Below, one piece after another: positions 1 through 64,000 of a stretch of DNA of 64,000 bases (position 1 is the stretch's first letter; every line of letters starts with the position of its first letter). Location: the NCBI RefSeq assembly GCF_008000935.1, contig NZ_CP042831.1, positions 1 through 64,000 of the forward strand. Reading direction: 5' to 3'. The DNA is from Flavobacterium alkalisoli (GTDB taxonomy: Bacteria; Bacteroidota; Bacteroidia; Flavobacteriales; Flavobacteriaceae). Position numbers and translations under genes: made by a program. Under the pieces are notes generated by a model. It had not been told where the DNA came from. It did no database searches and saw only the letters and a list, made by a program, of their open reading frames with translations.

Positions 1-95
1 AAATTGTTTACATATTTGTTCTCTCGTACAGGGGTAAAATCCTGTTCATTTTCTTTTGCAAAACAACCAATAATAAACATTTAATTTTCAGATAT

Positions 96-1523
96 ATGAC
101 TAAAACTGCGCAATCGGTATGGGAAAACTGTCTGGTGTTCATAAAAGACAATATTCAGGATCAGGCATACAAAACCTGGTTCGAACCGATTAGAGCGGTA
201 GAGTTAACTGACAATGCTCTTTATATTCAGGTACCCAGTAAATTCTTTTATGAATGGCTGGAAGAACACTATGTAAAACTACTAAAGGTTGCACTAACCA
301 AAGAACTTGGAAACGGTGCAAAGTTACTCTATAAAATTAAAATGGAGAACGTTTACGGTAACAAACAACCGTTTACCGAACAGTTACCAAGTGCCCATCG
401 TACACCTGTTAAACCACAGGAGGTTGATGTACCATTGCAAAACAAAAACCCGGAGCTTAAGAACCCTTTTATCATACCGGGAATAAGAAATGTAAAAATC
501 GAATCACAGCTTAATGCTAACTACAGCTTTGACAATTTCCTTGAAGGAGACTCTAACAGGCTGGCACGTTCGGCAGGTATGGCTGTTGCCAATAAACCGG
601 GAGGTACCTCTTTCAACCCTTTATTAATATTTGGTGGCGTAGGTTTGGGTAAAACCCACCTTGCACATGCCATTGGTGTTGAAATTAAAGAGAAGTTCCC
701 GGAGAAGACAGTACTTTATATTTCTGCAGAGATTTTCACACAGCAATATATTGACTCAGTAAAAAGAAATACAAGAAACGACTTTATCCATTTTTACCAA
801 CTGATAGACGTACTTATTATAGATGACGTACAGTTCCTATCGGGTAAAACAGGTACACAGGATGTTTTCTTCCATATATTCAACCATCTGCACCAAAACG
901 GAAAACAGGTTATCCTTACTTCTGATAAGGCCCCTGTAGACATGCAGGATATCGAGCAAAGGCTATTATCCCGTTTTAAATGGGGATTATCTGCCGAGCT
1001 TCACCAACCGGATTATGAAACAAGGATATCTATCCTTAACAACATATTATTCCGTGACGGTGTTGAGATGCCTGATGAGATTGTGGAATATGTGGCTAAA
1101 AACATCAAATCTAACGTTCGTGAGCTTGAAGGCGCCATTATCTCTTTAATAGCACAGTCTTCTTTCAACAAACGTGAGGTTACCATAGACCTTGCTAAGC
1201 AGGTAGTGGAAAAGTTCGTGAAAAATGTGAAGCGTGAAATATCTATAGATTACATACAAAAGGTAGTTTCAGATTATTTCCAGCTTGATGTTGACACGCT
1301 ACAGTCTAAAACAAGAAAACGTCATGTTGTACAGGCTCGCCAGCTGGCTATGTTCTTTGCTAAAAAGTTCACTAAAGCATCATTGGCAAACATCGGTTCT
1401 CAAATTGGCGACCGTGACCACGCTACCGTACTGCACGCATGTAAAACTGTAGACAACTTAGTTTCAACCGATAAGCAATTCCGTAAATTTGTTGACGATA
1501 TCAACAAAAAACTATCGATATAA
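96..1523 (+). CDS. dnaA: Chromosomal replication initiator DnaA
   Basis: Binds DnaA boxes at the origin and opens the duplex for helicase loading; cytoplasmic. The 475-aa length is normal. Visible parts are an N-terminal domain I (about 1-85), a variable linker, the AAA+ core with Walker A GGVGLGKT (180-187) and Walker B LIIDDVQF (about 240-247), and domain IV with the DnaA signature GDRDHATVLHACKTV (438-452). The stop codon overlaps the ATG of the next gene (TAATG), so it is translationally coupled to the phosphatase gene. Only 95 bases precede it. They hold a weak TTctTTTG box at 51-58 but no clear run of DnaA boxes, so the origin is not shown here. Confidence 0.98.
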   Translation: MTKTAQSVWENCLVFIKDNIQDQAYKTWFEPIRAVELTDNALYIQVPSKFFYEWLEEHYVKLLKVALTKELGNGAKLLYKIKMENVYGNKQPFTEQLPSAHRTPVKPQEVDVPLQNKNPELKNPFIIPGIRNVKIESQLNANYSFDNFLEGDSNRLARSAGMAVANKPGGTSFNPLLIFGGVGLGKTHLAHAIGVEIKEKFPEKTVLYISAEIFTQQYIDSVKRNTRNDFIHFYQLIDVLIIDDVQFLSGKTGTQDVFFHIFNHLHQNGKQVILTSDKAPVDMQDIEQRLLSRFKWGLSAELHQPDYETRISILNNILFRDGVEMPDEIVEYVAKNIKSNVRELEGAIISLIAQSSFNKREVTIDLAKQVVEKFVKNVKREISIDYIQKVVSDYFQLDVDTLQSKTRKRHVVQARQLAMFFAKKFTKASLANIGSQIGDRDHATVLHACKTVDNLVSTDKQFRKFVDDINKKLSI

Positions 1524-1990
1524 TGCCCGTTAAGATTTTAATGGTATGCCTGGGAAACATTTGCCGTTCTCCCCTGGCAGAAGGTATTTTACAATCTAAA
1601 CTCCCTACAGGAAAATTTGTTGTGGATTCTGCCGGAACAGGTGGTTGGCACGTAGGCGAACAGCCCGATAAGCGCTCAATAACCACAGCCAAAAACCGTG
1701 GACTGGATATCAGCTGTCAAAAGGCAAGACAATTTAAAACATCCGACTTTACTGAGTTTGACCATATATTTGTTATGGATGGCTCTAATCTTAAAGATGT
1801 TTTAAGGCTTGCACCTAACGACAAGGCAAGAACTAAAGTAAGCCTGATGATGGATGCACTGCATCCGGGACAGGGAGTTAATGTGCCCGATCCTTACTAC
1901 GGAGGACCTGAAGGTTTTGACAATGTTTACGACATGCTGGACGAAGCCTGCGAAATTGTAGCTGCCAAACTTATAAAAGAACACGCCTGA
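1523..1990 (+). CDS. Low-molecular-weight protein-tyrosine phosphatase
   Basis: A 155-aa phosphatase that should hydrolyse phosphotyrosine or related phosphoesters in the cytoplasm. The P-loop VCLGNICRSP (Cys9 nucleophile, Arg15) lies at the N terminus. The general-acid Asp is in VPDPYYGG near residue 120. Length and motif order are typical. It sits between dnaA and a methyltransferase gene with one-base overlaps on both sides (TAATG upstream, TGATG downstream), so the three genes form one coupled operon. It lacks the extra downstream Cys pair of arsenate reductases, unlike the arsC product encoded at 5063-5479. The physiological substrate is unknown. Confidence 0.93.
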   Translation: MPVKILMVCLGNICRSPLAEGILQSKLPTGKFVVDSAGTGGWHVGEQPDKRSITTAKNRGLDISCQKARQFKTSDFTEFDHIFVMDGSNLKDVLRLAPNDKARTKVSLMMDALHPGQGVNVPDPYYGGPEGFDNVYDMLDEACEIVAAKLIKEHA

Positions 1991-2706
1991 TGAATACGAT
2001 AGGAAAACTATATCTGTTACCAGTACCTCTTGGCCCCGATGCCAACCCAAAAGAGGTTCTTCCGGAAACGGTAGAGAAATCTATTGAGTTTATTGACCAC
2101 TATATTGTAGAGAATGAAAAAACGGCTCGCCGTTTCATCAAGGCAATATTACCTACCAAAAAACAGCCCGAGCTAAAAATATCTGTACTTAACAAGCACA
2201 CAGAACCTTCTGAACATCATGATTTTATAAAACCATGCCTTGAAGGTAAAAATGTGGGATTAATGAGTGAAGCGGGTTGCCCCGGTGTAGCCGATCCCGG
2301 TGCTGCTATAGTTAAGATAGCTCACGAAAAAGGCATTCAGGTTGTACCGCTTGTAGGACCATCTTCTATCCTTTTGGCTATTATGGCATCAGGAATGAAC
2401 GGACAAAGTTTTGCTTTTAACGGTTACTTACCTATAGATAAAGGTGAGAAGAAAAATGCGCTTAAAAATTTTGAAAAACTGTCGCACGAAAAGAGTCAGT
2501 CTCAACTTTTTATAGAAACCCCTTATCGCAACAACAAACTGGTTGAAGATATTTTACAAACCCTACAACCTTCTACCCATTTATGCATTGCCTGTGACAT
2601 TACACTTTCTACCGAATATATTAAGACAAAAACCGTAGCACAGTGGAAAAAAGAAAAGCTGGACCTGCATAACAGACCTGCAATTTTTATAATACATAAG
2701 TTTTAA
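1990..2706 (+). CDS. SAM-dependent methyltransferase, tetrapyrrole methylase/RsmI-like
   Basis: A 238-aa protein of the tetrapyrrole-methylase fold, to which the 16S rRNA 2'-O-methyltransferase RsmI belongs. Family features are the N-terminal LYLLPVPLG strand and loop, the GLMSEAGCPGVADPGA segment (about residues 92-107) and the LVGPSSILLAIMASGM segment (about 119-134). It is shorter than typical RsmI proteins, and the N-terminal motif is degenerate (VPLGPDANP in place of a TPIGNL-type loop), so it may be a paralogue with another target. It starts inside the stop codon of the phosphatase gene. Its own stop overlaps the stop of the convergent gene at 2703. Cytoplasmic; substrate not assignable from sequence. 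Confidence 0.85.
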   Translation: MNTIGKLYLLPVPLGPDANPKEVLPETVEKSIEFIDHYIVENEKTARRFIKAILPTKKQPELKISVLNKHTEPSEHHDFIKPCLEGKNVGLMSEAGCPGVADPGAAIVKIAHEKGIQVVPLVGPSSILLAIMASGMNGQSFAFNGYLPIDKGEKKNALKNFEKLSHEKSQSQLFIETPYRNNKLVEDILQTLQPSTHLCIACDITLSTEYIKTKTVAQWKKEKLDLHNRPAIFIIHKF

Positions 2707-3383
2707 CCATCAATAAAGTCAGTAAGTCTTATTTTCTTACCCATCCACTTGCCTTTACTGCTTTTGCCCCATATCTTCCAATGTTTTTCAGAAACCTTGA
2801 AAGGCAAATCTTGAATTAGCCTTTTAATATAATTTGAATCCGCGCCAGACTTCCCCAATGGAACTGTAAACCAAACAGAAGCTGAGGCTTTTTGACCTAA
2901 TCTTATATAGACTTGAGAATTAAAAAATCTTTCATCAAAAGTTGGTATCTCATCCTGACATGGAAAAACATCTCCAACATCATTTTTAAAATAAAAATGA
3001 TATAAAACCGAAAAAACTAAAGGATCGAATCTATCTTTATCAAGAGCATTAAACGATTCCAGAAGCTTAAAAGTTTCTCTCACCTCATGTTTATTAATTT
3101 TCCAACTCCAGAAATATTGCCTTCCTTCCGGATAACTAAAAGAACCAAATTTTGAAAAAAAACCAAATTTTCTCATTAAAACCCAAAGATTTCCCCATGT
3201 TTTATACAATCCTGAAGGAGAATTATAAAAAGTAAGTATACATTCTTTATCTATAAGCTGACCATACTTATTGAGCACAATTTCAGTTTGACTATACACA
3301 TCTTCTATGCGTTTATTGTTAATAGAATGAGCACCACCAGAACTGATAGGCAAACCATTATAAGAAATAAATTGCTTCAACAT
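2703..3383 (-). CDS. Hypothetical protein, second gene of a coupled pair
   Basis: A 226-aa protein that I do not recognise. It is rich in aromatic residues and lysine, with no signal peptide or membrane segment, so probably cytoplasmic. The C-terminal quarter is basic (KHWKIWGKSSKGKWMGKKIR). Its ATG overlaps the stop of the upstream 157-aa gene (TAATG), so the two are co-translated and probably work together. Its stop overlaps that of the convergent methyltransferase gene, leaving no spacer. A coupled pair of unknown proteins between a core operon and an arsenic operon could be a partner pair such as effector and immunity protein, but nothing in the sequence proves this. Confidence 0.75.
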   Translation of the reverse strand: MLKQFISYNGLPISSGGAHSINNKRIEDVYSQTEIVLNKYGQLIDKECILTFYNSPSGLYKTWGNLWVLMRKFGFFSKFGSFSYPEGRQYFWSWKINKHEVRETFKLLESFNALDKDRFDPLVFSVLYHFYFKNDVGDVFPCQDEIPTFDERFFNSQVYIRLGQKASASVWFTVPLGKSGADSNYIKRLIQDLPFKVSEKHWKIWGKSSKGKWMGKKIRLTDFIDG

Positions 3384-3856
3384 TATTTTTTCTCTCTTTT
3401 CTCCTGCTCTTCAAGGATACCTTTTACATCAACATCAAAAACATATTTGTTTAAAACATCTACCACATCAGCAAACGAAAAACAGATTGCTATCTCTTTT
3501 TTGATAATATCGGCATCCTCATATTGGGTTATAATGCCCTCATCATAATCAATACAATACTGTATTTCTTCCTTTAGGCCTTCAATATGATATTCACCTG
3601 CATGTTCCCAAACCGGCTCCACTTCAAACTCAGGATTGTATAAAGTATGAGCCACCACTCTGTTTACAACAGTATCTTCAAACAAGTCAGACTTCAGGTA
3701 ATATTTCCAGATATTACCCTGACTGTCATAAAGTAATGAATGATTGTCTTTTATCAGTAATTCTGTAGCCGGAGCTTTAGAAAGATTCTCTTCTGCCGGA
3801 ATCAGATCCACATGATAAGAATCGTAAATATCAATTAAAGGAAAAACAGGCTTCAT
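3383..3856 (-). CDS. Hypothetical acidic protein, first gene of a coupled pair
   Basis: A 157-aa acidic protein of unknown function. It has no signal peptide or membrane helix. The middle is rich in Glu, Asp and Tyr, and the C terminus ends in a charged KGILEEQEKREKK helix. Its stop codon overlaps the start of the downstream 226-aa gene by one base, which implies coupled translation. Upstream, 53 bases separate it from the 3' end of acr3 on the same strand, so read-through from the arsenic operon is possible. I see no strong TAnnTTTG box directly upstream. Small acidic partners of this kind are common among immunity or chaperone proteins, but that is speculation. Confidence 0.75.
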   Translation of the reverse strand: MKPVFPLIDIYDSYHVDLIPAEENLSKAPATELLIKDNHSLLYDSQGNIWKYYLKSDLFEDTVVNRVVAHTLYNPEFEVEPVWEHAGEYHIEGLKEEIQYCIDYDEGIITQYEDADIIKKEIAICFSFADVVDVLNKYVFDVDVKGILEEQEKREKK

Positions 3857-3909
3857 TTGGTTTAGATAGTTTACTTATAAAAATAACCTATTTATTTAAA
3901 CGCAAAAAC

Positions 3910-4968
3910 CTAAAAATATTTTTTCTTTATCCAAAAAGCAAGGTTAACCAATGCTATAAGCGCAGGAACTTCTACCAGCGGACCTATAACTCCCGCAAAA
4001 GCCTGACCACTGTTTATACCAAACACCCCAATTGACACAGCAATTGCCAATTCAAAATTATTACCCGCAGCAGTAAAGGATATCGCCGCCGACTGACTAT
4101 AATCTGCTCCTGTTTTTTTTGCTATAAAAAAACTTGCCAAAAACATGATTACAAAATAAACCGCCAACGGAACAGCAATACGAAGTACATCCATTGGTAT
4201 TTCCACTATGAGTTTACCCTTAAGACTAAACATTAATACTATTGTAAACAGCAAGGCTATAAGCGTAAAAGGAGAAATAAAAGGAAGATACTTTTTAGTA
4301 AACCATTCTTCCCCTTTAAGTTTTATGAGTACAATTCTTGAAAGTATGCCTGCAGCAAAAGGAACACCTAGGTAAAGCAATACACTTTGGGCAATTTCGC
4401 CCATGGTTATAGAAACTTCCATTCCCTCTATACCAAAGTACGGCGGGAGTATTGTTATAAAAACATAAGCATAAACACTGTACAACAGCACCTGGAAAAC
4501 ACTATTTAAGGCAACCAGCCCGGCAGCATATTCACGATTACCCTCTGCAAGCTCATTCCATACTATTACCATTGCAATGCATCGTGCTATACCTATTAAT
4601 ATTAGTCCCGACATGTACTCAGGATATCCTTTTAAAAATAAAATAGCTAAAAAGAACATAATCACAGGACCTATTACCCAGTTAAGCAACAGCGAAGCAC
4701 CTAATACTTTTGTATTCCTGAAAACTTTGCCAATGGTTTCATATTTCACTTTTGCCAATGGCGGATACATCATCACTATTAGCCCTATTGCCAAAGGTAT
4801 GTTTGTGGTACCACTGGAAAACGAATTGATAAAACTATCGGCATCAGGAGAAAAATACCCTATCATTACCCCAATAGCCATTGCAGTAAAAATCCACAAG
4901 GTTAGGTAACGGTCTAAAAAACCCAGTTTTTTTCTCTCAGCAGCCGGAGCACAATTAGTTACACTCAT
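3910..4968 (-). CDS. acr3: Arsenite efflux transporter, ACR3 family
   Basis: Exports arsenite across the inner membrane, probably driven by proton motive force. The 352-aa protein has about ten hydrophobic helices in the bile/arsenite/riboflavin-transporter arrangement. The helix containing [13 protein letters not shown] carries the Cys known to be essential in the Acr3 family. The [18 protein letters not shown] segment in the C-terminal half is also typical of the family. It is the last gene of a four-gene arsenic operon (arsR, DUF6428-like, arsC, acr3), separated by 94 bases from arsC, and would export the arsenite that ArsC makes. Expression should follow ArsR derepression. Confidence 0.95.
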
Positions 4969-5062
4969 AAGAATAAATTTTCGGCAATATTTTCTGCCAA
5001 TGAATACCGGTAAGAAACGACACTAAAAACCGACAGACAAAAGACAGAAAATATTACCGTGG

Positions 5063-5479
5063 CTATACAGCCATCATATCAATAAAATTTTTACAATACT
5101 CTTTTATCATTCCCCTAACCCTCCTAAATTCAGCAGCAATTTCTTCCTCACTACCCTCATATTTGGAAGGATCCGGAAAATTATAATGAAAACGTTCTGC
5201 TTTAGAAGGGAAAAACGGACAGTTTTCCTTAGCATTATCACAAACCGTGATAATAAAATCAAAGTCAATGGAACTATACTCCTCCACATTATTAGATGTG
5301 TGGCCTGATATATCAATACCATCTTCCTTCATAAAAGCTATGGCTTTTGGATTTACGCCATGCGTTTCAACTCCTGCACTATAAACTTCTGCCCTGCCGT
5401 TTGCAAAATAATTAAGGTAACCGTGAGCCATCTGGCTCCTGCAACTATTACCCGTGCATAATACTAAAATCTTATTCAT
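5063..5479 (-). CDS. arsC: Arsenate reductase, thioredoxin-coupled LMW-phosphatase type
   Basis: Reduces arsenate to arsenite in the cytoplasm using a Cys relay and thioredoxin. The 138-aa protein has the P-loop LCTGNSCRS (Cys8, Arg14) and the redox pair Cys80 and Cys87 in TVCDNAKENC, the arrangement known from Staphylococcus aureus pI258-type ArsC. The reading frame is open further upstream to 5533, but that would run into the 3' end of the preceding gene. The ATG at 5479, giving the N terminus MNKILVLC, fits the family. It lies 10 bases after the DUF6428-like gene and upstream of acr3, so it feeds arsenite to the exporter. Confidence 0.94.
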   Translation of the reverse strand: MNKILVLCTGNSCRSQMAHGYLNYFANGRAEVYSAGVETHGVNPKAIAFMKEDGIDISGHTSNNVEEYSSIDFDFIITVCDNAKENCPFFPSKAERFHYNFPDPSKYEGSEEEIAAEFRRVRGMIKEYCKNFIDMMAV

Positions 5480-5489
5480 ATAATAAAAA

Positions 5490-5942
5490 TTAACAACATC
5501 CTCCTCCCGGAGTACAACATGATTGGTCTTCAACTACTTCTCTTTTCTCCAGCACCCCACAAGAATCTGATGCTAAGCAGGCAGTATTCTTTACTGTAAG
5601 TACAAAATCTTTTCCGTCAAAATCAAGCCCGTACTTACCTATGGTCGTATCCTGATATTCCACTTCAATCTCGCTATCTTCCATACCAAGTACTTTTTCC
5701 GATAACGCTATGATGTTGCGCAGTTTCTTAGGTTTAAGTCTGTGCTCATAATCATTTGCATCCCATAGCTGAAAATTAGCAACTGTTTCTTTCCTAACTG
5801 TTCCGCCACAGTCTATAAAGTTTCTGGTAACTACACCTACTTCCGTTACATGAAAATGTTCCAGAACATAAGTACCTTTTGGCAATCTGAAAGTAACACC
5901 TTCAACTGTTTCCAGGATATTTTTTATTTCTGATAATCTCAT
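5490..5942 (-). CDS. DUF6428-like protein of arsenic operons with a Cys-rich tail
   Basis: A 150-aa cytoplasmic protein that resembles the DUF6428 proteins often found beside arsR and arsC in Bacteroidota. That assignment comes from memory of context and general sequence, not from a search. Its last 30 residues contain CLASDSCG and then SCCTPGGGCC, six cysteines and two Cys pairs, which suggests a thiol site for arsenite or another soft metal. It lies 18 bases downstream of arsR and 10 bases upstream of arsC, so it is co-transcribed. A role as arsenite-binding carrier or accessory to reduction and export is plausible but not shown. Confidence 0.85.
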   Translation of the reverse strand: MRLSEIKNILETVEGVTFRLPKGTYVLEHFHVTEVGVVTRNFIDCGGTVRKETVANFQLWDANDYEHRLKPKKLRNIIALSEKVLGMEDSEIEVEYQDTTIGKYGLDFDGKDFVLTVKNTACLASDSCGVLEKREVVEDQSCCTPGGGCC

Positions 5943-5960
5943 AATTTTTTAAATTTTTAA

Positions 5961-6293
5961 TTAACAACAGTTATATTTCTTTTTCGCCAACGAAAGAGAA
6001 ACATGCTCAAAAAATGATTTAATTTTCTCGAATCCCGCCTCATCAATACAGTAGCATATAGCAGTACCCTCTATATTACCTTTTATGAGTCCGGCATTTT
6101 TAAGTTCTTTCAGGTGCTGTGATACTGTAGGCTGAGCCAGAGGCAACACCCCTACTATATCACCACATATACAGGAATCTACTTTAAGCAGATATTCTAT
6201 TATTGCAATCCTTGCCGGATGCCCTAACGCTTTTGCCAAAAGGGCAAGTTTATTTTGCTCTTCTGTAAACTGATCTGATTTTGTTGCTCCCAT
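5961..6293 (-). CDS. arsR: ArsR-family metalloregulator
   Basis: A winged-helix repressor of 110 aa that should release its operator when arsenite binds. The DNA-binding helix-turn-helix is in LAQPTVSQHLKELKNAGLIKG. A CxC metal site sits at its start, in DSCICGDIV, equivalent to the ELCVCDL motif of classical ArsR. A further Cys pair ends the protein (YNCC). The frame is open to an ATG at 6314, but a TAatATTG promoter-like box and a palindrome occupy 6306-6319, which favours the ATG at 6293. It is the first gene of the arsenic operon and probably autoregulates it. Confidence 0.93.
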   Translation of the reverse strand: MGATKSDQFTEEQNKLALLAKALGHPARIAIIEYLLKVDSCICGDIVGVLPLAQPTVSQHLKELKNAGLIKGNIEGTAICYCIDEAGFEKIKSFFEHVSLSLAKKKYNCC

Positions 6294-6297
6294 AACT

Positions 6298-6329
6298 CTA
6301 TTTATATATTGCAATATTACGATAAATAG
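6298..6329 (-). promoter_or_regulatory. Candidate promoter and ArsR operator of the arsenic operon
   Basis: Just upstream of arsR there is a perfect 12-bp palindrome ATATTGCAATAT (6306-6317). It lies inside a wider inverted repeat CTATTTAT (6298-6305) / ATAAATAG (6322-6329). On the minus strand TAATATTG (6319-6312) is a near match to the Bacteroidota -7 box TAnnTTTG. A repressor bound here would cover the promoter, as expected for ArsR autoregulation. Sequence evidence only. Confidence 0.45.
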
Positions 6330-6413
6330 TAATTCAAAAAAAATTCTAACATTAATTTAACATTAAGAATTAAACCGAAAGTACCCTTTAAAACCCGTTT
6401 ATAAAAAAAGCCC

Positions 6414-6421
6414 TATTTTTG
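6414..6421 (+). promoter_or_regulatory. -7 promoter box for the SulP gene
   Basis: TATTTTTG followed by C matches the Bacteroidota consensus TAnnTTTG exactly and lies 54 bases before the ATG at 6475. No good -33 TTG is visible at the usual spacing. Confidence 0.6.
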
Positions 6422-6474
6422 CGCCTTCTAAAAAAGCCTCCTACCCTAATCTATTAAAATACAATACTTTTATA

Positions 6475-8004
6475 ATGAGCAAAATCTTTAATCTGTTTGA
6501 TTTTTCACAAAAAGTAAATTATAAAAATGAAATCCTGGCAGGCCTGACTGTAGCCATGACCATGATACCGGAATCTTTATCATTTGCTATACTAGCAGGA
6601 TTCCCTCCTCTTGTCGGGTTATATGCCGCCTTTATTATGGGACTGATAACAGCCGTTTTTGGAGGAAGACCAGGGTTGGTTTCAGGAGGTGCAGGCGCTA
6701 CTGTAGTTGTACTTATCGCCCTAATGCAGTCGCACGGTATAGAATATGTTTTTGGCGCAGTGGCATTAGCCGGGGTCTTCCAGATTTTGGTAGGGCTATT
6801 CAAACTTGGTAAGTTCATCAGGCTGGTACCACAACCTGTAATGTATGGTTTTGTAAACGGACTGGCTGTTATTATTTTTATGTCTCAGCTGGAGCAGTTT
6901 AAAAATGGTGAGAGCTGGCTTAACGGAACACCGCTTTATATTATGGGTGGACTGGTAGCCTTAACCATAGGAATAGTAATGATTTTCCCTAAAATAACCA
7001 AAGCTGTTCCTGCTTCACTAGTTGCCATCATGGTAGTATTTGGGGTAGTTTTACTATTTAACATAAACACTAAAACAGTAGAAGATATTGCTTCTGTAGA
7101 GGGAGGCTTCCCTCCTTTCCATATTCCGGAAATACCTTTCACACTTGAAACCCTTAAAATAATATTTCCTTATTCACTAATCATGGCAGCAGTAGGACTT
7201 ACAGAAGGACTACTAACCTTAAACCTTGTAGACGAGATAACCAAAACAAGAGGAAACAGCAACAGGGAATGTTTAGCACAGGGGGGTGCCAACATTGCTA
7301 ACGGATTCTTTTTTGGAATGGGTGGCTGCCCAATGATAGCACAAACACTTGTTAACCTTTCGGCAGGATCAAGGGCCAGACTATCCGGTATAATAGCTTC
7401 GCTAACTATCCTGTTAATAATATTAGTGGGAGCACCTGTAATTGGTAAACTGCCAATGGCAGCTTTAACCGGAGTAATGATTATGGTTGCAATAGGGACT
7501 TTTGAATGGGCAAGTTTCAGGATTATAAACAAAATGCCTAAATCAGATATTATAACCGGTATACTGGTTGCCCTTATTACCATTTTTATGCACAACCTGG
7601 CACTTGCGGTATTGATTGGCGTTATAATATCGGCATTGGTATTTGCATGGGAAAGTGCCAAGCGCATACGCGCAAGGCACTATATAGATGATAACAGTGT
7701 TAAGCATTATGAAATTTATGGTCCGCTATTCTTTGGGTCAACTACTGTATTTGCAGAGAAATTTAATATAGATACAGATCCTAATGAGGTTATAATAGAC
7801 TTTAAAGAAAGTCGCATAGCAGATATGTCGGCTATTGAAGCAGTAAACTCAATTACCAAAAAATACCATGAGGCAGGTAAAACGGTTCACCTGAGACACC
7901 TTAGCGACGACTGTATAAGGTTACTTAAAAATGCCGAAGCGGTTATTGATGTGAACATCATGGAAGATCCTACTTACAAAGTAGTAACCAATATTCACAA
8001 TTAA
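6475..8004 (+). CDS. SulP-family anion transporter with STAS domain
   Basis: A 509-aa inner-membrane transporter of the SLC26/SulP family, which moves sulfate, bicarbonate or other anions. The membrane domain spans about residues 20-390, with the family segment TMIPESLSFAILAGFPPLVG near the N terminus and the MGGCPMIAQTLVN motif near residue 280. A cytoplasmic STAS domain fills about 415-509 (FKESRIADMSAIEAV). No Cys- or carbonic-anhydrase-type fusion is present. The substrate cannot be read from sequence. Its stop codon overlaps the stop of the convergent racemase gene. It is divergent from the arsenic operon but has its own promoter, so a role in arsenic handling is not implied. Confidence 0.93.
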   Translation: MSKIFNLFDFSQKVNYKNEILAGLTVAMTMIPESLSFAILAGFPPLVGLYAAFIMGLITAVFGGRPGLVSGGAGATVVVLIALMQSHGIEYVFGAVALAGVFQILVGLFKLGKFIRLVPQPVMYGFVNGLAVIIFMSQLEQFKNGESWLNGTPLYIMGGLVALTIGIVMIFPKITKAVPASLVAIMVVFGVVLLFNINTKTVEDIASVEGGFPPFHIPEIPFTLETLKIIFPYSLIMAAVGLTEGLLTLNLVDEITKTRGNSNRECLAQGGANIANGFFFGMGGCPMIAQTLVNLSAGSRARLSGIIASLTILLIILVGAPVIGKLPMAALTGVMIMVAIGTFEWASFRIINKMPKSDIITGILVALITIFMHNLALAVLIGVIISALVFAWESAKRIRARHYIDDNSVKHYEIYGPLFFGSTTVFAEKFNIDTDPNEVIIDFKESRIADMSAIEAVNSITKKYHEAGKTVHLRHLSDDCIRLLKNAEAVIDVNIMEDPTYKVVTNIHN

Positions 8005-9071
8005 ACAGTACGCTTTTCAATATACTTGGAGTTCATTATGCGAACTATACCCATATAGTCCATAGTGAACTCTATCAAATCGCCCACCTTATATTCTTTA
8101 GGGTTTTCACCTAAATCCAAAACAACCATATCCGATGTTGCTCCTGCATATTTAATTTCGGCATCGGTAGCATCAAGGTGCTTCATATCTATATCCAGCA
8201 GGCCAATATCAATAATAGCCCTAATGGTGGTTTTACCGTGGTCGCTTTCATCAAAATCAAAACTTGTACCTTCAAGATTTGTACCCATTTCACCAGTTGG
8301 CACTATAGGCTTTTCATAAAGCTCAATAATTTCTGCATATAGTTTGAAGATATCATTTTCCATATGCTCAAACTTTTCGTTATTGTACACATCGGTACCC
8401 ATGAAAAGGGTTTCGCCTACCCTGAAATGATTTATCCCCACAGGTATAAGCCCCTGCTTAACCAAAGGTATTGTTACAGATGAACCCCCTGATATAAATG
8501 GTATTTTCACATTGAATTTAGCCTCAACCAACTGCTTATATAAACTAAGCTGGATTAGCTTATCATTATTAGGAAGCACACCATAAAGACAGGAAAGATT
8601 AGTACCCAAACCTATGATTTCTATATTCTTCATCTGGAAAACACGCGAATAGAAATCAACAAAGTCTTCCCGCATTACTCCCTCGCGAAGTTCACCCAAA
8701 TCAATCATAATAATAATCTTATGGGTTACTCCTTGTTTTTGGGCTTCTTTAGAAAGCATTTCAATAGTCCTGAAATCAGTATTCATACTGATGTCGGCAT
8801 ATTTAATTACATCATTAATTGCTCCTTTAGCCGGTGGTTTTATATAGATAGTCTCTACATTTTTATCAATAGCCTTGATCGTTTTAAGGTTACTGATTCT
8901 GGAATCCGAATACTGACTGATTCCCATTTTTAAAAGCTCTGTAAGGTACTCTTTATTACCACACAGAATTTTGGTAACTACAGACCAGTAAATATTATGC
9001 TCTTTAAAAAAGGAGTTTAAGTAATTAAAGTTTATTTTAAGTTTTTTTGTATCTAGTGTTATAAAAGCCAT
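8001..9071 (-). CDS. PLP-dependent alanine/ornithine racemase family protein
   Basis: A 356-aa cytoplasmic protein of the fold-type III PLP racemase group (alanine racemase N-terminal domain), closest in style to ornithine racemases (Orr). It begins AFITLDTKKLKINFNYLN, and the probable PLP lysine is in VVTKILCGNKEYL near residue 36. The GINHFRVGETLFMGTD segment near 215-230 matches the alanine/ornithine racemase family. Substrate choice between alanine, ornithine and another amino acid is not decidable here. Its ATG overlaps the stop of the upstream GNAT gene (TAATG), so they are coupled. The downstream stop overlaps that of sulP. Confidence 0.85.
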   Translation of the reverse strand: MAFITLDTKKLKINFNYLNSFFKEHNIYWSVVTKILCGNKEYLTELLKMGISQYSDSRISNLKTIKAIDKNVETIYIKPPAKGAINDVIKYADISMNTDFRTIEMLSKEAQKQGVTHKIIIMIDLGELREGVMREDFVDFYSRVFQMKNIEIIGLGTNLSCLYGVLPNNDKLIQLSLYKQLVEAKFNVKIPFISGGSSVTIPLVKQGLIPVGINHFRVGETLFMGTDVYNNEKFEHMENDIFKLYAEIIELYEKPIVPTGEMGTNLEGTSFDFDESDHGKTTIRAIIDIGLLDIDMKHLDATDAEIKYAGATSDMVVLDLGENPKEYKVGDLIEFTMDYMGIVRIMNSKYIEKRTV

Positions 9072-9535
9072 TAGATTGTTTTTTTATACCTCATTTCAAG
9101 GTATTTATTTGTAAATCCAAGATGTTCATAAAGTCCTTTTGCAGGATTATCCGGCTCTACGTGCAGGGCCACATCTCCTTTGGCAGATTCCAGGGCTTCC
9201 TGCATTAGTTTTTTACCAATACCTTTTCCTCTCTGGTTCGGGTCGGTAGCTATATAAACCAGTATATTTTCAGGAATATAACCTCCCATTCCGGTTTCGT
9301 TTATTACCACAGCACCAACAACCTGATTATTATCTTCCAGCCTTGCAGTAAGTACCAGCCCGCCTGTTGTTTTATTTTCCTCTTCGTTTTTATTCAAAGC
9401 ATAATTAACAGCTTTATTAATATCATCCTCAGGATCGCCATATTGTTCTAAACTTTTATATAAAAAGTTAACAACTTCTTTTTGCATTTCATTAGCCAAA
9501 GGTTCATTTGGATGATATTTTTGAATTTTTATCAT
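9071..9535 (-). CDS. GNAT-family N-acetyltransferase
   Basis: A 154-aa cytoplasmic acetyltransferase. The acetyl-CoA pyrophosphate-binding motif RGKGIGKKLM and the following helix are clear, preceded by the strand ILVYIATDPNQ and followed by the typical LGFTNKYLEMRYKK ending. It is the first gene of a two-gene operon with the PLP racemase and overlaps it by one base. The pairing suggests it may acetylate the racemase product, for example a D-amino acid, but this is inference from the coupling. A TAtcTTGC near-promoter sequence lies about 30 bases upstream on the minus strand. Confidence 0.88.
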   Translation of the reverse strand: MIKIQKYHPNEPLANEMQKEVVNFLYKSLEQYGDPEDDINKAVNYALNKNEEENKTTGGLVLTARLEDNNQVVGAVVINETGMGGYIPENILVYIATDPNQRGKGIGKKLMQEALESAKGDVALHVEPDNPAKGLYEHLGFTNKYLEMRYKKTI

Positions 9536-9666
9536 TCTTTTCTATTTATAATTAGTAAAAACGCAAGATAACCCTTTAAAAAACCAATTAAAAACTATTC
9601 CTGTTAAAATATGTTAATATTGGTTTTAAAGCCATTAAAATCACATTACAAATTTTAATGATTTTG

Positions 9667-9674
9667 TATTTTTG
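9667..9674 (+). promoter_or_regulatory. -7 promoter box for nhaA
   Basis: TATTTTTG followed by C is an exact TAnnTTTG match and ends only 4 bases before the ATG at 9679. Transcription would then start at or near the start codon, giving a leaderless or almost leaderless mRNA. This also argues against the upstream ATG at 9658. Confidence 0.5.
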
Positions 9675-9678
9675 CAAT

Positions 9679-10881
9679 ATGGCAAAACTCATTAACCTAA
9701 AGACATTTAAAGAATTTTTTAATTCTTCATCAGGAGGAGGCGTAGTCCTCCTAATTTGTGTGGCAATCTCACTTATTATCGCTAATACCGAAATGGCATG
9801 GGGGTTTGAACATTTCCTCGAGCAAAAAGTAGGATTCCACAACGAGGCAGTACACTTGGAATTTTCAGTTATCAACTGGATTAACGACGGCCTTATGGCT
9901 GTGTTTTTCCTATTAGTAGGACTTGAAATAAAAAGGGAAATTGTAGAAGGTGAACTTTCATCACTTCGCCATGCATCCCTTCCGGTCCTGGCTGCTATAG
10001 GCGGAGTTTTGGTTCCTGCCACAATTTATTCGTTATTTAATGCCGGAACACCTACCGTACACGGTTGGGGTATTCCTATGGCTACCGATATTGCCTTTGC
10101 TTTAGGTATTGTCTCGCTACTTGGAGACAAAGTTCCTACAGGACTTAAAATATTCCTTGCAGCACTTGCTATTGTAGACGATTTAATGGCAATTCTTGTT
10201 ATTGCCATATTCTATACCTCAAACCTGAATTTAGAGTATCTTATGTATGCAGGTGGTATAATGGTTATATTAATTATATTTAACAGACTACGACTTAAAA
10301 ACCTGTTATTCTATTTAATACCGGGTGCTATAATATGGTATTTAATTCACCATTCAGGTATTCACGCTACTATTGCAGGTGTACTTACAGCATTAACATT
10401 ACCAACAACTCCGGATGATAGCGAGTCTCCACTTGAAAAACTGGAGCATGCATTAACTAAACCGGTAAACTTTATCATCATGCCTATATTTGCGATAGCA
10501 AATACTAACATTACTTTTGTTGATGGTATGGTTGAAGGATTGGCTAGCAACTTAGGTTTAGGTATTGTATTAGGCTTATTCTTAGGCAAACCAATTGGTA
10601 TATTTGTCATGTCGTTCATTTCGGTTAAGCTTAAAATAGCAGAACTGCCTAAAAATACGACCTGGACTCACGTAGTAGGATTAGGCATGTTAGGGGGTAT
10701 TGGTTTTACAATGTCAATTTTCATAGCACTGTTATCGTTTAAAACAAGTGTAGATTTACAAACCGAAGCTAAGTTTGCCGTTCTGGTAGCATCAGTACTA
10801 TCGGGTGTATGCGGCTTTGCATGGTTAAGCCTATACAACAAAAAGAAAAAGAAGAAAAAAGAAGCGTTAGCTGAAGCATAA
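9679..10881 (+). CDS. nhaA: Na+/H+ antiporter NhaA
   Basis: An inner-membrane antiporter exchanging Na+ for protons in pH and sodium homeostasis; 400 aa from this start. Typical NhaA segments are visible: INDGLMAVFFLLVGLEIKRE, PMATDIAFALGI, and LAIVDDLMAILVIAIFY with the paired aspartates of the ion site. The C terminus is a basic tail (NKKKKKKKEALAEA). The frame extends 7 codons upstream to 9658, but a promoter box overlaps that stretch and MAKLINLKTF is a better N terminus. It ends in a bidirectional terminator shared with the convergent DUF389 gene. Confidence 0.96.
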   Translation: MAKLINLKTFKEFFNSSSGGGVVLLICVAISLIIANTEMAWGFEHFLEQKVGFHNEAVHLEFSVINWINDGLMAVFFLLVGLEIKREIVEGELSSLRHASLPVLAAIGGVLVPATIYSLFNAGTPTVHGWGIPMATDIAFALGIVSLLGDKVPTGLKIFLAALAIVDDLMAILVIAIFYTSNLNLEYLMYAGGIMVILIIFNRLRLKNLLFYLIPGAIIWYLIHHSGIHATIAGVLTALTLPTTPDDSESPLEKLEHALTKPVNFIIMPIFAIANTNITFVDGMVEGLASNLGLGIVLGLFLGKPIGIFVMSFISVKLKIAELPKNTTWTHVVGLGMLGGIGFTMSIFIALLSFKTSVDLQTEAKFAVLVASVLSGVCGFAWLSLYNKKKKKKKEALAEA

Positions 10882-10882
10882 T

Positions 10883-10912
10883 AAAAAAGAGAGGTTTAAG
10901 CCTCTCTTTTTT
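10883..10912 (+). terminator. Bidirectional terminator between nhaA and the DUF389 gene
   Basis: A 12-bp perfect stem AAAAAAGAGAGG (10883-10894) / CCTCTCTTTTTT (10901-10912) with a 6-base loop. It gives a T run on both strands and lies between the two convergent stop codons. Confidence 0.85.
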
Positions 10913-10917
10913 ATTTA

Positions 10918-12234
10918 TTACTTCTTCCTGAATATCTCAACATTACTTACTGATAACCGTTCATTCAGCCAGCTCTTAAGTCTTTTCTTTTCCTCGTCAG
11001 AAAGATCTTCAGGAGTCGGCGTTTCATACAGTACAGCCGTAACGCCTACTATACTGTCTTTACCGGTTGCAAGATCATGATGTGATACCGAGAATGACTT
11101 TATCTTTGGAAACAGTGATTTGGCTTCTTTTAAAAACTTCTTGTTATCAAAAGTGTTAGCTGCAATCTGCTTTTCAAGCTGTACTATCCTTAAATCCTTT
11201 TGGCTTACCTCGTTCTCTGTGCTTTTTATTTGCTTTAGGATATCACCTTTAAGCGCATTAAATCTGTCTGTACTATCCTGTCTTATTATAAGCCGTGTTC
11301 CTTTAAGGTATTCGTTATTGTCCATTCTTTCCTGCAGCTGGGAAATTTCATTCTTTTCAAAACGTTTTGTAAGAAAAGCAAGCTCCAGTTTTTTAGGAGC
11401 AGTATTAAAACTGGTTTTTTGATACACTACTGTATACCCTCTGTCTGTAAATTCATTATCAATAAAATTACCAACTGTTTTTTTAAACTGTTGTTCCCTG
11501 TATAATGAATATGCCAAATAGGACGCCGGTAAAAGCATTGCAAACGTAAGCATCGATATTATCAACTTAACACGTTTCTGCTGCCTCTCATCAACCTGTT
11601 TTTTAGGCGCATATTTAAGGTATTTTATAATTGCAAAAGTGGCTATACCAATAAAAACACAATTAATACAGTATAGATAAAATGCCCCTAAAAAGTAAGA
11701 CCATTGAAAAGTGGCAATACCATATCCTGCCGTACAAAGCGGAGGCATTAAGGCCGTTGCAATAGCCACACCGGGTATAGGGTTACCCTTCTCTACCCTG
11801 GTTACCGCAATAACCCCTACAAGACCACCCGAAAATGCAATAATTATATCATATATAGTAGGTGCTGTTCTCGCTAATAATTCTGACTGGACATCTTTAA
11901 AAGGGGTTATCAAAAAATAGATGGTGGAGAATATGAGCCCTACTGCTGTTGCGTTAAGAAGATTTTTAAGTGACCTTTTTAAAAGATTAAAATCATACAC
12001 TCCTAAAGCAAAACCCGCACCCACAATGGGACCCATTAAAGGTGAAATTAACATTGCACCAATTACCACTGCTGTCGAGTTAACGTTAAGCCCAACAGAA
12101 GCTATAATTATAGCACAGGCAAGTACCCATAAGTTTGCTCCTTTAAACTCAATGTTCTTTTTTACATTTTCGAGGATTTTTTCCCTGTTATCCTCTCCTT
12201 CATGAAGGTTTAAAATAGCCGCTATTCTTCTCAT
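10918..12234 (-). CDS. DUF389-domain membrane protein
   Basis: A 438-aa protein with a short cytoplasmic N terminus, then a membrane domain of about five to six helices (about residues 35-240). The DUF389-type segment VVIGAMLISPLMGPIVGAG and the VAIATALMPPLCTAGYG segment are clear. The C-terminal half (about 255-438) is charged and partly coiled-coil (ENEVSQKDLRIVQLEKQIA) and probably lies on one face of the membrane. Function of the DUF389 family is not established. It is transcribed alone, convergent with nhaA and sharing its terminator. No strong promoter box is seen upstream. Confidence 0.88.
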   Translation of the reverse strand: MRRIAAILNLHEGEDNREKILENVKKNIEFKGANLWVLACAIIIASVGLNVNSTAVVIGAMLISPLMGPIVGAGFALGVYDFNLLKRSLKNLLNATAVGLIFSTIYFLITPFKDVQSELLARTAPTIYDIIIAFSGGLVGVIAVTRVEKGNPIPGVAIATALMPPLCTAGYGIATFQWSYFLGAFYLYCINCVFIGIATFAIIKYLKYAPKKQVDERQQKRVKLIISMLTFAMLLPASYLAYSLYREQQFKKTVGNFIDNEFTDRGYTVVYQKTSFNTAPKKLELAFLTKRFEKNEISQLQERMDNNEYLKGTRLIIRQDSTDRFNALKGDILKQIKSTENEVSQKDLRIVQLEKQIAANTFDNKKFLKEAKSLFPKIKSFSVSHHDLATGKDSIVGVTAVLYETPTPEDLSDEEKKRLKSWLNERLSVSNVEIFRKK

Positions 12235-12338
12235 CTAATAAAATTGATTGTTGTAAAAAGTAAAATAACCATTACTTATAGTATCTATAAATAATGGTTA
12301 CTGCAATTTATTACTTTTATAGGATATAAAAGGACTGT

Positions 12339-13481
12339 TTAAGAAAAAAGCATTCCTTTAACCCTTCGTTTTAATGTCTTCATTATATCTGTAGGGTAAG
12401 ATCTTTTCCCCATAAAAACATCTGTCATTGCTTCAAAAGCACCCTGCCCGTATTTTTTCATAAAGAGATTTCTTATTTTAGGCTGATCATAAAAGAATTT
12501 AGCCATCAATACACCTACCTTAATTTCTGGAAGCAGTCTTTCTTCCAGTTTACTCATATAAATCTCCTCAGCTTTCTTTACATCAAGATTACTTTCAGCA
12601 ATAGCATCAGCCACAAGCATACCGCTATAAATAGAATTCGAAATACCCTCAGCAGTAACAGAATCAGCAAATCCGGCAGCATCTCCCACTAGAAACACAC
12701 TGTTTTTCACAAAACCGTCAGTCCTTGGACTAACAGGAATCTGAAAACCGTGCTGCTCTTCGCTAATTATGTTATCAATTTTTAGTGTTTTTGTCAAATA
12801 TTCCTGGTAATAATGCTTAAGGTTAATTTTTGTTCTTTTACCTGAAGCAACACCTATAGATAAATGATTTTTTTTAGGAAAACTCCATGCATATCCTCCC
12901 GGAATGGCATCTACATCAAATCGAACCGATTGAGAAAGCCTTTCAAAATCTGCATCAGAAACTTTTACCTCATACTCTAATGCCGGAATTAAAAGCCTTG
13001 TCTCCTTATCCCATCCTGCCATTTTTGCTGTTGGACTTAAAGCACCATCTGCAGCTATAACAAAACGGGTTTTAATTTCCTCTTTACTTGTAGATAGAAA
13101 TGCAAATTCCCCATTCAAATCAAGTCCTGTCAATTTACAATCATCAATAACAACTCCACCTTTTTCAGTAACCTTTTTAACTAAAAAATTATCAAAGGTA
13201 TCTCGCATCACCATTGTAATAACAGGCTGATCACGCTCGGTAACAAAATGGAAATTATCACCTACTAAATCTACTTTATAAAACTCTCTTTCTGCAACTT
13301 CGGCAATATCAAATGGCAGCATTTTAACTCCCCTATATACAAAACCACCGCCACAAGTCTTATAACGGGGAAGAGTTTCTTTTTCTAACACAGCAACCGA
13401 AATTCCTTTTTCAGCCAGCTTAAAAGCAGCAGCAGCCCCTGCCGGACCACTACCTACAATAACAACATCAAAATATTTCAT
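12339..13481 (-). CDS. FAD-dependent oxidoreductase, geranylgeranyl-reductase family
   Basis: A 380-aa flavoprotein. The N-terminal Rossmann motif VVIVGSGPAGAAAA binds FAD. A second FAD-contacting segment SVFLVGDAAGFADSVTAEGI lies near residue 255-275. The KTCGGGFVYRG motif near residue 42 is characteristic of geranylgeranyl-reductase-like enzymes that reduce isoprenoid chains or hydroxylate lipids. The real substrate in this organism is unknown; menaquinone or lipid side-chain reduction is possible. The gene stands alone. A TAAATTTG sequence lies almost on the start codon (13490-13483), which may be chance. Confidence 0.88.
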   Translation of the reverse strand: MKYFDVVIVGSGPAGAAAAFKLAEKGISVAVLEKETLPRYKTCGGGFVYRGVKMLPFDIAEVAEREFYKVDLVGDNFHFVTERDQPVITMVMRDTFDNFLVKKVTEKGGVVIDDCKLTGLDLNGEFAFLSTSKEEIKTRFVIAADGALSPTAKMAGWDKETRLLIPALEYEVKVSDADFERLSQSVRFDVDAIPGGYAWSFPKKNHLSIGVASGKRTKINLKHYYQEYLTKTLKIDNIISEEQHGFQIPVSPRTDGFVKNSVFLVGDAAGFADSVTAEGISNSIYSGMLVADAIAESNLDVKKAEEIYMSKLEERLLPEIKVGVLMAKFFYDQPKIRNLFMKKYGQGAFEAMTDVFMGKRSYPTDIMKTLKRRVKGMLFS

Positions 13482-13690
13482 TCAAATTTATAATAAGGTC
13501 AGTTTTTAATGGCCGAAGATAGATAAATTTAATCTTTCCTCCCCATTATCACATTGTAAACAACAAGCATAAAATACTGATAATAATTAAATAAACTTTA
13601 ATAATTAAAAAAATATTTAAATTTTAAATGTTATATTTTTTTTAACCTTCTACTTTTCACTATATTAGCCTTTGCTAACCAGTAAGTTAT

Positions 13691-14119
13691 ATGAATACCC
13701 CACTTGAAATAGTAGCAGGAGCACTGCTCCTTATGATTTTTCTCATATACATAATAAATAAAATACCTATGTATAGAGAGGAAAGATTAGAACTGCTTAC
13801 TAAGTATCGCAAGACTCAGAATACATTTCTTAAAGTTCAGGATATGCTTAGTGACTACATACTTAGCCATGACGCCATAGACCAGCCTATTATGCCTGGT
13901 GTTAGTTGTGGTGAGTATTTGCATGAAATGAAAAAGGAATTTTCTAAAAATCTTTCTAAAAACCTGTTATTAAAAATCAGAAGATGTAATAACAGAAGAG
14001 TTATTAACAGGATAAACTCTATGCTTAACGAGCAGAGCAACAAGCTTATTAAAACGAGAGAACTGATTAATCAGTTGCAAAAAAAAAGCTCTGATAATTC
14101 AGAGCTTTGTGCAGGTTAA
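13691..14119 (+). CDS. Hypothetical protein with an N-terminal membrane anchor
   Basis: A 142-aa protein not recognised as a known family. Residues about 5-23 (IVAGALLLMIFLIYIINKI) form one membrane helix. The rest is charged, helical and Lys/Arg-rich, probably cytoplasmic or coiled-coil. The last 15 codons contain the hairpin that terminates the convergent gene. The TAgccTTTG sequence about 25 bases upstream resembles a -7 box with one extra base. It stands alone between the FAD-reductase gene (divergent) and a lysozyme-fold gene (convergent). No function is assigned. Confidence 0.65.
   Translation: MNTPLEIVAGALLLMIFLIYIINKIPMYREERLELLTKYRKTQNTFLKVQDMLSDYILSHDAIDQPIMPGVSCGEYLHEMKKEFSKNLSKNLLLKIRRCNNRRVINRINSMLNEQSNKLIKTRELINQLQKKSSDNSELCAG
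14085..14108 (-). terminator. Terminator of the lysozyme-fold gene, lying inside the opposing gene
   Basis: The 10-bp perfect stem AAAGCTCTGA (14085-14094) / TCAGAGCTTT (14099-14108) has a TAAT loop. On the minus strand it is followed by eight T (complement of 14080-14087), as in an intrinsic terminator. It is located in the last codons of the plus-strand hypothetical gene. Confidence 0.75.
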
Positions 14120-14127
14120 ATAAATAT

Positions 14128-14778
14128 TTAATCCAGTTTTACTTTAGCATTAGGGTTTGCAACAATGTTTGAGGTATCATAACCTCCAAACCTTTTTATG
14201 TAGCTTCTTAACGAAGTTCCAAAACCATCTTTAAACCCTTCTGTACCGTTACTTCTAAGGAATTTTTTAACTGATCCTGCTCCACCTAGGTGGGCTGCAG
14301 CCAGTAATCCTGATTCGGTAATTTTAATACCATTAATTGTTTTACCTTCGTAACGCTTAATTTCTTTTCTTAGTTCCCATTTGTTTTTAGAAAGTAACGC
14401 TTTAAAAGCTCTTTCCTGCAACTTAGGATTGTTTAAAAACTCTTTAGTATCCTTAATACCTATAGCTCTTAAAGTACTCTTCCCAAACTGGTATTTACCC
14501 ATGTAACCATAAGGATTTACCAGTTTATAAAGCCCCTGAGATTCTTTTATGGCTATCGCCTGTTTAAAACCAATGTAAGATTTCCCGGTAAAAGGAAAAT
14601 TATAACTGGTTTTAGCAGTTTCGTCAATCGTTGGCACAGTATAGTTTGTAATCTCATCTTCTGAAAGGTGAAAACCTTCTATCCTGCCAAACTGTTTTGC
14701 ATCGTTAGTTTTAAATCCTGAACTTACAATTGCAATGAAAAGGGATAACCCTAAAAAATAACTCCATTTTTTTATCAT
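14128..14778 (-). CDS. Secreted lysozyme-fold (transglycosylase-like) protein
   Basis: A 216-aa exported protein that probably acts on peptidoglycan. Residues 1-22 form a signal peptide or anchor (KKWSYFLGLSLFIAIVSSG). The lysozyme-like core runs from about 75 to 195: AIAIKESQGLYKLVNPYGYM carries the probable catalytic Glu, followed by GKYQFGKSTLRAIGI and the GLLAAAHLGGAGSVKKFL segment. The frame is open to an ATG at 14829, but a TATCTTTG promoter box overlaps that ATG, so 14778 is the likely start and restores the signal peptide at the N terminus. It could be a lytic transglycosylase or an uncharacterised relative; cleavage has not been shown. Confidence 0.8.
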   Translation of the reverse strand: MIKKWSYFLGLSLFIAIVSSGFKTNDAKQFGRIEGFHLSEDEITNYTVPTIDETAKTSYNFPFTGKSYIGFKQAIAIKESQGLYKLVNPYGYMGKYQFGKSTLRAIGIKDTKEFLNNPKLQERAFKALLSKNKWELRKEIKRYEGKTINGIKITESGLLAAAHLGGAGSVKKFLRSNGTEGFKDGFGTSLRSYIKRFGGYDTSNIVANPNAKVKLD

Positions 14779-14826
14779 AAACACTGATTTCTCACCGTCT
14801 GTCACCCATGTGAAATTTCTCGATGG

Positions 14827-14859
14827 CAAAGATAACTAAAATTATTTGATTGATTTACA
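14827..14859 (-). promoter_or_regulatory. Promoter of the lysozyme-fold gene
   Basis: On the minus strand TATCTTTG (14834-14827) matches TAnnTTTG exactly, with a -33 TTG at 14859-14857, 22 bases away. The predicted transcript start is about 40 bases before the ATG at 14778 and rules out the longer open frame. Confidence 0.65.
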
Positions 14860-15009
14860 ATAAATTAACTTTTAAATATATTTTTAACACTAATTTACTC
14901 ATCCAAAAAAGCAAAGAATTTTCTGTAAACACTGTAAACAAAGGGCTCTTCGCAAAACCAAAAATTTTGTCAACATCAGATGTTCATATCTGCATTTTAA
15001 CTAAAAATT

Positions 15010-15041
15010 AACCCCGAAAACGTTTTACCATTTTCGGGGTT
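15010..15041 (-). terminator. Terminator of the mltG operon
   Basis: An 11-bp perfect stem AACCCCGAAAA (15010-15020) / TTTTCGGGGTT (15031-15041) with a 10-base loop. On the minus strand it is followed by AATTTTTAG. It lies 29 bases after the mltG stop codon. A T-rich stretch on the other side makes it usable in both directions. Confidence 0.8.
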
Positions 15042-15069
15042 TTATATTTTAAAAGGTTAAATCTTTAGC

Positions 15070-16107
15070 TTATTTTATTCCCATTTTGTTTACCCATGCA
15101 ACATACTTTTGCCTGTTTACGGCGTGCTGTGCAGCAGTAACTGCAAACTCATGATAACCAAAGTTTGTTACACTGGCACAAAAGTAAATGTAATTGTGCT
15201 GTTCCGGATTTAATACCGCATCTATAGCAGAAATATCGGGCATAGCTATCGGCCCAGGAGGTATTCCTGTATACATGTAAGTATTATAAGGAGAATCTAC
15301 TTCAAGGTGCTTAAAATATACCCTTTTAATTACCTGATCAAAATCGCCCGATTGCTTTTTAACAGCATAAATAACCGTTGGATCGGCCTCCAGCTTCATG
15401 CCTTTCTTAATCCTGTTAAGATAAACTCCTGCCACTCTTGGCCTTTCGTCTGCCTTAACGGTTTCCTTATGAACGATAGAAGCCAGTGCTATTACCTGTA
15501 ATGGGGTTAAGCCCAGAGCCTCTGCTTTTGCAACTCTTTCCTCATTCCAAAACTTTCTGTACTCTTTAGCCATTCTCTCACGGAACTTGTTAGGGCTAAC
15601 ATCCCAAAAGAACTCATAAGTGTTAGGTATAAATATGCTAAGTATATTATCCTCATTAAATCCGTTCTCTTCCATAAACTGCTTATCTGTAAAAGCGGTA
15701 TATAACGCAAGGCTATCCGGCTCAATCTGCTCTGCTATCCTACCAACAGTCTTAGCAAATGTTTCCTGATTATTAAACGAAATGTTTACGGTAACAGGCT
15801 GTCTAAGGGAGTTAATAATATCGTTGCTGTTCATGCCGTTTTTAAACACAAATTTACCCGCCTTTACATTCCTTACATACGATTTCTTTTCAGCTACCAT
15901 CCTAAAACGATCCATGTTTTCAACATAGGGCTTTACAATTTGCTCTACATCGGCATACAGAGAACCGGTAGGTATGTAAATAGCTACTTTACTATCGGAA
16001 AAAGCTGTATTAGGAGAAAAGATATCTTTATAGATCTTATAGCCATATACACTGGCTGCAGTAATAACCACTAGAGAAAATATCCCTATAATTTTTCTAA
16101 GTTTCAA
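15070..16107 (-). CDS. mltG: Endolytic murein transglycosylase MltG
   Basis: Cleaves nascent peptidoglycan glycan strands and probably sets their length; inner-membrane anchored, acting in the periplasm. The 345-aa protein has one N-terminal membrane helix (about 5-23) and a YceG/MltG domain to the end. The catalytic-Glu segment is ASIVHKETVKADERPRVAGV, followed by the family motif YLNRIKKGMKLEADPTVIYA and then the GIPPGPIAMPDISAI segment. It starts 5 bases after the GNAT gene, which overlaps dapF, so dapF, GNAT and mltG form one operon linking diaminopimelate synthesis and wall assembly. Confidence 0.94.
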   Translation of the reverse strand: MKLRKIIGIFSLVVITAASVYGYKIYKDIFSPNTAFSDSKVAIYIPTGSLYADVEQIVKPYVENMDRFRMVAEKKSYVRNVKAGKFVFKNGMNSNDIINSLRQPVTVNISFNNQETFAKTVGRIAEQIEPDSLALYTAFTDKQFMEENGFNEDNILSIFIPNTYEFFWDVSPNKFRERMAKEYRKFWNEERVAKAEALGLTPLQVIALASIVHKETVKADERPRVAGVYLNRIKKGMKLEADPTVIYAVKKQSGDFDQVIKRVYFKHLEVDSPYNTYMYTGIPPGPIAMPDISAIDAVLNPEQHNYIYFCASVTNFGYHEFAVTAAQHAVNRQKYVAWVNKMGIK

Positions 16108-16112
16108 TTTGC

Positions 16113-16646
16113 TTATTTTTGTTTGTGTATTAACTGATACAGGGCTTCATCTTTATACTGGTTATCAACTCTGTTCCAGTCTTTTTTAACCCCTATTTGC
16201 TCGAAGCCAAAATTAGTAAAAAGTGTGATACTTGCTACGTTGCCCGTATCAATATTTGCATAAAGCTGATGAAGCTGCAATCTATGGAATGCATAGTCAA
16301 TTAAAAGTCCTAAAGCTTCCTTCCCAACACCTTTGTTTCGATGTTCCTCATTACGGATTATTATGCCTATCCCCGCTCTTTGATTTACAGGGTCAAGGTC
16401 AAAAAGATCAATTAATCCTAAGGCTGTAAAACCATCTTTTTCACAAATAGCAAGCCTTAGTTGTTTTGCCTCATAAATATCCTGATGTGCATTTTCAAGA
16501 TACTGACGGATAAGAAAACGACTGTAAGGTGTCTGGGTATTGCTTACCTCCCAAATCTCCTCATTGTTTTCAATACTATATATAAACTCAAGGTCCTCCG
16601 GTTCAAGGGCTCTTAAAAATATAGTATTTCCCTGTAGTGTTACCAT
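16113..16646 (-). CDS. GNAT acetyltransferase, RimJ/RimL-like
   Basis: A 177-aa cytoplasmic acetyltransferase. The acetyl-CoA loop is HRNKGVGKEALGLLIDYAF, and the IDTGNVASITLFTNFGFEQIG segment is typical of the RimJ/RimL/SpeG-like branch of the superfamily. The first strand and loop FLRALEPEDLEFIYSIEN also fit. The substrate is unknown; protein N-termini, amino acids or polyamines are all possible. It overlaps the 3' end of dapF by 7 bases and is followed after 5 bases by mltG, so it belongs to their operon. Confidence 0.88.
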   Translation of the reverse strand: MVTLQGNTIFLRALEPEDLEFIYSIENNEEIWEVSNTQTPYSRFLIRQYLENAHQDIYEAKQLRLAICEKDGFTALGLIDLFDLDPVNQRAGIGIIIRNEEHRNKGVGKEALGLLIDYAFHRLQLHQLYANIDTGNVASITLFTNFGFEQIGVKKDWNRVDNQYKDEALYQLIHKQK

Positions 16647-17422
16647 TCTACCTCGCCTTTAAACACAAACGTTGCCGGACCGGTTAAGAATACATCTGTA
16701 AATCGTTTATCGTTTTGCTTAAACGAAACCTTAAGTTCACCTCCCTGAGTATTTAGCTTCACTTCATCTGCATCGGTTTTACCTAAAACCTTCATGGCTA
16801 TGGCTACAGCAGTAACTCCCGTGCCACAGGAAAGAGTTTCATCTTCTACACCACGCTCATAAGTACGTACAGCAAAAGTATCATCCTCTTCAGGGCTCAC
16901 AAAATTGATATTGGAACCTTTTTCTCCATACAGGTCACTGTAACGTATAGAAGCACCTATACTTTTTACATTAAATTTATCAAGTTCTTCCACTATCTCA
17001 ACATGGTGAGGAGAACCTGTATCAAGAAAAACATAATGCTCATATACCGATACGCTGTTTACATCTTTCATTTGTAATGAAACTATACCTTCATCATTCA
17101 CCGTAGCATAATGCGGACCATCGGTCGCTATAAAGGTCGTTTCATCGTCAATTACACCAAGCATTTTAGCAAAAGCCACTAAACATCTGCCTCCGTTACC
17201 GCACATTGAACTTTCATTCCCGTCAGAATTATAATACACCATACGAAAATCGGCATTATTATCGTTCTCTAAAAGTATTAACCCATCAGCACCAATGCCA
17301 AATTTTCTGTCACATAGCTGCGCAACGAGTTTGGTATCATTTTTGGGAAATATATTCTTGCGGTTATCGATCATTACAAAATCGTTTCCCGTACCCTGGT
17401 ATTTGTAAAAGGTGTATTGCAT
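16640..17422 (-). CDS. dapF: Diaminopimelate epimerase
   Basis: Converts LL- to meso-diaminopimelate for lysine and peptidoglycan synthesis in the cytoplasm; 260 aa from this start. The N terminus FYKYQGTGNDFVMIDN is characteristic. The two catalytic cysteines are in MCGNGGRCL and ETLSCGTGVTAVA. A longer open frame runs to 17464, but a TACTTTTG promoter box at 17449-17442 lies between, so the ATG at 17422 is preferred. It is the first gene of the dapF, GNAT, mltG operon. Confidence 0.96.
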   Translation of the reverse strand: MQYTFYKYQGTGNDFVMIDNRKNIFPKNDTKLVAQLCDRKFGIGADGLILLENDNNADFRMVYYNSDGNESSMCGNGGRCLVAFAKMLGVIDDETTFIATDGPHYATVNDEGIVSLQMKDVNSVSVYEHYVFLDTGSPHHVEIVEELDKFNVKSIGASIRYSDLYGEKGSNINFVSPEEDDTFAVRTYERGVEDETLSCGTGVTAVAIAMKVLGKTDADEVKLNTQGGELKVSFKQNDKRFTDVFLTGPATFVFKGEVEW

Positions 17423-17441
17423 TTTATACAGGTATTTAGGC

Positions 17442-17449
17442 AAAAGTAC
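17442..17449 (-). promoter_or_regulatory. -7 promoter box for dapF operon
   Basis: TACTTTTG on the minus strand (17449-17442) is an exact TAnnTTTG match, about 20 bases upstream of the dapF ATG. No convincing -33 TTG at normal spacing. Confidence 0.55.
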
Positions 17450-17537
17450 GAATATTAACGACAACAGGAAATGAACGTTATCGCTTATATTATTTTATAA
17501 CTTTTTACCATTAAAATTTTAAAAACTGTTAAGGATT

Positions 17538-18920
17538 ATGAAAAGAATTTCAGGTTTATTCCTTGTGGCTCTTTTAAGTGGTGCCACTACCTTAGGAGCT
17601 TATAAACTGGTTTTTGATGACAATGCAAACGCATCGTCATTATCTGTAGCTCCTTCACAAGCTGTTTACGCTAAAAATGTAAGCTACCTTCCCGAAACGG
17701 GAGATTTTACAGCCGCTGCCGATAAGGCTGTACATGCGGTTGTTCACGTAACTAATGTTTCATACAGATCTGTCCCTAATAACTTTTTCTTTGGCTATGG
17801 CCAGAGCGAACCGCAACCTCAGGTAGGGACGGGATCGGGTGTAATTATTACCGAAGACGGATATATAGTAACCAATAATCACGTTGTACAAAACGCCAGC
17901 GAGCTGGAAGTCACCTTAAACAATAACAAGTCATACAAAGCCAAGTTAGTAGGTACCGACTCTAACATGGATATCGCCTTACTTAAGATAGAAACAGACG
18001 AGAAACTGCCGTATGCTACATTTGGTAATTCAGATGATATTAAAGTAGGCGAATGGGTACTTGCAGTAGGTAACCCTTATAACCTAAACTCTACCGTTAC
18101 TGCAGGTATTGTATCGGCTAAGGCACGTAACCTGAGTAACGATGGCATCCAGTCATTTATTCAGACAGATGCAGCTGTAAACCCGGGTAATAGTGGCGGA
18201 GCATTGGTAAACACGAGAGGTGAACTAATTGGTATTAACACCATGATTACTTCTATGACCGGTTCTTATGTAGGATATTCGTTTGCCGTACCTTCTAACA
18301 TTACAAGAAAAATTATTGAAGACATTATGGAGTATGGTAACGTGCAACGTGGTGTACTTGGTGTAAAAGGTGGCGAACTAAACAGCTATGCCTCAAAAGA
18401 ATTAGGCGTAAGCGAAACACAGGGCTTTTATATTAACGATATTGTAAAAGGATCGGGAGCCGAAAAAGCAGGCCTTAAAAAAGGAGATATTATTGTTGAT
18501 ATCGATGGCAGGACCATTAATAGCTTCGCGGACTTAAATAACGCAATTGCAACCAAAAGACCTAATGATGTGGTTAAAGTAGGTGTACATCGTGACGGAG
18601 AACTGGTTAATTTACCGGTTAAATTATCTAAAAACGAGATAAACACATTTAAATATAATGGTCTCGAACTACAAGACGTAACCAGTAGCGACAAAAAGAA
18701 ATTCAATATCAATTTTGGTGTTAAGGTTACCGAAATTAATGATGAAAGCCTGATGCCATATTATGACGAATTAAAAGATGGTATTATACTTAGCATAGGT
18801 AATGTTAAGGCTAAAGATGTGGATACAGTTTCAAAACTACTTAGCAACAGAAAGCCAAATCAAAGGCTTCGTGTTGAAATGGTTACCCAAAACGGGGAAA
18901 TTGTACGATTCCTAATTTAA
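17538..18920 (+). CDS. degP: Periplasmic serine protease, Do/DegP (HtrA) family
   Basis: Degrades or refolds misfolded envelope proteins. The 460-aa protein has an N-terminal signal or anchor (about 5-24), a trypsin-like domain with the triad His115 (TNNHVV), Asp145 (DIALLKI) and Ser219 (NPGNSGGALV), a first PDZ domain (about 265-355; QGFYINDIVKGSGAEKAGLKKGD) and a shorter, diverged second PDZ (about 375-460). All active-site residues are present, so it should be an active protease. It is a single-gene unit between the dapF operon (divergent) and a strong terminator. Confidence 0.95.
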   Translation: MKRISGLFLVALLSGATTLGAYKLVFDDNANASSLSVAPSQAVYAKNVSYLPETGDFTAAADKAVHAVVHVTNVSYRSVPNNFFFGYGQSEPQPQVGTGSGVIITEDGYIVTNNHVVQNASELEVTLNNNKSYKAKLVGTDSNMDIALLKIETDEKLPYATFGNSDDIKVGEWVLAVGNPYNLNSTVTAGIVSAKARNLSNDGIQSFIQTDAAVNPGNSGGALVNTRGELIGINTMITSMTGSYVGYSFAVPSNITRKIIEDIMEYGNVQRGVLGVKGGELNSYASKELGVSETQGFYINDIVKGSGAEKAGLKKGDIIVDIDGRTINSFADLNNAIATKRPNDVVKVGVHRDGELVNLPVKLSKNEINTFKYNGLELQDVTSSDKKKFNINFGVKVTEINDESLMPYYDELKDGIILSIGNVKAKDVDTVSKLLSNRKPNQRLRVEMVTQNGEIVRFLI

Positions 18921-18948
18921 ATTGATCCCTTATTTATAACGTTGTTGG

Positions 18949-18977
18949 GCCTCTGCAAAAATGCAGAGGCTTTTTTT
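18949..18977 (+). terminator. Terminator of the HtrA-protease gene
   Basis: The perfect 9-bp stem GCCTCTGCA (18949-18957) / TGCAGAGGC (18962-18970) has an AAAA loop followed by seven T, 28 bases after the stop codon. Confidence 0.9.
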
Positions 18978-19027
18978 ATTCATCTAAACACAACACTCTC
19001 ATAACCTAAAATAAATAGTTCCTGAGG

Positions 19028-19035
19028 TATTTTTG
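19028..19035 (+). promoter_or_regulatory. -7 promoter box for the small membrane protein gene
   Basis: TATTTTTG is an exact TAnnTTTG match. It overlaps an in-frame TTG codon at 19033 and so excludes it as start; the ATG at 19051 follows 15 bases later. Confidence 0.55.
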
Positions 19036-19050
19036 GCGCAAACTATACTC

Positions 19051-19416
19051 ATGAAGAAAAAAGTTATCAGGAGACTGGAAATACTACTTCACATACTTAC
19101 TTCGGTAATACTATTGCTAAAAGGTTTTGACCAGTTTACCAAAACAATATATTTTCCGGCAGTCATATTAATTTCTTTAGGGCTATTAGTAATGCTTCTT
19201 AATCTGTTTTGGAGAAAACTTAAAGTAAAACCAAAAGAAGCCCGCACCGCCTGCTATTATATCGAAACTCCTGCCCTACTGTTAATTTCATACATTATTC
19301 ATCTTGAAGGGGTTCATACTGTACCCTATGCTTTTTTCATAGCTTCTTTACTATATGCCGCAGTTGGCTTTATTTCTTCTAAAAAATCAAAAAAAATCAA
19401 CCGTCAGCATTTTTAA
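19051..19416 (+). CDS. Small four-helix membrane protein, unknown function
   Basis: A 121-aa inner-membrane protein with about four hydrophobic segments (about 8-24, 34-53, 70-87, 92-109), a basic N terminus (MKKKVIRRLE) and a basic C terminus (KKSKKINRQHF). I do not recognise a family. An in-frame TTG at 19033 could extend it by six residues but falls within the promoter box, so the ATG at 19051 is chosen. It is a single-gene unit 97 bases before the metalloprotease gene. Confidence 0.65.
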   Translation: MKKKVIRRLEILLHILTSVILLLKGFDQFTKTIYFPAVILISLGLLVMLLNLFWRKLKVKPKEARTACYYIETPALLLISYIIHLEGVHTVPYAFFIASLLYAAVGFISSKKSKKINRQHF

Positions 19417-19476
19417 TTATCAACCTATTTTAACATAAAAAAGCAATGATTATCAAAAAGTAAAGTATAGTTCTGC

Positions 19477-19484
19477 TATTTTTG
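19477..19484 (+). promoter_or_regulatory. -7 promoter box for the M43 metalloprotease gene
   Basis: TATTTTTG (19477-19484) is an exact TAnnTTTG match, 28 bases before the ATG at 19513. Directly after it lies an imperfect inverted repeat CTGTA/TACAG in the leader. Confidence 0.55.
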
Positions 19485-19512
19485 TCTGTACAACTACTAT
19501 ACAGACTATTAT

Positions 19513-21540
19513 ATGAAACATACAATTACTTTGTTATCCTTTCTAACGGCAATGTTTTGCTTTACACAAGCTACGGCACAGCATTCTAAAAAAGAAAAAC
19601 AAACTGCCTATTTCGGGAAAGCCCTTCCTGTAGACAGGAATGGCTATACTCCTTGTGTTAATACAGAATATGACAGCTATCTGGATGCAAAATATCCGGA
19701 AAGGCAAACCATACAGGAATTTGAAAACTGGATGGCTGCTAAAATCGAAGAAAGAAAAAACAGGTTTCAGTTAAAAACCACTAACGAAGTAATTACCATA
19801 CCTGTAGTGATACACATTATTCATAATGGCGACCCGGTTGGTGTTGATGAAAACATTACCGATGAGCAGGCCATTTCTCAGATACAGGTATTAAATGAAG
19901 ACTTTAGAAAACTGGCAGGCACTCCCGGCTTTAATGACCATCCTGACGGAGCAGACCTTGAGATAGAATTTTGCCTTGCACAAAGAGATCCCGGAGGTAG
20001 CCCTACAACAGGTATAGAGCATATTAATTTAGGCCAGGCCAGTTGGAACTCTTTTGAAGCAATTGACGGAACACTTAAAGCGGAAACCCAATGGGATCCT
20101 GAAAGATACCTTAACATTTGGGTATGCAAAATGGGCGGAGAAATGGAAGGCGTAGGCGGTTATGCCTATTTTCCTCAGACATCGGGTTTACCTGGTTTGG
20201 CAGGATCGGAAGGAACTGCAGAAATTGACGGTGTGGTACTTGCTTACTATGGTATAGGATCGGAAGATATCTATCCTGAAGGAACCTATTCATTTGGTCG
20301 CGACAAAGGCCGAAGTGCCTCACATGAATTTGGTCATTTCTTTGGACTTCGTCATATTTGGGGTGATGACAACAGCTGTTCTGCAACTGACTATTGTGAT
20401 GACACTCCTCCGGTTGTTGGTCTTCACTTTGCCTGCAGTGAAGCAGATACCTGTACTGAAGACAATAAAGTTGATATGATAGAAAATCATATGGACTATA
20501 CCCTGGACGAATGTAAAAACATTTTTACTAACGACCAGAAAGAAAGAGTAATGACTGTACTTGAAAACTCACCAAGAAGGATGTCTCTTGCTAACTCAAA
20601 CGGATGTGTTGCTCCTGAAAATGTAGAATATGACGGCTCATTATTTATTGAAGATATCGACACCGGTTGTTCTCAAAATTTCAATACTCAATTAAGACTT
20701 ACTAACATTGGTAGCGAGACCATAACTCAGGCTGTAATTAACTACAGGATTGATAATGGTGACACACAAACATATAACTGGAGCGGAAACCTTGAAACCA
20801 ATGCTTTTGAAACAATTACTATAAATGAACTGTCGGCTTCTGCCGGTGACCACATTTTTTATGCTGATATAATAAGTGTAAACAGTATTACAGATAACTA
20901 CGGATTTAATGACGCTAAACAAAGAAGTTTTGCTTATGCCGAAGGTTTTGTTTATGATACTGAAACTATAACGCTTAACCTGCAAAATGATGCATGGGGA
21001 AGCGAAGTTACCTGGGTCTTTAAAAACAGTTCCGGTGAGATTTTATACTCGGGTGGGCCTTATGAAGATGAAGAAGAGACAATGCCTCCATTAATTACAG
21101 AAGTTTTTGAAGTTGAAAGCAATGAATGTTACACTTTCACTATAAAAGATGAATTTGGTGACGGCATCTGTTGCTTCTCGGGTAATGGTTATTACAGTCT
21201 TATTACAGATGACAATACAACTCTTGTTACCAACGGCGATTATGGCTTTGGCGATAAAGTAAGCTTTAACAAGCCTGTTGAAATGGGTATTAATGATTAC
21301 ACTCTACAGGGACTATCTGTCTATCCTAATCCCGTTAATGATGCTTTATACATAAGTTCGAAGCTTACGGGTAATGCATCTTATACCATTTATAATAATC
21401 TTGGACAGATTGTAGCTAACGGAAATACTAGCCTAAACAACAATACAGGTATAAATACATCTGGATTAAGCCAAGGCATTTATATCATAAAGATAAACAG
21501 TGATGTAAAAGACAAGTCCTTTAAGTTTATTAAACAGTAA
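19513..21540 (+). CDS. Secreted M43 (pappalysin-like) zinc metalloprotease with T9SS sorting domain
   Basis: A 675-aa exported protease. A signal peptide ends about residue 22 (ATAQH). The zinc site is HEFGHFFGLRH (His271, Glu272, His275, His281), followed by a Cys-rich loop and the Met-turn segment NHMDYT (around 332), as in the M43 cytophagalysin group. A beta-rich region (about 370-590) follows. The last 75 residues are a T9SS type A sorting domain: LSVYPNPVNDALYI, then SYTIYNNLGQIV and GIYIIKI. It should be secreted and possibly anchored on the cell surface, degrading extracellular proteins. It is a monocistronic gene with its own promoter and terminator. Confidence 0.94.
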   Translation: MKHTITLLSFLTAMFCFTQATAQHSKKEKQTAYFGKALPVDRNGYTPCVNTEYDSYLDAKYPERQTIQEFENWMAAKIEERKNRFQLKTTNEVITIPVVIHIIHNGDPVGVDENITDEQAISQIQVLNEDFRKLAGTPGFNDHPDGADLEIEFCLAQRDPGGSPTTGIEHINLGQASWNSFEAIDGTLKAETQWDPERYLNIWVCKMGGEMEGVGGYAYFPQTSGLPGLAGSEGTAEIDGVVLAYYGIGSEDIYPEGTYSFGRDKGRSASHEFGHFFGLRHIWGDDNSCSATDYCDDTPPVVGLHFACSEADTCTEDNKVDMIENHMDYTLDECKNIFTNDQKERVMTVLENSPRRMSLANSNGCVAPENVEYDGSLFIEDIDTGCSQNFNTQLRLTNIGSETITQAVINYRIDNGDTQTYNWSGNLETNAFETITINELSASAGDHIFYADIISVNSITDNYGFNDAKQRSFAYAEGFVYDTETITLNLQNDAWGSEVTWVFKNSSGEILYSGGPYEDEEETMPPLITEVFEVESNECYTFTIKDEFGDGICCFSGNGYYSLITDDNTTLVTNGDYGFGDKVSFNKPVEMGINDYTLQGLSVYPNPVNDALYISSKLTGNASYTIYNNLGQIVANGNTSLNNNTGINTSGLSQGIYIIKINSDVKDKSFKFIKQ

Positions 21541-21562
21541 TAATAAAGAAGGATTATAAAAC

Positions 21563-21591
21563 AAAAAGGGACGCTTATGCGTCCCTTTTTT
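21563..21591 (+). terminator. Terminator of the M43 metalloprotease gene
   Basis: The 12-bp perfect stem AAAAAGGGACGC (21563-21574) / GCGTCCCTTTTT (21579-21590) has a TTAT loop and ends in a run of six T, 23 bases after the stop. Confidence 0.9.
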
Positions 21592-21973
21592 CCCTTAACA
21601 ATAATTAATTTTCTTTTTACTTTTTAGCAATTTTATAGTTTTTAAAGCTTTTTATCTTTCTATTACTTTACTAAATTAAATTAATACTTAAGCAGGATAA
21701 TTAATGCAGAAAATGTAGATTTTCAAACTTCTTTATGTATTATAAAGCACGATTACTCTTAAAATCAACCTACGCTTAACACAACAACACTTAAAGCACT
21801 AATTTAATAATAAAACTTTATCTTCCCAAACCTAATATTTAATTATCATCATTGTTTTAACTTCATTAGTGATATTTTAAAAATAAATAAAAAACATTGA
21901 AAAAAATTTTTACGAAAACGTTTGAAATATATATTTTTGCAAACAAATAACACACTAAATATTTTCTATCTTC
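21592..21973 (+). other. Long AT-rich leader region of the GAPDH gene
   Basis: No gene of convincing length is visible in these 382 bases. The only structure I can point to is near the 3' end: an AAACGTTT palindrome (21916-21923) just before the GAPDH -7 box. The rest is low-complexity AT-rich sequence and may hold further regulatory sites. Confidence 0.5.
21932..21939 (+). promoter_or_regulatory. -7 promoter box for GAPDH, with an upstream AAACGTTT palindrome
   Basis: TATTTTTG followed by CAAAC is an exact TAnnTTTG match 34 bases before the ATG at 21974. The palindrome AAACGTTT (21916-21923), within GAAAACGTTTG, lies 8 bases upstream in the spacer position. It resembles LacI-family operator half-site pairs, so sugar-responsive control is possible. 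Confidence 0.55.
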
Positions 21974-23422
21974 ATGAACAATAATGTTTTATATGAAAAG
22001 GAACTATCCTTCCAGGCAGACAGACGCAGGGCAGGTGTAGAATTCATTAAAATCGTTAGCGACCTGTGGTACGACAAGTCAATTGAGCTGGTTTTATTCA
22101 GAAATCAACTAATCGACAGAAACGTTAGCGACATCATTAACCTGCATGAATATGCCGGTGAGTTTGTACAGAAACCTATAAATGTTTTTGATTCAGTAGA
22201 GATAGCACGTGCAATCCAGTCATTGGATTTACCACCATCGCGTATTGACATAGGTAAGCTTACTTATGAGTACCACCTTGAAGATGATAAATACAACGAT
22301 GCTACAGCTTTTGTTGTAGACAAGTTAAAAGACGCCAGGCAAAGTAAAAACATACAACCTAAAGATGTTGTTCTTTATGGTTTTGGACGTATCGGACGTT
22401 TACTTGCCCGCGAAATGATGTCTAAAATAGGTAAAGGTAACCAGCTACGTTTAAGAGCTATTGTTACCCGCGATAAAAATGACGCTGTTCTTTTAGAGAA
22501 AAGAGCATCTCTTTTAAGATGCGACTCTATCCACGGAGATTTCCAGGGATCTGTTACAGCTGATGCAGAAAACAACGCACTTATCATTAACGGAACTACA
22601 GTTCACATGATAACTGCAAACGCTCCTGAAGATATTGATTATACTGAATATGGTATTGAAAACGCCCTTTTAATAGACAATACAGGTGCATTTACTACAG
22701 AGGAAGCTTTAAGACGTCACTTATCATCTAACGGTGTTGAGAAAGTTTTATTAACTGCTCCGGGTAAAGGTGTTCCAAACATTGTTTACGGTGTAAACCA
22801 TAACGAATATAATCCTGAAGAAGTAGATATTTATTCTGCGGCTTCTTGTACAACTAACGCCATTACCCCTATCCTTAAAGCTGTAGAAGACACTTTAGGA
22901 GTAGTAAAAGGTCACTTAGAAACTATTCACGCTTACACTAACGACCAAAATCTTGTTGACAACATGCACAAGAAATACCGTCGTGGTAGAGCTGCTGCCC
23001 TTAACATGGTTATTACAGAAACCGGCGCAGGTAGTGCGGTTGCAAAAGCACTTCCTTCGTTAGCAGGAAAACTTACTTCAAATGCTATTCGTGTACCGGT
23101 TCCAAACGGATCACTAGTAGTGCTTAACCTTGAAGTTAATAAAGAAACTTCTGTTGAGGAAATAAACAACATAATGAAACATTACGCTCTTGAAGGTGAA
23201 CTTGTAGAGCAAATTAAATATTCTTTAAACAATGAACTTGTATCGTCTGACATTGTTGGAACATCAGCTCCTTCAATTTACGACAGCAACGCAACAATCG
23301 TTTCTGCAGACGGTAAGAACATTGTATTATATGTATGGTATGATAACGAATACGGTTACAGCCACCAGGTAATACGCCTGGCTAAATACATTGCCAAAGT
23401 AAGGAGGTACACTTATTATTAA
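21974..23422 (+). CDS. Glyceraldehyde-3-phosphate dehydrogenase, long form
   Basis: Catalyses the NAD(P)-dependent conversion between glyceraldehyde 3-phosphate and 1,3-bisphosphoglycerate in glycolysis or gluconeogenesis. It is 482 aa, against about 335 in the classical enzyme. The extra part is an N-terminal extension of about 130 aa. The nucleotide-binding motif GFGRIGR is at 136-142, and the catalytic cysteine is Cys292 in SAASCTTNAITPI. Similar long forms occur in Bacteroidota; the role of the extension is unknown. Cofactor preference cannot be judged by eye. It is monocistronic, with a long leader and a terminator directly downstream. Confidence 0.93.
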   Translation: MNNNVLYEKELSFQADRRRAGVEFIKIVSDLWYDKSIELVLFRNQLIDRNVSDIINLHEYAGEFVQKPINVFDSVEIARAIQSLDLPPSRIDIGKLTYEYHLEDDKYNDATAFVVDKLKDARQSKNIQPKDVVLYGFGRIGRLLAREMMSKIGKGNQLRLRAIVTRDKNDAVLLEKRASLLRCDSIHGDFQGSVTADAENNALIINGTTVHMITANAPEDIDYTEYGIENALLIDNTGAFTTEEALRRHLSSNGVEKVLLTAPGKGVPNIVYGVNHNEYNPEEVDIYSAASCTTNAITPILKAVEDTLGVVKGHLETIHAYTNDQNLVDNMHKKYRRGRAAALNMVITETGAGSAVAKALPSLAGKLTSNAIRVPVPNGSLVVLNLEVNKETSVEEINNIMKHYALEGELVEQIKYSLNNELVSSDIVGTSAPSIYDSNATIVSADGKNIVLYVWYDNEYGYSHQVIRLAKYIAKVRRYTYY

Positions 23423-23454
23423 TAGATGCGGACAGCTGCGGAAACGCAACTGGA

Positions 23455-23484
23455 AAAGCCGGCCCAAAAGGTCGGTTTTTTTTT
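23455..23484 (+). terminator. Terminator of the GAPDH gene
   Basis: The stem CCGGCC (23459-23464) / GGTCGG (23470-23475), with one G-T pair, has a CAAAA loop and is followed by nine T. Confidence 0.8.
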
Positions 23485-23529
23485 ATGCCCTTTTTTATAA
23501 ATTAATAGTTATTACAAAACAAGAAAGCA

Positions 23530-23560
23530 TAAAAAAACTCCCGGACAGGCCGGGAGTTTC
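23530..23560 (-). terminator. Terminator of the aconitase gene
   Basis: The 10-bp perfect stem AAACTCCCGG (23535-23544) / CCGGGAGTTT (23550-23559) is followed on the minus strand by seven T, 23 bases after the aconitase stop. Confidence 0.88.
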
Positions 23561-23582
23561 TATTATTACTATTTTACCTTAA

Positions 23583-25847
23583 TTATGCGTTAGCCGCAGC
23601 GATAAGATTTAGAGCAGAACCAGCTACAAACCAGCCAATTTGACCTTCGTTGTATGAGTGGTTAGCCATAATTACATCTTTAGATCCGTCTTTATGTACA
23701 ATCTCTAAAGTAAGCTGCTTGTTAGGAGCAAACTCTTTAAGATCTGTAAAGTTGAAAGTATCACCTTCCTGGATTTTATCATAATCTGCCTCGTTAGCAA
23801 AAGTTAACGCAAGCATACCTTGTTTCTTAAGGTTAGTTTCGTGGATACGTGCAAACGATTTCACAAGTACTGCTCTTACACCAAGGTGTCTTGGCTCCAT
23901 TGCAGCATGCTCACGAGAAGAACCTTCACCGTAGTTATGGTCACCCACAACAACTGAAGGAACACCCGCAGCTTTGTAATCACGTTGTACAGCAGGAACT
24001 GCATCATACTCACCGGTTAATTCGTTTTTCACTGAGTTTGTTTTCATATTGAAAGCATTTACAGCACCAATTAACATGTTGTTAGAAATATTATCAAGGT
24101 GACCACGGAAACGTAACCAAGGACCAGCCATAGAGATGTGGTCTGTAGTACATTTTCCAAATGCTTTAATAAGCAGTTTTGCACCTGTTATATTCTCACC
24201 ATCCCAAGGAGTGAAAGGAGCTAAAAGCTGAAGACGCTCAGACTCAGGGCTTACAACAACCTGAACACCAGAACCATCTTCTGCCGGAGCCTGATATCCA
24301 GGATCCTCAGCATCAAATCCTTTTGGAGGAAGTTCGTTTCCTGTTGGCTCATCAAGCATTACTTCTTCACCATCCTCATTGATAAGTTTATCAGTAAGTG
24401 GGTTAAAGCCTAAATCACCTGCAATAGCAAGAGCTGTTACAAGCTCAGGAGATCCAACGAAAGCTAATGTATTAGGGTTACCATCGGCACGTTTAGAGAA
24501 GTTTCTGTTAAACGAGTGAACGATAGTGTTTCTTTCTTCTTTTTCAGCACCTTCACGATCCCACATACCAATACATGGACCACAAGCATTAGCAAATACA
24601 GTAGCACCAATCTTATCAAAAGTATCGATAAAGCCATCACGCTCTATAGTATAACGTACAACTTCTGAACCAGGAGTGATTGTAAATTTAGCTTTAGTTT
24701 TAAGCTTCTTGTCAGCAACCTGTTTAGCAAGAGAAGCAGAACGTGAAATATCTTCGTAAGAAGAGTTCGTACAAGAACCTATAAGTCCTACCTGTACTTG
24801 TAGAGGCCAGTCATTCTTAATAGCCTCTTCTCTCATTTTAGAGATAGGAGTAGCTAAATCCGGAGTGAAAGGACCATTTAAGTGTGGCTCAAGCTCAGAA
24901 AGGTTAATTTCAATTACCTGATCAAAGTACTGCTCAGGGTTAGCATAAACCTCATCATCAGCAGTAAGGTATTTAGCTACAGATTTAGCTGCATCTGCAA
25001 CATCAGCTCTGTTTGTAGCTCTTAGGTAACGGTCCATAGACTCATCATAACCAAATGTAGAAGTAGTAGCACCTACCTCTGCACCCATGTTACATATAGT
25101 ACCCTTACCAGTACAAGACATTGCTTTTGCACCTTCACCAAAATATTCTATTACAGCACCGGTACCACCTTTTACAGTAAGGATTCCGGCAACTTTAAGG
25201 ATTACGTCTTTAGGTGCAGTCCATCCTGATAATTTACCGGTTAACTTAACACCAATTAATTTAGGGAATTTAAGCTCCCATGCCATACCCGACATTACGT
25301 CCACAGCATCAGCACCACCCACACCAATAGCAAGCATACCTAAACCACCTGCATTTACTGTGTGAGAGTCAGTACCAATCATCATACCTCCAGGGAAAGC
25401 ATAGTTTTCTAAAACTACCTGGTGAATAATACCTGCACCCGGTTTCCAGAAACCAATACCATATTTGTTTGAGATAGAAGAAAGGAAATCAAAAACCTCA
25501 TTACTTTGTTCTTTAGCACGTTTCAAGTCGGTTTTTGCATCAATTTTTGCCTGGATAAGGTGATCACAGTGTACAGTAGTAGGAACAGCAACTTTAGTTT
25601 TCCCTGCATGCATAAACTGTAATAAAGCCATTTGAGCTGTAGCATCCTGACAAGCTACTCTGTCCGGAGCAAAATCCACATAGTCTTTACCTCTTGTAAA
25701 AGCCTGTGAAGGCACACCTTCCCACAGGTGGGAATATAAAATCTTTTCAGAAAGTGTAAGAGGACGACCTACAAGCTCACGCGCTTTATCAACACGCTCT
25801 GCCATGTTCTCATACACCTTTTTGATCATTTCAATATCAAAAGCCAT
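23583..25847 (-). CDS. Aconitate hydratase
   Basis: Isomerises citrate and isocitrate in the TCA cycle with a [4Fe-4S] cluster; cytoplasmic. The 754-aa length and motif order match the mitochondrial-type aconitases. The cluster ligands are Cys359 ([13 protein letters not shown]), Cys422 and Cys425 ([14 protein letters not shown]). The substrate-binding [12 protein letters not shown] segment is at about 152-163, and the swivel domain carries [17 protein letters not shown] near residue 640. It is monocistronic. Upstream on the minus strand, TAAATTTA resembles a weak -7 box. I give no symbol because the acnA/acnB naming does not fit this subfamily well. Confidence 0.96.
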
Positions 25848-26071
25848 AATAAGTATATTAATGTTCGTTTGTAAAAAGTGTGTAAATTTACTGATTCTTC
25901 TATCAATTAAAAAATTTTTATTGATTCTTTAATTTCTGAGAATTATTATTTATAAACATTCTATTATAATACAGATATCACAATAAAATTAAGAAGTTAA
26001 CCCAAATATTTAGGAATTCTTAATTTTTTCACTCTATATTGACAATTTGAAAAAAAACCGCCTTAGAAAAT

Positions 26072-26104
26072 AAAAAAAAGCTATTCCTAACAGTAAGGAA
26101 TAGC
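26072..26104 (-). terminator. Terminator of the small membrane protein gene at 26131
   Basis: The 9-bp stem GCTATTCCT (26080-26088) / AGGAATAGC (26096-26104) has a 7-base loop and is followed on the minus strand by eight T (complement of 26072-26079). Confidence 0.82.
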
Positions 26105-26130
26105 CTTTATATCATTTAAATTAAACCTAA

Positions 26131-26499
26131 TTAATAAGTTATGGTAAGTTCGTTCTCATTATATCTGGATTCTGCAACAGCAAATTTATAAACCATCGCA
26201 ACAGCCATTAAAAAGCCTGCTCCAAATACAACAGCATTAAAAAAGAGCTGCCCTGAAGAACCGGTTTCCCTATAATCAGAAAACGCATTCAACAGCATGT
26301 AAACCGAAAATAAAGTCAGCACATTACCATACAAAAGTCCTAACAATTTATGTTTATAAAAAACCTGTAGGAAAATTAACCAGGTAATTAAGAGAGCCAA
26401 ATAATTATTATACCCGTTTGTATAATAATCATTAATAATCGTAAATGCTCCCAGTCCTATATAATAGAACTCAGGGATTGTTTCAAGTAATTTTTTCAT
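26131..26499 (-). CDS. Hypothetical membrane protein, four helices
   Basis: A 122-aa inner-membrane protein with about four hydrophobic segments (about 12-25, 34-50, 54-72, 86-108) and short loops. I recognise no family or catalytic motif. The C-terminal tail after the last helix is short and acidic (AESRYNENELTITY). It has its own terminator and no partner gene within 150 bases, so it is probably monocistronic. A small integral-membrane protein of this layout could be a DoxX-like or regulatory subunit, but this is a guess. Confidence 0.65.
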   Translation of the reverse strand: MKKLLETIPEFYYIGLGAFTIINDYYTNGYNNYLALLITWLIFLQVFYKHKLLGLLYGNVLTLFSVYMLLNAFSDYRETGSSGQLFFNAVVFGAGFLMAVAMVYKFAVAESRYNENELTITY

Positions 26500-26639
26500 A
26501 TTTATACAGATGCAGTGTAAATATATAATATTAAACGAAACTTTTACCTGCGTATTATTAAAAAGTATTCACTTTTTATTAACAATTTAATAACAACAAG
26601 GGGATTTTAAAGAATTTCTCACAAAAACAAAACTAAAAT

Positions 26640-26666
26640 AAAAAAAGCTGTTTAAAACAGCTTTTT
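26640..26666 (-). terminator. Terminator of the moxR gene, overlapping its last codons
   Basis: The stem AAAAAGCTG (26642-26650) / CAGCTTTTT (26658-26666) has a 7-base loop. The 5' arm on the minus strand is made of the last codons of the MoxR gene (stop 26654-26652). It is followed on the minus strand by six T and more T-rich sequence. Confidence 0.8.
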
Positions 26667-27605
26667 AATTATCATTTCTTCGGTAACACCCTCGGCATCA
26701 GCCTTATAATTCTTTATAATCCTATGTCTTAATATCCCTGTGGCAACCGCCTGAACATCTTCAATATCCGGCGAATATTTACCGTTTAGTGCAGAATGTG
26801 TTTTTGCTGCCAAAATAAGGTTTTGAGAAGCCCTAGGCCCTGCACCCCAATCCAGATAGTTCTTAACATAATCGTCTGCATATACATTATCCGGCCTTGT
26901 TTTACTTACCAGTTTCACTGCATATTCAATTACATTATCAGCAACAGGAATTCTTCTTATCAGATGCTGAAACTCTAATATCTCGCTAGCCGTAAATAAA
27001 GGGTTTATTGTTTGTGTAGTATCTGCAGTTGTACTTTTCACCACCTGAACCTCCTCTTCAAAAGTAGGATAGTCAAGCTTAATTGCAAACATAAAACGGT
27101 CCAACTGCGCTTCAGGAAGAGGATAAGTACCCTCCTGCTCAATAGGGTTTTGTGTAGCAAGTACAAAATAAGGAAGCGAAAGTTTATGATGGTGCCTGGC
27201 AATAGTAACTGCCTTTTCCTGCATTGCTTCCAGTAGCGCTGCCTGTGTTTTAGGTGGTGTACGGTTTATCTCATCCGCTAAAATAATATTAGAGAAGACA
27301 GGTCCCTTTATAAACTTAAACTGTCTGTTTTCATCGAGTATCTCACTACCTAATATATCAGAAGGCATCAAATCGGGTGTAAACTGTATACGTTTAAAAT
27401 CAAGGCCTAATGCCTGAGAAATTGTATTAACCATTAATGTTTTAGCCAGCCCTGGTACTCCTACAAGAAGCGCATGTCCTCCGGCAAAAATGCTAAGTAC
27501 AATTTGGTTAACTACTTCTTCTTGACCTACAATTATTTTTGCAATTTCTTTTTTCAGTGCCGCTTGTTTCTGCACTAAATCCTGTATCGCTGTTACGTCT
27601 GACAT
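26652..27605 (-). CDS. MoxR-family AAA+ ATPase
   Basis: A 317-aa cytoplasmic AAA+ ATPase. Members of the family act as chaperones that help assemble metal- or protein-containing complexes. Walker A is GVPGLAKT (about 48-55), Walker B lies in NIILADEINRTPPKTQAALLE, sensor 1 in FVLATQNPIEQEGTYPLPEAQ, and the C-terminal lid contains GAGPRASQNLILAAK. No DUF58 or VWA partner genes follow it in this window, although such genes usually accompany moxR. It is 100 bases downstream of the SurA-like gene and has its own promoter candidate, so it may be co-transcribed or independent. Confidence 0.93.
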   Translation of the reverse strand: MSDVTAIQDLVQKQAALKKEIAKIIVGQEEVVNQIVLSIFAGGHALLVGVPGLAKTLMVNTISQALGLDFKRIQFTPDLMPSDILGSEILDENRQFKFIKGPVFSNIILADEINRTPPKTQAALLEAMQEKAVTIARHHHKLSLPYFVLATQNPIEQEGTYPLPEAQLDRFMFAIKLDYPTFEEEVQVVKSTTADTTQTINPLFTASEILEFQHLIRRIPVADNVIEYAVKLVSKTRPDNVYADDYVKNYLDWGAGPRASQNLILAAKTHSALNGKYSPDIEDVQAVATGILRHRIIKNYKADAEGVTEEMIIKKLF

Positions 27606-27651
27606 AAATGGTTAATGGATTAAAGTTTTAATTAGGGACAATCCGTAACTC

Positions 27652-27659
27652 CAAACTTA
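27652..27659 (-). promoter_or_regulatory. -7 promoter box for moxR
   Basis: TAAGTTTG on the minus strand (27659-27652) is an exact TAnnTTTG match, 46 bases before the moxR ATG and after the SurA-like gene. It suggests a separate transcript in addition to read-through. Confidence 0.5.
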
Positions 27660-27705
27660 AAAATATTTTTAGTGCTAACCTAAAATTACAAGAAATACCT
27701 TATGA

Positions 27706-29118
27706 TTATTTTTTCATCCAGTTATTAGTAAACTGGCAGCTTTGATACTCCTCTGCAATTTTAACATAGGTTTCTTTTATCTTTTCTTCCGACCATTTTT
27801 TAATTTCAAGAATCTGCTTTTCTTTCAGGGCAAGATCCTTAATTTTAAGGTAATCATCAGAATAGCTTGCTTTATGCTCCGGATAACGGTTAGCAACCGA
27901 CATAATTTTATATGAAATACCTGCTCTTGGGTCGTTCTCCCTAAAAGGCTCTGTTATCTCCCCGTCTTTAAGCTCATATACTTTCGTGTAGATTTCAGAT
28001 GGAAGATTAGTCAGCTCAAAGCGTGTTTCAAGAGTTCTTGGATTCATTAAAAGACCTCCACTGTTCCTTGTTTCCTTTTCATCCGACTCAGATCTAGCTG
28101 CATCGGCAAATGATATCTCTCCAGAAAGGATACGCTGGCGTATGTGTTCTATTTTCTTTTTAGCGTCTGCTTCTGCCTGCTTAGAAACTTTAGGCTTCAT
28201 TAATATATGCCTTACATCAAGCTCCTGCCCTCTTATTTTCTCCACATAAATAAGGTGGTAGCCAAATTCAGTTTCAACCGGATCAGATATTTCCCCTTCT
28301 TCCAAACTAAAGGCTACATCCTTAAATTCTTTTACAAACGGAGTTTTTCTGGTCATTTTATAAAAACCTCCCGAAGAGCTCGACCCAGGGTCTTCTGAAT
28401 ATAATACGGCTTTACTATAAAAGCTGTCTCCGTTTTCCACATCCTTCTTAATCTCGTTAAGCCTGTCTATTACCTTTTGTTTCTCTTCATCAGAAATCAC
28501 GGGTTTTACAACAATTTGTGCAATCTCCATTTCAGCCCCAAAGAAAGGCCTGTCTTCCTCACCAAATTTAGAGAAGAATATCCTTACCTCTTCCGGGGTA
28601 ATTTCCACCTCATCAATTACTTTTTTCTGCATCTGTTCGGTAAGCTTCTGATTTTTTATCATTTCAAAAAGCTCATCCTTAAATGAGGACATGTCTTTCT
28701 TCTTGAAATATTCTACCATTTTATCTTCAGAACCTAATCGCTCAACAAAAAAATCTATCTGCTGCTGCATTCTTTCATTAACCTCTGCATCACTTACAAT
28801 AATACTATCCTGTATTGCCTGGTGTGCATAAAGTTTGTCTTCCATAAGCTTCCCTAAGAGTTCACAACGTGTAATATCTTTAGTATTTACCTTTTCAGCC
28901 TCAAGCTCTTTATACATCAAATCGATATCAGAATCCAAAACCACAAAATCTCCTACAACAGCCACAACACCATCTACCTTTAACCTGCCTTTTTTAGGCG
29001 CAGGTTTAACTGTATCCTGAACAACTTCTTCTTTAATTATTTCCTGAGCATTAACACTCCCAAATAACATACAGTTTAAAGCCAGTAATAAAGCAAACCT
29101 GTTATTTATAAATTTCAT
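27706..29118 (-). CDS. SurA-like periplasmic peptidyl-prolyl isomerase/chaperone
   Basis: A 470-aa exported chaperone for outer-membrane proteins. The signal peptide runs from MKFINNRFALLLALNCMLFG to about VNAQE. After the N-terminal helical chaperone region (about 40-190) come two PpiC/rotamase domains: about 190-290 (FGYHLIYVEKIRG closes it) and about 292-395 (ELDVRHILMKPKVS opens it). The C-terminal helix (about 410-470) completes the SurA-type layout. The frame extends to 29142, but the signal peptide fits the ATG at 29118. This start overlaps the 3' end of the preceding lipoprotein-like gene by 17 bases. Middle-to-last member of a three-gene chaperone cluster. Confidence 0.9.
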   Translation of the reverse strand: MKFINNRFALLLALNCMLFGSVNAQEIIKEEVVQDTVKPAPKKGRLKVDGVVAVVGDFVVLDSDIDLMYKELEAEKVNTKDITRCELLGKLMEDKLYAHQAIQDSIIVSDAEVNERMQQQIDFFVERLGSEDKMVEYFKKKDMSSFKDELFEMIKNQKLTEQMQKKVIDEVEITPEEVRIFFSKFGEEDRPFFGAEMEIAQIVVKPVISDEEKQKVIDRLNEIKKDVENGDSFYSKAVLYSEDPGSSSSGGFYKMTRKTPFVKEFKDVAFSLEEGEISDPVETEFGYHLIYVEKIRGQELDVRHILMKPKVSKQAEADAKKKIEHIRQRILSGEISFADAARSESDEKETRNSGGLLMNPRTLETRFELTNLPSEIYTKVYELKDGEITEPFRENDPRAGISYKIMSVANRYPEHKASYSDDYLKIKDLALKEKQILEIKKWSEEKIKETYVKIAEEYQSCQFTNNWMKK

Positions 29119-29956
29119 AGTCTCTATTTTTAATCGCATCATCCGTTATATCTTTTTCGATCTTTTTAATTAACTCAAACTTCCTTCCGTTTATTATAAG
29201 CTGTTCTAAAGTTGGCTTAATATATTCAAAAGGTGATATTTCATTTCTGTCTAAAACCTTAGACACCTTTACCAGATAAACATCTGTAGAGTCAGGGTAC
29301 TGATAAGAAATACCTGTACTTATATATTTATCTCTGTTATCAGGCGTAATAAAAGGCAGTTTCCTGTAGACTTGGTTCATATCTACCCAGGTAGTATCAT
29401 TAAAGGCAAAACTCTTAAACTGGATAGCAATATCACTAAGTGCTTTAATATCTGCCTTTTTACCACTTACAAACCTATCTCTTACCGAGGCAAATTTAGG
29501 GTGATCTTTTTGAAGGTGTATATATTTAAGTTTAACCAAAGTACCCGTAGTTCTGAAGTTTACCTTATTAGCCTCATAATAAGCCTTTATTTCCTCTTCA
29601 GATACTGCCGTATCCACACTTTGCTTAACTATTTCTTCTACATAGCCTTTTGTATACAGGTCAATTTTATATTGTCTTACCAGCTCGTTATAAGCCTCCT
29701 GTTTATCTCCGCTAAGATTTAGCTCGGCAGCATCATAAAGCAGTTTTTGTGTAGCCCACCTGTCAATATAACTTTTAACTATAGCTATACTGTCTTCTTT
29801 AGAAGTACCTTCAGGCACAAGGTTTCTTATCTCCTCTTCATACAAATAGGAGTCGTTAACCCTTGCTACTGCATGAGGCTTGGCTTCTTTTTTAAAATAA
29901 TCGCATGAAGCAAATGCCAGTGCAGTAAATAAAAACAGTACCGTTTTTTTAATCAT
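29102..29956 (-). CDS. SurA/PpiC-like putative lipoprotein
   Basis: A 284-aa exported protein. The N terminus carries a lipoprotein-type signal with Cys near residue 19 (LFTALAFASCDYFKKEAK), so it is probably attached to the periplasmic side of a membrane. The rest resembles the N-terminal helical domain of SurA-type chaperones with a degenerate or missing rotamase core: ATQKLLYDAAELNLS, then VSEEEIKAYYEANKVNF and LKYIHLQKDH. It is coupled upstream to the 658-aa PpiC gene (TAATG overlap) and overlaps the downstream SurA-like gene by 17 bases, so the three are one translational unit and probably handle the same clients. Confidence 0.8.
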   Translation of the reverse strand: MIKKTVLFLFTALAFASCDYFKKEAKPHAVARVNDSYLYEEEIRNLVPEGTSKEDSIAIVKSYIDRWATQKLLYDAAELNLSGDKQEAYNELVRQYKIDLYTKGYVEEIVKQSVDTAVSEEEIKAYYEANKVNFRTTGTLVKLKYIHLQKDHPKFASVRDRFVSGKKADIKALSDIAIQFKSFAFNDTTWVDMNQVYRKLPFITPDNRDKYISTGISYQYPDSTDVYLVKVSKVLDRNEISPFEYIKPTLEQLIINGRKFELIKKIEKDITDDAIKNRDYEIYK

Positions 29957-31932
29957 TACTGGTTAAGCTGTTTTTTAACTTTAGCAAAAACATCCTGATT
30001 TACCTTGACAGTAAACTCTTTTTCAAGATTATCAATCCACGTACTCTCTAAGTACTGCTGGTAATCGTTAACAACACGTCCTTTGCACTCGTCAAGAGTT
30101 TTAGCTGTTACAGGTAATACTTTATTTACTTTTAATACATAATAGTAATTACCTTCATTAACGATATCGCTCACTCCTGTTTTCCATTTATCCATTTGAG
30201 GAAGCGCTTTGCTGTCCTGAGGGAAAACACCCGATTTCTCTATCACACTAACTTTATCCTTAGTGTTTAATTCACTTTTAATGTAAGCGGCATCTTTATT
30301 CTTTTTAAGATACTTTCTTGCCTGCTCCACAACACTTTTATCGGTAGAAGAGTATATTTCTGCATCTACCCTGTCACCCCATTGATAATCTTTTATGTGT
30401 GCCTGATAATAATTTTGAAGCCCGATACTATCATTTTTAGCTTTTTCCCAAATTTCTTTCTCCATCAGGTCAAAAAGAAGTAAGCCATCTCTATACTCCT
30501 GCATAACGGCAGCAAAATCAGGGAACTCTTCTTCTAAGTGAGCATCATAATAGGCTTTCAGTTTGTCTGAACTGAATTTATCATATAGTATCTCTACCAG
30601 TCTTGAAACCGGTTTTGCAGTGATACCGCTTTTTTGCTGAGAATTTACATATTCAAGAAAATCCCAGGCAGTATACTTTTTATCGTTGTTAATTGTAAGC
30701 AGGGTCGCATTGTATGAATCTGCGCTTTGAGGAAGCATCCATTTAACGATATAAAAATCATCGTTTACCGCTGCTTTAGCTTTAGCATACATTGCTTTAT
30801 CTGTTACTAAAGGATATTGTTTTTTAAGCTTTTCTGTCATAGCAGCAGCTATTACAGTAGAGCGGTCGTCTTTTGCAACCCTTGCTTCAATATCGCTTTT
30901 CATCTCATCAAAGCTCTTTAACGGATACTTTTCAATAAGTTTTACTATATGCCATCCAAACTTTGTTTCAAAAGGCTTAGTATAATCTCCCGCTTTCTTT
31001 AATGAAAAAGCTTCGTCCTCAAACTTTACAGAAGCTAAAGTACCTGAACTGAATTTATCTAAAACCCCTCCTTTGCCATTAGTGTAGGCATCCTGAGAAA
31101 ATTGTTTTGCCAGTTCTGCAAAATCTTCACCCTGCTTTAATTTCTGATAAATCTCCTCAACACGGGTTTTTACTTTAGCCATCTCAACCGTATTAAGAGT
31201 ATCTTTTGGCTTGGCTATCATAATATGCGCTACGGTAACTTCTCCTCTGTATGGCCTAACATCATCTACTTTAATAAGGTGATAACCAAAACGGGTTCTT
31301 ATTGGCATAGAAATTTGCCCTTTAGGAGTATTATATGCTCCGGTTTCAAAAGGATAAACCATTCTTAAAGCAGAAAAGTACCCTAATTCACCTTTATTTT
31401 CTGTAACCGAAGAATCTTCTGAATACTTTAAGGCTAACTTAGCGAAATCTTCTCCAGCCAGTGCCTTTTTCCTTACATCCATTACTTTTTGGTATAGCTT
31501 TAATGTATCTGCAGGTAAAGCATTCTCATCTATCTGAAATAAAATATGGGAAGCTTTTATTTCTTTCTGCATACGATCATAAGCCTCTTTTACCAACTCA
31601 TCAGTAACTTCCCTGTCTATTAAGTAATTTTTAGAAAGCTGACTGCGGTAATTTTTAAGCTCCATCTGATATTTTTTATTATCCTGAAGCCCTAACTCGT
31701 AAGCCTTGTTTACTTTTAACTTATATCCTATAAAAAGATCAAGATAGTTATCTAGATCCTTTTGAGAATCGTCTTTTACCAAATCAAGGTTTTTCTTGTA
31801 TACCCTGATAAATTCGTCTGTATAATATGGATTGTCGTTAACTGTAAATAATACTTCTTTTTGTGTTTTTTGAGAAAAAGAAAGTGAAGATGCACAAAGA
31901 GCAACTCCTAATAGAACCTTTTTTAATTTCAT
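29956..31932 (-). CDS. Double-PpiC peptidyl-prolyl isomerase, exported
   Basis: A 658-aa periplasmic chaperone or isomerase. A signal peptide (LLGVALCASSLSFSQ) is followed by an N-terminal helical region, then two PpiC domains: about 130-225 (ASHILFQIDE opening, FGYHLIKVDDVRPY closing) and about 232-332 (VAHIMIAKPKD opening, FGWHIVKLIEKYP closing). The remaining 320 residues are helical with scattered charged segments and probably hold another chaperone domain. It is the first gene of the cluster, with a promoter 80 bases upstream, and overlaps the next gene by one base. The alternative ATG at 31938 would add two residues (MI). Confidence 0.9.
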   Translation of the reverse strand: MKLKKVLLGVALCASSLSFSQKTQKEVLFTVNDNPYYTDEFIRVYKKNLDLVKDDSQKDLDNYLDLFIGYKLKVNKAYELGLQDNKKYQMELKNYRSQLSKNYLIDREVTDELVKEAYDRMQKEIKASHILFQIDENALPADTLKLYQKVMDVRKKALAGEDFAKLALKYSEDSSVTENKGELGYFSALRMVYPFETGAYNTPKGQISMPIRTRFGYHLIKVDDVRPYRGEVTVAHIMIAKPKDTLNTVEMAKVKTRVEEIYQKLKQGEDFAELAKQFSQDAYTNGKGGVLDKFSSGTLASVKFEDEAFSLKKAGDYTKPFETKFGWHIVKLIEKYPLKSFDEMKSDIEARVAKDDRSTVIAAAMTEKLKKQYPLVTDKAMYAKAKAAVNDDFYIVKWMLPQSADSYNATLLTINNDKKYTAWDFLEYVNSQQKSGITAKPVSRLVEILYDKFSSDKLKAYYDAHLEEEFPDFAAVMQEYRDGLLLFDLMEKEIWEKAKNDSIGLQNYYQAHIKDYQWGDRVDAEIYSSTDKSVVEQARKYLKKNKDAAYIKSELNTKDKVSVIEKSGVFPQDSKALPQMDKWKTGVSDIVNEGNYYYVLKVNKVLPVTAKTLDECKGRVVNDYQQYLESTWIDNLEKEFTVKVNQDVFAKVKKQLNQ

Positions 31933-32017
31933 TATCAAACTATTTGTAACGCTATAATACGGTTAAGTAAACGCAGGGTATTATAAAAAATTATATTACC
32001 TGCTTTTTTGCAACCAA

Positions 32018-32047
32018 CAAAAATAACAATTCGCAAAGATTAAACAA
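32018..32047 (-). promoter_or_regulatory. Promoter of the PpiC/SurA chaperone operon
   Basis: On the minus strand TATTTTTG (32025-32018) is an exact -7 match, with a -33 TTG (32047-32045) 19 bases away, the normal spacing. It lies about 85 bases before the first ATG. Confidence 0.7.
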
Positions 32048-32092
32048 CATTATTTGTGTTAATAGCAAACATTATACCTATTAAATACAGCA

Positions 32093-32115
32093 AGGGCACC
32101 CTTGTGGGGTGCCCT
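32093..32115 (-). terminator. Inverted repeat after the surface operon, possible terminator
   Basis: AGGGCACCC (32093-32101) / GGGTGCCCT (32107-32115) forms a strong GC-rich stem with a TTGTG loop, 36 bases after the OmpA stop codon on the minus strand. The T run after it is poor, so termination may need another factor. Confidence 0.5.
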
Positions 32116-32150
32116 GCCATCAAAATCAACTTAAACAACTTAAGCTAAAA

Positions 32151-34094
32151 TCACTTCTTCACTATAATAAAATCTGACCTTCTGTTTAATGCGTGTTCTT
32201 CTTCGGTACACGGTACGCCATTACTACATTTGTTTTTCAACTGCGATTCTCCGTAACCTTTAACACTTTCTATTCTTGATGCATCTATACCATGCTCCAG
32301 GATATACTTATAAGTAGACTGCGCCCTGTTTTCAGAAAGCGTCATATTATAAGCATCCTTACCTCTTGAGTCGGTATGCGATTCAATCTTGATTACAATT
32401 GCAGGGAAATTTTTCATAATGTATACTACTTTATCAAGCTCTTCTGCAGCCTGCGGAGTAATATCCCATTTATCGTAATCAAAGTAAATAGGGTTGATAT
32501 CTACCTTTTCTACATTATCTTCTTTTTTAACCAAATCATCATAATTATTAAGTTCAAAGTTCACGTCTTTGGTCTCTAAATCATGTTTTTTATCGGTTTG
32601 CAGTTCTTTCTCTGCTTTCGTATGGTTTGGTTTAGAAGCTTCAATCTTAATTTTAGAATTACACGGAACCTCAACAATATAAGTTCCGTCTTCTTTTGTT
32701 TTTACTGAGTTTATTACATCGCCAAACTCATCATACACTTTTATGTCTGCCTGGTTTATGGCAACATTAAATTTAGCATTGGTTACCTTACCCGACACCA
32801 GTTGTTTGCAAGGTGGTTCCTGTCTTGTAAAATAATATATATCATCGTCTCCCTTACCCCCTTTACGGCTTGACGAGAAATAACCATACTTTTTCTCTTT
32901 ATCAATGATGTAAGAAAAATCGTCTACATTACTATTTACAGGTTTTCCTAAGTTTTTAGGTTCACCAAACTCCAATCTGCCTATAAGTTTGCTTTCAAAA
33001 ACGTCAAGCCCCCCTAATCCGTAATGCCCGTCAGAGGAAAAATAAAGTATACTGTCGTTTATAAAAGGAAACATTTCCCTGCCCGAAGTATTTATCTTAT
33101 CACCAAGGTTTTTAGGGTCTCCTAATTTACCATCGTCAAAAATCTGGGCTACATAAATATCTGTATCTCCATAGCCTCCCGGCATATCAGACACAAAATA
33201 GAGCCATTTGCCATCAGCACTTATAGCCGGATGCCCAACCGAATAGTCTTTACTGTCAAAAGGTAGTTTTTCAGTTTTAGAAAATTTCTCACCCTCAATA
33301 ACGCCTTTTATAATTTCAAAGTTTCCTGTACCACTCTTATCAGTAATAAGTTTGTCGTTAGGCTTTACAACATTGGCAGAATAATACACCGTTTTCAGGT
33401 CGGGCATAAAGGCTATAGTAGCATTATGATACTGCGACTGTTCTTTAGGCAAAAACTTTTTAGCGCTAAACAACGAGCCGTCCTCAGCATTTCTGTCAGC
33501 TACATACAGCTCCAGATAAGGCTGGTCGTTCCATGAATATATCTTACCTCCTAGTTTTGTGGTATCCCTGCTTGAAGAAAAAACAATCTGGTTACCATAA
33601 AATGCCGTTCCAAAGTCGGCTTTATCACTATTTGATGCCAAATTCATAACCGTATAATTAGAAGGCTCGGCATTAATACTATCAAGATATTTTCGCTGAT
33701 CTATAAATCTTTTAATCAAAACCTGATCTCCTTTATTATCAAGGCGTTTCTTTAAAAGTTCATCTGCTTTTTTATAATCTTCGGCAGCTCTCAAAGTTTG
33801 TATATACCTGTTAAAATAGGTATCATCCATATTATCGGCTAAAATGGTATTCAGTTTAGTATACCATCTTAACGCACTGCTGTTATTACCTGTAAAATAA
33901 TAAGCATCGGCAACATGCATTACTGTTTGCGTAGAGGGGGCTGGTTCTTTCTCAAGATATTCCTCATAGGCTTTTGCCGCTTCTACATAGGCAAGGTCTT
34001 CAAAAAGGCGATCTGCTTTTTTAAGCTGCCTGTTTTGGGCAAAACCTGATGCTATGCAAAATAATAAGCTGAATAAAAATAATTTTCTCATCAT
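32151..34094 (-). CDS. OmpA-family protein with TPR-like, PD40 and peptidoglycan-binding domains
   Basis: A 647-aa exported protein that probably tethers an outer-membrane complex to peptidoglycan. A signal peptide (LFLFSLLFCIASGFAQN) is followed by TPR-like helices (about 20-135), a WD40-like PD40 propeller (about 160-420; GKWLYFVSDMPGGYGDTDIY and FPFINDSILYFSSDG are typical blades), a carboxypeptidase-regulatory-like domain (about 430-505) and a C-terminal OmpA domain (about 530-647; HTDSRGKDAYNMTLSENRA). This layout accompanies PorP/SprF and large type IX-secreted adhesins in Bacteroidota. It is the last gene of the surface operon, 11 bases after the PorP/SprF gene. Confidence 0.93.
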   Translation of the reverse strand: MMRKLFLFSLLFCIASGFAQNRQLKKADRLFEDLAYVEAAKAYEEYLEKEPAPSTQTVMHVADAYYFTGNNSSALRWYTKLNTILADNMDDTYFNRYIQTLRAAEDYKKADELLKKRLDNKGDQVLIKRFIDQRKYLDSINAEPSNYTVMNLASNSDKADFGTAFYGNQIVFSSSRDTTKLGGKIYSWNDQPYLELYVADRNAEDGSLFSAKKFLPKEQSQYHNATIAFMPDLKTVYYSANVVKPNDKLITDKSGTGNFEIIKGVIEGEKFSKTEKLPFDSKDYSVGHPAISADGKWLYFVSDMPGGYGDTDIYVAQIFDDGKLGDPKNLGDKINTSGREMFPFINDSILYFSSDGHYGLGGLDVFESKLIGRLEFGEPKNLGKPVNSNVDDFSYIIDKEKKYGYFSSSRKGGKGDDDIYYFTRQEPPCKQLVSGKVTNAKFNVAINQADIKVYDEFGDVINSVKTKEDGTYIVEVPCNSKIKIEASKPNHTKAEKELQTDKKHDLETKDVNFELNNYDDLVKKEDNVEKVDINPIYFDYDKWDITPQAAEELDKVVYIMKNFPAIVIKIESHTDSRGKDAYNMTLSENRAQSTYKYILEHGIDASRIESVKGYGESQLKNKCSNGVPCTEEEHALNRRSDFIIVKK

Positions 34095-34105
34095 AATTAT
34101 ATTTT

Positions 34106-35038
34106 TTAGAAGAATCTTGGAGATTTAACACGTTGATTAGGAGGCAGAAGCTCAAATCGTAAAATAACTTCATGGGTACCGTTATTGTACTTATTAAGAT
34201 TTGTTACAGTATAGTCATAAGAATATCCTGCAAAAACACCTCTCGTTATCTGGAACCCTGCTAAGGCACTAACCGAATCGTCCCATCGGTATGAAGCACC
34301 TAAAGTTAACCTTTCGTACACTAAAAAGTTAGCCGAAAGGTCTACAGTTACCGGTGCACCCGATACTACTTTACCTAAAACAGCAGGTTTAAATTTCAAA
34401 TTATCAGATAAGTCAAACACATAGCCTCCCATAATATAATAGTGCAGCCTGTCTGAAACTGTAGACTCCTGAACATCATCATAATAATCAGAACGGATAA
34501 AGCTTGGTACAGAAATACCTGCATACATCTTGTCTGTATAGTAATAAATACCCGCCCCTATTGTGGGAGTAAGTTTATTATTAATGTTAGTGTTAAGTAA
34601 AGGATCGCCATCCTGATAATAAATACCTTTAGACCAGTCTATATCCATAACCCTTACACCGGCCTTTAAACCAAATGAAAGGTTAGCATCATATCCTACC
34701 GGAATTATGTATGCAAAATTAGCATTGGCAAAAAATTCCTGAGAAGGCCCTAGTTTATCATTAACTACACTTAACCCCAGTCCCATTCTTTCGTTAGCTA
34801 TTGGAGAATGTATACTAAACGCCTGCGTAGTTGGTGCCCCGTCAAGACCTACCCATTGCGAACGATGTTGCAGTATTCCTTCAAGGTGACCTACCGTACC
34901 CGTATAAGCCGGATTAACTGTAAGCGTGTTATACATATACTGGGTGTATTGAGGATCCTGTTGTGCTGTTACTGCAAATGCAGTAAAAAGCAGCCCTGTC
35001 AGGATATATCTTTTTATAAATTTTGGTGTGATTTTCAT
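34106..35038 (-). CDS. PorP/SprF-family outer-membrane protein
   Basis: A 310-aa outer-membrane beta-barrel protein of the PorP/SprF family, whose members are needed for export or surface attachment of type IX substrates with CHU_C-type C-terminal domains. The mature N terminus begins QQDPQYTQYMYNTLTVNPAY, a hallmark of the family, after a signal peptide (YILTGLLFTAFAVTAQ). Barrel-like strands follow to the C-terminal VILRFELL region. It lies 70 bases after the giant adhesin and 11 before the OmpA gene. By analogy to SprB and SprF, it is probably the dedicated partner of the 2427-aa protein. Confidence 0.93.
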   Translation of the reverse strand: MKITPKFIKRYILTGLLFTAFAVTAQQDPQYTQYMYNTLTVNPAYTGTVGHLEGILQHRSQWVGLDGAPTTQAFSIHSPIANERMGLGLSVVNDKLGPSQEFFANANFAYIIPVGYDANLSFGLKAGVRVMDIDWSKGIYYQDGDPLLNTNINNKLTPTIGAGIYYYTDKMYAGISVPSFIRSDYYDDVQESTVSDRLHYYIMGGYVFDLSDNLKFKPAVLGKVVSGAPVTVDLSANFLVYERLTLGASYRWDDSVSALAGFQITRGVFAGYSYDYTVTNLNKYNNGTHEVILRFELLPPNQRVKSPRFF

Positions 35039-35108
35039 ACTTAAATATATTTTGTTATTTGATAGTTTAGAGTGGCAGTTATGCTGCCACTCTTATCTAA
35101 ACCATTAT

Positions 35109-38100
35109 TTATCTCATTATATACAACCAGCCTGTTTTAACCTTGCCGTCTACTTCCAGTACGTAGTAGTAAGTACCCACAGGAAGTTTCTCTCCTCTTC
35201 TAACAGTTCCGTCAACATTTGCAGTTCCGTCCCAATCGTTTTGATAACCTGACGTTTTGTATACAGATGATCCGAATCTGTTAAACACTTCCAGTTTATT
35301 ATCAGGGTAGAACTCAATACAATCAATCCTGAAGGTATCGTTAAGCCCGTCACCGTTTGGTGTAAACTCATTGTAAACTGTTAAGCAGGAAGGTTCAACA
35401 AATGCCGACGCTTCATTATTCTCTGGAATACTGTCTATCGGATTTGATCCTACAATAAAGGCCACATTTAGATAATCTCCACCAAACAATACCTGAGTTA
35501 CAATCTGTAATACTGCCGATTCTCCCGGAGCAAGCTGTGGTATTATCCAAATGCCCGAAACCGCATCATAAGTACCTTCTGTTACAGTATAATCTACAAA
35601 TTCATAACCGTCCGGCAGCTGTTCACTAACCTCAAGATCAGTAAATGTGCTTTCTCCATCATTAGTTACTGTAATCGTAAAAATAACATTTTCACCTATA
35701 AGCGGATTAAAATTGTTAACAGATTTTGTGATTGATAAATCAGAACAACTAACCACATTAACATCCAGTGAACCTTCTACCGTTCCGGCACATCCGTTAG
35801 GGTCTGTGTAAGAAACCGATATGTTACCTTCACCTATTGATGTCCATATAACTGTAGCTGTATTATCTGTAGCTGTACCTCCTTCTACAATTACACCTCC
35901 TGTTACTGTCCAAACATAATCTGTATTTCCTGCTTCGGTAGTGTAAACCGTCTCTGTACCATAACATGTCCTAGGGAAAGGGTTGGTTATAGTTGCTTCT
36001 GCAGTACCAAATATATTAACCGTTACCGCTAACCTTACAAGACTTTCACATCCTCCGTTTGTAATCGAAGCGTAATAAACACCTCCATCCGTTAACGGAG
36101 TATCTGTAGGTAGTGGCGCTCCTCCTGTTGGAGAAGAATACCATATAACTCCAGTCTGATTTGCCTGAAGATCTGCAACCGTTGGCATATCAACCGCACA
36201 GAAATCCTGAGTCGTATCGTTAGTTGTTGGAGTAATACCATTATTCACATTAACTGTTATTGCCAACCTGTCTATATTCTCACAACCATTTGCATTAACA
36301 AAAGCAGCATAATAGGTCATACCGTTTGCTAAGGCAGTAGAAGGATCCAGCGGCGTACCTCCAGTTGGCACCGCATAGAAGATAGTTCCCGCAGGTGACA
36401 CCTGTATGTCTGCTATTGTAGGCATGTCAACCGCACAGAAATCCTGAGTAGCATCTGTAGTAGTTGGTATCACACCATTATCTACCGTTACTGTTACTGC
36501 CAGGCGAATACTGCTCTCACATCCTGCTATTGACTGTACAGAAGCGTAATAAGTACTTCCGGATACAAGGGCTGTTCCAGGAGCAACTACGTTTCCGCCT
36601 GTTGCTGCATCATACCAGGTAACGTTAGGTTCGTTAACCTGAATATCGGCTACCGTTGGCATATCAATCGCACAGAACGTTTGAGTGGTATCATTAGTTG
36701 TTGGTGTAGTACCACTATCAACCGTTACTGTTACCGCTAACCTTACAGAGCTTTCACATCCGTCAGCGTCTGTTATACTTGCGTAATATATCATTCCGTT
36801 AACAAGGGCAGCAGTATCCAGCACCTGTGTACCTCCCGTTGCCGCAGTATACCAAATAACTCCGGTTTCATTTACCTGAATATCAGCAACTGTTGGCATG
36901 TCAACCGAACAGAATGTCTGATTAGTATTAGTCGTTGTTGGTGTAGTACCATTACTTAATGTAACCGTAATGGCCAGTCTTACTAAGCTTTCACATCCTG
37001 TAAGAGGATCTGTGTATGAAGCGTAGTATATCATACTATCTACAAGTGGTGTGCCTGCTGCGATAGCTACACCTCCCACTGCTGCATTGTAGAATGTAAT
37101 TCCGGTTTGGTTAACCTGAATATCATCTACTGTAGGGTTATCCGCTGCACAGAATGTTTGCGTAGTATCTGTAGTTGTAGGTGTCATTCCCGCATTAACA
37201 GTTACTGTTACCGCTAATCGTACAGAGCTTTCACATCCGTTAGGATTTGTAAGGCTTGCATAATAGATAGTACCATCTGTTAACAGCGTTGTATCTGCTA
37301 TAGCTGTACCACCTGTTGCAGCATCATACCATGTTACTCCGGTTTCATTTACCTGAATATCGGCAACTGTTGGCATCTCAACCGCACAGAAATCCTGAGT
37401 GGTATCTGTAGTTGTTGGTGTAGCAGCATCTTCAACAGTAACTGTTACTGCCAGTCTTACTGAACTCTCACAACCAGAAACAGGGTCGGTCAGGCTACCA
37501 TAGTAGGTTATGCCGTCTACTAAAGCAGTTGTGTTTGCGACCACTGTCCCTCCGGTTGGAGCATCGTACCAAACAACTCCGGTTTCATTAACCTGAATAT
37601 CATTAACTGTTGGTGCATCCACCACACAGAAGTTTTGCGTTGTATCATTTGTAGTTGGTGTGGCAGCATCATCTACATTTACTGTTACTGCCAGTCTTAC
37701 CGAACTCTCACATCCGCTAACCGCATCGGTTAGGCTTGCATAATAAATTCCGTCTGCCAGTGCGGTAGTATTGGTTACCATGTTTCCACCTGTTGCAGCA
37801 TCATACCAAACAACTCCTGCTTCATTAACCTGAATATCGGCAACTGTTGGCATATCAACCACACAGAAATCCTGAGTGGTATCTGTTGTAGTTGGTGTAG
37901 CAGCATCGTTTACTGTTATCGTTACAGCTAACCTTACAGAGCTTTCACATCCGTTAACCGCGTCAGTGAGACTTGCATAATAAACCATTCCGTTAGTAAG
38001 AGCAGCCGTATTAGCTATAAGGTTTCCACCTGTTGCAGCATCATACCATGCCACTCCGGTTTCGTTAACCTGAATATCGGCTACTGTTGGCATATCAACC

Positions 38101-41100
38101 GCACAGAAGTCCTGAGTCGTATCTGTTGTAGTTGGCGTAGCAGCATCGTTTACTGTCACTGTAACCGCCAATCTTACTGAACTCTCACAGCCGTTAACTG
38201 CGTCGGTTAAACTTGCATAGTATATTCCATTTGCAAGGGCTGCTGTATTGGCAACTATGTTACCGTTTGTAGCGGCATCATACCAAACAACTCCTGTTTC
38301 ATTAACCTGAATATCGGCTACTGTTGGGCTATCAACCACACAGAAATCCTGAGTAGTATCTGTAGTAGTTGGTGTGGCAGCATCATTTACTGTTACTGTA
38401 ACCGCTAATCTTACTGAGCTCTCACATCCGTTAACCGCATCCGTCAGACTTGCATAGTATATTCCGTTTGCTAAGGCTGCTGTATTGGCAATCATGTTAC
38501 CATTTGTAGCGGCATCATACCAAATAACTCCGGTTTCATTAACCTGAATATCGGCTACTGTTGGCATATCAACCTGACAGAAGTCCTGAGTAGTATCTGT
38601 AGTAGTTGGTGTCGCAGCATCATTTACTGTTACTGTTACAGCCAGTCTTACTGAGCTCTCACAGCCGTTAACCGCATCCGTCAGACTTGCATAGTATATT
38701 CCGTTTGCCAAGGCTGCTGTATTGGCAATCATGTTACCATTTGTAGCGGCATCATACCAAATAACTCCGGTTTCATCAACCTGAATATCGGCTACTGTTG
38801 GCATATCAACCTGACAGAAGTCCTGAGTAGTATCTGTAGTAGTTGGCGTAGCAGCATCGTTTACTGTTACTGTAACCGCCAATCTTACTGAGCTCTCACA
38901 TCCGTTAACTGCATCAGTCAAACTTGCATAGTATATTCCGTTTGCTAAGGCTGCTGTATTGGCAATCATGTTACCGTTTGTAGCCGCATCATACCATGTT
39001 ACTCCGGTTTCATTTACCTGAATATCGGCTACTGTTGGCATATCAACCTGACAGAAGTCCTGAGTCGTATCGGTAGTTGTTGGTGTCGCAGCATCGTTTA
39101 CTGTTACTGTTACAGCTAATCTTACTGAACTTTCACAACCGTTAACCGCATCAGTCAGACTTGCATAGTATATTCCGTTTACTAAGGCTGCTGTATTGGC
39201 AATCATGTTACCGTTTGTAGCCGCATCATACCATACAACTCCTGTCTCGTTTACCTGAATATCGGCAACTGTTGGCATATCAACCAAACAGAAGTCCTGA
39301 GTAGTGTCTGTTGTGGTTGGCGTAGCAGCATCGTTTACTGTTACTGTAACCGCCAATCTTACAGAACTCTCACATCCACTAATCGCGTCGGTTAAACTTC
39401 CATAATATATTCCATTTGTAAGGGCTGTTGATACCGATAAAGCTGTCCCTCCTGTAGCTGAAGTATACCATAACACTCCGGTTTCGTTAACCTGAATATC
39501 GGCAACTGTCGGCATATCAACCGCACAGAAGTCCTGAGTGGTATCTGAAGTAGTTGGTGTAGCAGCATCGTTTACTGTTACTGTTACAGCTAATCTTACT
39601 GAGCTTTCACAGCCGTTAACTGCATCAACTTGGCTTCCATAATAAATTCCGTTTGCAAGAGCTGTTGATGCCGATAAAGCTGTTCCTCCCGTAGCAGAGG
39701 TATACCAAATCACTCCGGTTTCATTAACCTGAATGTCAGCTACTGTTGGGCTATCAACTAAACAGAAGTCCTGAGTGACATCATTTGTTGTTGGTGTAGC
39801 GGCATCATTTACGTTAACAGTTACGGCTAATCTTACCGAACTTTCACAGCCTGTAACAGCGTTGGTTAAGCTTGCATAGTAAACCATTCCGTCTACTAAT
39901 GAAGCTCCGTTAGCTACCACGCTTCCTGCCGCTGCGGCATCATACCAGGTTACTCCGGTTTCGTTAACCTGAATATCGGCTACTGTTGGTCCGTCCACTA
40001 AACAGAAGTCCTGAGTAGTATCTGTAGTAGTTGGTGTTGGAGCATCGCTTACATTTACTGTAACAGCCAATCTTACCGAACTTTCACATCCTGTAACAGG
40101 ATCAGTTAATACCGCATAGTAAACCGAACCGTCTACAAGTGCTGTAGTAGTTGCAACAACATTTCCTCCTGTTGCGGCATCATACCATATCACTCCGGCT
40201 TCATTTACCTGAATATCGGCTACAGTAGGACCGTCAACCACACAGAAATCCTGAGTAGCATTTGTAGTGGTTGGTGTTGCGGCATCACCTACAGTTACTG
40301 TAATTGCCAGTCTGTTTTCACTTTCACAGTTATTTACCGTTTCAAACTGGGATGCATAATATATTGTACCATCTACCAGTAATGTAGTGTCCGGGAGAAG
40401 GTTTCCTCCTGTTGCGGCATCATACCATCTGATATTGGTTTCATTAATCTGAATATCGGCCAATGTAGGCATATCTACTACACAAAACAGTTGTGTAGCA
40501 TTTGTTGTAGTAGGTGTTGCTACCGGGTTAATTAAACACGGATCACAAATTAAACCTGTATTATCGTAGTTGTCGTTATAGTAGTCGTCCATAACGAATA
40601 CATCGGCAACATAGTTGTTGAAGTCTCCTCCTAACATACCGGAATCTGTAGACTGCGGATCGGTATCATTATTAAATAATCTTACTCCGTCAGCACAACA
40701 GGTAGCATTAGGTAACACGAATGTAAACAACAGCAGTTCGTTACCTGTTACAAAATCAAACGCAGAACCATCGGTTGCTATAGCGTGATAATCATTTGCC
40801 GTATCGGAAGCAGGAGCATATACCTGCGAAGCATCCAGCCATACACCTCCGTTAACCGAAGTTACTGCCAAAGCCTGATTATCTACCGATGCTGGTAATA
40901 CAACCGAAATCTGGCTACCTGCCGATATAAAGAAGTCACTTGCCGAGAAGTTAGGTAGAGCATACACTTCATAAGTACATGTGGCAGGATCAAACCTTAC
41001 AGTAAAGTCTATCATAGGATCTACCGTACAGGCAGGGCTTGTAGGGTTAGGGTCACAAGGGTTTAGCGGGTTGCTTCCACCGGTAACCTCATCACCATCA

Positions 41101-42392
41101 TTAATTCCGTCACCATCACTATCCGGGTTTGTAGGGTTAGTTCCTAAAGCGCTCTCTTCACTATTAGTAAGACCATCCCCGTCCTGATCACAAGGTCCTG
41201 CCCCCAAATTAGGATCACAAGGATTTAGAGGATCAGTTGTATTTGTAACCTCATCACCATCTAACACTCCGTCTCCGTCTGTATCTGCTAACGTAGGATT
41301 TGTTCCAATCAAGGCTTCCTCTGCGTTGGTTAAACCATCGTTATCTCTATCACAAAGAGGATTATTTAAATTAGGGCTACAGGCACTAAGCGGATCGGTA
41401 CCGTTTGTTATCTCACTACCGTCATTAATGCCGTCTCCATCTGTGTCTGGGTTAGTTGGATCTGTACCATATATAGCCTCCTGAGTATTGTTAAGTCCGT
41501 CACCGTCCTGATCACACACACCTGCCGTATTATCCGGCACACATGGGTTATTATCATCAGGATCGGTTCCTGCCGGAGAACCATCTCCGTCAGCATCTGT
41601 AGGACAGCCTCCTGTTGGTACAGGACTACACGGATCTAAGGGATTACTTCCTCCTATAACCTCATCGCCGTCATTAATACCATCGTTATCCGTATCAGGA
41701 TTTGTAGGATCAGTTCCTATCAATGCTTCTTCCGAATTATTTAATCCGTCACCATCCTGATCACAGGTAGCAAAATTAGCATTAGGCACACACGGGTCAT
41801 TATCATCAGGATCTGTACCCTCTGCAACACCGTCTCCATCATTGTCCACCACTCCGCATGATGTACCTGAATTGTTGTAGTTTACACCATAATAATCCTG
41901 CAGGTCAAAAACATTACCCATGTAATTGCCAAAATCAGCTCCGTTCATTCCCGTATCGGAAGGTCCAGGGTCTAATGAATTATTATAGATACGCAAATCG
42001 TTTACACAGCCTGCGGCTAAGGTAAAACGGAAGAGCAACAGCTCATCTCCGTCAACAAGATTTATATTAGAACCGTTTGTGGCGATACCATGAAAATCTT
42101 TTTCCGAAGCTGCTCCCGGTGCATACACCTGTGAGTTATCAGACCATGGCCCCCCGGCAACAGTTGTTATTGCAAGTGCACCATCAGTAACAGAAGCCGG
42201 AAGGACAACTGTTATCTGACTACCGCCTGCCAGAAAGAAATTATTCTGGGTAAAATCAGGCCTTGCATACACTTCATACGTGTTCGTTACCGAAACATAT
42301 TTCAGGGTAAGGTCTATTTGCTGCGAATACATTTGTTGTGCGGAAAACAACAATGTTACGAGCAATAATATTTTAAGTAGAAAACTTCTCAT
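35109..42392 (-). CDS. Giant surface adhesin, 2427 aa, with 19 Ig-like repeats and CHU_C sorting domain
   Basis: A type IX-secreted surface protein. Order of parts: signal peptide ([16 protein letters not shown]); an unassigned beta domain (about 25-178); about ten Asp-rich thrombospondin-type-3 calcium loops (about 180-455, such as [12 protein letters not shown]); a second copy of the beta domain (about 459-620); 19 tandem repeats of about 79 aa (about 622-2130) with motifs [47 protein letters not shown]; a PKD/Ig-like stretch (about 2131-2215); a DUF11-like domain (about 2216-2330); and a CHU_C/gliding-type C-terminal domain ([12 protein letters not shown] to the end). Repeats 6-10 are nearly identical. 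The PorP/SprF and OmpA genes follow. Function is probably adhesion or gliding, as for SprB. Confidence 0.93.
36000..40525 (-). repeat. 19 tandem coding repeats of about 237 bp in the giant adhesin gene
   Basis: The 19 units each encode one Cys-pair Ig-like module of about 79 aa. In the centre (about 38100-39540) the period is exactly 237 bp over at least five units, as seen from the recurring CAGAAGTCCTGAGT sequence at 38576, 38813, 39050, 39287 and 39524. The units there differ by only a few bases. The outer repeats are more diverged, a pattern typical of repeat arrays expanding and contracting at the middle. Confidence 0.9.
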
Positions 42393-42456
42393 ACGCTATC
42401 AGTATATAATTAAAAATAATTTTGTTAAAATGGTGTGCTACTCCCAGTACTCCATT

Positions 42457-45400
42457 TTATTGGGGGATCTGCTCTATCATATTGTTGTAGTTGTTTAAAA
42501 GACTCGTGTTTAAAGGGTATGTTAATACTGAATTTTGCATTACCTGCCTTTCATTATTTATACCATCATATTTTATTTTTCCATCCATATTTATATCTCC
42601 CGACAGGTAGCCTACAGCTTCATAGTTTAATACCTGGCCTGTGTTATTTACATGAGAAAGCACCTGGCTTCCCATTGTTTGCCTGTCGTTATTTACACCG
42701 TCATATTTTATTTTTGTATCGTAGTTGGCGTTACCTGCATAAAGTGCCCTGCCCACATAGCCTGTTATGTTTATATTATTCATAGCCACATTATCCGGGC
42801 TTGCAGGCAAATGATATAGTTGTGCATCTGTAATGGTGGTAAAATCTACAGTAACCGATCCCATTGAAGCCGTTACCGGACCAGATGTCATTGCTCCAAA
42901 GTGGTTTCTGTGTTTTACCGATACATAGAATGTTTCCGGCATTGATGTTAACCTGAAAGCACCTCCCGTAGCAGGGTCTACTATATCTCCGTCACGCTGT
43001 AATAATACCGAATGTGTTTCAAGTATGGTTGTCTCATCTGCAGCATCTCTTATTTCAACAAATATCCAGTCTACAATTGCATCACCTGTACCATCGTTGG
43101 CATCTAAAACTGTACTGTTTGTTGTTTCATCTCCTGCATTATTCACATGAGTGAATCTTGCATTTAATGTATTGCTGTATGGCTGACTTGTAGGTATTAA
43201 TCCTGCTGTCCTTAAATCATCACGCATCAAACCGTCTGATGTTCCCGATAAGGCGCCCTGCAGCATTACTTTTATATTAAGTGCTATATCGCATGATGTG
43301 GTAAGTGTCACCGTTACAGGAAGTCTTGAGGTACTCTCACAACCTGTTACTCCATCTGTATAAGTAGCATAATAGGTTGTATTGTTTACCAAAGCTGTAC
43401 CTGCCGATAGTGACGAACCGCCTGAAGAAGAAGCATACCATGTTATATTGCTTTCATTTATCTGAATATCTGCAAGTGTAGGATCGTCATACCCACAAAA
43501 CTCCTGAGTATCATCAGCAGTTGTAGGTGCCGAAGCATTGTTTATGGTTACTGTTACTGCCAGTCTTACTGAGCTTTCACAACTATTTTGCGTTAATGAA
43601 CCATAATACGTAGTACCATCAACTAAGGCTGTACCTCCGGTAACTACGCTACCTCCTGTAGCTGCTGTATACCAGGTAACAGTACCTCCGGCTGCTGCCA
43701 AATCAGCAACTGTAGGGCTATCTATGGCACAAAAACTCTGAGCAGTATCTCCTGTAGGAGTTGAAGCATCGTTTACGGTTACCGTTACCGCTAACCTAAC
43801 TGAACTGGCACAACCTGAACCACCATCGGTTAAAGATCCGTAATAAGTAGTACCATCCACTAAAGCTGTACCACCAGCTATTGAACTGCCTCCTGTAGCC
43901 GCTGTATACCAGGTAACAGTACCTCCTGTAGCAACCAAATCGCTAACTTTAGGACTATCTATAGCACAAAAAGTCTGTTCTGTATCCCCGCCCGGTGTAG
44001 CGGCGTCATCTATATTAGCAGTTACGGCAAGCCTTACAGAACTTTCACATCCTGAAACGCCATCAGTAATTGAGGCATAGTATATAGTGCCATCCACTAA
44101 TGCAGTACCTGATGATACTACACTACCACCAGTTGCAGCATTGTACCATGTTATTGTGCCTCCTGTAGCAGATAAATTGGCTACCGTAGGGTTATTTATA
44201 GCACAAAAGTTTTGAGTTGTTGCACCTCCCGGTGTGGCAGCATCATCTATATTAACTGTTACCTCTAAACGGGTTGCACTAATACAGCTACCTACAATCA
44301 AACCTCCATAGTAAGTGGTCCCGTCAGTAAGGGAATCAGTATCGCTGTATGCAGTACCTCCTGTAGCTGCATTATACCAAATAACATCCGATTCGTTTGT
44401 TGCTAAATCTGCTATAGTTGGATTATCTACTGCACAAAAATCCTGTGTGGCGTCGCTTGTTGTTGGTGTAGGTGCATTACCCACAGCTACTGTTACAGCA
44501 AATCTTACTGAACTTGCACAACCTGAAACACCGTCTGTTAATGACCCATAGTAAGTAGTACCATCAGTTAAAGCTGTACCTCCGGCAATTGTACTGCCTC
44601 CTGTAGCTGCTGTATACCATGTAACCCCTGCTTCATTTGTAACAAGATCTGCTACTGTAGGACTATCGGCAGTACAAAAACTTTGAGAAGCATCTCCGGT
44701 TGGGGTTGCAGCATCGTTTATGGTTACTGCTACTGCTAAACGGGTTGCACTGGCACAATCTACGTCGGTCATTGAAGCATAATATGTGGTACCGTCTGTA
44801 AGAGCAGTTCCTGTTGCAAGGGCACTACCTCCGGTAGCGGTAGTATACCATGTTATTGTACCTCCTGAAGCCGTAAGATTTGCAACTGTAGGGTTATTTA
44901 TGGCACAAAACTCCTGGGTAGTATCTCCCGTTGGCGTACCAGGATCGTCTATATTAGCCGTAACCGCCAAACGAACTGCACTTGCACATCCTGTATCTGC
45001 ATCAATCATAGAGCCGTAATATGTAGTATTATTTACAAGAGGCGTATTAGTTGCAATGGCACTGCCTCCTGTAGCTGCATTATACCACGTAACTCCTGTT
45101 TCATCTGTAACAAGACTTGCTATTGTTGGATTATCTACTTCACAAAAGTCCTGAATAGCAAACCCCGTGGGTGGAGGTGCATCACCTATGCTTACCGTTA
45201 CAGCAAAGCGCGTGGCACTTGAACAACCTGAAACACCATCTGTTAACGACCCATAGTATGTTGTTGCGGTTGTTAGTGCCGTACCTGCCGTTACAATACT
45301 ACCTCCTGTGGCAGCATTATACCAGGTTACATTGCTTTCGTTTACATTTAAATCTGAAACTGTTGGATTATCTATTGCACAAAACTCCTGTGTAGCATCT

Positions 45401-46656
45401 CCTGTAGGGGTATCAGCATCGTTTATGGTAACTGTTACCGCTAATCTCACTGAACTTTCACATCCTGATACTCCGTCAGTAATGGAAGCATAATATGTAG
45501 TTCCATCTACTAAATCAGTGGTACCGGCGACAACACTTCCTCCTGTAGAAGCATCGTACCAGATTATTGTACCTCCGTTTGCAACCAAATTGCTCACTTT
45601 AGGATTGTTTATGGCACAAAATTCCTGTGATGCATTTCCTGTAGGGGTGGCAGCATCATCAACATTTACCGTTACTGCTAACCTTACTGAACTTTCACAT
45701 CCGTTTACACCATCTGTAATAGAGGCATAATAAGTAGTGCCGTCTATTAAAGCAGTTGCACCGGCTACAACACTACCTCCGGTGGCCGCGCTATACCAGG
45801 TTATTGTACCTCCAGAAACAACTATATCGCTTACTTTAGGACTATCAACCAAACAAAAGTCCTGAGTAGCATCTCCGGTTGGAGTTGCAGCATCGTTTAT
45901 AGTAACTGTTACTGCAAATCTAGAAGAGCTTTCACATATTCCCGGTTCCAACGCTCCATAATAAGTAGTGCCATCAGTTAAAGCATCGGTACTGTTGTAG
46001 GCAGTGCCGCCACTGGCGGCATCATACCATACAACATCTTCCTCGTTGGTAACCAAATCTGCCACTGTAGGGTTTTCTATTTCACAAAAATCCTGAGTAG
46101 CATTTCCTGTAGGGGGATCTACACTGGTTGTATTATCGTAGTTTCCGTTATAGTAATCATCAAAAGTGAAGGCATCTCCAAAATAGCTGTTAAAGTCCCC
46201 TCCCAACATTCCTGATGCTGTAGAATCGGGGTCACTTCCATTTTCAAACAACCTCACTCCGGGAGCACAACAGGCACTGCCCGGTAATTCAAAAGTAAAA
46301 ATCAGCAGTTCCTCTGTAGCAACAAAACTTAGTAAACCTCCGTTTGTTGCTATTGAGTGGAAATCGCTGGTTGTGTCTGCTAAAGGTGCATATACCTGCG
46401 AATTATCTACCCATGATAATGATGATGCAGAAGTTACTGAAAGGCTACTATCGTCTACAGCTTCCGGAAGCACTATTGAAATCTGGCTTCCTCCTGCTAC
46501 AAAAATATCACCGGTAGTATCTGATGTTGCATATACTTCATAGCTACAGTTAGCCGTGTCGAATTTTATGGTAAATTCAACGCTCTGTCCATAGAAATAT
46601 GTAGTACTTAATAGCATTGTTATTAGTAATGTTATTTTTAGGATAAAACTTTTCAT
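42457..46656 (-). CDS. Surface repeat protein, 1399 aa, with 12 Ig-like repeats and dockerin-like end
   Basis: An exported protein. After a signal peptide (ITLLITMLLSTTYFYGQ) comes one copy (about 25-175) of the unassigned beta domain also found twice in the 2427-aa protein. Twelve repeats of about 77-80 aa follow (about 180-1118), with motifs [22 protein letters not shown] and [12 protein letters not shown]. The last 280 residues are a module shared with the 816-aa protein: a beta-rich part (FRLTSMPETFYVSVKHRNHF) and two calcium-loop motifs, NANYDTKIKYDG and DINMDGKIKYDG, then the ending NNYNNMIEQIPQ. No usual T9SS C-terminal domain is visible. It is the second gene of the surface operon, 61 bases after the 816-aa gene. 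Confidence 0.88.
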   Translation of the reverse strand: MKSFILKITLLITMLLSTTYFYGQSVEFTIKFDTANCSYEVYATSDTTGDIFVAGGSQISIVLPEAVDDSSLSVTSASSLSWVDNSQVYAPLADTTSDFHSIATNGGLLSFVATEELLIFTFELPGSACCAPGVRLFENGSDPDSTASGMLGGDFNSYFGDAFTFDDYYNGNYDNTTSVDPPTGNATQDFCEIENPTVADLVTNEEDVVWYDAASGGTAYNSTDALTDGTTYYGALEPGICESSSRFAVTVTINDAATPTGDATQDFCLVDSPKVSDIVVSGGTITWYSAATGGSVVAGATALIDGTTYYASITDGVNGCESSVRLAVTVNVDDAATPTGNASQEFCAINNPKVSNLVANGGTIIWYDASTGGSVVAGTTDLVDGTTYYASITDGVSGCESSVRLAVTVTINDADTPTGDATQEFCAIDNPTVSDLNVNESNVTWYNAATGGSIVTAGTALTTATTYYGSLTDGVSGCSSATRFAVTVSIGDAPPPTGFAIQDFCEVDNPTIASLVTDETGVTWYNAATGGSAIATNTPLVNNTTYYGSMIDADTGCASAVRLAVTANIDDPGTPTGDTTQEFCAINNPTVANLTASGGTITWYTTATGGSALATGTALTDGTTYYASMTDVDCASATRLAVAVTINDAATPTGDASQSFCTADSPTVADLVTNEAGVTWYTAATGGSTIAGGTALTDGTTYYGSLTDGVSGCASSVRFAVTVAVGNAPTPTTSDATQDFCAVDNPTIADLATNESDVIWYNAATGGTAYSDTDSLTDGTTYYGGLIVGSCISATRLEVTVNIDDAATPGGATTQNFCAINNPTVANLSATGGTITWYNAATGGSVVSSGTALVDGTIYYASITDGVSGCESSVRLAVTANIDDAATPGGDTEQTFCAIDSPKVSDLVATGGTVTWYTAATGGSSIAGGTALVDGTTYYGSLTDGGSGCASSVRLAVTVTVNDASTPTGDTAQSFCAIDSPTVADLAAAGGTVTWYTAATGGSVVTGGTALVDGTTYYGSLTQNSCESSVRLAVTVTINNASAPTTADDTQEFCGYDDPTLADIQINESNITWYASSSGGSSLSAGTALVNNTTYYATYTDGVTGCESTSRLPVTVTLTTSCDIALNIKVMLQGALSGTSDGLMRDDLRTAGLIPTSQPYSNTLNARFTHVNNAGDETTNSTVLDANDGTGDAIVDWIFVEIRDAADETTILETHSVLLQRDGDIVDPATGGAFRLTSMPETFYVSVKHRNHFGAMTSGPVTASMGSVTVDFTTITDAQLYHLPASPDNVAMNNINITGYVGRALYAGNANYDTKIKYDGVNNDRQTMGSQVLSHVNNTGQVLNYEAVGYLSGDINMDGKIKYDGINNERQVMQNSVLTYPLNTSLLNNYNNMIEQIPQ
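43300..46120 (-). repeat. 12 tandem coding repeats in the 1399-aa surface protein gene
   Basis: The 12 diverged units encode the same Ig-like module as in the giant adhesin, but a different subtype (TGDATQDFC start instead of [12 protein letters not shown]). They are far less similar to each other at DNA level than the central repeats of the neighbouring gene. Confidence 0.85.
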
Positions 46657-46717
46657 AGGCTTTATTATAGTGGTTAGGTAAAAAAGACTTTGAAAGGCAT
46701 AAGCCGATTGTCAGTTT

Positions 46718-49168
46718 TTATTGTGGTATTTGCTCTACCATTCCATTATAATTGTTGAGTCCGCTGGTATTTAATGGGTATGTTATTACTATATTCTGTA
46801 TTATCAGCCTTTCATTGCTTGCACCATCATACAATACTTTCCCGTCCATATTTACATCTCCCGAATAATATCCGGTTGCACTGGAAAAGTTTAGTACCTG
46901 ATTTGTATTTGAAGGGTGAGAAAGTACCTGGCTGGCAAGAACCTGCCTGTCGTTTGCAGCACCGTCATATTTTACTTTATTATCATAATTTGCATTACCG
47001 GCGTATAGTGCTTTTACACCACTAACAGTAACCATAGAGTTTGCTCCTGTAAATCCGCTAAGGCTAAACAAATCGGCACTATCTATTGTTGTAAAATCTA
47101 AAGTAACTTCACCATTTAGTACGGTTAGCAACTGGCTGCCCATAGCTCCAAAATGGTTTCTGTGTTTTACAGCTATGTAGAAAGTTTCAGGTAATCCGGT
47201 AACTCGCAGAGAGCTTCCGTCTGATGCAACCACATCTCCGTCACGCTGTAAAAGTGCCGATACTGTTTTGAATATTGTTTGCGAATTTGCTGCATCTCTT
47301 ATCTCGATAAAAATCCAGTCTACAATAGCATCATTTGTACCAGAGTTAGCATTAAGCACAGTATTTGTAGTTGTTTCTGTACCTCCGCCATTTACCTGAG
47401 TAAATCTTGAATTCAGCGCGCTGCTGTATGGTTGGTTTAACGGAATTAATCCCTGACTCCTTAAATTGTCTCTCATAACACCAGGTGTTGAGTTGTATAA
47501 TGCACCCTGTAATAACACTTTAACGTTAAGGGTAACATCACACAAATCATTTAAGTTTACAGTTATTGCAAACCTTGTTACGCTTTCACAACCTGTTAAT
47601 GCATCTACCTGAGCTGCATAATATACTGTTGCATCCGTTAATGCATCGGTATCTAAAAACTGTGTACCTCCTGTTGCCTGATCATAAAAAACAACATTGC
47701 TCTCGTTAACAACAATATCACCCACAGTAAACCCTCCGTAAGAACAAAACTCCTGAGTCGCTGTACCACTAGGAGTAGCTACACTGGTTACAGTAACATC
47801 TACTGCAACTCTTAACGATTCTTCAGTACAGCCTATCCTTGCAGCAGCCACATAATATGTTACATCTGCAGTAAGTACAGGTGTTGTAAAAGGATCACCT
47901 GCAGCTACCGTTGCTAAAAGGTTACCGTCTTCTGCTGCATCATACCATCTAAGTTCATTAGCGGGATCAGTATCCGCATAAAGATCTACTGTACCTCCCT
48001 CACAGCCTCTGGCATCCTGAGTATCTACATCTGTAATTTCCGGTTGAGCAGCTGTTCTGGTTATACCAAAAAAGTCAAGATTTTGTGATACGGATAATCC
48101 CACAAACGATTCAAACTCTAAAGTTATCCTGTCTACAGGTGCTCCCGGAGTTAAAGGAATAGATATAATTTCACCTCCGTTTAGGTTTAAAAGGTTTAAG
48201 CTTAAAAGTGTAGATAGTGTTACATCCTGTACAAGGGTAGCACCATTATAAGACCTTACATTTATATTATTAGCAAGATTTAAATCTAAAATAGTTCCTG
48301 TAAGCCTCATTCGCAGAGTAAACTCATCTGTAGATAGTGAAGATCCCTCAAAATATACGGTTTGTTCTATAGCACCTGCAACGCCTAAAACCCCAAAGCT
48401 AAGTGTTGAAAAATTATCCGGATCGGTATCAATAGCATTCTCAGGATTTTGTACCCCATTTGTCCCTAAATCTATAAGATCAAGGTTTAACCCTGATGCA
48501 CTGAATGAAGTAAACACCGGCTGACCACAATTTGCAGGAGTCGTTACATAAAAGGCGTCATAAACAGACAAGTCTTTTACAGTACCCAGACCTAATAATG
48601 AACCACCTGTCCTGTTAGTTATTCTAATTCTGTTATAAGCCTGATCCGGAGTTATCATTACATAAAAATCTCCGGCATTATCAACTACTATCCTCATCCT
48701 GTCTGTAGCAAACTCTCCTGCATCCTGACTGTCACCCTGCAAAACAATTGTGGTATTATTTTTTGCCTGTACAGTAAATTCCTGACTCCCTGTTAAAACT
48801 ACACCCAGTACATCTGCCAGTAGTTCTCCTAAACTTCCTCCTAATAATGAGTTTAATAAATCGTCTTCCGTTTCAATTTTTACATAAGAAGTGGTATTTG
48901 CAGGTAATGTTGAAGGAAACTGCAATTCAATATATCCGTTATACGCACCTAAGCCTAGAGCAACTCCTGAATTTGCCCTAACATTGGCAAACGTTGTAAG
49001 ATTACTATCATAAGCATTGGTTGCATTATCTATATGGGCCGAATTGGAAACTGTAGCCGAATTAGCGTAAACCCTCGTTTGCGCCTGCATTTGTAAAAGC
49101 GGTAAAAACGCAAAAACAGCAAAAAATATGAGGGTTTTTAATCGGTTTGGGGTAATTTTCAATATCAT
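46718..49168 (-). CDS. Surface protein, 816 aa, first gene of the adhesin operon, dockerin-like end
   Basis: An exported protein with a signal peptide (LIFFAVFAFLPLLQMQAQT). The N-terminal 370 residues are beta-rich, starting with a segment resembling discoidin-like domains (SATVSNSAHIDNATNAYDSN), and are unlike the other two proteins. Two Ig-like modules (about 375-545) resemble the neighbours' repeats (LRWYDAAEDGN and VVFYDQATGGTQF). The final 275 residues match the C-terminal module of the 1399-aa protein, with NANYDNKVKYDG and DVNMDGKVLYDG calcium-loop motifs and the ending NNYNGMVEQIPQ. It has a promoter box about 92 bases upstream and starts the five-gene surface operon. No T9SS sorting domain of the usual types is seen. 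Confidence 0.85.
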   Translation of the reverse strand: MILKITPNRLKTLIFFAVFAFLPLLQMQAQTRVYANSATVSNSAHIDNATNAYDSNLTTFANVRANSGVALGLGAYNGYIELQFPSTLPANTTSYVKIETEDDLLNSLLGGSLGELLADVLGVVLTGSQEFTVQAKNNTTIVLQGDSQDAGEFATDRMRIVVDNAGDFYVMITPDQAYNRIRITNRTGGSLLGLGTVKDLSVYDAFYVTTPANCGQPVFTSFSASGLNLDLIDLGTNGVQNPENAIDTDPDNFSTLSFGVLGVAGAIEQTVYFEGSSLSTDEFTLRMRLTGTILDLNLANNINVRSYNGATLVQDVTLSTLLSLNLLNLNGGEIISIPLTPGAPVDRITLEFESFVGLSVSQNLDFFGITRTAAQPEITDVDTQDARGCEGGTVDLYADTDPANELRWYDAAEDGNLLATVAAGDPFTTPVLTADVTYYVAAARIGCTEESLRVAVDVTVTSVATPSGTATQEFCSYGGFTVGDIVVNESNVVFYDQATGGTQFLDTDALTDATVYYAAQVDALTGCESVTRFAITVNLNDLCDVTLNVKVLLQGALYNSTPGVMRDNLRSQGLIPLNQPYSSALNSRFTQVNGGGTETTTNTVLNANSGTNDAIVDWIFIEIRDAANSQTIFKTVSALLQRDGDVVASDGSSLRVTGLPETFYIAVKHRNHFGAMGSQLLTVLNGEVTLDFTTIDSADLFSLSGFTGANSMVTVSGVKALYAGNANYDNKVKYDGAANDRQVLASQVLSHPSNTNQVLNFSSATGYYSGDVNMDGKVLYDGASNERLIIQNIVITYPLNTSGLNNYNGMVEQIPQ

Positions 49169-49259
49169 AAAATATTAGTATTAATTCAACAATTTTTCTA
49201 AAAACTGACATTAAATTACCCACATTCTCAGTAACAGTAAAGATGTATTGTCAATATCG

Positions 49260-49300
49260 CAAAAGTATCGACGAACTACGTTATTTTATCGACAAACTGC
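49260..49300 (-). promoter_or_regulatory. Promoter of the surface operon with a 21-bp-phased direct repeat
   Basis: On the minus strand TACTTTTG (49267-49260) is an exact -7 match. Immediately upstream are two direct repeats, GCAGTTTGTCGAT (49300-49288) and GTAGTTCGTCGAT (49279-49267), 11 of 13 bases identical and 21 bp apart. Sites of LytTR-type response regulators are known as 9-bp direct repeats with 21-bp phasing and a GTT core. The repeats here fit 8 and 7 of 9 positions of that consensus as I recall it. The site also sits between two divergent genes, so prfC could be affected. Confidence 0.5.
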
Positions 49301-49335
49301 ACGGCCATTTCCAGTGTTTTATTGCTTATAAAAGT

Positions 49336-49343
49336 TATTTTTG
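49336..49343 (+). promoter_or_regulatory. -7 promoter box for prfC
   Basis: TATTTTTG followed by C is an exact TAnnTTTG match, 39 bases before the prfC ATG. No good TTG is present at 19-21 bases, only a GTG. Confidence 0.55.
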
Positions 49344-49382
49344 CAGATAGAATTTAGATAAAGTAACAGAGGTAAAAAGATA

Positions 49383-50972
49383 ATGAGCTTTAACACAGAG
49401 ATAGAGAGAAGAAGAACATTCGGTATTATATCACACCCGGATGCCGGTAAAACCACACTAACAGAGAAACTTCTTCTTTTTGGAGGGGCAATTCAGGAAG
49501 CCGGTGCCGTAAAAAGTAACAAGATTAAAAAAGGTGCAACCAGCGACTTTATGGAGATTGAAAGACAAAGAGGTATCTCTGTCGCTACATCGGTTCTTGC
49601 TTTTAATTATCAGGATAAAAAAATCAATATACTTGATACCCCGGGTCACAAGGATTTTGCCGAAGATACCTTTAGAACACTTACGGCTGTAGACAGCGTT
49701 ATTGTTGTTATAGATGTAGCAAAAGGTGTTGAGGAACAAACCGAAAAACTTGTTGAGGTTTGCCGAATGAGAAATATCCCGATGCTGGTGTTTATCAATA
49801 AGCTTGACCGTGAAGGTAAAGATGCTTTTGACCTAATGGATGAAGTAGAGCAAAAACTGGGATTAACAGTTACTCCGCTTAGTTTCCCTATTGGCATGGG
49901 GTATGATTTTCAGGGTATTTACAATATCTGGGAAAAGAACATAAACCTTTTTAGCGGAGACAGCAGAAAAAATATTGAAGAAACCATTGCTTTTTCTGAC
50001 ATAAACAATCCTGAGCTTGAAAAAATAATAGGAGAAAAACCTGCTGAAAGACTAAGGGAAGAGCTTGAACTTATTGATGAGGTTTACCCTACATTTGACA
50101 GACAGGCTTATCTTGAAGGAAAACTTCAGCCTGTATTTTTCGGTTCGGCATTAAATAATTTTGGTGTTAGGGAACTTCTTGACTGTTTTATTCAAATAGC
50201 TCCATCTCCAAGACCAAAAGACTCTGATACCAGAACTGTAAACCCTGATGAAAAGAAATTCTCAGGATTTGTATTTAAAATACATGCCAACATGGACCCT
50301 AAGCATAGGGACAGGCTTGCTTTTATAAAAATAGTATCAGGTACATTTGAAAGAAATAAACCGTATCTTCACGTAAGATTAAATAAGAACCTTAAGTTCT
50401 CAAGTCCAAATGCATTTTTCGCTGAAAAGAAAGAGATTGTTGATATTTCTTACCCAGGCGATATAGTTGGCCTTCATGATACAGGTAATTTTAAAATTGG
50501 GGATACACTTACAGAAGGTGAAACAATGAGCTTTAAAGGAATACCAAGCTTTTCACCCGAGCACTTCAGGTACATTAACAATGCCGACCCAATGAAAGCC
50601 AAACAGCTTGAAAAAGGTATTGACCAGTTAATGGACGAAGGTGTTGCCCAGTTATTTACCCTGGAAATGAACAACCGTAAGGTAATAGGTACTGTAGGAG
50701 CACTTCAGTACGAAGTTATCCAGTATAGGCTTGAACACGAATATGGTGCTAAATGTTCTTACGAAAATTTCCCGGCTTTTAAAGCATGCTGGGTTAAACC
50801 GGAAGATTCTAAAAATGAAGAATTTGCTGAGTTTAAAAGAATAAAGCAGAAGTTTTTGGCAAAAGACAAATACGGGCAACTGGTATTTTTAGCCGACTCT
50901 GATTTTTCTATTCAAATGACACAACAAAAATATCCGACAGTTAAACTGTTCTTTACATCTGAATTTGATTGA
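49383..50972 (+). CDS. prfC: Peptide chain release factor 3
   Basis: A GTPase that recycles RF1 and RF2 from ribosomes after termination. The 529-aa length is standard. The G1 loop is SHPDAGKTTLTEK, the switch I region ERQRGISVATSV, G3 DTPGHKDFAEDT, and G4 NKLDREGK. The later RF3 domain II and III signatures (FFGSALNNFGVRELLDCF, then FKIHANMDPKHRDRLAF) follow in order. It is divergent from the surface operon and monocistronic. A small TCCCGC/GCGGGA hairpin at 51005-51019 lies after it without a T run. Confidence 0.97.
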   Translation: MSFNTEIERRRTFGIISHPDAGKTTLTEKLLLFGGAIQEAGAVKSNKIKKGATSDFMEIERQRGISVATSVLAFNYQDKKINILDTPGHKDFAEDTFRTLTAVDSVIVVIDVAKGVEEQTEKLVEVCRMRNIPMLVFINKLDREGKDAFDLMDEVEQKLGLTVTPLSFPIGMGYDFQGIYNIWEKNINLFSGDSRKNIEETIAFSDINNPELEKIIGEKPAERLREELELIDEVYPTFDRQAYLEGKLQPVFFGSALNNFGVRELLDCFIQIAPSPRPKDSDTRTVNPDEKKFSGFVFKIHANMDPKHRDRLAFIKIVSGTFERNKPYLHVRLNKNLKFSSPNAFFAEKKEIVDISYPGDIVGLHDTGNFKIGDTLTEGETMSFKGIPSFSPEHFRYINNADPMKAKQLEKGIDQLMDEGVAQLFTLEMNNRKVIGTVGALQYEVIQYRLEHEYGAKCSYENFPAFKACWVKPEDSKNEEFAEFKRIKQKFLAKDKYGQLVFLADSDFSIQMTQQKYPTVKLFFTSEFD

Positions 50973-51004
50973 TTTATTACAACTAGCTAAAATCACTGTA
51001 ATAA

Positions 51005-51019
51005 TCCCGCGTAGCGGGA
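51005..51019 (+). terminator. Small GC hairpin after prfC, possible terminator
   Basis: TCCCGC (51005-51010) / GCGGGA (51014-51019) is a perfect 6-bp stem with a 3-base loop, 33 bases after the prfC stop. No T run follows, so termination here is doubtful; it may serve as an end-of-transcript structure. Confidence 0.35.
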
Positions 51020-51080
51020 AAGATTAATAAAATGGCATCTGACCTTAAGCCATTAGTTAATTTTTAATTCAGTCATATAG

Positions 51081-51926
51081 ATGATTATGCTTTCTTTTGA
51101 GACTACCCGCGAGGTTGTCTTGCACCTTACCACAAATCATTTAAAGGGTAATTTTACCCTATGGTACCCTTATGCCCTTTTTCAAAATTCTATAACGGAA
51201 AAACAAACCGGGTTTGCTGCTAAAGACTCGGTCTTCGAACATCCTGAGGCTACTCTTTTCATTATTTGTACCGTTATAATTATAGCTACATTATTTGTAG
51301 CACATATGCTTGTAAAGAAGAAGCTGAAGAAACAAAAAATACTAACTAACTACGAGACCGAAATACGCATAGCAAAAAGGGTTCATGATGAAATTGCTAA
51401 TGAGATTTACAACGTAATGTGCCATGCATCGTCTAACGATCTTGGTGAGGTTAATAATAAAGAACGGCTTTTAATAAACCTGGAAACTGTTTATAATAAG
51501 AGTAGGAATATTTCCAGGGAAATAAACAACATAGATACGGGAAGGGGATATAAAAGTCAGTTAAAACTTATGCTTAGCGAGTATCAGGCTGCCGATGTAA
51601 ACATTATAATAAAAGATGTAGACAAGATAGACTGGAATAAGATAAGTGAGACTAAAAAGATCGCTGTTTACAGGGCATTGCAGGAAATCATGGTAAATAT
51701 GAAAAAACACAGCAATGCAACTTTAGTGGTCATCAACTTTAAGCTAAAAAGAGGAAAAATATGCATTAGTTATTCGGATAACGGAATAGGGATGCAAATA
51801 AGTCCGATTACTTCAAAAAACGGACTCTTAAATGTGGAAAACCGTATGGTTTCTATAAATGGTAAGGTTATTTTTGAGCCTAAGCCGGGAAAAGGACTCC
51901 ACCTCACACTAACCTATCCCGCATAA
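51081..51926 (+). CDS. Short sensor histidine kinase, HPK7-like
   Basis: A 281-aa inner-membrane kinase. It has a short N-terminal part of about 58 residues without a recognised sensor domain, one membrane helix (about 59-77), a HisKA_3-type dimerisation helix with phospho-His102 (KRVHDEIANEI) and an HATPase_c domain with N box Asn206 (QEIMVNMKKHSNA) and G box DNGIGM (233-238). It lacks the TPR-type periplasmic sensor common in related Bacteroidota kinases. The response-regulator gene follows after 6 bases, so they form a pair. The signal sensed is unknown; the start could also be the second in-frame ATG (Met3). Confidence 0.88.
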   Translation: MIMLSFETTREVVLHLTTNHLKGNFTLWYPYALFQNSITEKQTGFAAKDSVFEHPEATLFIICTVIIIATLFVAHMLVKKKLKKQKILTNYETEIRIAKRVHDEIANEIYNVMCHASSNDLGEVNNKERLLINLETVYNKSRNISREINNIDTGRGYKSQLKLMLSEYQAADVNIIIKDVDKIDWNKISETKKIAVYRALQEIMVNMKKHSNATLVVINFKLKRGKICISYSDNGIGMQISPITSKNGLLNVENRMVSINGKVIFEPKPGKGLHLTLTYPA

Positions 51927-51932
51927 CCTCAT

Positions 51933-52607
51933 ATGTTTAAAAAAATCCTTATAACAGAAGATATAGACAGTATTAACCTGGGCCTTACAACTGCCCTGAA
52001 GGAAAAATACAATGCGGCCGTTAGCAGTACAAAATACTGTGATGAAGCTTTCTTAAAAATTAAAAAAGCCATCTACGAAAAAGAGCCGTATGATTTGATT
52101 ATTACTGACTTATCTTTTACTGAAGACCATAGAGAATCTAAAATAGCATCGGGAGAAGAGTTAATAAAAACTATAAAAGCCGAACAATCTGACATTGGTG
52201 TAATTGTATACACTATTGAAGACAGGCCCTATAAAATAAAATCCCTGTTTGAAGACTATAAAATAGATGCCTATATAATTAAAGGAAGGGAAAGTACTCA
52301 AGAGCTTATAGAAGCCATAGATACCATATCTAAGTCCCAAAAAAAGAGTACTTACATTTCGCCAAAATTAAATCAGCTTTTAAAAGAAGATCTGTTCTTT
52401 GAAATAGAACAGTATGATATCGATTTAATAAAAAATCTCTCTAAAGGATTAACACAGGATGAAATAAGCTATTTATTAAAAAAAGAAGGAAAAACCCCTT
52501 CGAGTATAAGTAGTATAGAAAAAAGAATAAATAAGCTGAAAATATTTTTTAAGGCCAAAAACACCATACATCTTATCTCTATAGCAAAGGATATGGGGAT
52601 TATTTAA
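51933..52607 (+). CDS. Response regulator with diverged LuxR-like output domain
   Basis: A 224-aa cytoplasmic regulator. The receiver domain (about 4-125) has the acidic pair Glu9/Asp10, the phosphoacceptor Asp59 (LIITDLSF), Thr94 and Lys117, so it should be phosphorylated by the adjacent kinase. The C terminus (about 150-224; LSKGLTQDEISYLLKKEG and SSISSIEKRINKLKIFF) looks like a LuxR-type helix-turn-helix, but the usual conserved residues are changed. It probably binds DNA. The gene begins 6 bases after the kinase gene. Its target genes are not evident from context. Confidence 0.88.
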   Translation: MFKKILITEDIDSINLGLTTALKEKYNAAVSSTKYCDEAFLKIKKAIYEKEPYDLIITDLSFTEDHRESKIASGEELIKTIKAEQSDIGVIVYTIEDRPYKIKSLFEDYKIDAYIIKGRESTQELIEAIDTISKSQKKSTYISPKLNQLLKEDLFFEIEQYDIDLIKNLSKGLTQDEISYLLKKEGKTPSSISSIEKRINKLKIFFKAKNTIHLISIAKDMGII

Positions 52608-52994
52608 TAATAAATTAAAATATAAAAAATCAATTTGCTATAGTTATGGAAAACCGTAAGGCAATTATTTACGTATATAGTAGCTTTGAGGGAATCAGAC
52701 AACATAAAACATACTTTTTAACAAAAAAAAGTAGAATTATTACAACAATTAATAAAATCGAATACACTTTTTCTCATTAAACGACCCAAAAAGAGAATTA
52801 GCCGGAGGCAAGTGTTTTTATAAACATTTATTAAAGTCATTTTACTATGCTAATGTATTTTAAAAATTTCATTTCGCATTTTAAAGAAATCGGAGCTATC
52901 CAAATCACACTCCCTTTCTTAGATACTGCTGCATCAGTATTGACCCAAAACAGCCTCTGTACTTTATCATGTAATCACCAAAACAATCTCCACT
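52608..52994 (+). other. 387-bp spacer after the two-component pair
   Basis: No convincing gene. A 44-codon open frame (52646-52780, MENRKAIIYVYSSFEGI start) and a 64-codon one (52847-53041) exist, but neither has recognisable features and the second overlaps the next gene. Near the end, TTG, 17 bases and TActTTAT form a weak promoter for the orphan P-loop gene. The rest is AT-rich. Confidence 0.45.
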
Positions 52995-53468
52995 ATGAAG
53001 TACATTATTATCAAAGGGTCCAGAAGCTCTGGAAAAGCTGAAACAATTAATGCAATCTGCAAAAAACTAAAGCCCGAATCTATCCGCAGATTGTACTTTC
53101 ACGAAACCGGCAGAACATTTATGGAGCCATTACCTCCTTCTGCAAACATTAATGAGGGTACCTACTTAGTTACTGTAAAAAAGAAAAACATCCTGATGGT
53201 TTCTAACTGCCCTACCGAGCAGCGAAAAAGAATAACCCACATCCTGGATTCTGTAATGGGGTTAAACATTAAACCTCATCTAGCCATTATTGCCATGCGG
53301 GGGCTGGAAAAACTAAAAGATTATTCTACAGCTAAAGAATTAGAAAACTATGGTAAATGTATTTATGAAACTAAAATATGGAGAATCCCTTCTAACCAGT
53401 ATAGCTTAACTGAAGAATGGAATAAAAGAGTTTCATATATTACAGCCATAACACTGCATAACATCTAG
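52995..53468 (+). CDS. Orphan P-loop-like protein with an atypical Walker A
   Basis: A 157-aa cytoplasmic protein. The N terminus has a beta-strand and phosphate-loop pattern, KYIIIKGSRSSGKAET: Gly8, Gly13 and Lys14 fit GxxxxGK, but the next residue is Ala15 instead of Ser or Thr. Magnesium-nucleotide binding may therefore be altered. The middle (TYLVTVKKKNILMVSNCPTE) and the C-terminal NQYSLTEEWNKRVSYITAIT segment are unassigned. I do not recognise a family. It stands alone, flanked by a spacer and a palindromic terminator. The weak promoter and modest length keep confidence moderate. Confidence 0.6.
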   Translation: MKYIIIKGSRSSGKAETINAICKKLKPESIRRLYFHETGRTFMEPLPPSANINEGTYLVTVKKKNILMVSNCPTEQRKRITHILDSVMGLNIKPHLAIIAMRGLEKLKDYSTAKELENYGKCIYETKIWRIPSNQYSLTEEWNKRVSYITAITLHNI

Positions 53469-53480
53469 AAAATTACTTAA

Positions 53481-53502
53481 AAAGCCTCCCTAGGGAGGCT
53501 TT
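53481..53502. terminator. Bidirectional terminator between two convergent genes
   Basis: The 22-base perfect palindrome AAAGCCTCCC / GGGAGGCTTT with TA in the middle lies between the orphan P-loop gene and the GH13-like gene, with T-rich sequence on both outer sides. Confidence 0.75.
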
Positions 53503-53526
53503 ATTATTTAGTGCTATTTAAAAACT

Positions 53527-54975
53527 TTATAGAAGTTGCCATACCGCAACACCATAAGGAGGCAGTGTTATAGCTCTTCCTCCCCTCACAAAATCCCATT
53601 CTTTATCGCCTAATAACATTCTGCTGTTATTAAACTTTATAATAATATCGGGATTAAGATATATTCGTTGTTCTTCGTCTGAAAGATTAATAACAAATAA
53701 TAATTTTTCTACTTTAGAAACCCTTAAAAAAGAAACAGCATACTCATTTTCGTTTCTCATGGCAACATACTGCCCTTCGGTAAGCGCAGGGTGATTTTTT
53801 AACCCCAATAACTGTTTGTAAAAACTAAATAAAGACTGCTTATCATTTATTTGTTCAGCAACTGGCCTCGCTTCATATAATTCACCGTCAGCCTTCATAA
53901 AAGGCATATACCACTGTGTATTTGATATTAGAGTATCCCCTCTCTGCCAAATAATTCGTTCCATACCTTTTACCTCATCAATATGAGGAGTACCTAACTC
54001 TTCGCCATAATAGATAACAGGCTTACCCCCTAAAAACACATTAAGTGCCGCTAAGGCCTTAAGCTGATCCGATTTATAATTTTCTGCATTGGCAAACCTA
54101 CCCACATCGTAACCGCTTACAAAAACCATCTGAGCTTTATTTTCGGGAGTATTAAGTATCGTTGTCGCTATAGCATTCTCAAGCTTTTTCTTATCAAAAG
54201 AAACTATTCCATCCCTAAGCTTTCTGTCAAACACAGCATCAAAGCCTACATTATAAAAATCGTCATTAGTATATTTATCATCAGCCGGTGAAGCCATTAT
54301 AAGCAAATCTACCTTTGTATCCCTTAATCCCTTAATAACGGGCACCCAAAATTCTCTCAGCAAGTTGCTCTGACCACCAAAATCATCAGACACATTACTG
54401 AATCTAAAACCATCAACACCGCTGTAATAAGAAGAACTGCCATCGGGATTAATCCAGTATTGAAGCATTTTCACTATCTCTCCCCTAACCTCTCCTTTCT
54501 TAAAGTTAACGGCAATAGCCTGAGAATGCTCTCTGTTAGCATTAGTATATTCTTTATTAGCATTATCCTTTAATAGAAGATAATCTTTATACTTTGTCTT
54601 ATCGGTATACCATTCATGTTTATCATTAACATACCTCAGGTCTAAATCCTGATATACTTTCATCTTTCTTCTGTGTGCTTCCTGCACTAAGGACCTGTAT
54701 TCGTTTAAACTCCCATAAGCAGTATCGGTTTTACTCCAGTCTGTAGCATAAAGATTGTTGTTAACATCCGACTGATAGACTGGAGACAGCATTATAGCAT
54801 TAACACCCAGCATTTGCAGGTAATCCATTTTTTGTTGGATTCCTTTAAAATCACCTGTTCCATCGCCATTACTGTCAAAAAAACTGCGCTGAAACACCTG
54901 ATAGATGACTTCCTTTTGTGCCGAGGCCCCTACCGCAAAAAACAGGCAGGACATTAAAAATACTTTTCTTAGCAT
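53527..54975 (-). CDS. GH13 alpha-amylase-like protein with lost catalytic residues
   Basis: A 482-aa exported protein of the alpha-amylase (GH13) superfamily, with a signal peptide (MLRKVFLMSCLFFAVGASAQ), a TIM-barrel region (about 22-400; VIYQVFQRSFFDSNGDGTGD opens it) and a C-terminal beta domain (about 400-482). The conserved regions can be aligned by eye. Region I is DLDLRYVNDKH where active enzymes have DLVVNH. Region II is GFRFSNVS, so Ser193 replaces the nucleophile Asp. Region III is LLIMASPAD, with no Glu. Region IV is VSGYDVGRF, keeping Asp290 but lacking His. It is therefore probably a non-catalytic binding protein. Monocistronic, with a TATATTTG promoter box at 54999-54992. Confidence 0.8.
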   Translation of the reverse strand: MLRKVFLMSCLFFAVGASAQKEVIYQVFQRSFFDSNGDGTGDFKGIQQKMDYLQMLGVNAIMLSPVYQSDVNNNLYATDWSKTDTAYGSLNEYRSLVQEAHRRKMKVYQDLDLRYVNDKHEWYTDKTKYKDYLLLKDNANKEYTNANREHSQAIAVNFKKGEVRGEIVKMLQYWINPDGSSSYYSGVDGFRFSNVSDDFGGQSNLLREFWVPVIKGLRDTKVDLLIMASPADDKYTNDDFYNVGFDAVFDRKLRDGIVSFDKKKLENAIATTILNTPENKAQMVFVSGYDVGRFANAENYKSDQLKALAALNVFLGGKPVIYYGEELGTPHIDEVKGMERIIWQRGDTLISNTQWYMPFMKADGELYEARPVAEQINDKQSLFSFYKQLLGLKNHPALTEGQYVAMRNENEYAVSFLRVSKVEKLLFVINLSDEEQRIYLNPDIIIKFNNSRMLLGDKEWDFVRGGRAITLPPYGVAVWQLL

Positions 54976-54991
54976 AACATAAGTTTTGTTT

Positions 54992-54999
54992 CAAATATA
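54992..54999 (-). promoter_or_regulatory. -7 promoter box for the GH13-like gene
   Basis: TATATTTG on the minus strand (54999-54992) is an exact TAnnTTTG match, 16 bases upstream of the ATG, so the leader is very short. Confidence 0.5.
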
Positions 55000-55064
55000 G
55001 CATTATTTAACCTGCTTTTAATCTAAAAAACATTTTCAAATCTAAAACAACGACCTTATTTTGT

Positions 55065-55072
55065 TATTTTTG
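55065..55072 (+). promoter_or_regulatory. -7 promoter box for udk
   Basis: TATTTTTG followed by C is an exact TAnnTTTG match, 26 bases before the ATG at 55099. No TTG at the normal distance. Confidence 0.55.
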
Positions 55073-55098
55073 CAAAAACACAGGATAACGGATTTCTT

Positions 55099-55707
55099 AT
55101 GCTAGTAATTGGAATTGCAGGAGGTACCGGAAGCGGAAAAACAACCGTGGTACATCAGTTAATGAATGAACTTCCGCTTACCGAAGTGGGCATTATATCT
55201 CAGGATTCTTATTATAAGGAAACTTCAAACCTGAGTTATGACGAAAGAACAAAGATTAACTTTGACCATCCCCGCTCTATTGATTTTGAATTGTTAACCC
55301 AACATTTAAAAGAGCTTAAGGAAGGAAAAAACATAGAGCAGCCGGTTTATTCTTTTGTTACCCATAACCGTACCGGAGATACTATAGTAACCCACCCAAG
55401 AAAGGTAATGATTGTAGAAGGTATACTTATACTTTCTAACCCTGAGCTAAGGGAGCTTTTTGATATCAAAATATTTGTTCATGCCGATTCTGACGAGAGA
55501 CTTATAAGAAGGCTAAGACGTGACATTGCAGAGCGTGGTCGTGATATGGACGAAGTTCTTAACCGCTATCAAACCACACTAAAACCCATGCATGAACAGT
55601 TTATTGAACCTACCAAAGCGTTTGCCGATATTATTATACCTCATGACAGGTATAATACAGTAGCGATAGATGTGGTAAGGGCTGTTATTAACCAAAGGAT
55701 ACTTTAA
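55099..55707 (+). CDS. udk: Uridine kinase
   Basis: Phosphorylates uridine and cytidine in pyrimidine salvage; cytoplasmic. The 202-aa protein has the P-loop GGTGSGKTTV (about 8-17), the nucleoside-binding segment ISQDSYYKE (about 33-41), NFDHPRSIDFELL, and the Arg-rich lid RLIRRLRRDIAERGRD (about 135-150). Length and motifs match bacterial uridine kinases. It begins the operon udk, DivIC-like, methylmalonyl-CoA mutase small and large subunits, with short spacers. Functional linkage between nucleotide salvage, division and propionate metabolism is not obvious. Confidence 0.96.
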   Translation: MLVIGIAGGTGSGKTTVVHQLMNELPLTEVGIISQDSYYKETSNLSYDERTKINFDHPRSIDFELLTQHLKELKEGKNIEQPVYSFVTHNRTGDTIVTHPRKVMIVEGILILSNPELRELFDIKIFVHADSDERLIRRLRRDIAERGRDMDEVLNRYQTTLKPMHEQFIEPTKAFADIIIPHDRYNTVAIDVVRAVINQRIL

Positions 55708-55771
55708 ACATTTTAAGCCTGCATAAGTCCGAAAAAAACCATTACTTTGTAAAGTAAATTATACCCCTGTA

Positions 55772-56122
55772 ATGAAAAAACCATTCAGCAAATTAACAGA
55801 GCGCTATCCTTTTCTCAAAATACTGGGAAACAGGTATGTACTTGTTGCTATTTTAGCTACTGTATGGTGGTTCTTTCTTGACAATTATTCATTTTTTGAG
55901 CACAGGATACTGGATAAGGAAATAAAAGAGCTGGAGGAAAACAAGCAATATTACAAAGAGGAAATAAAAAAGGACAGCATTAGCATAAGGCACCTTAACA
56001 ATCCGGATCAGACCGAAAAATATGCACGCGAAAAGTATTACATGAAGCGTGAAAACGAGGATATATATATCATAGAATTTGAAGATGGCGTGCCTCCAGA
56101 TGAGGACACAAAATCTCTTTAA
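55772..56122 (+). CDS. DivIC/FtsB-like septum formation initiator
   Basis: A 116-aa single-pass inner-membrane protein of the FtsB/DivIC family, which bridges division proteins in the divisome. The helix is at about 23-42 (YVLVAILATVWWFFLDNYSF). A periplasmic coiled coil follows (about 50-80; LDKEIKELEENKQYYKEEIK), and then RHLNNPDQTEKYAREKYYMK, where the last six residues are the family's short conserved element. Small size, one helix and the coiled coil all fit. It is 64 bases after udk and 10 before the mutase small-subunit start. Division partners are not in this window. Confidence 0.85.
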   Translation: MKKPFSKLTERYPFLKILGNRYVLVAILATVWWFFLDNYSFFEHRILDKEIKELEENKQYYKEEIKKDSISIRHLNNPDQTEKYAREKYYMKRENEDIYIIEFEDGVPPDEDTKSL

Positions 56123-56132
56123 AATGGTACGC

Positions 56133-57515
56133 ATGAGCGAAAATTTATTTAATGAATTTGAACCTGTATCTTCCAAACAATGGAAACAACAGATACAGTA
56201 TGAACTGAAGGGAGCCGATTATAACGAAACTCTTATTTGGGAAAGTCCTGAAGGAATTAAGGTAAAACCTTTTTACCATATTGATGAGTTTAAAGAGCCT
56301 TTACAGGTAACTACCCACACTTCTCAATTTAAAATTTGCCAGAATATTTTTGTACACGATATAGATAAATCTGTATTTCGTGCAAACGAGACATTAAAGC
56401 GTGGTGCCGAAGCGATTCGTTTTACCATTCCTAACGAAGATACAGATGTTGAAAAACTACTGAATGCACTTCCTTTGGAAAGCACTCCGGTTTATTTCAA
56501 TTTGAATTTTCTTTCAATCGATTTCGTAAAAAAACTGGATGCCATAGCTAAGGCTAAAAATGCTGTATTTTTTGTTCAGTTAGACCCTATAGGCCAATTA
56601 ACAAAAGACGGCAACTGGCACACTAACCTTGACAAAGATTTTGAATCTTTAAATACTATAGCTATTGCCTGCTCTAATATTCATTTCCTGAGTATAGACA
56701 GCAGCCTTTACCAAAATGCAGGAGCTAATATTGTTCAGCAAATTGCCTATACTCTGGCTCATGCCAATGAATATTTCAATCGAATAGCTACCATAAATAA
56801 ACCTGTTGTATTACACGTATCGGTAGGTACAAACTACTTTTTTGAAATTGCAAAACTTCGTGCTTTAAGACTGCTTTTCGGTCTTTTAGCAAAAGAGTAC
56901 GATCATAATTTTGAATGCCACATTATCGCTTCTCCTACTAAACGTAACAAAACGCTGTATGATTATAATGTAAACATGCTGCGTACAACTACCGAATGTA
57001 TGAGTGCAATATTGGGAGGTGCCGATGCCGTATCTAACCTGGCATATGATGCAATTTACCACAAAGACAACGAGTTTGGCGACAGGATATCGCGAAACCA
57101 GCTTTTAGTCCTAAAACATGAAAGCTATTTTGATAAGGTAAATAATCCTGCAGACGGTGCTTATTATATAGAAGAACTTACACAGCAACTGGCCGAAAAA
57201 GGGCTTGCGCTATTCAAGGATATAGAAGCTAATGGTGGTTTTCTTACGCAACTTAAGGAAGGGACCATACAACGAAAAATACAGGAGAGTGCAACCAAAG
57301 AGCAGGAGCTTTTTGATGATGGTAAAGAGATTTTATTAGGTACTAATAAGTACCCTAACAAACTTGATAAAATGAACCATGATCTGGAGCTTTATCCGTT
57401 TGTAAAATCTAACCCGAGAAAAACGCTTATCATCCCTATTATTGAAAAGCGCCTTGCCGAAAAAACAGAGCAGCAGCGACTGGAAGAAGAAAAGACTAAT
57501 GCAGGTGCAGAATAA
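56133..57515 (+). CDS. mutA: Methylmalonyl-CoA mutase small subunit
   Basis: The non-B12-binding subunit of heterodimeric methylmalonyl-CoA mutase, which interconverts methylmalonyl-CoA and succinyl-CoA. The 460-aa protein resembles the large subunit's TIM-barrel domain but has no C-terminal cobalamin domain. Family features are [20 protein letters not shown] at the N terminus and [20 protein letters not shown] near residue 290-309. The frame is open to 56079, but that would overlap the DivIC-like gene. The ATG at 56133 gives MSENLFNEF, 10 bases after the upstream stop. The large-subunit gene starts 7 bases after its stop. Confidence 0.93.
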
Positions 57516-57522
57516 CGGTAAC

Positions 57523-59655
57523 ATGAGAAAAAACATACAACATATACAGTTAAACACTAACAGCACCAAGCCATTAGCGAACAGTAAAGAAGATAACTTT
57601 GTTACTGCCGAAGGTGTTGAAGTAAAAGAAACATACAACAAAGAGGACATTGAAAACCTTGAGCATTTAGGTTTCGGAGCCGGATTTGCGCCTAATCTTC
57701 GCGGTCCGTATGCAACTATGTACGTTCGCCGTCCGTGGACAATCAGGCAATATGCAGGTTTCTCCACTGCCGAAGAAAGCAATGCTTTTTACCGTCGTAA
57801 TCTTGCTGCGGGACAAAAAGGACTTTCTGTAGCGTTTGACCTTGCCACACACCGCGGTTATGACAGTGACCATGAACGCGTAGTGGGTGACGTAGGTAAA
57901 GCAGGTGTGGCAATAGACAGCGTTGAGGATATGAAAATTCTTTTCGACCAGATTCCGTTAGGAGAAATGTCGGTTTCAATGACTATGAACGGGGCTGTGC
58001 TTCCGGTAATGGCATTTTATATTGTTGCTGCCGAAGAACAGGGCGTAAAACCTGAACTGCTTTCGGGAACCATACAAAACGATATTCTTAAGGAGTTCAT
58101 GGTTAGAAATACATACATCTACCCTCCTGCTCCTTCCATGAAGATTATTGCTGATATTTTTGAATATACCAGTAAAAAGATGCCAAAGTTCAACTCTATC
58201 AGTATTTCGGGCTACCACATGCAGGAAGCCGGGGCTACTGCCGATATTGAGCTGGCATACACCCTTGCGGATGGTTTAGAATATATACGTACCGGACTTG
58301 CTGCCGGAATGAAAATAGATGATTTTGCTCCCCGGCTTTCTTTCTTTTGGGCAATAGGAATGAATCATTTTATGGAAATTGCCAAAATGCGTGCAGGACG
58401 TATGTTATGGGCAAAACTACTTAAACAGTTCGACCCTCAAAGTGATAAATCACTGGCGTTACGTACACACTGCCAAACCAGCGGATGGAGCTTAACAGAA
58501 CAGGATCCTTTTAACAATGTAGCCCGTACTGCTATTGAAGCTGCTGCGGCTGCTTTTGGGGGAACACAATCGTTACACACAAATGCACTGGACGAGGCAA
58601 TTGCCTTGCCAACCGATTTCTCGGCACGTATTGCACGTAACACCCAGATATTCCTACAGGAAGAAACCAAAATTACCAAGACGGTAGACCCGTGGGCAGG
58701 AAGCTATTATGTAGAAAGCCTTACCTCCGAAATTGCCGAAAAAGCATGGGCTCTTATCCAGGAAGTGGAAGAACTGGGTGGTATGACAAAAGCTATTGAA
58801 GCAGGTATACCAAAACTTCGTATTGAAGAAGCTGCTGCCAGAAAACAGGCAAGAATTGACAGTGGACAGGATATAATTGTTGGTGTAAACAAATACAGGC
58901 TGGAAAAAGAAGATCCGCTTCATATTCTTGAAGTAGATAACCAAACTGTACGTCGCCAGCAAATAGAAAGACTAAACAGTATTAAGGCAACACGCGATAA
59001 CCAAAAAGTTGCCGAATGCCTTGAAAAACTTACCTCAGCAGCAAAATCAGGACAGGGTAACCTGTTAGAACTTGCTGTAGATGCAGCCCGAAACAGGGCT
59101 ACTCTGGGTGAGATTAGTGATGCACTGGAATCGATTTACGGAAGATATAAAGCACAAATCAAATCATTTAGCGGAGTGTACAGCAAAGAGATTAAAAATG
59201 ACGAGAGCTTTGAAAAAGCAAAACAGTTGGCAGATGAATTTGCTAAGCTGGAAGGCCGTCGCCCAAGGATAATGATTGCAAAAATGGGTCAGGACGGTCA
59301 TGACCGTGGCGCTAAAGTAGTAGCTACCGGATATGCCGATGTTGGTTTTGATGTGGACATTGGTCCACTTTTCCAGACACCTGCCGAAGCAGCCAAACAG
59401 GCTGTGGAGAACGACGTACATATTTTAGGGGTTTCCTCACTCGCTGCGGGACATAAAACATTAGTCCCTCAGGTTATTGAAGAGCTTAAAAAATATGGGC
59501 GTGAAGATATCATGGTAATTGTAGGCGGTGTTATACCGGCTCAGGACTATGAATATCTTTTTGATGCGGGTGCTGTAGCGGTATTCGGGCCGGGAACAAA
59601 AATTAGTGAAGCAGCCATTAAAATACTTGAAGTATTAATTAAAGGCTTTGAATAA
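57523..59655 (+). CDS. mutB: Methylmalonyl-CoA mutase large subunit
   Basis: Catalytic, adenosylcobalamin-dependent subunit of the mutase in propionate and branched-chain degradation; 710 aa, cytoplasmic. The substrate-binding barrel (about 30-550) has [20 protein letters not shown] and the [15 protein letters not shown] segment. The C-terminal cobalamin domain (about 580-710) carries the DxHxxG motif at Asp591-His593-Gly596, the histidine ligand of the cobalt. The frame is open from 57442, but that overlaps the small-subunit gene. ATG at 57523 follows its stop by 7 bases. No meaB-type chaperone gene is in the window. Confidence 0.97.
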
Positions 59656-59660
59656 GAGTT

Positions 59661-59689
59661 AAAGCTCCGTTTAATAACGGAGCTTTTTT
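59661..59689 (+). terminator. Terminator of the mutase operon
   Basis: The 11-bp perfect stem AAAGCTCCGTT (59661-59671) / AACGGAGCTTT (59676-59686) with a TAAT loop ends in six T, 6 bases after the mutB stop. Confidence 0.9.
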
Positions 59690-59729
59690 ATGCAATTAAG
59701 TATCTTTAAAGTAATAAACTGTACTAATA

Positions 59730-60356
59730 ATGGATATTAAAAAAGTTTTTGAGAACAATAAGGAATGGATTACCAAACAGATTAAAAGCAATCCTTCTTA
59801 TTTTGACAGCCTTGCGAAAGGGCAATCACCCGAAATTCTATACATAGGCTGTGCCGACAGCCGTGTAACTGCTGAAGAAATTATGGGACTTGAACCGGGA
59901 GATGTTTTTGTACATCGCAATATTGCAAACATGGTACCCAATACCGATTTGAATGTAATGTCGGTTATTAACTATGCTGTAGACTTTTTAAAAGTGAACC
60001 ATATTGTAGTTTGCGGACACTATAACTGCGGAGGTGTTAAAGCTGCAATGGAGTCGGCAGATTTAGGTATACTTAACCCGTGGCTGCGTAATGTACGTGA
60101 TGTTTACCGCATTCATAAAGCAGAACTTAACGCTATTGAAGATGAAGGCAAACGTTACGACAGGCTTGTGGAACTTAATGTGCAGGAACAGTGTATTAAC
60201 GCAATTAAAACTGCCGAGGTTCAACGTGCTATAAACAACCGTAACCTTACTGTTCATGGCTGGATATTCGATTTAAGGACCGGTAATCTTGTAGATCTTA
60301 AAATTGATTTTCAAGCCATTACCAAAGGCATTGCCGACATCTATAGAATTACATAA
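59730..60356 (+). CDS. Beta-class carbonic anhydrase
   Basis: Hydrates CO2 to bicarbonate in the cytoplasm. The 208-aa protein has the zinc and catalytic residues of the beta class: Cys41, Asp43 and Arg45 in GCADSRV, then His97 and Cys100 in VVCGHYNCGGV. Length and arrangement match CynT/Can-like enzymes. It has its own transcript between the mutase terminator and the P-type ATPase gene. Bicarbonate supply for carboxylation of propionyl-CoA or for pH control is possible, but neighbouring function is not proof. Confidence 0.96.
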   Translation: MDIKKVFENNKEWITKQIKSNPSYFDSLAKGQSPEILYIGCADSRVTAEEIMGLEPGDVFVHRNIANMVPNTDLNVMSVINYAVDFLKVNHIVVCGHYNCGGVKAAMESADLGILNPWLRNVRDVYRIHKAELNAIEDEGKRYDRLVELNVQEQCINAIKTAEVQRAINNRNLTVHGWIFDLRTGNLVDLKIDFQAITKGIADIYRIT

Positions 60357-60385
60357 AGATTAACATTGCGACCCTGTAAGTTTAG

Positions 60386-60393
60386 TATATTTA
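60386..60393 (+). promoter_or_regulatory. Possible -7 promoter box for the P-type ATPase gene
   Basis: TATATTTA (60386-60393) differs from TAnnTTTG at the last base; TTG at 60366-60368 lies 17 bases upstream. It is 19 bases before the ATG at 60412. Confidence 0.4.
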
Positions 60394-60411
60394 CTGTACT
60401 AATACTTTTTT

Positions 60412-62925
60412 ATGGAGCAAAAGTACTTTGGCCTAAAAGGATTAACCTCCCAAGAGGTTCAACAATCCAGAGAAAGCCACGGCAGTAATTCAATACAATT
60501 TAAAAAAGAAAATAAAATAATCATGGCGCTCAAAGACCTTGTCAAAGAGCCCATGATTATTTTATTGCTTGTAGCCGCATCCATTTACTTTATAAGCGGC
60601 GATATTGGCGATGGTATTTTTATGGCTGCCTCTATCCTGTTGGTAGCAACTATTTCCCTTTATCAGGAATCCCGAAGCAGGAATGCCCTTGAGAAACTTA
60701 AGGATTATACCCGTCCTCACTGCAAGGTAATAAGAAACGGAGACGAACAAACGATCAACAACGAAGACCTTGTTATAGATGACCTAATGATTGTTGAGGA
60801 AGGCTCTGCCATACCCGCTGATGGAACCATAGTGCAGGCCAACGATTTTTCGGTTAACGAATCTGTTATCACAGGTGAATCATTTCCTGTTTCCAAAGAC
60901 GAAAGCAAAGAAGACAAAATTGTTTACAGTGGTACCATAGTAACTACAGGACTGGCTGTAGTTAAGGTCACAGCCATTGGGAAATCTACAAAACTGGGGC
61001 AAATAGGCCAAAGCCTTGAAGATATCAGTACTGAAAAGACACCTCTGGAAAAACAGATTGCCAACTTTGTAAAAAAGATGGTGATACTGGGAGCTGTGGT
61101 TTTTGTGGCGGTATGGATATTTAACTATATAAACTCAGGCAATTTTATCGATAGTCTTTTAAAGTCACTTACACTTGCCATGAGTATACTACCGGAAGAA
61201 ATTCCTGTTGCCTTTACCACATTTATGGCATTAGGTGCCTGGAGGTTAATGAAAATGGAGATTATAGTAAAACAGATGAAAACTGTTGAAACACTTGGCA
61301 GTGCTACTGTAATATGTACCGATAAAACGGGAACCATTACCGAAAATAAAATGACCCTAGCCCGCGTAGCTGCTTTTCCTTCACCAGATATATCAAATCC
61401 TGAAAATAGTCTCTCTGAAAAAGAAAAGGAACTGGTTACTTATGCTATGTGGGCCAGCGAACCTATACCATTTGATCCTATGGAGATTGCCCTGCATAGT
61501 GCCTATAAAAACTCAACGGATAGCGATAAAAGACCTGATTTTAAAATGGTTCATGAATATCCGTTGGGCGGCAAACCTCCTATGATGACCCATGTTTTTG
61601 AAGACACTAACAGAGCTAGGATAATAGCCGCAAAAGGCGCTCCCGAGGCTATGATGAAAGTATCGGGCATGACGGAAACTGAAATGCAGGCGGTTAATGA
61701 AACCATAGCAAATCTGGCAAAGGATGGTTTTAGGGTTTTAGGCGTGGGACATACTGAATTCAGCGGAAATGATTTCCCTAAAAATCAGCAGGACCTAAAC
61801 TTTACGTTTGATGGTATAGTTGCTTTTTATGACCCTCCGAAGAAAAACATAACTGATGTTTTCAATTCATTTTACAATGCCGGTATTGATGTAAAAATTG
61901 TTACCGGAGACAATGCCCTTACTACAGCAGCCATCGCCAAGCAGGTAGGTTTTAAGGATTATGATAAAACCCTTAGCGGAGAGGAACTCATGCATCTTTC
62001 TGAGGAAGAGTTAAAGGAAAAGGTTATGCACACAGCTATCTTTACCCGTATGTTCCCTGAGGCCAAGCTCAAAATAATCAATGCACTTAAAGCCTGTAAT
62101 CAGGTAGTGGCAATGACCGGAGACGGTGTTAATGACGGACCTGCATTAAAAGCATCACATATTGGCATCGCTATGGGCAAAAAAGGAACTGAAATTGCAA
62201 AAGAAGCTGCTTCACTTATTTTACCGGATGATGATCTTGCCAAAATGGTTGATGCCATAGGTATGGGCAGAAAGATATATACCAACCTAAAAAAGGCTAT
62301 TCAGTATATCATTTCAATCCATATCCCTATTATACTTACGGTGTCTATACCATTAGTATTGGGTTGGGTTTATCCTAACATTTTTTCTCCTGTACATGTT
62401 ATATTCCTTGAGCTTATTATGGGACCAACATGTTCTATTATTTATGAAAATGAGCCCATGGAAAAAAACACCATGAACCAAAAACCAAGGCCATTCACCT
62501 CAACTTTCTTTAATATAGGAGAACTTACTACAAGTATAATACAGGGATTGGCAATAACAGCAGGTACATTAGGAATTTATCTTTATGCCGTTTCACTTGA
62601 GCTTACCGAATCGCATGTACGAACCCTTGTTTTTGTTACGCTTATATCGGCAAATGTATTTTTAACCTTGGTTAACCGTTCTTTTTACTATTCTGTTATT
62701 ACATCGTTTAGCTATAAAAACAGACTTATTCCATTAATAATAGGCATAACAATCCTGTTAACCTTTTTACTATTATATGCCGATCCGTTAGTTGAGTTTT
62801 TTGAATTCAGTACACCTTCAATTTCATTACTTGGGCTAAGCATACTTGCCGGATTTATTTCGGTTATATGGTTTGAAATTGTAAAATGGACAAAGCGATT
62901 AAAAAATACTGAGCCAACCATTTAA
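60412..62925 (+). CDS. Cation-transporting P-type ATPase, P2 type
   Basis: A 837-aa inner-membrane ATPase, probably pumping Ca2+ or a similar cation. It has an N-terminal cation-ATPase motif (KGLTSQEVQQSRE), about ten transmembrane helices, the actuator loop VITGESFP, the phosphorylation site Asp304 (ICTDKTGTIT), the nucleotide-binding KGAPEAMM segment and the hinge GDGVNDGPALK. The fourth-helix ion site reads LPEEIPVAF, where P2A calcium pumps have PEGLP, so the ion specificity may be different. A terminator follows directly. It has no partner genes in this window. Confidence 0.93.
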   Translation: MEQKYFGLKGLTSQEVQQSRESHGSNSIQFKKENKIIMALKDLVKEPMIILLLVAASIYFISGDIGDGIFMAASILLVATISLYQESRSRNALEKLKDYTRPHCKVIRNGDEQTINNEDLVIDDLMIVEEGSAIPADGTIVQANDFSVNESVITGESFPVSKDESKEDKIVYSGTIVTTGLAVVKVTAIGKSTKLGQIGQSLEDISTEKTPLEKQIANFVKKMVILGAVVFVAVWIFNYINSGNFIDSLLKSLTLAMSILPEEIPVAFTTFMALGAWRLMKMEIIVKQMKTVETLGSATVICTDKTGTITENKMTLARVAAFPSPDISNPENSLSEKEKELVTYAMWASEPIPFDPMEIALHSAYKNSTDSDKRPDFKMVHEYPLGGKPPMMTHVFEDTNRARIIAAKGAPEAMMKVSGMTETEMQAVNETIANLAKDGFRVLGVGHTEFSGNDFPKNQQDLNFTFDGIVAFYDPPKKNITDVFNSFYNAGIDVKIVTGDNALTTAAIAKQVGFKDYDKTLSGEELMHLSEEELKEKVMHTAIFTRMFPEAKLKIINALKACNQVVAMTGDGVNDGPALKASHIGIAMGKKGTEIAKEAASLILPDDDLAKMVDAIGMGRKIYTNLKKAIQYIISIHIPIILTVSIPLVLGWVYPNIFSPVHVIFLELIMGPTCSIIYENEPMEKNTMNQKPRPFTSTFFNIGELTTSIIQGLAITAGTLGIYLYAVSLELTESHVRTLVFVTLISANVFLTLVNRSFYYSVITSFSYKNRLIPLIIGITILLTFLLLYADPLVEFFEFSTPSISLLGLSILAGFISVIWFEIVKWTKRLKNTEPTI

Positions 62926-62973
62926 ATAAGTTTTACTAAATCAGTTTAGACCAAAACCGCTGTAAATAATCAT

Positions 62974-63003
62974 AAAAAGGCAGTCAATAGACTGCTTTTT
63001 TAT
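62974..63003 (+). terminator. Terminator of the P-type ATPase gene
   Basis: The stem GCAGTC (62980-62985) / GACTGC (62990-62995), flanked by A and T runs, has an AATA loop and ends in six T. Confidence 0.85.
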
Positions 63004-63083
63004 TTATTAAAAAACTGGATTTTAAAAACTTAACATACTAATTAATTTAAAAAAATTATATTTGGCTTTCTCACCTTACATAA

Positions 63084-63117
63084 TAAATAAAAAAGGGCCC
63101 TGCAAAAACAGGGCCCT
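63084..63117 (-). terminator. Minus-strand terminator after the 63.4-kb OmpA gene
   Basis: The 9-bp perfect stem AGGGCCCTG (63094-63102) / CAGGGCCCT (63109-63117) is followed on the minus strand by TTT and further T-rich sequence (complement of about 63084-63093). It is about 300 bases after the OmpA stop, so the mRNA would have a long 3' region. Confidence 0.65.
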
Positions 63118-63129
63118 AAGGAGGCTTTA

Positions 63130-63395
63130 GTATAGAAGTTTATCCCCACTATTAAAACTATAAAATACTATTGCACTCCTTTTGATAATTGTGTATTCTA
63201 AATTGTTTTTACAGGTTAAAGTCTATCCCCACAATAAAACTTAATTCTGTTTACCAAAACCAATTAACCGAACACCTAATTATCGAAAGCAAACGGTTGT
63301 TTTTTTAAGCTTCCCCACTATGAAACTTAAAAGCCGTGCTTTTATTTTACTGAAGCTACAGACAGCATAAGAGTTTATCCCCACAAAAAACTATT
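63130..63395 (-). repeat. Four related hairpins with a GTGGGGA loop
   Basis: On the minus strand four copies of a GTGGGG core occur at 63384-63373, 63318-63309, 63232-63221 and 63049-equivalent 63149-63138, at spacings of about 63-89 bases. Each is framed by AGTTT-type and AAACT-type arms that can pair (AAGTTT/AAACTT). Where an arm differs, a G-U pair keeps the pairing: AAGTTT with AGACTT in the second-lowest copy and AAGTTT with AAGCTT in the third, whose stem reaches 10 pairs. Confidence 0.6.
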
Positions 63396-63416
63396 TATGC
63401 TGCTGTGCTCTCAGTT

Positions 63417-64000
63417 TTACATTTCAGTTATTATAAATTCACACCTGCGATTTAGCCTATGCTGCTCCTCACTACATATTACACCATCAGGACATTTGCT
63501 TAATAATTGAGTTTCTCCATATCCCCTACCTCCTACACGGTATGCTTCCACACCATGATCTATTATATAGGCAATAATGGAATTTGCTCTTTTATCAGAA
63601 AGCACCTGATTGTACTTATGTGATGCCCTTGAATCGGTATGTGTCCTTACATCCAGCTTCATATTCGGATTCTGCTTCATATAAGCAACCAGCTTATCAA
63701 GGTCTTTTGCAGCTTCCGGTTTAATTTCATATTTACCTAAATCAAAGTAGATGTATTGTATATTAAACACCTTACCTAAATCGGAACCTTTCTTTACTTC
63801 GTTCTGCGCAAGAGCTTCCTCAGCCCTGTCTGCCTTCACAATATATTGCTTACCGCAATCTACCTCAAAAGAGTAGTTTCCGTCAATATCCGTAACTGCT
63901 TCCTGTGCTACTTTCTTCTTCTCGTCAATCACGAGAACCTTAGTATTGGCAAGTACCCTTCCGGTTCCTTCCTCTCTTAATATACCTTCCAGTTTCTCTT
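63417..64000 (-). CDS. OmpA-family protein, C-terminal part, gene continues beyond the window
   Basis: The last 194 or so codons of an OmpA-type protein; the frame stays open to the end of the window, so the true start lies outside. The end of a carboxypeptidase-regulatory-like domain (DIDGNYSFEVDCGKQY) is followed by an OmpA peptidoglycan-binding domain with the RTHTDSRASHKYNQVLSDKR motif and the closing RRCEFIITEM. It closely resembles the C terminus of the 647-aa OmpA gene at 32151, so it is likely a second TPR-PD40-OmpA paralogue, perhaps also next to a PorP/SprF gene. An internal GTG at 63932 is probably not the real start. Confidence 0.85.
   Translation of the reverse strand, partial: EKLEGILREEGTGRVLANTKVLVIDEKKKVAQEAVTDIDGNYSFEVDCGKQYIVKADRAEEALAQNEVKKGSDLGKVFNIQYIYFDLGKYEIKPEAAKDLDKLVAYMKQNPNMKLDVRTHTDSRASHKYNQVLSDKRANSIIAYIIDHGVEAYRVGGRGYGETQLLSKCPDGVICSEEQHRLNRRCEFIITEM

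Follow-up and report, generated by a model that had tools for sequence, protein, structure and literature searches.

Gene organization of the locus

The window analysed here (64,000 nucleotides of the Flavobacterium alkalisoli genome) encodes, in one operon, proteins of 816, 1399 and 2427 residues, followed by a PorP/SprF family protein and an OmpA-family protein (Table 1). The 816-aa protein has a signal-peptide-like start, an N-terminal region, two Ig_7 stretches and a C-terminal X-dockerin-like module; the profile of the N-domain described below found no such cohesin-fold domain in it. The 1399-aa protein combines a signal-peptide-like start, a predicted cohesin-fold N-domain, twelve Ig_7 stretches and a second copy of the module. 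The 2427-aa protein consists of a signal-peptide-like start, two copies of the N-domain with TSP3 repeats, nineteen Ig_7 stretches, DUF11 and a type B C-terminal domain (CTD) of the type IX secretion system (T9SS), and the PorP/SprF family protein is the likely partner of this CTD. The original prediction, that two reading frames with a shared C-terminal module precede a type IX adhesin and have no type A or type B CTD themselves, was borne out: the last 272 residues of the 816-aa protein and the last 276 of the 1399-aa protein are 63% identical, the next product carries a CHU_C/TIGR04131 type B CTD, and family scans found no match to the T9SS CTD families (PF18962/TIGR04183 and PF13585/TIGR04131) in either module protein at E ≤ 1. 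Neither protein matched any NCBIfam family at that threshold; NCBIfam holds a model of the ChiA-type domain (the T9SS type C CTD).

Table 1. Features of the proposed chain operon in the window
Feature	Position	Strand	Basis
816-aa protein gene	46718..49168	-	ORF, family scans, N-domain profile
X-dockerin-like module of the 816-aa protein, residues 545-816	46721..47536	-	
Loop 1 of this module, residues 725-740, NANYDNKVKYDGAAND	46949..46996	-	
Loop 2 of this module, residues 771-786, DVNMDGKVLYDGASNE	46811..46858	-	
1399-aa protein gene (middle of the proposed chain)	42457..46656	-	
Cohesin-fold N-terminal domain of the 1399-aa protein	46138..46581	-	profile, predicted fold
X-dockerin-like module of the 1399-aa protein, residues 1124-1399	42460..43287	-	
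Loop 1 of this module, residues 1309-1324	42685..42732	-	
Loop 2 of this module, residues 1354-1369	42550..42597	-	
2427-aa putative anchor gene	35109..42392	-	ORF, family scans
N-domain copy 1 of the putative anchor	41877..42317	-	same profile as the folded 1399-aa domain
N-domain copy 2 of the putative anchor	40566..41012	-	same profile as the folded 1399-aa domain
Type B CTD of the putative anchor	35118..35381	-	PF13585, TIGR04131 (CHU_C)
PorP/SprF family outer-membrane protein	34106..35038	-	family scans
OmpA-family protein resembling CHU_0125 and PorE	32151..34094	-	scores under those models' cut-offs

The C-terminal module

Only these two copies of the module were found in the 3.99 Mb genome, and both proteins finish in EQIPQ, the shared ending noticed earlier. 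At E ≤ 1e-3 the module is matched by 527 database proteins, far above chance; among the 120 matches listed, the match ends at most five residues from the protein end, and one of them (P0073) is a protein cut short within the module. In 191 of 192 module genes the module is C-terminal (within 30 residues), and local profiles found it together with a CTD in none of the 192. Such an arrangement would suit a T9SS C-terminal sorting signal of another type, recognised directly by the translocon or by a shuttle of the PorP/PorV kind; a sorting signal was one of the two roles originally proposed. We consider this improbable, as the predicted fold is that of an X-dockerin, and comparison of 95 modules with known T9SS CTD families, suggested at the outset as a check, gave a single match, to PF18962 at E 0.11, among the families listed (25 of 35 in Pfam and 25 of 37 in NCBIfam).

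The two calcium-type loops lie 46 residues apart in the 816-aa protein and 45 in the 1399-aa protein, as anticipated (about 45). One detail of the original prediction did not hold. In the alignment of 95 modules (A2; 93 of the 111 locus modules and the two from the window), position 11, the "later Asp" of the prediction, is Asp in only 19 and 17 sequences for loops 1 and 2, respectively, with Gln the commonest residue, whereas position 16 is Asp in 92 and 86 and Glu in a further 1 and 8; Glu also occupies it in the second loops of both window modules. The last ligand stands at position 16 in 94 of 95 modules for either loop, outside the canonical 12-residue dockerin spacing, and hhalign against a dockerin set (29 of 30 loci) places a four-residue gap before it. 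The offset of the Asp is better read as a four-residue insertion ahead of the last ligand. The alignment shows two repeats of loop and helix, in which the ligands at positions 1, 3 and 5 are acidic or Asn and an acidic residue is conserved where the helix is entered, the positions that play this role in dockerins; helices 196-205 and 242-251 both begin at that residue (position 16).

Structure prediction gave the module as an Ig-like X-module packed with a dockerin, that is, an X-module–dockerin dyad, at 11-16% sequence identity to X-dockerin structures, in keeping with the dockerin resemblance first noted. Pfam Dockerin_1 (PF00404) had no match in the window proteins, was not among the Pfam families listed (25 of 35) for the 95 modules and had 0 matches in the genome at E ≤ 1e-3; one relative with the same beta-domain (L224) passes the Dockerin_1 cut-off (24.0 versus 22.9 bits). 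When the module and N-domain alignments were run as profiles against PDB sequences, nothing relevant was returned. The module contains a beta-domain besides its calcium-type loops. From these parts one could picture the module as an independent adhesive tip, stabilised by calcium, with sugars or other material as its ligands, but we find this barely credible given the position of the module at the C-terminus and the cohesin-fold domain carried by the next protein in most loci.

The N-domain and subtype agreement

The N-domain of the 1399-aa protein is predicted to have a cohesin fold. The window N-domain gave no Pfam Cohesin (PF00963) match (0 families), the 15 families that the 74 N-domain members matched between them included no cohesin, and PF00963 had 0 matches in the genome at E ≤ 1e-3. 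With hhalign there was no clear match to Pfam-type cohesins, so the cohesin likeness is missed by sequence alone, and a search from the N-domain of a CTD partner found no cohesin annotation. The N-domain alignment (A3) holds 71 of the 74 locus domains and three from the window. In 15 proteins, what comes after the N-domain is the module (7 proteins) or a type B CTD (8 proteins), an alternation that favours a sorting signal.

The subtype of the module, however, tracks the cohesin-fold domain of the next protein, which speaks against sorting. Together with the X-dockerin fold and the cohesin fold next door, it speaks for a docking domain, the other role originally proposed; sorting gained no positive sequence evidence. 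Adjacent module/N-domain pairs have a median gap of 74 bp, and the two could co-vary merely as a side-by-side DNA cassette inherited together, with unrelated jobs. We give this little credence, as subtypes agreed in 49 of 50 cases across 0.9-4.9 kb with genes between, whereas modules and N-domains within one protein, 39-528 bp apart, disagreed in 3 of 3, and the two predicted folds belong to a pair known to bind each other. The further N-domains may be duplicates of adjacent ones, which would lend the cassette some ground. For the held-out set (40 regions, less 3 that duplicated discovery loci; some of the rest are from genomes having different loci in the discovery set), the agreement expected by chance, computed from the margins, was about 43 of 60. 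The module clusters obtained by Ward clustering lack a one-to-one correspondence with the N-domain clusters; thus, the statement of two subtypes rests on profile scores and a tree count. Two-cluster average linkage of the modules was spoiled by an outlier and dropped.

A proposed surface chain

The plug-shaped ends and the matching-looking socket in the gene that follows make it probable that the operon encodes a chain held on the cell by a T9SS anchor. The predicted folds, the gene order and the subtype agreement argue that the module is very probably a variant X-module–dockerin dyad, that its partner is the N-terminal cohesin-fold domain of the next gene product, and that the operon specifies a head-to-tail chain. 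The 816-aa protein, with a plug only, would be chain-initial and dock on the 1399-aa protein; the latter has both a socket and a plug and would in turn dock on the 2427-aa protein, whose two sockets and type B CTD, held by PorP/SprF, would keep the chain at the surface. Physical binding, to which the subtype agreement points indirectly, its dependence on calcium, and this assignment of plugs to sockets are what the model expects.

In the phylum sample, SprA occurs in each of the 51 genomes that bear the module and in 253 of the 344 others. Co-occurrence counts of 51, 33 and 4 genomes rest on matching genome lists by eye. Both this and the PorP gene within the window's cluster would fit a sorting signal. 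However, 15 of the 20 listed SprA-negative genomes (of 91) belong to one family, so T9SS co-occurrence is confounded by phylogeny. Of the 74 named loci (drawn from the best 80 of at least 554 confirmed stretches), 9 had PorP and 10 had type B by local profiles, which makes PorP linkage a minority feature within reach of those profiles. Sorting may be an added role of the docking module, since local profiles found no protein of 192 with both module and CTD, and SprA was present in every module genome of the sample.

As a tentative extension of the docking model, not opposed to it, plug proteins may bind the CTD protein while still in the periplasm and cross the outer membrane with it through SprA as one folded complex. 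A single CTD would then suffice for all members of the chain. Plug proteins are signal-peptide-like (131 of 147 by a crude test) but CTD-less, and a share of chain ends carries a CTD; the 10 partner proteins of the chain-end check were chosen because their ends looked CTD-like. However, a known CTD is missing at the end of many chains, most of them in one family, and assembly outside the cell is equally possible. It is also conceivable, though doubtful, that Bacteroidota use a cohesin–dockerin relay to assemble ordered surface fibres locked by calcium. The genes would then lie in the order of assembly, two or more orthogonal plug-socket subtypes would guard against mis-assembly, and a T9SS signal would be confined to the final link, with CTD-less giants exported as pre-docked hitchhikers.

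Relation to known systems

Cohesin–dockerin pairs are best known from cellulosomes. The type II cohesin–X-dockerin pairs of cellulosomes (PDB 2b59, 5g5d, 4u3s) have the same two-part module fold and the same fold in the presumed partner, and there, too, the plug is C-terminal and the socket lies on another protein. In contrast, the modules described here have four extra loop residues before the last ligand and only the low identity given above, their carriers are adhesin-like repeat proteins rather than cellulases, the anchor is a T9SS CTD, and the plug gene usually precedes the socket gene. Another related system is the cellulosome-like one of Candidatus Stygibacter (Cloacimonadota), whose cohesin protein has a C-terminal domain for attachment to the cell's own surface (citing a T9SS review) and dockerin partners (PMC8542988). 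There, the dockerins are on degradative enzymes taken up by one tandem-cohesin scaffoldin, whereas here single sockets and plugs would form an ordered chain and neither domain is seen by Pfam. Type B CTDs and PorP/SprF clusters of the T9SS have been reviewed, with substrates described as having a CTD of their own (PMC10202324). The last protein of the window chain and the gene that follows are of this kind; the two upstream proteins, without a CTD, differ from the substrates described there.

Pfam-invisible cohesin–dockerin folds seem to string adhesin-like giants in gene order in many Bacteroidota. The chain would account for the retention at the surface of secreted giants that lack a T9SS domain, provides a test for piggyback export through the T9SS and is a source of new plug-socket pairs with distinct specificities, and two domains in several hundred largely unannotated proteins can be given names. 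The window genome differs from Bacteroidota with Dockerin_1 and Cohesin proteins in matching neither family at E ≤ 1e-3. Distant relatives that share the beta-domain of the module have loops with no insert, and their Dockerin_1 matches are weak or, once, above the cut-off. A set of 10 relatives was picked from 28 loci (L079-L106). At another locus (L145), a PF00963–PF18962 protein is encoded next door.

Module and its probable kinship to dockerins

The five genes of the minus-strand cluster are separated by gaps of 61, 64, 70 and 11 bp, and the starts of the 816-, 1399- and 2427-aa proteins, judged by eye, resemble signal peptides. The OmpA-family protein is similar to CHU_0125 and PorE, with scores below the cut-offs of those models. 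In five Flavobacterium loci, the cluster has conserved neighbors: a protein resembling a histidine kinase and one resembling a response regulator.

The original prediction of a matching C-terminal module in the 816- and 1399-aa proteins was borne out, with lengths of 272 and 276 aa, respectively, and 63% identity; no third copy was found in the rest of the genome. No family in Pfam or NCBIfam covers the module, and at E<=1 only two short Pfam matches fall within it (E 0.25 and 0.38). A database search with the module matched 527 proteins at E<=1e-3, and in the 120 of these that were listed the match ends at most five residues from the end of the protein. Named genomes include Flavobacterium, Saprospiraceae, Lewinella, Spirosoma, Runella and Rudanella, and the closest among the named records listed is Flavobacterium beibuense (locus L008; module 97% identical). 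When the phylum was sampled evenly (395 genomes), whole or partial matches to the module occurred in 51, in many cases through the beta-domain only. SprA is present in all 51, compared with 253 of the 344 others, an association confounded by phylogeny. A single module gene of 192 (L179:5878) carries the module far from the C-terminus, with 638 residues following, which may reflect a frameshift, a gene fusion or another use of the module.

Across 95 diverse modules, both repeats follow the pattern D/N-x-N-x-D-G-x-V-x-Y-x-G-x-x-N-D, with loop 1 mostly having N at position 1 and lacking G at position 6. The later Asp singled out in the original prediction corresponds to position 11, where Asp occurs in just 19 (loop 1) and 17 (loop 2) of the 95; the conserved acidic residue is position 16, occupied by Asp in 92 (loop 1) and 86 (loop 2) modules and by Glu in a further 1 and 8. 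In distant relatives from the phylum survey, four residues are missing just before position 16, and the loops read as those of an ordinary dockerin. Dockerin_1 matches were below cut-off in 6 of the 10 relatives scanned, and at one locus (L224) the beta-domain is followed by Dockerin_1 above cut-off. Profile comparison connected the module loops with the distant relatives (90%, P 1.5e-6) and the distant relatives with 29 Dockerin_1 sequences (96%, P 2.6e-9). Module and Dockerin_1 compared directly gave a weak match (18%, P 0.0014), and controls with the beta-domain, N-domain and cohesin gave P values of 0.085-0.61. At another locus, L100, the insert before the last acidic residue is much longer than in the window's module.

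Gene order

The N-terminal domain (N-domain) spans residues 26-173 of the 1399-aa protein and has two further copies in the 2427-aa protein; none was found in other proteins of the genome. Database searching found it in 15 proteins, eight ending in a type B T9SS C-terminal domain (CTD) and seven in the module. Our hypothesis that the N-domain is cohesin-like and the module X-dockerin-like was set down from gene order, ahead of any structure. Cohesins of the phylum look under-described; Pfam cohesins were found in 127 of the 395 sampled genomes at E<=1e-3 (111 above cut-off), and these include 33 of the 51 genomes that matched the module or its beta-domain.

Gene order was assessed in a discovery set of 94 loci, 74 of them named, and a held-out set of 37 loci, the latter one family, counting an N-domain, P390N domain or Pfam-type cohesin as socket-like. 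In the discovery set, the gene after a module gene starts with a socket-like domain in 93 of 123 cases, compared with 34 of 551 other genes, although about a dozen of these positives are partly circular because P390N was defined from module-gene neighbors within that set and has only a tentative relationship with the N-domain. The held-out counts were 60/62 and 37/242. Since a socket-like domain is present in 24 of 31 module proteins placed after a module gene, compared with 8 of 63 not so placed, the usual order is plug (module); socket…plug; socket…end.

Subtype agreement

By profile scores, modules and N-domains each fall into two subtypes. Adjoining modules and N-domains agree in subtype in all 81 pairs of the discovery set. 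In the held-out set, scored with the thresholds kept fixed, 59 of 60 pairs agree, compared with about 43 expected from the margins alone. Because the two adjoin on the DNA, we compared agreement across distances. When one or two genes lie between, the N-domain still agrees with the module in 49/50 cases; within a single protein, the two domains agree in 41/50, and in 0/3 of those separated by less than 1 kb. Distance correlations show the same trend: among 41 middle proteins (N-domain plus module), the module correlates at 0.58 with the downstream N-domain and 0.38 with its own. Along the module tree, the following N-domain switches cluster two times, compared with a mean of 44 switches after shuffling; among the middle proteins there is one switch for the downstream N-domain and three for their own. 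Unsupervised module clusters gave no one-to-one mapping onto N-domain clusters.

Proposed chain and its ends

The simplest account is a putative relay in which each module would dock into the cohesin-fold domain that the following protein carries. In the window, the type B CTD protein with PorP/SprF would hold the chain. By local profiles, none of the 192 module genes encodes module and CTD in one protein, which fits a chain with one anchor. Links lacking a CTD may be exported along with that anchor. The N-terminal half of the 816-aa protein, being the presumed chain tip, may be the binding part. It has no family, with only a very weak PNGase domain match (E 0.39). For Cloacimonadota, PMC8542988 describes dockerin enzymes together with a cohesin scaffoldin that has a C-terminal domain for surface attachment. 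Titles and abstract openings from the cohesin/dockerin, type IX secretion, piggyback export and Bacteroidota literature, mostly outside subscription journals, hold no account of a relay of this kind.

Among 205 N-domain genes, 52 end in another module, and local profiles place a type A or type B CTD at the end of 42; 43 have an unclassed end and 21 are cut. The others end in two recurrent tails without a name, both in Spirosomataceae-like genomes: one of the form C-[VLI]-P-x-x-[IVL]… (29 genes), and a stand-alone N-domain protein of ~190 aa ending APxLSK (18 genes). Scans of two CxP-tail proteins, from L065 and L068, found no CTD family.

Relatives with ordinary dockerin loops precede type A CTD proteins in 10/10 cases, with partners chosen for CTD-like ends. 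At one locus (L145), a neighbor protein has a cohesin and a type A CTD, both above Pfam cut-offs; its counterpart at L152 scores below both. A ~390-aa family follows such relatives, with an N-domain that looks cohesin-like, a fibronectin-like part and a type A CTD; its homologues include some under the names Ignavibacterium and Melioribacteraceae.

Coordinates of the features described (L-numbers are loci from other genomes)
Feature	Location	Strand
Cluster, in order: 816-aa protein; 1399-aa protein; 2427-aa protein; PorP/SprF protein; OmpA-family protein		minus
816-aa protein, residues ~30-370	window 48059-49081	
Histidine kinase-like and response regulator-like proteins	window 51081-52607	
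Module relative with long insert	L100:553-2211	
Recurrent chain-end tails, example	L021:10840-11475	
Recurrent chain-end tails, example	L021:11476-12339	
Recurrent chain-end tails, example	L065:11978-13249	
~390-aa family member	L139:8178-9383	
~390-aa family member	L141:9458-10630	
~390-aa family member	L144:9370-10470
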